A stretch of 40,849 nucleotides of DNA from Bipalium vagum (GCA_037834085.1 JBBMKC010021410.1:1-40849); one strand, 5' to 3'; numbered from the stretch's first letter, positions 1-40,849 are shown. The notes: generated by a model from the sequence alone, not told the origin. Program-made: numbers and translations.

Positions 1-620
1 ATATATCATTATAATATTAATTTCTATTTATCATAGAGTATAACGTAACATAATTAATATATTTGAACTATTTAAATACACTAATAAATTGAGATTATTA
101 AATATTTTACAACCTAAAATAATATAAAATCTAAAATTAAAAAAATATTTAAATTAAATCAATAAATTTAATTAAAAATCAAATTATTTATAAATTATTT
201 ATTTTAAATCAAGTTTTAAAAATAAATAAACCTTATAGTCTAGAATCCTTTGATATTATTATCAGCTAAATGATAAAATACAGCTATTGATTAAATTTTT
301 TAAAATTTACCTATAGATTAATCAATTATATTTTTATTGAATAAATAAATTATTTATCATTTTTAACAAATAATGTTATTTCTACTATTGTTTTTTTAAT
401 TTTCGAGATCAAGGGTTAATTTTTATTTTACGTTTGTTTTAAAAATAAAAAAAATTTTTAAAAATTTTTTTTGCCTTTCAATTATTCTTCCGAATTTCTT
501 GGTCCATTATTTATTTAAATTGGATGGTGACGGACTTCTTAACTCTGTATTCTTTGTAATTTTTTGATTGTTTAATTCAATTGAAATATTCGTTATCAGT
601 AATAAACTAAATTTTCACAG
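1..620. other. AT-rich stretch, probable TBCK intron
   Basis: Very AT-rich sequence with no convincing coding frame. It ends at a TTTTCACAG acceptor (AG at 619-620) that opens the TBCK exon, so it is probably the intron upstream of that exon. A short open stretch around 515-552 followed by a GTAATT donor resembles the segment before the TBC domain only weakly. I do not call it an exon. Confidence 0.5.
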
Positions 621-3600
621 ATCACAACCAGTTTGGGTCAAGGAGACGGATTTTGAGTACCAGTTACGACGGGTTGTCCGGTTCAAGAGACTGCTAAATG
701 GATATCCATTGACAGAAAGATCTCTTCTCCAAGAAGCCTCATACGACATTCCACCATTACTGCGTGCCGATATCTGGCCATTACTATTGGGTGTGGATAC
801 GAAAACCGCCAAAATTCGGTACATGGAAGTGCAGGACATGTTTTTGGAAGACAAGGCTGCTTCTCAAATAACTGTAGATCTTCCACGGTGCCATTCGTAC
901 GATGAGTTTATCGTGTCAAGCTCGGGACAGGAAAAGCTTTCACGCATTTTGCATGCGTGGCTTTTGCACCATCCCTATTTGGAATATACACAAGGAATGG
1001 ACTCACTTTGTGCCGTTTTTGTTCGATTACTTTTCAATCAAGAATCCATTGCTTTCGGATGTCTAGAAGCGTTTGTGAATAAATTCATGCGTGGTCTCTT
1101 TTGCAAGAGCCACGGTCAAGCCCTGAATGAATACTGCCAAGTTCTCCAGCAATTATTGGCTTTTCACAAGCCCCATCTCAGTCAAGTAATCAATATTTTC
1201 TCCATTACAGGCTTCACTGCCAGCTGGATCTATACAGGATTTGCTCATTCTCTTTCCCTGGACAAAACTCTGCGATTGTGGGACACAGTGATTCTCGGTA
1301 AATTGAGTGAAATTTTTGTTTATTAACTATTGAGTAATTTTTCTAAATTAGATTTATAAAATTCATTCTGTTTCCCTATCACCTGTTTTTCATTCTGTTT
1401 TTTATAATCTCGGGAAATCGTACAAGTTATTTGGTAAATAAAAGAACAATCGACTTTTTCCTTCAGTAAAATAAATTTTTCAAATCGATAAATTTTTTAA
1501 AAATCTTTTGTTGTCATATCTTTACCATAAACTAAGTTGTAACAACCGGTCTTCAGGCTTCCAATTTAATTTCGGATTTTTTCACTATGATTATTATCAA
1601 GTCATAAACTTCCTTTGAATATTTTAATTTAATGGAAATTCTAATGCTTCATTTCAATTCACGAATTTCTCTGCCACAAGAATTTTTTACCTTTGAAAAT
1701 TTACTCATTTAAATTAATTTAAACTGGTTTGAATTTTATTATAAAAAATGTTATTAATCAATTTTAATATTTTTTGAATCACTAATTCTTTTTTATAATG
1801 AAATACATCAATTGAATAATGAAAATAACAAGTAAAAGATTAAAAAATTTAAATCTTCACTGATTAATGGATATTTTTGAAAATCCGTTTTCGAACACTC
1901 AACAAACAATTGAGGATATTGTTGATTTCTTAATATCTTAATAATAATAAACAGCTGATATTAATAAATAAAAATAACATTTTTCTGAACCCTTTAAGGA
2001 GAACCGTCATTTTTGATGATGATTTTTATTGCTTTACTTGGACATCTCGATCAAGAATCGGCTTTTTCGACCCAAGCCTCAGAACACGTTTTCAGTATCC
2101 TGTCAAATTTGCAAGAATTCGATCTGGATCGCTGTCGATCCGAAGCTATTGAATTGGCTCGGAAGACTCCGTCTAGCATAACGTACCGTAGTATGGCGGC
2201 AGATTCGAAAGTTGTTGCCAAATGTGTGGATCCTCAAAATAATTGTATATCGCCAAAAATATCTTTCGATGATTTTCTGGTATTATTGGGAGAATCTGCA
2301 ACCATTCCTAGCGACTCTGTTCCCAGTCCGTTTTGTTTTAATGCTCACCAATTGGAACCACCAGTTCTTATTGATTTGCGATTGAGAGATAACTTTCAAA
2401 AGTAATTATATTTTGTTTTTCTATATTTTTTCTATACTTATCGATTTAAAAACTATAATAATAATAATAATAATAATAACAATAATAAATCAATAATTTT
2501 TGTTATTAAATCATTTTTTGTAGTTTAAAAATTGGAAAAGGCGGAAATTTTTAAGAATTCTTTAATTATTGATTTGTGATGAAACCTCTAGAGAAATCCC
2601 TATTATGTAACAGCGAATATTTTGTTTGGTTCGCACATCGCACCAATTTCTCCTTCCCTCCAAACTCCTAATAAGTTGTCATCATCCGGGAAAGCATAAC
2701 TTTTATTTCCTGTTTCAGTGTTAAGATATTTATTAGCTTCATATTTTGTGCTAGGAAACAATTTTTTAATAAATCATCAATTTCAATAATGCTCGATTTG
2801 ACAGTTTTTTCAATATTAAAATCCGATGATCCTTTTGTAGGAATATATATCTTTGTATGATTCCTACAATTGACTATTGTGAATTTAGACACCTGAATCC
2901 GAGAAAATTTAATAAAATATATCGCGTCTTCTAAAAAAATTGTCTTAAACACATCATTAAATTTTTTTATGTAATTCTCGTCAATATTATCAATTTAAAA
3001 ATTTAATTGTAGCTTTCTGTGATAAACTTTAAAGTATCGATTGACACCTGCATTTGGAGGCTGTAAGAATCCAGTTATGTTCAGTGGCAAAAAAAATCTG
3101 TTAGGCGAAGATTATATAGCCTTGTGACATTTAGCATTGTCAAGCATTAATATATTCTTTCTATGTTGTTTCTTCATTTCAAATTAAACAGTTTAGCATA
3201 AGAAATAAATTCTTTGTTTGTTACCAACAATTTTTTCTCCTGAACTTTTGGGGTAAAATTGTTAACTCTTCATGCGTTTTTTTTAATCTTGTAATCGAAA
3301 ATCCTTGATTTGCTTCTTCATTAATGGATAAAATTATGCGTTTTCCCGCCACTGCTATTTTAAAATTTGCATCTAATTAGAGGTTTTCATAAACAATTTT
3401 CCTAAGAGTATTACATGATTTACAAATTTATTTTATTTAGGAATTCAAATTTGTAACAGTAGTAATTTTATCAATAACTACCCTGTTCTTTAATTAGTTG
3501 TATTATCTGAAATTTCTATTGGTTAGAATTTTAAAATATAATTATTTAAATATCAAATTTTTGATTATTTACATTTTTTTGGAATTCATTTCTGCGAGAT

Positions 3601-4065
3601 TTTATTTATTTTTTAGCTGTTAATTTTCCAAAATTTTATCAAATTATTCAAAGATCAAGCGATCTTTTGGTATTAGTTTTTAAACTAAGGAAAATGATAA
3701 TAATATATTTAAACGAGATAATTTTTCAAACTTTTTTTATTACCTTCCATTAATTATCAAAGGAGAATGTCAATTTTTTACTGATTTTTTGTAGAGGTAG
3801 CATCTCCGGGAGTATTCACTTGCCTATATACTCTGCGTCACCTAGCACCACTTTTATTGAATTAGACGCCCATCAAATTCAGCCAATAATAAGCGAGAAC
3901 AAATCACGATTCAAGGTCATTATCGGTACTGTCGATGACAGTGTGTGCGATATGGTGGCAAAGATTTTCGTCAATACTTACAATTTACCATATGTGTGCA
4001 TTTTGAAAGGCGGCATCAAAGCAGTCCACGATAAAAGGCCTGATTTGTTGGTAGTTACGCACTGA
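621..4065 (+). CDS. TBCK: TBC domain-containing protein kinase-like, C-terminal part
   Basis: Three exons, 621-1297, 1999-2401 and 3795-4065, join in frame to about 449 residues ending in TGA. The first exon is a Rab-GAP TBC domain. It has the arginine-finger segment DIPPLLRADIW and the glutamine-finger segment YTQGMDSL, plus the family string VDLPRCHSYDE. The last two exons give the rhodanese-like domain (VLIDLRLRDNFQ, then GSISGSIHLPIY), with no catalytic cysteine, as is usual in TBCK. Intron donors are GTAAAT (1298) and GTAATT (2402); acceptors are TTTAAG and TTGTAG. Vertebrate TBCK is about 890 residues with an N-terminal pseudokinase domain, which must lie upstream of the window. Family members act on Rab traffic and TOR signalling and join the FERRY endosomal complex. 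The identity is secure from the TBC plus rhodanese order; only the 5' part is missing. Confidence 0.9.
1298..1998 (+). other. TBCK intron, 701 bases
   Basis: AT-rich intron between the TBC exon and the rhodanese exon, with a GTAAAT donor and a CCTTTAAG acceptor. The join restores the family string LGEPSF (LGNSSF in vertebrates). I see no gene or repeat family inside. Confidence 0.75.
2457..2490. repeat. AAT microsatellite
   Basis: Short run of ATA/AAT triplets inside the last TBCK intron. Confidence 0.8.
2660..3300 (-). mobile_element. pogo/Tigger transposase remnant in TBCK intron
   Basis: Read on the minus strand, the segment around 3170-3020 gives LMLDNAKCHK and then FLPLNITGFLQPPNAGVNRY. 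This matches the DDE_1 (pogo/Tigger/CENP-B-like) core, where a DNAPSH motif is followed by LPPNTTSLLQPMDQGVI. Further on, around 2930-2870, comes an alpha-helical tail (EDAIYFIKFSRIQVSKFTIV, then NCRNH) like the family's C-terminal AWxxVxxxTIxNCW region. The segment between 3300 and 3170 fits the middle of the domain poorly. Several frame changes and stops show it is dead. It sits in the 1393-base last intron of TBCK in the opposite orientation and explains most of that intron's length. Confidence 0.7.
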
Positions 4066-5084
4066 GACCACATTAATTTTTTTGTTTTAATATTTATTTT
4101 TCCCATTGATTATGATGCGACAGGCAATAACTGTATATTTCTTGCTTGTTGATGTGATTTCCAAGATTTTTTTTAAATAGAGGTTTTTTGAGTCAGAGAT
4201 TTTTTTAAAGTCAATTGTAAAATGGAATCAACGATATATAGAGCAAATGAAACTATTCTATTCATCATATTACTCCGAAAATAGATTAAAAATTATTCAG
4301 TATTCAAATTTATGAGAATACCCGAAGAATGGAAAAAATATTAATATAAAAGACGTATATAAATTATTTTTCAATTTCAATAATTTTATAATATTAAAGA
4401 TTTTGGATGAAAACTGGAAAATAATTTTATTTGCTACTTAAATATTATTATTATAAATGAAATTAAGTTTAAAATGACAAAGTAAAATTTATATTAGACA
4501 ATTAAATCATTATGGTGATGAAAATGAAATTAAAAATTTGACTTTTTCCGTAATAAATCAGAAAATAAATTTCAATGTTACTCGAGATTCAATATAAACA
4601 ATAATGATAATGAATAATAATTCTATAATTATTATTAAACCTAAACTTAATGGTGTAAGTCTAAAATGTCTTAAATCAGTAATTGAAAGGTTTAATAGAG
4701 ATTTTAAAACATAAGATAAGTCTCTTTGGTGTGTTTTGAAAACCCACTCATTAGAAACATCATTTCTTGTTTCCCATTACGATTCTGTACAGAAGTTGTT
4801 CTTTTGGATAATTTGTTCCTACTATGAATTGACTACTATAGATTTGTAGAGCAGAAAAGATGATTAAAAAATACAAGTAGAAATAAATAAAAATAGTGAA
4901 GTTAAACAAAACAGAAATGAAAAAATTAAGAGAATTTAAGTTACATTCAGTACACGTACAAGGTTTGTAAAATAAGTAATGACACTGATATTTTCCTGCC
5001 AAACTGGCAACACTGTAACTCTGAAAAGTATTCATATGTTTAGTCAAATGGCTAATCAGCAATGAGTTCATCTATCACTGTCAT
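4066..5084. other. Intergenic, no gene seen
   Basis: AT-rich sequence downstream of the TBCK stop. Open frames here, such as 4760-5071 minus, are low-complexity and phenylalanine/tyrosine-rich, and I take them as chance. No RNA gene was recognised. Confidence 0.5.
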
Positions 5085-6175
5085 ATGACTATTATCCAGT
5101 CTCATTTGTCAAGTTCTTGATTTGCGTTTCAAAAATGAGTAAAAACAGTGTCAAGTAATCAAATTTTGTATTAAACTTAGTGAAACTGCTACAGTAAAGT
5201 TTGAAAAATTAAACAGAGCTTGTGGTGACAAATCTTTTACAAGAGCTCAAATGTGTAGATGGTATAAAGCATTTCGGTTCAGGATAACCCTCGTTCTGGA
5301 AGGCCGTTAACATCGAAAAGTGATGAAAATGTTGGGAAAATCAGAGATTTGTTGCTAAGTGATCGACGATTGACTACAAGAATGGTAGAAAAAGAACTGA
5401 ATATGAACCATACCACAGCACATCAAATTTTGAATGAATTAAACATGAGAAATGTTTGTACAAAATTGGCTTCAAAAATTCTTACTTACTGTTCAACAGA
5501 AAGACAACAGAATGGTAATTTTTTGAGATCTCTTTGGAAAAATTGAAAGAGATACTAATTTTCTAAAATACGTTATCACCGATGCCGAATCATGAATTTT
5601 AGAGTTAAACGTTAGAATAAAGAATGGTACACTTCCAATTCACCTCATCCGAAAAAGCCAAGAATGGGAAAACCCAAAGTGAAAGCCATGCTGATTTCTT
5701 TCTTTGATTCCAATGACATTGTTCATAAAGAGTTTTGCCTACAGGACAAAGTGTAAATAAAAATTTTACCTTGTAATACTGGAAAAGAGTCATCCGCATG
5801 AGACCAGCCATCAAAGACAATTGGATGCGCCTTGCCAAACTGCCCTCTAAATTACTGAGTTTCTGATCAGAAAAAACATTCCTGTCGATCTTCAACCACT
5901 TTATTCTCCTGGCTTGAGCCCTTGTGAGTTTTCCCTGTTTCATAAGCTAAAAAGCTACCTCAAAGGATATCTTTTTGGAACAATAAAAACATAAAAGAAA
6001 ATGTTACCGACCAGCTCTTGGACATTCCAGTTTCGGATTTCCAGCGCTGCTATGAGGAGTGGGAAAAATCAAATGAAGTGGTGCGTTGCTTCCCAGGGGA
6101 AATACTTTGAAGGAGATAGAGTTCATATATAAATATATTGTAAATAAGGTGTTATCAAACCAGTCTCATTACTAA
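5085..6175 (+). mobile_element. Decayed mariner transposon
   Basis: A plus-strand mariner transposase can be followed through several frames. First comes IKFCIKLSETATVKFEKLNR (helix-turn-helix start), then SDRRLTTRMVEKELNMNHTT (second helix-turn-helix), KVKAMLISFFDSNDIVHKEF, LYSPGLSPCEF and a C-terminus ending DFQRCYEEWEK and CFPGE. A full transposase of this family has about 345 residues with a DD34D triad. Here the first motif reads ITDAES instead of ITGDET, and the third reads SPCEF instead of APCDF. Many stops and frameshifts add to that, so it is inactive. The exact ends are uncertain. The string CCAGTCTCATT occurs at 5096 and again at 6160 in the same orientation, which would be odd for inverted termini. 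Confidence 0.85.
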
Positions 6176-6947
6176 AATTACAGTCCTTGTATTTATAATT
6201 GTTGGGTTTTTATTAACAAAATAATATTTAAAAATTAAATAAATAAATAATTTTCAAATTATGTATTAAAAATCAATATTATCTTACAAAGGACTTCAAT
6301 GTAATTGGAGCCGAATATTATACCCGATTTTAGAACCAAAGTAAAGTAGTTGTAGACTGCAATCATGTGTGAATGTGGGCAGAAAAGGAGTGCAGTTCAT
6401 TGGCACATATCATCATGATGGATAAGAAATTGATTGATTTTCTTGACTGATAGTATTCGAGACATGATTGTTTTTGGTGTTCCCTTTTATTGAGTTTGAC
6501 GATTTTGTGATACTGTTATCATTGGAATTTTGTGATATAAATAAAATTATTGCTATACTTATTGTTGTTTTTTGGCACCACCTAAGGTTATTAATACAAT
6601 AAATATAGAACAATATTATTTTAATACTTTTTAAAAGTACTCTTTTAATTATTATTCTTAACCTAAATCTAGAGTTCGTGCCTTTGGCAAACCCAACATA
6701 TTTGACAATTTAGTGGTTGGTATCATTGTTATTTGGACCCTTTTTGACCATTTGATAAAGTGTTTATCGTTGTTATCTTGCCAGTTCCATTTGTACATTT
6801 TGATATAAATACACATTATTGTTTTACTGATTGTTGTAAATTGCACTACCTAATAGAATTGAATTCAGTTTAAAATTTGAAATATTAGATATTTGGACAA
6901 TAATAATTGATAATAAATAATTATAATAACAATCATTTAAGTAATAA
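6176..6947. repeat. AT-rich spacer with a diverged direct repeat
   Basis: The segments around 6440-6600 and 6705-6860 share a common order of words (TTTTGATATAAAT, then TTATTG, then ATTGTTGT, then a GCACCACCTAA/GCACTACCTAA end). They look like two diverged copies of one roughly 150-base unit about 260 bases apart. I could not name the repeat. No gene was seen. Confidence 0.4.
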
Positions 6948-8129
6948 AGTAGAAACCTGTTTAATATCACGTCGGATAATATCATGAGCCGTTTAATATC
7001 ATGGTGTACCGAAAACCAATTGCCAACCGGCATGTAAATTTAATGTATTAAACTGTTTTATATTACTTCGGTTAATGTCAAAATACGGGATAATATCACG
7101 CAAAAAACGTGCTACAGTTTATGTATTAAAACCTGATTATATCATCTTTTTCGTATTGTTTTAATAATACATATTTGGAATAATTTTTAATTAATGAAAT
7201 TATACAAGTTTATTATCTTTTGTTAATTTATTTATCAAAATAAATTATTTTGTTAATATTTATAATTTATAATTTTATTCTTAAAATGAGTGAAAAAAGA
7301 AAACGTATAGGCATTACATATACATAATAAAAAATATTGCGCCCTGTAACAATTCGACAAAAATATCTTTTTCAGCAGTTGCAAAGAAATTTAATGTTGA
7401 TCCATCAACAGTAAGTAAGATATTTAAAAATGAGGACAAATTAGCTAAATTAGTTTAAAACGGTGGTGCTTTGGCTGTTAATTTGCCTATTAGTGGTGAA
7501 GTTTTGCTCATAAATGTGAACTAAATACCAGGGATTTAAATATTAATTATTTTTCTGCTGAAAAATGCAACAGTATAGTCTGTAAAAGATATGGTGAAAA
7601 AGTTGATGCTAAAATTTCAGTTACCAGTCAATGGTCATCTACAGTTTTAACTGAATTATTACTGAGATATAAACCAGGTGTATATAAAACACAGATGAAG
7701 CAGGAATTTACATTATACTCACTTTTAAAGAGAGTCAACTGTCTGGTGGAAAAATATCTAAGGACTGCATAACAGCGTTGATCTGTGCTAGCAAGAATGG
7801 TGAAAATCACACTCTTTTGGTGATTTGTAAATCAAAAAATCCAAGCTGTTTTCGTGATATAAATGAATTTCATATTTCTTACTATAATAATTGTATTGCA
7901 TTAATGACCTCTGACCTTTGAAAGTTGACTTCGTCAATGGAATAGGGAACATGCTTTCGATTCTATACAAAATATTTATCAGTTAGTATAAAAAAACAAA
8001 ACATTAATCTTATATCGGTTATTATCCCGAAACATGATATTAACCATTGTCCTTTTAATTTCATGACTAGTTTATTATTATTGTTTTCTGTGGAACGGAT
8101 GACATGATATATTAAGCGGGTTCGACTGT
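6948..8129 (+). mobile_element. Tigger (pogo superfamily) transposon, decayed
   Basis: Terminal inverted repeats are visible. The left end reads GTAGAAACCTGTTTAATATC; the complement of the right end reads CAGTCGAACCCGCTTAATAT. A start at 7286 (MSEKRKRIGITYT) and nearby text match the pogo helix-turn-helix. NTDEAGIYF near 7690 is the first catalytic aspartate motif, and a GKSKNPRCF-like segment follows near 7830. The element is about 1.2 kb, roughly half of a full Tigger, with many stops and with most of the C-terminal DDE half missing. Copies of ATAATATCA and its complement recur near both ends and are probably subterminal binding repeats. Confidence 0.75.
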
Positions 8130-8236
8130 ATAAAATTTTGAAAACTTATAATTAGCTATTTTCCCAAAAAAATACATTGATTTTGCATGATAAAATAATT
8201 AATTACTCTCCTCAATTTAAAAAAATTGAGATGAGC

Positions 8237-8918
8237 TGTTGGTAGAGACTCCAGGTTTCAATATTGATCAATAGGAGAGGAGAGACAGTGTTCGACATTC
8301 CTAGTGCTTGTGAGACAGCAGTAGCTGTTAGGTGTGTTCATTTGTTTATGGAGAAAGTAAAATTGAGAATTAATTGAAGTTAACTGAAAATTGAATTGAC
8401 GTTGAAAATTGAAGCTACGTGGAGAAACGCTCACAAACAAACTGCAAAGGCTGTCACTCACACGCAAAAAACTGCAAGGCAATCTCTAACTCAATCACTC
8501 CTCTTAATTACAAAGCTGTGCCAGGGAAAACCCTGGTCAGCAAAAAAAAATTATCGAAATCATACCTGATAATTTTCTGAGCGAAAAATAATGAAATGCA
8601 TTTCAGAGTTGATTTAGAGTCTCTGGTTGGCCAGTTAAGCTGTCAATCATGACGTACTTACTATATTTAATTATTTCTAAAAATAGATAAAATTTCTAAA
8701 ATTTTCTAAAAAAATTTAATTTAGGAATTTTATGGTGACAACAATCAGTAGTTGTTCCTAAAATAATATTTAAAATTCAATTTTTTAAAATTTAGTTAAT
8801 TAATTTAAATTAATAATTAAATTACATGATTTAAATAAGCCAGCACATATTTAATCTTTATTTTTCGCCAAAATTTTTAATTACAGAAGTTTTTAAAGAT
8901 GGGAGTCGAACCTCAACA
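8237..8918 (-). repeat. LTR-like repeat, copy A
   Basis: One of three related 590-690 base repeats in this window. Read on the minus strand it starts TGTTGAGGTTCGACTCCC and ends in CAACA, as a long terminal repeat would. A shared block around 8612-8660 (TCTCTGGTTGGCCAGTTAAG and following bases) is nearly identical in all three copies. The 3' third differs more from the other two. No internal coding region adjoins it, so it is best read as an old solo LTR. The superfamily is not assignable. Confidence 0.5.
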
Positions 8919-9568
8919 ATAGTATAGAATTACATATTAAGCATTTTTTATAGAATTTTCATTAAAAATTATTCAGAGCTATATAAATATTTTTATTTAA
9001 TTAATTTAAAATCAAGGAAACCAAAATATTAAAAAAATTTTCAAAAATTCAAATTTTTGAAATATTTTAGAAGAAATTCAGGACTATTGACAAAGTCCTG
9101 GAGAGAAAGTATGTTCTCAAGAAGAGATTTAAGTCACAGAACTATTTTTTAATGAACTAAATGAAAACAAGAAAGTAAACCGAGTATAAAAACATACCTC
9201 CTATTCGAGTTGTGATCGTAGGTCGCTACAACAACGAATTAACTACCACAATACCACAGTTGATCCAGAATTCTTTTACACAAAGAATCATTTAAACATG
9301 GTTTTGTCAGCAAGATTCCAATATAAGAAATAAAATGATTTATATAACCCTGGAATAATTATTTCTAGTTTTATATTATTTTATATTTTTTATATTATTA
9401 CGATTATATGGATTCTCGTGTATGTATCGTCGGTGTAAATAAAAATTTATTGACGTAAAAAAGATTTCGTGTTCCGAAATAGGTACTCAGAAAACCTTAA
9501 TTATTTGTTTTCCTTTTTTTAAATTATTTTAATTATGTTTGGTTGGCCAAAGGCACAAAACCTGATAG

Positions 9569-9572
<4 letters not shown>
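8919..9572. other. AT-rich, no gene; TATA-like site near 9186
   Basis: No coding frame recognised. GTATAAAAAC near 9184 is a TATA-like box followed by a less AT-rich stretch (9195-9300), which may belong to an unidentified repeat or promoter. Confidence 0.3.

Positions 9573-9646
<74 letters not shown>
9573..9646. repeat. TAA microsatellite
   Basis: About 24 nearly perfect TAA triplets directly upstream of the stem-loop cluster. Confidence 0.95.
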
Positions 9647-9647
<1 letters not shown>

Positions 9648-9674
9648 GGACTATTGAAATTAACTTTTCTTCTG

Positions 9675-9795
9675 TCTAACTTTATCTTGGCGTGGAGATA
9701 AAGTTAGAAATAAAGGGCTATTGATTGAAATAACCGTCTCAAATCGTAGGGATTGGTGATCGTAGACCAATCTCTACGACTATATAAAGAGACGG
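9675..9795. promoter_or_regulatory. Two stem-loops and a TATA box
   Basis: TCTAACTTTATCT at 9675-9687 is perfectly complementary to 9696-9708 across an 8-base loop. A second stem, TCGTAGGGATTGGT at 9744-9757, pairs with 9766-9779 (13 of 14) across another 8-base loop. CCGTCTC at 9734-9740 pairs with GAGACGG at 9789-9795 and encloses the second hairpin. A TATATAAAG box lies at 9781-9789 inside this outer stem. The layout looks like a promoter with palindromic operators or a structured RNA, perhaps part of an old retroelement terminal region. No gene follows that I can name. Confidence 0.5.
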
Positions 9796-10677
9796 ACATT
9801 CCCAGAAATTTGCCCAGCGGACAGCATAATTTTCAAATTGAAAAGTATTCACAGAATCATTTCAAAGGAGGACTATTCTTTAATTTTTTATGCCGACGAT
9901 GATATCGCAAAAGGATTTACTAAGGGGACCCATCGAGTTTGGGAATTCATAGGTGACCTGTAAAGGACCAAGAGGACGACTTGGGACCCCTTGTCGCTCC
10001 TGGTGAGATTGTTTCATTTGGTTATCTCTCAAACTCTTTTCTTTGTGATGATTTTTCTCGCCCTTTTCCTTAAAACTATTTAATTGTATTATCCTTATTA
10101 TTCATTTTTTGTGATTAATTACCTTTCAGCAATGTATTAGTGACGATATTGACTTGATTTTTAATTTGGTGTTGAGACTATTTTACTTTTGGGTGATTAA
10201 CAGATATTGGAGTGATTTTGTTGTTTCATCAGGCTCTTGTTAAATTTATAATAAAGTTTTTTAGCGATTGTTTTGATTAGATTTTTAGATGCGGATAAAA
10301 TATTATTGTGGGAGTTTTGATTCACTAAGAGAGCGGATAAAGTTTTATTGTGCAGTTTTGATTCAAATTGAGTTTAACTTTGTGTAATGACAATATAATT
10401 ACAAATACAACATAGTATAGTAAGGAGTTATTGATCGACGAGCAAAAGTTACTTTGACATGGTATAATAGTAACAATTACTTGTATTTAAAAAAATATCA
10501 AATTTTTAAATAGTACTTCTTTAAAAAATACGTTTATTATATTATGCCTTCGATGTTATTAAACATTATGTTGTTAACCAATATGAGTTCAATTTCATAA
10601 ATTTTTAAGACTAAATTTATGGTTTGAACAACAACAAAAATACTTAATGAAAAGTCGAAATTTTTTTTAATTAAAAA
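9796..10677. other. No gene recognised
   Basis: 9800-10010 is less AT-rich than its surroundings and lies just downstream of the TATA box, but no frame stays open with recognisable content. The rest is AT-rich spacer. Confidence 0.4.
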
Positions 10678-11437
10678 TTATTCAGATTTTTTGTTCATTT
10701 TTCTCAACCAATCTTCCCAAAAATATTTTCTTTTTTTTCCTTTCAACCATTCTGTACAGATAGTGTCCAGATCTACTTTGTATTCGCGAGGTACCACTTT
10801 ATTACCTTTTCCCGTTATCAAAATGTAATCATCAACCTAACTTACCAAATTAAACAATTAAAATAGTTTAATGATTACTTACGGAATATTTATCCTTTTT
10901 CTGAACAAAGCAAAATTTTTTTTTATTTCTCGCCACAATGAAGCATCGTGGGTCATCTTGAGTTAGAATTTCTGAAATATTATCCGATAATTCAAAATCT
11001 TTTCCATCCAGTGATTTGCTTATAAAGAGTTGACTTTTCATGTTCCATAAAGTACAAATTACTCTATTATCAATAAAGAATTTCTCGCTTAAAAGGAAAG
11101 ATGTTTTGTCATCATAAGGATGATCCATTTCCATTTCTAATGTTCTTGTTTCCATATTAACAGAAAGAATAGATAGTTTTTGAATATTTTGTTGAAGTTT
11201 AACCTCTGCATCTTGAAGGATTTCAGTTTCCTCTTCTTCACTTTCTTCTTCTTCACTTTCCTCTTCTTCACTTTCTTCTTCTTCACTTTCCTCTTCTTCA
11301 CTTTCCTCTTCTTCACTTTCCTCTTCTTCACTTTCCTCTTCTTTGCGTTCCTCTTCTTCACCTTCATCTTCTTCAGTTTTCACATTTTCTAGAAGACAAG
11401 ACTGCTTATTAACAAACGGATCAAAATCTGATTCCAT
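10678..11437 (-). CDS. Unknown acidic protein with SEEEE repeat
   Basis: Two exons, 10883-11437 and 10678-10836, join across a 46-base intron (donor CC|GTAAGT, acceptor TTAG) to give 237 residues. The start at 11437 (MESDFDPFVNK) is the first methionine. Residues about 20-70 are a glutamate-rich run built mainly from SEEEE units. The remainder is a compact-looking domain with IDNRVICTLWNMKSQLFIS, CFIVARNKKKFCFV, VDDYILITGKGNKVVPREYK and a basic, tryptophan-rich tail (EWLKGKKRKYFWEDWLRKM). No membrane segment or signal peptide is seen. I do not recognise the family; the acidic run suggests a nuclear or nucleolar protein, but that is only inference. The clean intron and non-repetitive C-terminus argue that it is a real gene. 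Confidence 0.7.
11231..11374 (-). repeat. 15-base tandem repeat in coding sequence
   Basis: About nine copies of a unit reading CTCTTCTTCACTTTC on the plus strand encode SEEEE repeats in the gene at 10678-11437. The edge copies are degenerate and the inner ones nearly identical, as in a slipped repeat. Confidence 0.9.
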
Positions 11438-11985
11438 CTCTTGTATAAAGTGAAAATTTTATCAATTCAAATTGAATTTATGACTTTTCTCAAGTGCTCT
11501 TGAATATCTGAATTCGGTTAATAATATCATGTTATAATTTATGTTACAACCTAAAAGGTTGTATATATTGTAAGATATTTATTTATATAGTACTCATTTT
11601 TAAATAAAAATTATTAATCTGTTTTGAATTGTAAATTAATTTAGTCATTATTCAATAGTTAAAGTCAAAGTTTGGGTTATTTGTATAATTTTTATTGAAA
11701 TTAATATATTTATATTAAAAAATTATTAATTTATTATTATATCTGATTATTTCATCTCTTAAAATTAAAAAAGAATTTGACATTTAAAAATATATGTAAA
11801 TCAGAAATCATTTTCAAATTACACATTCCACTAATATTGGATTTAAATATTAATTATGGATTTAACATATTTTTCATAATTGAATTGTATTTTGACATTA
11901 AAAAAATAATAACAGAATTATTATAAAAATTACAAATTCAAAAATAAGCTAAAAACAAAAAAAATAATTATACTATAAAAAGATA
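11438..11985. other. AT-rich upstream region, no gene
   Basis: Upstream of the SEEEE-repeat gene. Only AT-rich spacer is seen. It should contain that gene's promoter, but no clear element stands out. Confidence 0.4.
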
Positions 11986-12221
11986 TACAGGGTGCGCCAC
12001 TTAAATTTGGAAAATTATCAGTAAAACAAAATCCGTTCCGCTTTCTGGTCATTATGGCAGCCCTGCTTTCATTTTCGGATTTCATTTCTAAAATTTGATT
12101 TATAATTTACAAGTTAATGATTAAATAATTAATTTAAACAATGCAGAAAATTACTTTTCTAATTTAAAATGTGAGATTTGTAAAAATTATTATCCTCCCA
12201 ATTTAAGTGGCGCACCCTGTA
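11986..12221. mobile_element. MITE with CAGGGTG inverted ends
   Basis: A 236-base element bounded by near-perfect inverted repeats of about 25 bases. The left end starts TACAGGGTGCGCCACTTAAA, and the right end is its complement (CCAATTTAAGTGGCGCACCC, then TGTA). A TA flanks each side, the target used by Tc1/mariner elements. There is no coding content. The TATACAGGGTG start is shared with the transposase-bearing element at 37694, which may belong to the same group. Confidence 0.9.
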
Positions 12222-13828
12222 TATTAGGAAATAAATAATATTTCGACATCATATACTAATTTACAAATAAAATTACTTTATTTTATAAATTAATTAAACA
12301 ATGAAGGTATTACACCCCCTTTGGGGAAAAATTTTTCAAAAGAAAGATTATTTATTTAGATTTTTAATATTTGTATTATTATTTATTAATTCTTATATTT
12401 TGAAAATTATTATTTTAAATATTGATATTTTATTTTTATGTGTCTTATTACCTTTATAACAAATAAGTTTATTTATTTATTTTATTAATCTCATATAAGT
12501 GTAAAAACAAAATATATCATATTTATAATATAATAATATTTTTCGACACATAAGGCAAATAAACGTTTTTTATTCTTTGTCACAAACCTACTTTCGATAC
12601 TTTGAAAATGGTAATTAAAGGGGTCAGCTACTGGCAATAGTTCTAACATTTAACAAAATTGTCTTAGATCTCCCGGAAAAATGAGAGCGCCTCTTGTTTT
12701 AATTTAGGTATTTAGGAGAGAAGGTAATTTCTGAAAATATGCCTTCGAACCTGAAGTTTATTTTGTTATTGTACTTTTTCTAACAAAAATCTGGGTGTAT
12801 ATCTCTGTTTGGCACCATTTATAATTTATCCCATGAAAACAAGTCCTCTGGAAGTTTTCATTTTTAATAACTATACTTACTGATTCCAAAGCTTTTTTTT
12901 TTCTAAGGCTTCCAGCGCCGTTTTCTGATACACGGATATTATTCTTTCATAAAATAATTCACTTCAATTTTTAGATTTCCTTTAATTCTGCATCACTGAT
13001 TTTATTTTCTTAATTATAAATAATTATATAAATACAACCAGAAATTTTATAATTATTTTCATATTTAAAAATAATAATTTGCTTAAAAGACAAATTCAAT
13101 ATTATAATATATTATATAAAAACATGAATGATATTTTTATGTTAAAGTACGGTTCTAATACTTGTAAGAATCATAATGTAGTTAATTGACTAATAAGTAA
13201 CATTAGATTATAGTAAGATTTTAATTAAAATATAACTGTTAAAAAATGTTACTTTATTTAATAATTTAATTTTTATTTATGCGTATTAAGGGGCACTGGT
13301 TGTCCAATGAATTTTTAATACGATTTAATCGATATATTAATAATAAGTAATTGGATGATATTGACGATGAGAATAACCGTAATCAGTATTGATGAAGTTG
13401 AACAACTGCATTGGTTCTCACGCCAGCCCAAGAATTTCAAAAACCTTCTGATAATTTTATGTAGCGCTGGCCAGTTACTATGATTCCATGTGAATGTATA
13501 ATGAAGAGTACCAACACCCTGGTCATACTAGAACGGCCATAATGTCTAAAACAAAGTTCTGTGGGAGTCAGCCAATGAGCCAAACTCAAAAAATCCAGCC
13601 AATATTCAAATCCCAATCTAAAACAGTATTCTGTTGGACATCCATTTTGATCACATTTTGTTATAAACATATTCTTTTGATTTAATTAAATTTTGTTGTG
13701 AACATTAAAGAAAAAAATTCATTAATGTAATTTTTATATATTTTTTGGTGATCGAAAATTATTAATTATTTTTTGCAATAATGAAAATTAAAAAATATGG
13801 AAAAAACAATTGTAAATAATAAAAAAAT
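12222..13828. other. Long stretch without an identified gene
   Basis: 12570-12930 and 13380-13680 are less AT-rich than the rest and have overlapping open frames on both strands (13494-13685 plus, 13437-13670 minus). Neither resembles a known protein. The second block could be the wreck of an unidentified mobile element. Confidence 0.3.
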
Positions 13829-14070
13829 CTAATGGTCATTTGTTTGGAAGATCTCGTGGACAGCAGAGGCGAGAGTCTAAAGAAACAAAAATAATAAAAA
13901 TAAAAATCAATAATTTTAATAGTGATAATAATTTTGAGATGTGATCTAAATAATATAAATAATATAAAAATATTACCGATGACCGGATCCGTGGGGTTCT
14001 TGGAGTCTGAAATAAGATAAAATACATAATATAAATAAAAAAACCGTCGGGTGACCTAGTGTCCGTATTT
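13829..14070 (-). CDS. Possible microexon gene fragment
   Basis: Three GC-richer islets on the minus strand, 14045-14070 (26 bases), 13977-14006 (30 bases) and 13829-13876 (up to 48 bases), are separated by T-rich spacers of 38 and 100 bases. Each is flanked by good splice sites: TTATTTAG before and GTTTTT after the first, TTATTTCAG before and GTAATA after the second, TTTCTTTAG before the third. Two frames stay open through all three. One gives NTDTRSPD, then DSKNPTDPVI, then DSRLCCPRDLPNK and a stop; the other ends TLASAVHEIFQTNDH and a stop. The protein is not recognised and the 5' part is not found. The splice layout is seen; that it is a gene is inference. Confidence 0.35.
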
Positions 14071-14547
14071 CTAAATAATAACATACATAAATGAATAGTA
14101 AGATACAAAAAACAAAATTAAATAATAAAAAATTGTATAATAAAAGTAATAATAAGAAGAGGAAATAAAACAATAATTAGAATTGTAAATAAGTAGTAAT
14201 AATAAAGTAGTTACATATAAAAAGAAAACTAGAATTACATCATCAATGTCGCAAAAAAAAATAAATAATAATGAGATGACGTCAATAGAAATAAAAAGCT
14301 TTTAAAAAATAGTATAAATTGATGGTTAGAAATTGACTTTTAGAACTTAAAATTAGTTTATTAAGAACTAATGAGGTCGATAAAAATTTTTAAAATATTA
14401 TTAAAAGACTTAGTTTATTACAACTAAACCAAATTGAGTTTATCAGAACTCTCATTAATTGTAAGTGAATTATTATAATCACAGATTTTAATTAAAATTA
14501 TTACTCAGAACAAGAATATGATTTCCCGTTTATGCTTTTATTTAATC
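14071..14547. other. AT-rich, no gene seen
   Basis: T-rich on the minus strand upstream of the microexon-like islets. An islet near 14240-14290 (GCGACATTGATGATG on the minus strand) might be another small exon, but its borders are unclear. Confidence 0.3.
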
Positions 14548-15138
14548 TGTTGGCGCAACTCTTAACTACACTGAGGTTGCTGTTGGCCTATCTAAAGAGT
14601 TCGTATCTCACCCTCTAGCAAAAACACTAAAACAAGCACTATAAAAATTTATTAAATTAAATGACGGTAAAACCCTTTTAATTACAACAAACAAATTATA
14701 CCAGGCAGTCACTCCCAAGCAAACTGCAACAATTGACAGTCTCAACACAAACAAAATACTGCTCAGGCAGTCTAAAAACAACACACTCATTAATTAAAAA
14801 GCTTATATACTATTTTATTGTTCGTTTTAGCGTCTCTGATTGGCCAGTTAAGCTTTCAATCATGACGTACTTTAATAATTTAATTATTACTAAAAATAAA
14901 ATAAATTTTTAAAAATTATAATTTTAGATTTATAGGATGACATGCTACTAATTAGAAATCAGTAGTCGTTCCTAAAATAATATTGAAAATTTATTTTTTT
15001 AATGTATTTAATTAATTTTAAATTAATAATTAATAATTAAAATACCTAATTTTAAATTAGACAGTGTATTATTTAAATTTTATTTTTCGCCAAAATTTTA
15101 TTTACAGAAACTTATAAGATAGGGGTCAAACCTCAACA
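14548..15138 (-). repeat. LTR-like repeat, copy B
   Basis: A 591-base repeat which on the minus strand starts TGTTGAGG and ends GCGCCAACA. It has a TATATAAGC box (complement of 14801-14809) and, about 130 bases further, AATAAA. TG...CA ends, an internal TATA box and a poly(A) signal are the parts of a retrotransposon LTR. No matching internal region lies beside it and no target duplication is visible, so it looks like an old solo LTR. Copies A and C lie at 8237 and 18979 in the same orientation. Confidence 0.6.
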
Positions 15139-15479
15139 AATTAATAAATTTCTAGATTCTTCTTTTTGTTTTAGTTTCTGCCATTTACAGTCTGGTACAT
15201 TAATTATCATATTCTCTGTTTTTATCTTCAGGGCGAGTGCACTCTTTCTAGTGCAAATTGGTTTCTTCTTTAAATTAAAATAAGAAAAATTTCATTTTGA
15301 TCACCAACGTTTTATTGTAAAGATACATTTTGTAAATTTTTATAAATAAATAAAAATTTCTAAACTTGTTAGTTCGTTATTTTTTTGGTTTTTCTTGTAA
15401 TTGGTGCACTAACTTCAAAAATACATTGTAAGGAATTACATAAACCAATAAATTATACATACCAGCATTCAAAAACAAG
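15139..15479. other. Spacer, no gene seen
   Basis: AT-rich with one less AT-rich patch at 15220-15280. No feature could be supported. Confidence 0.3.
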
Positions 15480-15960
15480 CAGCTATTCGACCTCCACTAA
15501 AGCCACCTTAGAGTCAATCTATCAAGACCATCAATAATCTGGTTTATATATATCGAAAAAATCTGAATAAACATTGGCTAAGGAAAGTTAATTTATCATG
15601 TTACTCTTTAAGATTAACAATGACTCCATAATTAATAACTTCATTCTAATCTATTCCATTCGTCTAAAAGGTTCAAATATATTCAGTTACTGATAAATAA
15701 AGATTGATGGTTCAGTAGGAATCAAATAGATAGATATGAGGCCATTCAGAAAATCAAAAAAGAATCACGGGAGTTGAGAAACCAAGAAACCAGAAGGAAC
15801 TTTACAGTCAAAGACGCAGTCATGATTAGAGAAGAAGTTAGAACGATACCAGGGGTCATACGAAATTAAAAAGAAAATCCATGACAGATACGAATTGGAA
15901 GAAAGTTGTCAGGAACATTGAAAAGATCAATAAATTCTTTAAATAAGGGGGATGTGAGAA
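15480..15960 (+). mobile_element. Ty3/gypsy retrotransposon fossil, pol 3' end
   Basis: Plus-strand fragments resemble the end of a Ty3/gypsy integrase, including the RYEAIQKIKKESRELRNQE segment near 15735 that is typical of the linker after the integrase core. A purine-rich tract (AAATAAGGGGGA) at 15941-15952 runs directly into TGTGAGAATT at 15953, the expected polypurine tract and start of a 3' LTR. The element is broken in many places and truncated at the 5' side. The 3' end of the LTR could not be fixed. It appears old. Confidence 0.6.
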
Positions 15961-16690
15961 TTAAAAACTTAAATAATTTTAATTAGTTTAAATATTTATT
16001 ATTTAAATTAATTTATTTGAATAATTGTTATATTAAAATACATAATTTCGAAATGACTCTTGATAACTTATCAACTGATATAAATGTGACTAACAATATT
16101 CAGTTACTGATTATGTTGCTATGTTACCTCTGCATATATTACTTGTACAAGAAATTGTGTTTATCAAAGTGTATATGACAGTTTAAAAGTTAAAGTAAAA
16201 TAATTCAACTAAAGATTAAATGAAAAATTTTAAATCATTTTATTCAAATTAATTTTATCATTGGTTTTGATGAAATTCTTAAAATTTAAAATTTGCTTCA
16301 ACCCCGATTTCTTATAATCTAATACCAGTTGTTTCTAATGGCTACTTAGCTATAAATTTTAAAAAATTAAAATGAATTATAAAAATTATAACTAAATAGA
16401 ATATTCAACCTAATAAAACACAAGGGTCCTAGTAAATGTAGTATGTTTTTGTTTTTCCTGCCTAATAATTACTTGATTTTATGTAATAGTTGTAACTATG
16501 CTTAGAAAGACTTTTTTACTAAATAATTTTATTAAAAAATTATTAAAGTAGGCTTAATATTAATTATATAATTTTAAATGTCTTTTATTGCTTTAGAATT
16601 GTTAATTAAATTAAACTTGATTTTTATTTAAAAAATAATTTGTTCGTGAAATTTATTTATAAAAAATAATCAAATGAGTCAAAACAGTCA
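15953..16690 (+). repeat. Possible 3' LTR of the gypsy fossil and spacer
   Basis: Starts with TG directly after the polypurine tract. No right boundary was found. A 16-base string (ATATTCAGTTACTGAT) also occurs inside the adjacent fossil near 15675 and again near 16097. Beyond about 16350 the sequence is AT-rich spacer without a gene. Confidence 0.35.
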
Positions 16691-16709
16691 ACAAAATCAT
16701 TGAAGAAAT

Positions 16710-16946
16710 TCATTTCGAAATTTCCCAGAATTGTTCCCCCACTAACTTTAGAATAATTTTTGGTTCTCTTTCAAATGGCACTCCGCTTCTCTCATTGTCA
16801 ACAAGCCCTGTAGTGACGGTCTCCATAAAGTATTTCAATCCATCATTGTGAAATTGAAAATCACCACAACACTTTTTTGAGAATGTTACTATAAAAGAAA
16901 ATAAAACATTGCCCAAGAAAAGCCAATCTACGGAAACAGGGCTCAT
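16710..16946 (-). CDS. Hypothetical protein, 78 residues
   Basis: Single open frame from ATG at 16946 to TGA at 16710. It begins MSPVSVDWLFLGNVLFSFIV, a hydrophobic stretch that could be a membrane segment or signal anchor. It continues into a soluble part, KKCCGDFQFHNDGLKYFMET and then SGVPFEREPKIILKLVGEQF. AATAAA follows within about 60 bases of the stop. Composition is protein-like and less AT-rich than the flanks. It may be the last exon of a longer gene, since upstream exons on the minus strand were not ruled out. I do not recognise the family. Confidence 0.45.
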   Translation of the reverse strand: MSPVSVDWLFLGNVLFSFIVTFSKKCCGDFQFHNDGLKYFMETVTTGLVDNERSGVPFEREPKIILKLVGEQFWEISK

Positions 16947-17290
16947 GTAATGACTAATTAGAATTTTATTTCATTCACAAAATGAGGTCAAATGTATTTG
17001 GTTAATATTAAGTTACCTAAACTGTATTTGTACTCAAAACCGAGATATAATTTGTTTCTAAGCGACGAGATTCAGCATTTTTCCTTTGTTTCCTATTGAT
17101 TATCAATCGATAAAGACCAAAGTGGTATTTTAAACTTAAACCTAAAGGGATAAAGATAATGATGAAGCACTTTTATTCTGATTTCCCACCAATCGTCCTC
17201 AATTAAATGAAAAACAAATTTTGATCAGATATCGGTCGTAATAAAAACGCGATAAAAACCGTAATATTGTATTACCAAGTTCCCAGCGTA
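16947..17290. other. Spacer between minus-strand genes
   Basis: Lies between the TATDN1 stop and the small frame at 16946. No feature could be supported. Confidence 0.4.
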
Positions 17291-18417
17291 TCAAGCCTTG
17301 AAAAACAAGTTTTCGCTGTTTGCATACAAGATCTCGCAGATTGTGTCGGGTTCTTCCATCCTGATTCCACAAAGAATTTCAAATATCTGCAAAATGTTGG
17401 CAGGCTCGTTTCTGCCTTTGACTGCAACTAGAGGATCCCATCGTTCCTTTTTGCAAGAGTCCATAAACGTTTTCACGTACTTGTAGCCTAAGCACGTTTT
17501 AGAATATAAAGAACTTGAATTATTTGGAACACGTGCTCACCTGCATGACTAGGGCGGACATCGCACCATGGAGAGTCGGTCTCGATCACCAAGCGGTCCA
17601 GAGGCAGCATTTTTATTACTTCTAGATTGGCTTCAGTCTTCAAGCTGCAGCCGTTTATGCCCAGATAAAATCCCATGGCTATCAATTGCTGCCCCTGTTC
17701 CAAACTACCATCAAAAGTATGAATTAAACCTGGTTTATCAGCCAATAATTGGCTGCTGTATTTATCCAATATTGATATCAGGTCATCGTGAGCTGCTCTA
17801 CAATGCAGATATAGAGGCAACTTTACCTCTATTGCCAAATGTATTTGCTTTTCGAAAAAGGTCTTCTGAATATCCCTCGAGCAAAACGTTTCTCTAAATA
17901 TTACATTGATAATATATTTTTAAAAATTCTAATGATTAGATCTAAGAGTGATTTAGATCACCTTTAGTTTTTGGAATTATTTCAAAGATCCAATCATTTA
18001 ATCACCTTTAATTAATTTTACCTGTCATAATCTAGACCACACTCTCCAATTGCTGAAACCCTTCCTCTATTTTCAAGAACAAGTGATTTCAATTTACTTA
18101 AATAGCCCTCATAATCATCAATAAATTCTTTACAATTAGTTGGATGACAACCAATTGTTACTCTTAATCCGTTATCCATATTCGATAATTTTAATGACTC
18201 ATAGGAATCAGATAATGAACCTTTATACAAAATGAAATTTCCAAAAATTTATGAAAAATTTAAAATTACCGCTGAGAAGAAGGAGTTTTACGACTCCGGA
18301 ATTGAGAGCCCTGTTTATCACATTTAATATATCTTCTTGATGCTTAACTTTTCCATTATATACCCCTTTATACATCTGATCTGTTAAATTTACCCCAACA
18401 TCAATAAATCTTCTCAT
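17291..18417 (-). CDS. TATDN1: TatD-family metal-dependent deoxyribonuclease
   Basis: Four exons (18270-18417, 18022-18220, 17541-17893, 17487-17291) join in frame to 298 residues; human TATDN1 has 297. It starts MRRFIDVGVNLTDQMYKG; a methionine four codons upstream is also possible, but this start fits the family. Conserved metal and catalytic motifs are all present: VTIGCHPT, IGECGLDYDR, LYLHCRAAHDD, HTFDGS, NGCSLKTEANLEVIK, IETDSPWC and the C-terminal KGRNEP. Introns are 49, 128 and 53 bases with GT-AG ends (donors GTAATT, GTAAAA, GTGAGC). Family members are TIM-barrel 3'-5' exonucleases linked to DNA repair and apoptotic DNA breakdown. No key residue appears lost, so it should be active. 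Confidence 0.95.
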
Positions 18418-18978
18418 TATAAAAGTCAATTAATTAAAAAAAATTTTAAATTAAAATAGTAAATATCATTATTAAAACACGTAAAACTTGTTATTTGGAA
18501 AACTAATTTATTTTTTAAAAAAATTAAACTTATAGAAATAATGTAATTTAAGAATCAAATTAGGAAAAATCAGAAATTGTAAACAATAATTAAATAAGAC
18601 AGCAGAAAAATTATAATGAAATCTAAATATAAAAATATTTCATAATTATTAACTTAAATTTGAAAATTTAGAGAAGTTACAAATGAATATATTTGATAAT
18701 AATAAACTAAAAAATATTTTAATTCTAAGAGTATATTAAAATAGCATTGATTCATTTCAAGAATTTCAAGAAGCTAGCGGAAGATCTGAGAAGTATTAAA
18801 GTTATGATATTTTTTTTGGCTCAGCTTACGATCTATTGGTTAAAGATCCTTATTAATGTTGAGTATTTTTCTTTGATATTTTTGCTTTCTTTTCGTGTGT
18901 CTCATGTATCATAATTAACATTTTATAGATTATTCTTTAATTAATTTTATTGATTTGTAATTGCTTTAATAATACATC
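18418..18978. other. Upstream of TATDN1, no gene seen
   Basis: AT-rich. It should hold the TATDN1 promoter, but no element stands out. 18765-18900 is slightly less AT-rich without a recognisable frame. Confidence 0.4.
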
Positions 18979-19672
18979 TGTTTGCGCCACTCATGTGCAG
19001 CTCACTTAGTCATAATTGAAGTTGCTGTGAGCTAACCTAAAGAGCTATCTCAACCTCTAACGAAACACTAAAACGAACCCTTAAAATTTAATACAAATAA
19101 AATAAGTGGATAAACAGTTTTCATTTACAACAACCAAAAAAGAACACGCAGAAGTCACACGAAATCCTCAGGCAGTCACTTACGATAAACAAAAAAATCA
19201 GACAGTCTCTCAAGCACAATCTAATTAAAACCTGTGCGAGGAAAAACCATTGTCAGCAAAAAAATATCAATTAAAAAAATCAAGTTTTCCTGATAATTTT
19301 CTGGGCCAAAAAAATGGATTTTTGCTGGCTTATATACTATTTTGCAGTTTATTTTAGCGTCTCTGGTTGGCCAGTTAAGCTGTCAATCATGACATACTTT
19401 CTATAATTAATTTTTACCAAGATAACTTTAAATTCTGAAAATTTCTAGAAATGTTAATCAAAGAATTTTAGGATAACATACTGCTGATTAAAAATCAATA
19501 GTTGCTCTTAAAATTATATTTTTAATTAATTTTTTTAAAAATTATTTAATTAATTTGAATTAACAATTATTAATTAAAAAACCTAATTTTAATTTAGCCT
19601 ACATGTTATTAAATTTTATTTTTCAGAAAAATTTTATTTAAAAAGCTTAAAGATGAGTCGAACATCAAAACA
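18979..19672 (-). repeat. LTR-like repeat, copy C
   Basis: A 694-base repeat in the same orientation as copies A and B. On the minus strand it begins TGTTTTGATGTTCGACTC and ends GCGCAAACA. It shares the TATATAAGC box (complement near 19328-19337) and the GTTGGCCAGTTAAG block with copy B. It is more worn at its termini than copy B. It is a solo copy without internal sequence. Confidence 0.55.
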
Positions 19673-20312
19673 TTGATATTTCTTTTAAATCGATGATGGA
19701 GACATTAATCTAATGATATATCTATTTTTGACATTAATTATAATTTTGTTTTTATTTATTGTATTTTACAAAACCCGTATTTGTAATCAATGCGAGTTTG
19801 TTTTTAGTGTTCATGAATTGATAATTTCCTTTAGAGTGATAATTATTTAATAATAATAAGAGAGCGTTTTTATTGAAAATGAGTATAAATGATAAAAATT
19901 TAATAATTTTTAAAATAAAGGTTTCCACTTTTTATCATTGGCACAAGATTTTTTATGGGTTTTCATATATTTATGACTACGAATCATTTTTTTCCATCAG
20001 GTTATATTAAATTGTTTTTTATACGAACTATTTTGTCGAGTTTCTTTTTCTTTTAAAACGTTTTCTTGCTACTCTATCTGAAATAAATATTTAAATCTTT
20101 TTTGAAATTAATTTTTAGACATTTCTGTTATTTACATGATGTAATTGTTATACAACAATATATATTTCATATATTACAATAATAATTATAATAACAATAA
20201 TAATAACAATAATAATAACAATAATTATAATAACAATAATAATAACAATAATAACAACAACAATAATAATAATAAAAATAATAATAGTGTATATAGTAAT
20301 TTTTAATAAAAA
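19673..20312. other. AT-rich spacer with AAC/AAT microsatellite
   Basis: No gene. 20170-20285 is a mixed AAT/AAC triplet microsatellite. Confidence 0.6.
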
Positions 20313-20813
20313 ATGTCATGTTTGATAAGCGAAATTGAAAAAATCATTAATGTTTGTGTTAAAAATTAAAATATATTACTTATAGCAAAATAGTAATATT
20401 TTTTATAAAACTATATTTCTGTAGTTTTGCTAAAATCTTTATTACACAAAAATATTTCAATTTTTACCATTTTTAAGATATATATAATCATGCTCTAAGC
20501 CTTGATTTTAAAAGAATCTTATATATACAGGAAAATATTAAAACTCTTGCCTATAAACAGAAAAAAATCAAGCTAAAAATTATACTTTAAATAATTTGCT
20601 TATCACGAAAAAATTACTCACAAAAATATTGATTGAAACAATTACAGGAACTTATTAAAGAGAAAGGACACCAATATCAACCAAAAACAACTGATTATGT
20701 ACGATCCTAAAAATGGTGACAAAGCTACCTCATGGGATCTGAAAAATCGAAACTTTTATTTAATAGAAAATTGTGAAAGAGAATTATATGATAGGAAAGT
20801 GTTGATCCACTAA
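20313..20813 (+). CDS. Probable small unknown protein, 100 residues
   Basis: Three exons, 20313-20355, 20478-20571 and 20648-20813, give a continuous 100-residue frame. It opens MSCLISEIEKIINV and continues LSLDFKRILYIQENIKTLAY (likely coiled coil). The end is strongly protein-like: LIMYDPKNGDKATSWDLKNR, then NFYLIENCERELYDRKVLIH and a stop. The first intron is GTGTTA...TTTAAG (122 bases). The second would be GC-AG (donor AA|GCTAAA, acceptor TTACAG), because no GT exists between the two open segments. That either marks a rare donor or means the gene is damaged. No family recognised. Confidence 0.45.
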
Positions 20814-21180
20814 TCACCATAGTAATATAATACCACCTAAAGAAGACAGGAAGCTGAAATTAATTGATTAATAAGCTTAAATAAAAAATAAAAATTTTGT
20901 TTGTATATTAGTTAAGAACTTCAATTGTTCGATGTTCAATTTGATTGATTTTCAATTCAAAATTCAACAGATTAGTATTCACACAAATTTTATTCTTCAA
21001 ATGCAGAACGACGAATAATTTAACAATATTAATTTTTTCTACTTAAAATTAAAATTTTTTTAAAAAATATTTTAAGTCTAATTAAATTTAAATAAAAAAT
21101 TTGAGATGAAAAGATCAAAAAAGATTAATTATTCAATTATATAAAGGTAAGAGACAAAAAAGCATCAAAAAACATAAGAA
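20814..21180. other. AT-rich spacer
   Basis: Nothing supported between the small gene and the short frame at 21181. Confidence 0.4.
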
Positions 21181-21451
21181 ATGGGAAAAAAGAAGAACAG
21201 ATATTTAGATGCCCAAAAATTAAATAAACTTAACAGTTTTGATGATTTTAAAGAAACGTGATGTAAGATCATAAAACTGAGTGGCGAATAAAATTCTGGT
21301 TTATAATATGAATTTTTCATAAAACTTCAGGATTTGTTGCATAGTATCAAGATTCATTGGTAATAATTTTTTAAAAAAATAATTCACTTCTAAAATTTTT
21401 AAGGAAATTAGTTGTAGAATAGCACAAAACAGAATTAGTGTTTAAAATAAA
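21181..21451 (+). CDS. Possible tiny gene
   Basis: ATG at 21181 opens MGKKKNRYLDAQKLNKLNSF followed by DDFKET, a charged, protein-like stretch in AT-rich surroundings. A GTGATG donor and two further short segments (a 29-base piece starting at the TTCAG near 21328, and a last piece from about 21423 to TAA) could make a 43-residue product ending AQNRISV. The splice sites are weak and no family is known, so this may be chance. Confidence 0.2.
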
Positions 21452-21987
21452 TAACTGTCATCAACTTCAAGAGAAATTTAGTATTACTTTGCAAAAATTA
21501 GTAAAACTGATAAATTATGAAATAACATGATTACTTCGTAATTTTATAACGAAAATAATAATTTCCTCAAAATCTAATTATTTCCATAAAATATTTGATA
21601 TTTCCATACAATGATTAATTTTAAATATCGACTCAGAGCGAATAATTATTGATTTTTTCTAATTACTTAAGATTTCGGACATTTGAGTAGCATAAAATTT
21701 ACTATTAAAATTTGAATAAAAATTAAAATAAAAGTAATTTTTAAAAATTGATTGTTTTAACTTAAAAGTTTCTTTCTTGTATATTATTTAAAATTTTTAA
21801 AACTAAAAAAAATTCATTGACTGAAATATTATATAATTCACACATGTGACATAATAGTAACACGCCGCTTCAAAAACTAAACGCAAATAATATATATTTA
21901 TTAAGAAAACTGTGTAAATGGTTCTATGAGAATTTTTTTCTATCACATAAAGAAAAATGGGAAAATAACATTTCAATTTAACTGGCC

Positions 21988-22934
21988 TCAAATAATTTGT
22001 TGTTGTTTTATAAAATTTTCAATCATCACATCAGTTTTTGTTCCCAGAACAGCTGCCAATCTTTGGTAGTTATATCCATAGTCCAACAATCCTCGATAGA
22101 GAAGTTGAAAATCTTTTTCAGTCCAAAAATCAACGATCTAAAATAATGATGAAGATTCAGATAATATTGATTAGTTTTTTTTACTCCATTGAACTCTGAT
22201 ATGATTATACAGTCGTCATCGTCATCGTCATCTTCAATTTCGATCAATTCTTCCACTTTTACAGCATCACGAGTTTTAAAAGAAACAATTTTTTCGAAAT
22301 CTTCTTCTGATGGAAGTGATTGCAATTTCTTTATTTGTCTTTTATATTTTGCGATTTTCCTCTTAATCTTCAACTTGTTGCGCATGTAGAAATCAAGAAT
22401 TTCGCCCATATTGCAATCTGGAAACTATTTAATTTATTAAAAAAAGATTCTTTAAGATCAATACTTCTGACAAAATTTTATTAAAGCAGCGTCTGCGATT
22501 TCTTCCATATCGTCTGTTTCCAGTAATAATTTTACTAAACTGATTTGATATTTCAATTGCATTTCCATCACATAGTCTTTTTGGTCTTTTGATACAATTA
22601 AAGGAATTTGAAGCTTTATTTATGTTATAATTGTTCTTCATTAAGAGTGATAATGCTTCTTCTTCTGAAAGGCTATTTACTCTTTTATAAAGTAACTTAA
22701 AAATATTTCATATACCTTTTTCTTTTAGCTATTAATAAATAGGATTCAACTTGGTTTTGATCAAAATCAGGTGGTGGAACCCATAAAGGAATTTCATTAT
22801 TTTCATTCTGAGTTAAAAGACTTTCAATTAACATGTCTTTGCTTTTAAACTCTGGTAAAGTAGCTAATTTATATTTATATAATAATAAATTATATAATAA
22901 GAAAATTTTAAAAATTAATACCTTCTTTCAACAT
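21988..22934 (-). CDS. ELM2-SANT-SANT protein (CoREST-like), copy 1
   Basis: Five exons (22922-22934, 22716-22863, 22465-22672, 22185-22424, 21988-22137) join in frame to 252 residues. Introns are 58, 43, 40 and 47 bases, all GT-AG. The ELM2 domain reads TLPEFKSKDMLIESL, then PLWVPPPDFDQNQVESYLLI, then SLSEEEALSLLMKNNYNINK. SANT1 ends in CFNKILSEFPDCNMGEILDF followed by YMRNKLKIKRK. A lysine-rich coil and a DDDDDDD run follow. SANT2 is IVDFWTEKDFQLLYRGLLDY, then LAAVLGTKTDVMIENF. ELM2-SANT-SANT is the order of CoREST/RCOR proteins, which bridge HDAC1/2 and the LSD1 demethylase. The protein is much shorter than animal RCOR (over 480 residues) and divergent. A paralogue lies 3.3 kb upstream of its start on the same strand. 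Other ELM2-SANT families (MTA, MIER) are less likely because they have only one SANT. Confidence 0.75.
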
Positions 22935-25900
22935 ATCGGTTATATTAAAAATTGTAATATTTAAACAACGTTACTGGTTTATAAAAATATTAATTTCTAT
23001 ATTTCTTTAAAATTTAAAATTTTAAAATTAGTGCAAATTTCATGTAACTTATGATTAATACAAAACAGGAATTTAAGTTTCCGAAAATTTAAGTATTTTT
23101 TCGGAAACATTGGTGTTAAACAGTTTAAATCATTTAATTAAATTCGACAATTTTGCTGAAAATACAATATAATATTTTTATAAAATTAAGAAAATATCAA
23201 GGTTTTAATATACATTATTTTAATTCTTTCACAGCGGATAAGTATTTCAGTCATCTTATTTTCAATTATATTTAAATATTATTATTTAAATATTATATTT
23301 TTAGATACGTAAATAATGTTTTTTTACATATATTTACTTTAATTTAATTCTTTCTTATTTAAAAATTCAATACTAATTAATTAATTTAATGGTTGTGGCT
23401 TTATTATACTCTTAAGAAGTTACATAATATATTCAAAAAATTATTATTTTTCCTTTAAAACTTCAATTTATTTAATATTTCGATTTCAAAATTCTTAATT
23501 CCAAAAAGCTATATATCACGGCTATATTTCAGTGTTAAACATTGTACTATTTTTAAAAAATAATTTACATGTTGCAGAAATCAGGGCTCAATATTATGGA
23601 AATCGTTTAAATTGTATCCATTTTCGTTTTATTCCTTCTTTTCTGTTTATTTTGTTGAAGTTTTTTAAATTTTATATACGTGCAATTCTTTTTCAAAGTA
23701 TTAAAAAATTTAGGGATCATTTAAGAACTTAAAAGTACATTATTCACAGAGATAAATGTTGGATAATAACTAAATAAGAAAAACATTTAAGAAGTCTTAA
23801 TTTTTTTAAGGGTTACATAATACTTTAAAGAAAGTTGTGTAAGGAATAAAAAAAGGAACATATAAATAAATAATTAGTTGCCAATTAAATAATTCTTAAC
23901 AATATGCCTTTTAAAAATAGAAATTGTATCATTTAGAAAAAAACAGAAATGCTGTGGTTGGTCCTAGAATGTGGGGATAAAGTAAAACTTAATAATAATA
24001 AATAAACAAAAAAATATACCAATAATAATAACAATAATAATAACCAATAGTAGTTGTGGCGTTAATAATGATAATAAAAAATAATAAATGATTTTTTTAA
24101 TAATAGTAAGATGTATTTTTAATAATAATTATGAATAATTACTTTTTGCATGATTAGTTATCAATTGATAAGATTTTTCATTTTATCTAGGTATAAAGTG
24201 ATTTACGAAAAGAAATTCACTAGGATTAATAAAATTCAATTGATTTCTCAGTTAATGGCCATCGATATCTAATAATACTGCCAAGAGAAATTATTTTCTT
24301 TGAGGTTGCATTGACTGCCAAAGTTAACAAATCACAGGAGCTGTGAACATAAAGATCTCAGTTGATTTATAGAGGCATCGGAAAAAATGACTTTAACTTT
24401 AAAAGAAGAATTGAAAATTGATTGAAATGCAAAGGATATTCATAAAAAAGATACTAGTTTAGAAATTTTCTGAAAAGAGAAAAGAAAAATATTAAAAAAA
24501 AATTTTTTTTACTGGAATCTTGCTCCGGATTACAAAGAAGATTATCTATCAATATTTTTTTCGAAGAAAAATTCAAAGTAAATTCGATTTTGCTGATAAT
24601 AAATATTGGATCATTTTTAAGTTCCCCACCAGGGGGCTATATATCTGAGAAACTGGAAAGGCTCAGCTGATATATCGGGAAGATTAAACGAAGCTAAACT
24701 GTAAGATAGTTCTATATTATTTTTTTATATTAATTTATTTATTATTTTTCTATTGTTTTCTTTAAAGTTTATTCGTTTATTATTTCAGTATAATTTTTGT
24801 TTTATTTAATTAATTGACATTTGATTTTTCAACTAACATTTTGTTTGATATATATAATTGATCGTTATTACCCAAGATCTTCAAGACATTTTTGTGACCC
24901 CTTGTTGAGTTTGGAAAACTAAACATGATCTCATATTTTTAATTCTTCCTTTTTTCATTCTGATTTTTTCAATATATACTGCGTTTCAATATCATATTTT
25001 TGAATAAATATTTTTAATAATATGTGAAATACTCTTAAATAAATGTATTCTTTCTTTGTAGTATTTTATCTTATATTAAAATTATATAAAAAATTGTGCA
25101 ACCTCTACGAATTTTTAAAACGTTTTTGTTAGTAATTAATAATAATTCATAATTTTAGAAACATATTTACCTTTATAATATCATCTAATAGGAAGCTGAA
25201 TGAGTGCCAATTTAATTAAAGAAATTTTGACAAATTTAACAAAGTACCTATTTCTAAAATGCAATTTTCCTAATTAAAATTTGATTTACAACAATCATTA
25301 CAAAATCCTTATTACATTGAGTCAGTGATAATTGCACAAAATTAATTGCAAATGGTAAGTTCAAATTCCAAATAAAGAGAATTATAAGCACAAAAAAATA
25401 CAATATTTGGTAGACAAATTGCTCATGCCCCAATTTTTCAGAATAATTCATTGACTTGGCATGGAATCTATGAAATTGTTAGCTTAATTGATTTAATAAA
25501 ACGAATAAAAAATTCTTGCGCAATCATCGTATAAACATCAGTTTAAGTTTTAAAACTTTATGAGGAGCCATAGAAATGTTCTTTTATGAATGTACCTATT
25601 TTCATTACAGTTTCTGATCTGCAAAAAAATCTAGTTGAATTAAATCATCAAATCAAAACTGAAATATATTGGTCATACTTATTCAAAATGTTTTGACCAT
25701 AATAATATTTTCATTGATTTTCATTCCATTTACTTAGAAAAATATTTTGTATTGTCTGTCTACATCTGAGCGATATCGAAGTTTAACCAATTGAAATTTT
25801 GAAAATAGTAATTTCCTTTTAAAATTCCAATCAACAAATTTTGGATAAACGAACTTATATTAAATTAATTGTCACACATTTAACTTTTCATGATTCTATA

Positions 25901-26193
25901 AGGTCAGAAAAAGCAAAATTGAAACCCTAATCGACCTCGTTTGGTAAAAATAAGCATATATTAAAAAACTGACAAACCATTGACCATTGATACAATACCG
26001 TCATAATTAAGAATGGAAAACTTTGCCATGTTTATTATTGACATGATAAATCTACAATTGAGCAGTACATGTTTTAATAACAGACACATTACTAGATATA
26101 AAATCGATGTATTACATAATATTTACAATCGGTAAATCGATCAAAAATTGAAAACATCTATTGAAAATCAAAAATGTAAATCGATTATTTTCT
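22935..26193. other. Long AT-rich interval between the paralogues
   Basis: No complete gene seen. 24000-24110 is triplet-rich. 24387-24560 on plus has MTLTLKEELKID and then NAKDIHKKDTSLEIF across breaks, which faintly resembles a pogo-type helix-turn-helix and may be a transposon scrap. 24625-24690 is a less AT-rich patch with two small hairpins. Open frames such as 23532-23732 and 25254-25451 look like chance. Confidence 0.4.
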
Positions 26194-27213
26194 CTATAGG
26201 ACGTTCTTTACATTTTGAGCGTAAAAACTTTTTACCATGTTCTCGGTCTTGTTTCCAACATACCTGGAAATCATGAGAAAATTCTCACCAAACATCCCGA
26301 GAGCTTGAAAGAAGCTGAACACTTCCTGGCGGTTCCAAATCTCGTCTGGCGGGCCACACAAATCATTGGCGGCTTTGGCCACATCAACGTAAACAACCTC
26401 ACGGTTTTCAATCATCTTAACCTCAGTATCGGACGACACGGTTCGGCTGCTTGCCACTTCTTTCAACTTGGCGACAATTTCGTCATACTGTTCTTCGGAG
26501 GGAATCTTTGACAGTTTGTTGTACTGCTTCTTGTACCGGGCCAGTCGTCTCTTGATCTTCAGCTTGTTGGACATGTAGAAGTGGAGCAGTTCTCCCATGG
26601 TGTAGTTTGGAAACTGTTATAGGAGAGTAATCGAAAAAAGTTTGGTTAATTACAACATAATTTCATAAATTTATTAAAGTCAACTTTGCTGTGAATTTGA
26701 CGGAAACACCTTTTCCGTTTCAAACTGTTTTTGCGAATATTTATCATAATTCTGCTGATTTTCTCCGCAGTTGCTACAACGTCAAGTTCAAACAGCCCAA
26801 TCCTGGGACGGTATTGTGAGATATCAGCTAGGGCTGATGAGACATCATGATCATTACATTGGAGAGCCAATAATGCCTGATCCTCTCGATAACTGTAGTC
26901 AACTTTAAAAGGAACAAAAATGAACCAACAAGTCCATACCCCATTTGTTTAAGATTATTTATATAATTATTTATTTCTACATCTCCCAATACATCAGGCT
27001 TTTTCCACAAGCATGTCTCTCTCTCTGAACTTTCTTTCTGATAATTTTCAATTAGATTAATATTTGTTATATATTGTGGTAATTTATGACAAGTGTTTTC
27101 AACAGAAAACTCTCTTTTTTCAACATTGTTAGCCTAATTTGATAAAAGTAACGCAATAACTTAATGAAATACAATAAACATACTAAGCCAGATTCTGAAG
27201 GAATTAATTTCAT
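26194..27213 (-). CDS. ELM2-SANT-SANT protein (CoREST-like), copy 2
   Basis: Four exons (27184-27213, 26940-27133, 26685-26892, 26194-26613) join in frame to 283 residues. Introns are 50, 47 and 71 bases. It starts MKLIPSESGL. ELM2 reads KLPQYITNINLIENYQ, then CLWKKPDVLGDVEINNYINN, then YREDQALLALQCNDHDVSSA. SANT1 ends CFRQIHSKFPNYTMGELLHF and YMSNKLKIKRR. A basic coil (LARYKKQYNKL) follows. SANT2 is PPDEIWNRQEVFSFFQALGM, then FLMISRYVGNKTENMVKSFY, close to the RCOR string ISDVIGNKSVVQVKNFF. The third donor (AAA|GTTGAC) is non-consensus, but the join restores a string shared with copy 1. SANT2 is not interrupted by an intron here, unlike copy 1. This region is less AT-rich than copy 1, which may reflect stronger constraint. 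The likely role is a scaffold of an HDAC corepressor complex. Confidence 0.8.
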
Positions 27214-28110
27214 GAAATTTTCATATAATTAAATTTTAAAATAATTTGAAATAAATTAAGAATTACACTAAATTCAAACAAATTATATTCAAGCCTGTCA
27301 GTTATGGTTTAATAAAAATGTCTGTTAAGCAATTTTCCAAAGATTTGTAACTTAATTTTAAAAAAAAAATATTTTTTTTATTATTAAAATTTGAAGTACC
27401 CAATGAAATAAGTTATGATATTACATACATTTTTAAACCTAAAATTAAAAAAATCGTAGAAAGTAAAATGTATTTTTAAAATAAATTTTATCAAATAAAT
27501 AACTTTTATGTTTGAATACATTTAATTTTGAAAAATATGAATCAATAAATTATATTGATTATTAATTTATTCTTAAACTAAAACTTTTGTAACCGATAAA
27601 ATAACTTACGAATATGCAATTCAAAAATGTATATTCAATTCATTATTATAAATTTTATCAATGAGATTAAAAATTTTTAGTTGTAAATAATAGTTAATCA
27701 ACATTCTCATATGTATATAATATTTTATGCATTGATTTTTTTACTAAATACTAAAACGATTTTTAGTAGTGCTTTAAATATATATTAGTTTACTTAAAAA
27801 ATCATAACATATTTAGTAAGTGATTTAAAAGTATATTTATTAAATCCATCCATATTTTGACATATTCAAGTTAAATCCAAAGTCCTTTAATTAGGATGGA
27901 AATTTAAAGAATGTTTATGAATTAATTTCGAATTGTACTATATGTTATAGTTAATTAATCATTAAGTAAGGTATCAAATAAATATGATTTACCAATAGAA
28001 TGATAGTGAATTACAATTAAACGGGATTAACTGAGAATTTATATAAATATGCAATTGTGCAAGAAATTTGATTTTGTGTTTGATACGATATTAGGTAGAA
28101 TCCAGCCGAG
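27214..28110. other. AT-rich upstream region, no gene
   Basis: Upstream of copy 2, mostly A and T, with no supported feature. Confidence 0.5.
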
Positions 28111-28860
28111 AAGGATGAGAATTGATGTAAGCTACTTGGATTTCAATTCCAACATCTCGAAGTAAAGAAAAACCCTGGTCAGATTTACTTTTGCCGTGGT
28201 AACTCGGTACCCTATTATTCTTTGCGACATATGGTGAGGTAAGATAAGCCCTGGACACCATATATTATTAAGACCATCAGCTTTGAATGGAAATTTCAAT
28301 GGGCCATCAGAGTCGAGTCTCTACATTTATTTATGATAATATTGAATGGTGTTTAAAGTTTTCGTATTTTATAAAATCAATGAAATTTAATAAAAAAAGT
28401 AGAATAAGACACATCAACTTTTACATTGACAATCTTTTATTAATTTTTCAGATGGAATCATTGTTCATGACTTTTTTAGCGAAAAATTGTATAAAATATT
28501 TAGTTAACTTTAATTAAATTCGATTAAAATCAGTACCAATGTTTTCATTTGCTAACAACAATATTTTTATAAATTTCTTTTTGAGAACAACCGATTTCTT
28601 AATAATAAATTGTCAAAACCCAGTTTTCGGTGGCCTGAATCTATTCATGGACCAACGGTGATGTTTGGTTCCTCGGCTGGAGTTGACATGCCATGGCCAG
28701 AAAGTAATTTTCATTCATAAACATTGTTATTCGATTGAGAACTGAACCCACCAGGTTGTTATTCTATTCATAGAATTTTTCAGTCAAAAGTATCTCCATC
28801 TCTTTCGCTTCGCCTGAAGCTCATATGAAAAAAAGGTTTATGATCGAACGACTCCTGAAA
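28111..28860. other. Unassigned coding-like islands
   Basis: Two patches rise above the AT background: 28130-28320 and 28620-28710. On plus, 28625-28710 is open and reads RWPESIHGPTVMFGSSAGVD followed by MPWPE after a CCCAG. On plus, 28165-28234 reads NPGQIYFCRGNSVPYYSLRH followed by a GTAAGA. They could be exons of one gene or parts of a mobile element. No joined frame could be supported and no family is recognised. Confidence 0.25.
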
Positions 28861-29571
28861 AGTGATGAACAAATCACAGTCCATTAATGACTAAGTTCTG
28901 GACTTATCTTCATTATATTCTTATCTTAAGTATATTTAACAATATTACATCTTAAAATCTAATACTTGGTTTTTGCACACGATGTAAATAACCATGGTAC
29001 CGCCGTACAAAATCTAATGACACCTTATTGCATCAGAGAAAATTACCTTAATATTTTTTAGTTACTTGCCTCTTAAATGAAATTAAAAACGGAGAATTGA
29101 GTTAACATTATTAACAAATTGGTTCCAGATTCTGTCGTTTTTATTATTAAGATGTTTATCTGTTGGAAACTACAAAAATAAAATATAAAGTAGCTCAAAT
29201 GTTTACACTGCACTCGTTATTATAGAAAATCAAGGTAACCTTAAAAATTAAGTTTTGCTTAAAGAAACGTTTATAACAGGAACACACTTGATAATTCATC
29301 ACTACACTTTTATATAAACTATTCATTCAATTTTTACATTTCTTAGAGTAACTAAAATCAATTTCCCGCGTAAGGTTGACATCAACATATTGTTAATATT
29401 GATCCATACCTTAATGTATTTTTGTAACTTAATCTTTTTCAATAAAACATGAATCAACAAATAAATGATAAACAGAAACGAAACAAAATCTCCAAATATG
29501 TCTAAGCTCAAACTAATTTCTTTAAACATATTCCGGTTTGGGGATTTTACTAGAATTTGTCTGCGTAAAAA

Positions 29572-29892
29572 ATGAAAGAAAACGGTTTGTCGTGGCTTTG
29601 GGAGAACACAGAAAGTTGGAAAAAAACTTGTGAACAATACCGAGATTTTTTGCGTTCTGCGCAATATGAATCGAAGAATTTTCAGAATATTTCCAATATT
29701 TGGCTAGGTTTCTTGCATTTCTATGTTCACATATTAATTATTTATATGAATTATTTTCAAAAAAGTTACATAGTTAGAGATTCTACATTCACAATAAGAT
29801 TGAGCTGTTCGGACTTCAGTTCATCTCTGATTATTAGGGCTAGCACAAGAGATTCATTGAGTTCTAAAAAGATCATAAAATTTTATAAGTAG
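29572..29892 (+). CDS. Hypothetical protein, 106 residues
   Basis: Open frame with an ATG at 29572. The first 45 residues (MKENGLSWLWENTESWKKTC, then EQYRDFLRSAQ) are charged, tryptophan-rich and use GC-richer codons than the flanks. They are followed by a hydrophobic stretch (IWLGFLHFYVHILIIYMNYF) that could span a membrane, then a serine-rich tail. An overlapping minus frame (29323-29664) is hydrophobic and is probably its shadow. No family recognised; it may be an exon of a larger gene. Confidence 0.35.
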   Translation: MKENGLSWLWENTESWKKTCEQYRDFLRSAQYESKNFQNISNIWLGFLHFYVHILIIYMNYFQKSYIVRDSTFTIRLSCSDFSSSLIIRASTRDSLSSKKIIKFYK

Positions 29893-30429
29893 TAAGTATC
29901 AGAATCAAATTGAATCTAATTAAAATATATAATTCATTATACTATAATAATAATAAATAATAATAATAAAAAAAAAATAATAATAAATAATAAACATTGA
30001 TTAATATTTAATAATAAGGACGAATATCCTTATCAGGAGATTATCTATCCCAAAAGGATTCCGGTTTCTCTACCTACGAAATCCAGTTAGATTTTGTGGC
30101 GGCAATGGCAGGTACTACCTAGCGATTAGTGTATGTCGTTCTGTGAACTCTTATTGGTCGCAATTAATTATATTGAAAGTTAGTAGAAATCGGATGTAAA
30201 GGCAATTTTGAAAAGACAACTTGAGATGATATTTTAGAAAAGAATTTTGAGCCAATTGTAAATTATTTGACGGATAATTTGATGAAGTATGATTTTCTAT
30301 GGTTTTCCTGTCGGTCGTACTCCGTCGAACTTGACTAACCACGACAGCCAAGAAAGGCAGCTTGTGATAAATCGAAGAACTAATACGGATTGTTTTGGAA
30401 ACTTTGTTATTTATTTATTTTAATATTTA
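29893..30429. other. Microsatellite and coding-like scraps
   Basis: 29944-29995 is an AAT microsatellite. 30020-30140 (plus, LIRRLSIPKGFRFLYLRNPV) and 30211-30330 (plus, DDILEKNFEPIVNYLTDNLM) are open, protein-like stretches. They do not join and are not recognised; they may be remains of an old gene or mobile element. Confidence 0.3.
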
Positions 30430-30765
30430 ATAGTTATATATTACTGTATTTTCGTGCATAGAATCCTCATTTCCATTTTAAAACTGAATTTTCAATAAAA
30501 ATGTTAGCAATGCTTAGATTACACAATCTCTTCATCTGAAAAAAATTACTGCGACTAGAAGCTTCGTGTTTCAGAGAGTGAACAAGCAATTTGCACCAGG
30601 AAACTCTTTTTAGCTTGGTAGTTTCCAAATCATCTAGTGAACTTTCAGAGTCTAAGATCTTCATCAGCCAAGTAACGCATAGTTCTTTCACTCATTTCCA
30701 AGATTGATGCCATTTTCCGCATTAATGTTCCTGGGTCCCCTTTCATCTACCTTTCCCTTTCTGAT
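30430..30765 (-). mobile_element. Tc1-like transposase fragment
   Basis: Minus-strand MRKMASILEMSERTMRYL followed by DEDLRL matches the second helix-turn-helix of Tc1/IS630-type transposases. After a short broken stretch comes FFSDEEIV, the first catalytic aspartate motif. Only the N-terminal half is present and it carries several stops. It directly abuts the pogo-like remnant on the same strand, suggesting insertion into it. Confidence 0.6.
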
Positions 30766-31500
30766 TAACAGAAATATTAAGAGACTGTAAAATACCTGCC
30801 ATTCTTCCATGAATTATTGAAAGATTTGGTCCAGATTGATTCAAAAATTGGTTTGTTATTTCTAATTTATGATTTGTCATTGAATCAAGAATGAGAATTG
30901 ATTCTTCTCAAAAAACCCCATTAAATTTTCCATTAAAGCACTTAGACATCTAAATGTTCATTATGTCTTCATTCATCCATCATTTTATGTTAGAAGTAAT
31001 AACAAAATATGTCGAAAAATATTCATTGGTCCAGAAATACATTTGAATATATCACGTGGATTAAGTTTAGTCCAATTTGCAGAACAATGCAGAACTGTAA
31101 AACTATTTTTCTCGTTTCCTGCGGTTTTAAGGTTAATTGTTTTTCGCTAACTGAATTAACTGTACATGTTGATGGAAAATCAAATGTCATCTGTACTTCA
31201 CCCATATTAAAAATCTGTACTTTATTGTAATCATAGTTTCCCTTTCCTTATTAATTTATTAAATAAAATTACTTTTCAATTCCTTCAATTACATTTCAGT
31301 ATTTGTCCAATGTTGTACGAACTAAAATTGACAGATTGTTATGTTTCATAAATGTATGAATCCAATTTGTAGAACATTTAAAACTAGTAACACCGTTTTC
31401 GAAAACAATTTCTTTCGCCGGATATTTAAAAACAATTTTTGAAACTCAATTACTGTCTCCAAGTTAAAACAATTCTTCAATCCATGTTCAATATCAGGTT
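30766..31500 (-). mobile_element. pogo-like transposase remnant
   Basis: On the minus strand, TSFKCSTNWIHTFMKHNNLS near 31390 matches the CENP-B-type DNA-binding end (WxxxFMKRHNLS). NMGEVQMTFDFPSTCTVN near 31205 matches NMDETPVxFDMPxxxTVN; the usual first catalytic aspartate is G here. MTNHKLEITNQFLNQSG and ILQSLNISVN near 30790-30875 match the LQPLDVSVN end of the DDE_1 domain. Frameshifts and stops are frequent. This is a second pogo family, different from the Tigger at 6948. Confidence 0.75.
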
Positions 31501-32086
31501 ACTTACATTTTGAGCCTCGTTTTGCTCTTTTGGGGATTATGTTGTTATTTTCAATTCTTGTTTCCTTCAATCTCCTATTGATTTTTATTCTACTTGATTC
31601 TTTCTTCGATTTCCCATGTAATTTTGGAAAATCAATAATCTTCAATTTGATTAATGCTGAGTACGCTTCTGAGTTACTATAAAAACTAACCATAATAAAA
31701 GATTTAGCAGTCAGATTAAACGAAGTTTAATAAGACTTTCTGACTTATGAAATTGTTTCTTATTGCGTAGATGGTATAATTTTTACACCAAACTCACGTA
31801 TTAGATTGGGAGTCAGATAATAACCAGTTTGATTAATGTTAAAATATTAACAAATCATATACATATATAATAAATCTTAACCGAAAATTAAATTAATTGG
31901 TTTAATCTTATAAGATTTTACAAATCTTATAATTAACTATTTAAAATACTTAACTTAAAGTCATTTCACTGTCAACATAGACTGCTTTTCTATTATGTTT
32001 ATTTTCCTTTGAATCGTCTGTCAGTTGTCAATCTCACTAACTAATAAATTATAATTTTATCACCAAATATTTCGTCTAGATCATTC
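31501..32086. other. No gene seen
   Basis: 31501-31693 is a charged minus-strand frame (KLHGKSKKESSRIKINRRLK) that may be the N-terminus of the pogo-like remnant. The rest is AT-rich. Confidence 0.3.
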
Positions 32087-32379
32087 TTAGGTTGATGCAA
32101 AAGAAATGTCGGTTTTTAAAAAGAAATTTTGAGTGAGCATAAGTTTTCTCATAATAGATTTTATTTATTACAATAAAATCCATTAGAATCAACACAGCGT
32201 TGCCAACAATATGGAAGTTTATTTATTCCGGAAACGTAGAATTCAGAGGCTTTTAATTGGATAAAATCGCTGAAAGTGTTTTTGGAACCGTCTTGGCTCT
32301 TGAACAGTTTCTCGCTCAAGAAGTTGTTGAGGTGCTTGAAGAAATGATAATCTGTATTTGAGAGGTCGGGTGAATATGG
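32087..32379 (-). mobile_element. mariner fragment with one terminal repeat
   Basis: The segment 32161-32379 encodes, unbroken on the minus strand, the last 72 residues of a mariner transposase. It starts at PYSPDLSNTDYHFFKHL, which carries the third catalytic aspartate, and ends GINKLPYCWQRCVDSNG with a stop a few codons later. The terminal inverted repeat TTAGGTTGATGCAAAAGAAA lies at 32087. The other end of the element and the first 270 residues are missing. It belongs to a different mariner group from the copy at 5085. Confidence 0.85.
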
Positions 32380-33219
32380 TCAATGGTCTAGAGTCTCATA
32401 TGATAATTAATTTTACTTTATCAATTTATTATTATTATTATAATTATAATTATTATTATTTTATTTTTTTATTTTTAAAAATTTTTTTTATTACTACTAT
32501 TATTATTATTTATCAAATTGTAGAACGCAAAATGGATAAATTTATTATCATTGCTTTACTGAGCAATTATTATTTAGAGAACAGTGAGCATTATTCAAAG
32601 ACACTTATTAATCATTTAGATCCATTTGAGCGCGAAAAACAATACCAAAAGCTTTGAATTTTATTATCCCACTGTGTCTATTATTAAATCACGAATTTTT
32701 GATTATCGTAGAAACTGAATCAAAGTCACTGTCTGTTTTTAGTTTTTTAAAAACACGAATATTAACCATGTCTTGTATTTTCCTTAATTATCGTTATATC
32801 TTTGAATTTTTTATCAAACAACAAATTTAATAGAAACTTAGGCATTACACAAAACAGAAAAACCTCCCAAAAGATGAATGTCCTTTCTCAACTGTAACAC
32901 ATTTAAGAGATAATTCAAATGAATAGTGTAAAAGTTAATATATTATTAAATTAAATTCTATTTAATCTAATTTAATTTCATTTCATTAAATATTCCAAGA
33001 AGTTTGACATTACAGAATATCTAAGCATTTTGGACATAATAAGGTTTAATTTAATAAATATGTTGGGTTCAGTCCATAATAAATAATAAAAATTGAAATT
33101 AATTTCCACTAAAATAAACAATGATAGTAATAATTTTTATAATAAATATATTTAAAGATTTTCATGATAATAATAATTATTTTGTTACGCTTTATATTAA
33201 TATGAAAACTTCGTAGCAC
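32380..33219. other. AT-rich, ATT microsatellite, no gene
   Basis: 32425-32520 is an ATT/TTA-rich low-complexity stretch. A frame at 32530-32657 (plus, KMDKFIIIALLSNYYLENSE) is short and unassigned. No other feature. Confidence 0.4.
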
Positions 33220-33440
33220 TTAGGTCGTAATTTTACTGACCCTTTCACTTACGTCAATAACGTGTTCGAAAATAATTGAATCAGAACGATCACAATAAAA
33301 CTTTATTTTATCAGCATAAATGCACACGATAATTGTCAAAAAATATCTATGCACAACAATAAGCAAATCGAACTCAACTGATAAAATATCATCAACTATC
33401 AATGAATAAAAAAACGAATCAAATATAATGAAAGAAAATT
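33220..33440 (-). CDS. Possible exon, unknown gene
   Basis: A minus-strand frame with no ATG reads VEFDLLIVVHRYFLTIIVCI, then YADKIKFYCDRSDSIIFEHV. It is followed at 33250 by ID and a textbook GTAAGTG donor. An ATCAG acceptor precedes VEFD. The hydrophobic middle could be a membrane segment. No adjoining exon was found. Confidence 0.3.
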
Positions 33441-33544
33441 AAATATTAAAATAATAATCAATAAATCAGTAATTCCAACAAACCTAATGTAAATTGTCAA
33501 TATGTTAATTAATCATAAAGTAAAATAAAAAATTTAGCAAGCTC

Positions 33545-33640
33545 TCACAGCTTTTGGTGACGATGGGTTATCTGATCGTTAGATGAGTTTGAACTGGCTC
33601 GCTCATGAGCACTCTAACTGCGTATGACCCATCTTAGACT
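33545..33640 (-). repeat. tRNA-like repeat head, possible SINE
   Basis: On the minus strand a 72-base block (33633 to 33562) begins GATGGGT and ends with its complement ACCCATC, the length and 7-base stem of a tRNA. It contains TACGCAGTTAGAGTGC, like a pol III A box and D arm, and AGTTCAAACTC, like a B box. The boxes are only about 30 bases apart and the anticodon arm is not normal, so it is not a working tRNA. A tRNA-derived SINE head is the best guess. Confidence 0.4.
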
Positions 33641-33672
33641 TCTGTTTCATAATAATAGGAATGAAAAGAAAG

Positions 33673-34021
33673 TCAAAATTTGTTAATATTCACCCACAAT
33701 AGTCCTCTGACACAAATAGGTTTTCGCACAAATCGTAACAATTTTTTCAATTCTGGTAGTCCATTTAGGACTCTAACGTCTTTTATACTGATCAAAGGGC
33801 TACTCAAGTCAAGAACCAATATTTTTAGTTGAGAATGTCAATTCTCTTTTTAAGTTCTAAAAAAATCAACACTTTTTTTATGAAACTCTTTTCTATCATT
33901 TTAATTTTTGACGTGCACCATTTCATTTATTTTCTTCCCTACTGCCATCAACATTTTTGATCGCTTCTGGTTGTCTTTGGCTTTGATCTAATCTTGGCAA
34001 TTCGATATTCAAAATTGTCAA
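33673..34021 (-). pseudogene. Leucine-rich-repeat gene remnant
   Basis: 33673-33837 (minus) is open for 54 codons and reads HSQLKILVLDLSSPLISIKD, then VRVLNGLPELKKL, then a stop after NINKF. LxxLxLDLSSxLIxxIxD...LxGLPxLKxL is a clear leucine-rich-repeat pattern. 33923-34021 upstream on the same strand reads LTILNIELPRLDQSQRQPEA, possibly an earlier exon. No legal splice joins them in frame (a TGA precedes the first segment without an AG between), so the gene looks broken, or my borders are wrong. The family within the LRR group is unknown. Confidence 0.35.
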
Positions 34022-34199
34022 AAATAAAAAATATTTTATTATTATTAATCTTTGTACTTTTAATTAATATTATAATCCCTCAAGACTATTTAGCAGTCAT
34101 CATAATTTGAAGGGTTGAAGGAATGTGTCTTTAGCCAACCAAAAAATTTTATTAGAAAAGAAAAATAAAAAAAATTTCCCATTAGTGTTGATGCCCAAA

Positions 34200-34345
34200 T
34201 GTGTTTTTCCCTGTTTGAAGTGTTTTAGAGGCAGCTAATGCCGACCCGGGTTCAGATGAGTTCGGTCGACGGTAAACAATCAGTTGAGGGACTCGTCGTT
34301 GGTTGAAGAATCCGGAAGACTTGTCCGATTAATGAGGCGGTTTGT
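34200..34345. other. GC-rich island
   Basis: This stretch holds CCCGGG, several CG dinucleotides and far more G and C than its surroundings. Two minus frames stay open through part of it (RRPNSSEPGSALAASKTLQT and KQTASLIGQVFRILQPTTSP). It could be an exon, a promoter or a foreign insert. Confidence 0.3.
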
Positions 34346-34769
34346 TTGTTTTATTTTTGTATTGTTGTGCGAAATATAATCCGAGTGACATTAGACATTA
34401 GACTTTATTTTGGTTTGCTGGTCGAATTATTGTATAATTTAACCATAAAAAAGATAGTCAATCAGATAAGCGTAGGCGGTTAATATTTAAATATTAATAT
34501 TATTTAGTGAACCAATTGTGACTCGTCTTAATCCGGGAGTGCTTTTGCTAAGTAGTGTTCTGTGTAAATTCCTTTCGTGGAAAAGATTGTTATAAAAATT
34601 TTATCAGTTTTTTATAATTTATTAATAATTTAAAACATTTTTTTATATCAAAATATATGATTATTTTTTAAAAAAATGTTACATAGTCAATATAATAGAT
34701 TCATTTACTTATTTATTTATAAATACCAATAAATAATTTATTTATGAATACCATCTCAATCATTGGTTA
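34346..34769. other. Spacer, no gene seen
   Basis: AT-rich, with one less AT-rich patch near 34520-34580. It lies downstream of the 3' end of the minus-strand gene. Confidence 0.4.
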
Positions 34770-35618
34770 TTAAGTGTTAATTGTATGAAAATATTTTTTC
34801 AAATAATCTTTTAATGTCGGTTTTCCATGTAAATTTGAATCAAAGATTTTATTAAACTCATTTAAATCATCCATGCTTACCTTCAATTTGAGTCATTAGG
34901 CTATTCATAACTAATTGCAACTGGCTTACATTAAGCATCCACATATATTTATCTTTAGATAAGTCAAAGCCCGGAATTGAATAGGTCTTCATTATGGAAT
35001 GAGTTCATCAATATTTCAAACTGAAAAACTTACAAATTCTTTAATACTCTGAGGCATCCTATCAAGGGTGTTTCTATGAAAGATACTTTGTGCCCATGCA
35101 GGCCGAGTTATCTAAATATTTAATTAACTTATTATTGGTTTAACAATGATAACTTTAGTCTTGAAATATATTTCGTGTTCTTCAGGAGACTCAGATTCAG
35201 GAGTTATTTGATCTTTTGGAAAACAGTTTTTAAATTTTTGGTCAATATGGATTTGCAAAGGACTTTTGATATTGTTTGAATAATTTATTCCTTGATAATT
35301 ATCTGATTTTAGATCAGTTATTTCAAGACACTGATCAATACTAGAAAAATCAGACAAAATTGAAGGACTGATACTATCCATAGCGGTATCGTCATTTGAG
35401 TCTGTTTTATTTAATCTTGTGTCATTGTCAGATAAATGATCATCAATGGAAAAGTCTGATTGACAATCTTTCCATCTTGAAAATTCTAAAGCTAAACTAT
35501 ATTTACGAATATTTTACTTGAAAATAATAAAATGTAACTTGAGCATGTTATATTTTCTGAAAACCAAGTCTGGGTCCGATTTATTTGTTGGTGTTAATGT
35601 AATTGATTTTGTGGGATT
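34770..35618 (-). CDS. Unrecognised multi-exon gene, 3' part
   Basis: Five exons (35539-35618, 35154-35496, 35034-35111, 34881-34986, 34770-34807) join in frame to 214 residues with a TAA stop. Introns are 42, 42, 47 and 73 bases. The first two donors of this set are weak (GTTACA, GTTATC); the later ones are textbook (GTAAGT, GTAAGC). The middle is acidic and serine-rich (CQSDFSIDDHLSDNDTRLNK). The end is well structured: ITRPAWAQSIFHRNTLDRMP, then TYSIPGFDLSKDKYMWMLNV, then SQLQLVMNSLMTQIE. The 5' end is missing because no ATG opens the first exon. If the last intron were kept, a different open frame (MDDLNEFNKIFDSNLHG) runs to the same stop. I do not know the family; an acidic linker followed by a short helical C-terminal domain suggests a scaffold protein, by inference only. 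Confidence 0.6.
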
Positions 35619-37693
35619 CTAAAGAGCAATATTTTAAAACCAGAAAATGGATCAAATATTAACAGTTAAGGACGAAAATATATGTTAATGGTTATGTGGC
35701 TTGAGATTTGTCCAGTTATTTTGATGTCATAAAATAATTGAATTTTTTAAAAATTAATAATATATTTATATTAATAATATTATTATAATAATATTTCATT
35801 TCAGATGTGAATAATTAAAGTTTTATATATGATTCCGATAAAGGAATGCTTAGAGATAATTAATAAGAAAAGTTAAACTGGCATTTACATCTACAGTTGA
35901 ATGAACTGGTCCTTGAAGAGAATGACTACTTGATTACAACGTTACTGATTTTGATTCCAGATAAACGTTTTTAAATCATGTATAATTTTGATAAGATATG
36001 GAATTATACGTTCTGGTGAAATTCAAAGATTCAATTAAAAGATAAGAAGTTTTAGCTTATGAGAAAAAAGATCATAGGTAGAAAAACAAAAATTAATTAT
36101 GGAAAAATTTTTATAACAGTCATTTACGGAATGCCAGTAACATACGAACATGGATGGACTGAACGGACTAAAGAGATATTGATACATTAAAAAATTGTAT
36201 TGTAAAAGTAGAAAAGTTTTAAAAATATATAAAAATAGAAGACCGAAACATAATGTACATGAATATGGTAATGTAGTCAATAAGTAATTAAAGAGGAAAT
36301 TGTACCAAAGATTTGTAACAGACTGAATATTTAAAGACTTTCCGTTAATAATGATATTACCTTTTGTTCATCTACATATGTATATACGATATGTTATTTA
36401 AAGTTTTTTACAAATTCTGAAAATATTAAGACATGATTTTTTCATATCTTTTCCATTTTACCTTGAAACATAGGCGAGGAAATAAATTATTTTTCCATAC
36501 ATGCTGCAAATTATTCCTTTTAAAGAGTAAATTTTTTAAACTAAACAAGTCTTCTGCATTTATCTACAAAAGTTTCAGATAGTTATGTTTGATGTCTCGA
36601 AACAACTCAGACGCTTCGGAGGTCAATAAGATTTTCTATTATTAATAAACTTAAAATAAACATATTTTAGAATATTAGTTTAGCTTCATTTATTTTAATA
36701 ATCTGAGGAGTTGAGATATAAAACATTCAAAAATCAAGTCATAATAAAACAGTAATGCTTAAGAGTCGGTTTGAAAACCAATGACTATAGAAAGAATTCG
36801 TTTTTAGTAACCCCATTGTCTGACAAATGAAAACTTTTGCACACGGCTTATAAAATAATCAATCATTACGAAAGGTGGTACAAAAGAATAAGACAATAGT
36901 TCGTTCAGATAACAAGTTTAACCATCATTTCACAGCTGAAATGAAAATTTTAAAGAAATGTTATTAGAAAGGGGACAAAATATTTATCACATTGCAAATA
37001 TCACAAATTTTTTCTGAAGAATTATCAAAAATGATAAATGCAAAAAATATTTTAAAAACGTAAGACTTTAATCTCATGCTTACTAGGCCTTAGGCAAAGA
37101 TTTGTAGTCTACAAAAGGTAACTGAATTTAGGTGCATAAACTTAAGAAAAAAATTCTTCAAATATCACAGCTTATTTAGTAACCCATCTGTATTTCAGTT
37201 TTTTATTACTGTTTTTATTTTTAATAAATTTCTTGTCTTTTTTTAAAAGTTTTAGTCATTTATTCTTAAAAAAATGCTTCGAGTAAATATGGACATTAAA
37301 AATAATTCAGTTCTCCAAGTTAATCAATATGAGACTAACAAGTGAGAAAATATTAAGGACACAAGAGGAATTAGAAAAATTAAAATAAGAAATGAGTTCT
37401 CTTTTAAAATATAGAAGGACATGTATTGTCAAACAAAAAATATAATCCAAACCATTACGATTAAGAAATCATCCATAAATAACTTTTGAACATGAAAACC
37501 ACAGCGTTGTTGAAGAAGTTCTAAATATAAACTTCAATGCTTTTGAGGATTATTTGGTGTTGTAAGATTAATAAACAAATTATATAAGAGAAATAAAACA
37601 AAAATAAAGAAAATGGACTACTCTCAATGGAGTTGGGTATTCATTAAATATAAAAGATTTTTAATAACATTCAGGTAACTATGGTTTTTTATA
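35619..37693. other. Long stretch without an identified gene
   Basis: It should contain upstream exons of the gene at 34770-35618, but none could be supported. 35859-35969 (plus, HLHLQLNELVLEENDYLITT) is an isolated open stretch. The remainder is AT-rich. Confidence 0.35.
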
Positions 37694-38605
37694 CAGGGTG
37701 GTCAATATGTTTCTTTTCTACTTAAAAAGTTAACTTTTTTATTTGTTGATATGCTTGTTTTAATTTATTAATTTTTAGACATTAGTTATGGGAGATTTAA
37801 AAATGAAACAATTTAAAATTCTATAGAGAACAAAAATTGTGTCATTGTTTTAGAAAATGGCCGATCAATTGTTGTCACTCGAAATTCTCCAATAGCTCCT
37901 ACTATTCGTGTTTTGTAGCCAAATTTGAGCAGTATTGGAACGCTGGAGATCGGAAGCGTGCAGCAGACCTCGTTCAGGAAGATCTACTGATCTACCATGT
38001 CGCACAATTTTTCAGATTTTAAAAAACACTTTTACATCCGAATAAAATCCAATTAGACAAAACTCCATCCTGGTGATATAATATTGCGTTTAGATTTTTT
38101 TCATAATCTCGCCGCGAATGATCAATATTTTTTGGAAAATTTACTGATAAGTGACAAGGCAAACTTTCATCTAAGTGGCTTGTAAATAAATAAAACGTCA
38201 GATTTTGGAGTACTCATAATCTCAAGACAGTGCGGCAACGTTTACTACACCCATTTCGTGTAGCTGTTTGGTGTGAGATACCCTCGCACAAAATTTATGG
38301 ATCATATTTCTTTGAAAATGCTAAACGTGAAAGTTTTGCGATAAATGGAGATCACTACAGAACCATGCTTAAAGACTTCCTCTTCCCGCGAACATCAAGA
38401 ATCCTAAGATTTGGTTTCAACAAGATGGTGCAACGGCCCACACGGCTCATAAATCAATCAAATTGTTGCACAGAGAATTTCCTTCTTTCTACAAATCTTC
38501 TTACTTGTTTTTGTTCAACTCTAGGCAAAATCTTTCCGTTAATTTTTTCATTTCTTATTCATTATAAAAAATAAAATACAATCGTTCGGTTTATATGTCA
38601 CCCTG
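37694..38605 (+). mobile_element. Tc1/mariner-superfamily element, decayed
   Basis: Ends are inverted: CAGGGTGGTCAATATG at the left, and the complement of the right end reads CAGGGTGACATATAAACC. Inside, plus-strand pieces follow the transposase order. A helix-turn-helix region lies near 37850-37990 (ENGRSIVVTRNSP). The first catalytic motif region at about 38150 reads LLISDKANFHLSGL (usually FSDEAHFHLNG). KIYGSYFFENAKRESFAING comes near 38290. KIWFQQDGATAHTAHKSIKL, with the second catalytic aspartate, comes near 38410-38470. At about 0.9 kb it is shorter than a full copy, and several frameshifts and stops make it inactive. It may be the autonomous relative of the MITE at 11986. Confidence 0.85.
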
Positions 38606-39739
38606 TTAGGTATATTTGATACCTTCAATCGATGATCTTTTAAAATTCTAATTTATACCATTTTTATTATACATTTTTTAAAAATAATAATTATTTTTAC
38701 TATTTCTATATATTATGTAGTGAGTAAAATTTAAAATATTTTAATAAGTAAAGAATTATTTATTTATCTCAGCGATTTATATTTTTGGCTACAATGATTT
38801 CTCATAAGTACATAAAGAATCTATGTATTAGGTTGGTACATAAGTTCCCGCGTTTTTTAAAATTGTCATTCTTGCTTTTTTAATATAATTTACATTAGAA
38901 AAAATTTCCAGATTTCATCTCTTTCTAACATTACCTACAAGCCAAACTTAGTCACATAAAATATCATAGAGATAAGTACTAGCAAACAAATTATAAATAT
39001 TTTCATCAGACACGAAAGTACCAAATATTAAACCAAAAATTGAAAATTCTATTAATTATATAAATTCTAATAATTGAAAAAAATCTAACACAGAAAAAAG
39101 TATTGATATAGACTCGAATTAAGACTCAACACAATAAAAATATTTTTTGAATTTTAAACGTCGGTTGGGGGAAAAATAAATAAAGTAGGAGAAACCACAG
39201 GAAACCTCAACAAGAGACCAATAGATAAACAATAGCAATGGATGTTGACACATGAACACAGTTATTATTAATGGTGTTAAGTTGAATATCGTATTGAGTT
39301 CGATAAAAATGTGATTCTGATTTTATTAGATTGATTGATTCTCTAAAAATAGTCTTCATATTATCTTAATATTTATAAAACAATCGATATTGAAAATAAT
39401 CCTTAGATTTGGCATTAATGGGACACGTGAAAATTTTCAATGAATCTTAGCATCTTTGTATTATTATTATTATATTAAATATTTAAAAAATTATTTTTCG
39501 ATGTAAAAAGACTTAAAAGTAAAAACGACAAATTGGAATTAAAAGTTCATTAATACAATTATTTAACTATAACACTGTTATGACAAGAAATTTGCATTCA
39601 TAATTTTTAACAATATTTAATCGATTATGTTAAGTTATGTACCAAATCATTTTTTTAAAAATTCTGTCTAGCAGTTTTAAAGTTATTGACATTTGAATTA
39701 AAATTACATTTTTCAAATAAAATTACACAAATCCTTTGT
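38606..39739. other. AT-rich; possible non-autonomous mariner 38828-39650
   Basis: TTAGGTTGGTACATAAGTTC at 38828 resembles a mariner terminal repeat. Near 39629-39650 the complement reads TGATTTGGTACATAACTTAA, a partial match. If these are the two ends, the interval is an 820-base element without coding content. The pairing is imperfect, so this is tentative. Confidence 0.35.
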
Positions 39740-40115
39740 TTTATCGAGCTATTTTATGCTTCGAAATCAAAGACGGATCTTTCAATGGACTTTATTAATG
39801 ACAAGCTATGCAATCATTTCGATCGAAATTCTGGGGATGTATTGGTGATGGAAAATTGCAGGTTCCATCAACGCAAAGATGTTATTAAGTTGCTGAAAGA
39901 ACGAGATATTGCTTACAGATTTCTGCGACCATACTCACATCAGCTAAAATTCGCAAATACTGTATCATCCTTTATGAAAACCATTATAGATCGGGACGAT
40001 TGATTACTCAAGTACTCATGCATAACGATATAGATTTAAGTGATTATTTTCGCAACATGAGGCGGTTTATAGAAAAACCTTGGCGAGACAATAATTTATT
40101 CAGTGTACATTTCCA
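39740..40115 (+). mobile_element. DDE_3 (IS630/Tc1-type) transposase fragment
   Basis: The plus strand reads DVLVMENCRFHQRKDVIKLL, then AYRFLRPYSHQLKFANTVSS, then DYFRNMRRFIEKPW. These follow the DDE_3 pattern LVMDNxxFH...LPPYSPxLNPIENxFS...YYRHMxRF. The second catalytic aspartate is E here and the NPIE motif reads FANT. The N-terminal half is missing. A frame change falls near 40000. A tandem repeat of about 21 bases (TATATATTTTGAATATTTTT) follows at 40130-40190. Confidence 0.75.
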
Positions 40116-40135
40116 TTATATATTTCTGAAAATTT

Positions 40136-40195
40136 TTCTATATATTTTGAATATTTTTCTATATATTTTGAATAATTTTCTGTATATTTCTGCAA
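40136..40195. repeat. Short tandem repeat
   Basis: Two to three copies of a unit of about 21 bases reading TTTTTCTATATATTTTGAAT. Confidence 0.7.
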
Positions 40196-40224
40196 AACCC
40201 TGTAAGAACATGCAGAATTTTAAT

Positions 40225-40635
40225 TTTTTTGATAACCGGCAGACGTGGACATGAAATTCACCCAGACAAATTTTGCTATATATGTGCGTAATTTATTTAT
40301 GGCTTGAGGTGAAAATTCAGTAAGGTATTACGAGAAATCTATAGGAATTATTTCAAGACTAGTTGCTATGATGTCGACAAGAAATTCACGTCATCATTTC
40401 TTTTCGCAGCATGCCACAGGAATCTATAATGCTATAAACAAGATAGTACAAAGAAGTTTCCATTTCGTTGTCCTGCAATTTGGACTATCTGTTCAAGTCA
40501 CAAATATGGTACATGTTATTTCTGTACTATCCAGAAACCGTTTTTTAAAACATAAAGCAAACTATTTGACATTACTGATCGTCCAGATATTCATTTTAGT
40601 CCAGATTTACAATCAGTTAACGCGACAGTGAAAAT
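40225..40635 (+). pseudogene. Broken copy of a CYFC-motif repeat family
   Basis: Plus-strand pieces read HEIHPDKFCYICA, then VDKKFTSSFLFAACHRNL, then KKFPFRCPAIWTICSSHKYG, TCYFC and FDITDRPDIHFSPD. From memory, many copies of a protein with this cysteine layout (FCYxCG, DKxWxPHxxC, PFxxPxxW, DCYFC, YPDxxSA) occur in arthropod and cnidarian genomes, probably carried by a mobile element. The spaced cysteines look zinc-binding. This copy is broken by several frame changes. The function of the family is unknown to me. Confidence 0.5.
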
Positions 40636-40744
40636 GAATCAGATCATGAGAAAATTATAATATATTTCTAAAATTAAGTTTATCTCACAACAAGTACAAG
40701 GTAAATATAGTTTGAAACCTAATAGATATCTCGATAAGAATATA

Positions 40745-40849
40745 CAGTCAACTCTCATTATAAGGAACAGGTTAGGAAAACCAAAACGTGTCCTTTATAA
40801 CAAGGGTTACTTAAAACGAGGGATACCGATTAGATAAAAAAATGCTGTA
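40745..40849 (+). mobile_element. Start of a pogo-type transposon, cut by window end
   Basis: CAGTCAACTCTCATTATAAG starts at 40745 after TATA. The text that follows (GTGTCCTTTATAACAAGGGT and on) is the style of pogo/Tigger terminal repeats, which begin CAGT and speak of unpaired TATAA/TTATA motifs. The body lies outside the window. Confidence 0.4.

Follow-up and report, generated by a model that had tools for sequence, protein, structure and literature searches.

CoREST is described as a scaffold linking a deacetylase with a demethylase. The ELM2-SANT proteins MTA1 (in NuRD) and MIDEAS (in MiDAC) likewise serve as scaffolds for HDAC1/2, and they do so without an LSD1 linker. Within proteins of this kind, ELM2 and SANT1 hold HDAC1/2, the linker together with SANT2 holds LSD1, and SANT2 has been proposed to contact nucleosomal DNA (PMC12448893, PMC7043024). 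The third SANT helix is located at the inositol phosphate in HDAC1:MTA1 (PMC12448893), and RCOR1 retains the residues that bind inositol phosphate (PMC7043024). CoREST proteins with both SANT domains have been reported only from animals and choanoflagellates, and all 54 animals searched have one (PMC9400249).

Here, we describe two neighboring genes, A and B, in a 40,849-nt stretch of Bipalium vagum DNA (hereafter, the window). We give a probability of roughly 55% to the reading that they are diverged tandem CoREST paralogs, probably acting as HDAC1/2 scaffolds that are uncoupled from LSD1.

Gene structure and surroundings

Both genes are intact and lie on the minus strand, with B upstream (coding span 27213-26194) and A downstream (22934-21988) of an AT-rich spacer that separates the two coding sequences by 3,259 bases (22935-26193). 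Their splicing was reconstructed manually and by script from the DNA alone. The resulting models predict proteins of 252 (A) and 283 (B) amino acids, and every predicted intron has GT-AG ends and a length of 40-71 nt (Table 1). The proposed first exons of A and B are uncertain guesses resting on an in-frame ATG. The 208-nt exon common to both genes is bordered by a phase-2 intron on one side and a phase-0 intron on the other; its acceptor in A follows AGTAAATAG, and an alternative in-frame acceptor 9 bases upstream would lengthen it to 217 nt. In addition, A has an extra intron immediately before SANT2 that B does not have. The first-pass annotation had proposed two same-strand genes about 3.3 kb apart, with the same two splice positions around an exon of equal 208-base length and a shared sequence motif. 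These points were borne out, as the frames are open, the introns are of the GT-AG type, the phases agree, and the quoted motif is literally there, as CFNKILSEFPDCNMGEILDFYMRNKLKIKR in A and CFRQIHSKFPNYTMGELLHFYMSNKLKIKR in B.

Table 1. Predicted exons of genes A and B and other features of the window
Feature	Position	Strand	Basis or remark
B, proposed first exon (uncertain)	27184..27213	-	In-frame ATG and GT donor only; without similarity support
B exon 2: N-terminal part and ELM2-C start	26940..27133	-	RCOR1/RCOR3 alignment from the ELM2-C Trp onward
B exon 3 (208 nt): remaining ELM2-C and initial SANT1	26685..26892	-	Phase-2/phase-0 introns; length equal to that of A
B exon 4: SANT1 helix 3, shortened linker, SANT2, stop	26194..26613	-	Myb/SANT models; RCOR SANT2
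A, proposed first exon (uncertain)	22922..22934	-	In-frame ATG and GT donor only
A exon 2: ELM2-C start	22716..22863	-	RCOR1 ELM2 alignment; Pfam ELM2 13.4 bits (cut-off 21.7)
A exon 3 (208 nt): remaining ELM2-C and initial SANT1	22465..22672	-	Length and intron phases equal to those of B exon 3
A exon 4: SANT1 helix 3, shortened linker with acidic run	22185..22424	-	~58% identity to B over 48 residues
A exon 5: SANT2, stop	21988..22137	-	Pfam Myb_DNA-binding 23 bits (cut-off 24.4); RCOR SANT2
TBCK-like gene	568-1326, 1998-2402, 3754-4062	+	TBC Pfam 3.6e-36, then weak rhodanese 0.018
Mariner/IS630-type transposase-like fragment	5268-5543	+	By eye
Pogo/Tigger-like transposase fragment	7500-7918	+	DDE_1 0.0008, slightly under cut-off
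196-codon open frame	10871-11458	-	Tandem EEESEEEE-type acidic repeat, then ~100 non-repetitive residues
TatD-related DNase gene, about three exons	18429-17491	-	Pfam 1.3e-28
Ig-like domain, weak match; possible exon of a ciliary or centrosomal gene	31026-31247	-	CFAP65 0.017, Cep192 0.028
Mariner/IS630-type transposase-like fragment	32164-32379	-	By eye
Mariner/IS630-type transposase-like fragment	38194-38571	+	By eye
Mariner/IS630-type transposase-like fragment	39659-40003	+	Pfam DDE_3 1.6e-6

Elsewhere in the window, the TBCK-like gene owes its name to its domain order, and its introns are apparently several hundred bases long or more. The 196-codon open frame drew Pfam matches of the low-complexity kind only. 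Because A and B have short introns and a low G+C content, an orthonectid source was considered (median intron 57 bp; PMC6543705), but the seemingly much longer introns of the TBCK-like gene do not fit it; the presence of both SANT domains in A and B points to an animal.

Relationship to CoREST

When A and B were compared singly with all PDB sequences, REST corepressors 1 and 3 were the top matches (E ~4e-6 to 2e-5), and a joint A+B profile reached RCOR3 at E 1.1e-12 and RCOR1 at 8e-12. The same profile matched neither MTA1 nor MIDEAS in PDB at E up to 10, whereas in a control search of this database human RCOR1 as the query found both. RCOR was also the sole PDB match above noise for ELM2-C plus SANT1 alone. 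Profile comparison using hhalign gave 3.5e-7 for RCOR1 ELM2-SANT1 and 1.3e-7 for RCOR1 SANT2, and the value of 0.021 for MTA1 ELM2-SANT lies inside the shuffled-control range; the queries used for human RCOR1 and MTA1 agree letter for letter with the PDB chains. A search of NCBIfam returned no relevant match, and relatives of A and B were absent from viral and prokaryotic genome collections, as expected of a eukaryotic gene.

From ELM2-C onward, the domain order is that of CoREST. Two SANT domains follow ELM2 in both proteins, the first aligning with RCOR SANT1 and the second with RCOR SANT2, whereas MIER has a single SANT domain. In a small SANT-domain tree with very long branches, SANT2 of A and B joined RCOR SANT2. 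The SANT1 domains of A and B paired with each other at 100/99, and the tree, whose single MIER row is a provisional MIER1 SANT sequence, did not resolve their placement among RCOR, MTA, and MIER. Identity to RCOR is 20-34% by domain. These comparisons show A and B to be CoREST (RCOR) relatives, the best reading being that they are very diverged paralogs. Thus, the family call made previously, an ELM2-SANT protein on the RCOR side, agrees with sequence and profile searches that favor RCOR over MTA and MIDEAS. Since neither protein matches the REST_helical model (see below), we have filed them as CoREST-like paralogs rather than as canonical RCOR.

Divergence of the ELM2 and SANT domains

The Pfam ELM2 model scored below its cut-off in A (Table 1) and had no match in B, and the ELM2-C part aligns with RCOR. 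Searching the window for an upstream exon that carries the ELM2-N motif RVGxxYQA yielded chance-level matches only; 5' exons may be missing from the models of A and B, which bears on this absence. At the SANT2 position, a Pfam SANT/Myb domain fell marginally under its cut-off in both proteins, and SANT1 was matched by no Pfam model in either. As no ELM2-N motif was found and SANT1 had no Pfam match, the description of the two genes as complete ELM2-SANT-SANT genes does not stand as worded.

Relative to RCOR, SANT1 of A and B contains ~11 extra residues. Its third helix reads FYMxNKLKIKR, compared with FYYSWKKTR in RCOR1, so that A and B retain the first Tyr and one Lys of this motif but lack the second Tyr and the Trp. 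Because ELM2-N was not found and the FYYxWKK helix is changed to FYMxNKL, binding of HDAC by A and B is not assured.

Relationship between A and B

BLASTP aligned 250 residues of A and B at 29% identity (E 8e-34), and their local alignment score of 303 compares with a maximum of 70 among 1000 shuffles. Together with the common introns, this upholds the initial view that A and B are related to each other. The bond between them is concentrated in SANT1 (38% identity) and the segment directly after it. In ELM2-C (22%) and SANT2 (24%), their likeness does not rise above that of either protein to human RCOR1 (27-29% for ELM2-C and 29-33% for SANT2). Conservation is strongest at 22281-22424 and 26470-26613 (both on the minus strand), where the consensus is FPxxxMGExLxFYMxNKLKIKRxxAxYKxQxxKLxxxPSEExxxxIV and identity amounts to 58% across 48 residues (FP through IV plus one residue). 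Outside SANT1 helix 3, neither RCOR nor any Pfam family offers a clear equivalent of this block.

The common 208-nt exon, the intron phases of 2 and 0, and the A-B homology mark the genes as tandem duplicates made at the DNA level. The best explanation of the intron pattern is that the duplication postdates the establishment of the introns common to A and B. A retroposed copy, as another origin for the pair, is ruled out by these common intron positions and phases. Differences between A and B were commonest at third codon positions in all four gap-free blocks compared (e.g., rates by codon position of 0.32/0.21/0.51 in the FP block), and this excess indicates selection on the protein sequence of both copies. 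The duplication cannot be dated, because third positions have nearly saturated and differ in G+C content (0.25 in A and 0.44 in B). Hence, of the "old duplication" proposed in the first-pass annotation, we retain the duplication, which the common introns support, and set aside its age.

The linker and the LSD1-binding region

From the FYxxxKx motif to the SANT2 Trp, we counted 66 residues in A and 74 in B, as opposed to 147 in human RCOR1. The linker of B lies in one uninterrupted exon, so no part of it is concealed in an intron. The initial impression of almost no linker was therefore right as to shortening and wrong as to near-absence, the length being about half that of RCOR1. What seems to be missing is the LSD1-binding helical region. 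The Pfam model for this region (PF20878, REST_helical) gave 1.3e-29 for human RCOR1 and no match for A or B up to E 10, a result that excludes a clear match and not a very weak one, as the HMMER filters discard many matches weaker than ~0.1.

In proteins as diverged as these, the missing REST_helical match could reflect drift past detection, which argues against uncoupling. A and B might then be ordinary CoREST proteins that evolve fast and have kept LSD1 binding. Either the binding helix would have changed past recognition or, after loss of the disordered pre-linker, its role would have passed to a basic helix that follows SANT1 immediately and reads KIAKYKRQIKKLQ in A and RLARYKKQYNKLS in B. 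In the RCOR1 linker, VKRQIQNIKQ is similar to this basic helix and FLSQEDVEAVS to the PSEE block, and part of the length of the RCOR linker, a pre-linker, is itself disordered and variable (PMC10721905). However, neither resemblance to the RCOR1 linker exceeds that of shuffled sequences (p 0.12-0.15), PF20878 has no match in A or B, and merely 37-45 residues are left between the PSEE block and SANT2, including a poly-Asp run in A. We consider continued LSD1 binding rather unlikely on this evidence, and it is nevertheless the alternative that survives best.

Proposed role of A and B

As ELM2-C, SANT1, and SANT2 are retained and the LSD1 helix is undetectable, an HDAC scaffold without LSD1 is the most likely role of A and B. 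ELM2-C and SANT1 would hold an HDAC1/2-type deacetylase, SANT2 would touch nucleosomes, and the usual tethering of LSD1 would be missing; in consequence, deacetylation and demethylation would be uncoupled. A more specific form of this proposal, to which we give less than even odds, is that the LSD1-binding linker is gone from both tandem copies and the SANT1 helix that faces the inositol phosphate is remodeled, so that they may form a scaffold separate from LSD1 and possibly also from inositol-phosphate control. The split of roles between A and B suggested in the first-pass annotation is a hypothesis. The predicted structure of the last exon of B was too poor to use (mean pLDDT 39).

The very low RCOR identity (20-34%, depending on the domain) and a remodeled SANT1 common to A and B would also suit a side branch of ELM2-SANT proteins, with a standard RCOR encoded elsewhere and with A and B acting, for example, as LSD1-free competitors for HDAC or chromatin. 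The window holds no third copy of A/B, which counts against such a branch, and we judge it improbable. Pseudogene decay or faulty gene prediction in A, B, or both was rejected as very improbable; it would accord with the low RCOR identity, the weak domain matches, and the unsupported first exons, but not with 252 and 283 codons free of stops and frameshifts, usable GT-AG introns throughout, and third-position differences that exceed those at first and second positions in four of the four blocks.

CoREST relatives without the LSD1-binding region, as we propose A and B to be, would offer a route to asking which CoREST functions outlast the loss of LSD1. Both proteins fall below the Pfam cut-offs for ELM2 and SANT, and surveys relying on domain cut-offs would therefore score both genes as absent. 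A published survey reported no RCOR in 15 animal phyla (PMC10721905), and genes as diverged as A and B could escape surveys where domain thresholds apply.

Comparison with known systems

The scaffolds of the LSD1-CoREST-HDAC1/2 complex, RCOR1, RCOR2, and RCOR3, are the best match of A and B and have the same order of ELM2-C, SANT1, and SANT2. Unlike these, A and B form a tandem gene pair; ELM2-N was not found in them and REST_helical has no match. In addition, their SANT1 is remodeled, with ~11 extra residues, and their linker measures 66-74 rather than 147 residues. That an invertebrate can possess multiple CoREST-type components is known from C. elegans, with RCOR-1 and SPR-1 (PMC4787770), which may be a paralog pair like A and B.

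A splice form of Drosophila CoREST is unable to bind Lsd1 because of an insertion in its linker (cited in PMC9400249). The hold on LSD1 would likewise be lost through the linker in A and B, although in Drosophila the change is an insertion in one splice form and here a shortening in two genes. The LSD1-free scaffolding of HDAC1/2 by MTA1 and MIDEAS illustrates a possible mode of action for A and B, which differ from both in having a second SANT domain that matches SANT2 of RCOR.
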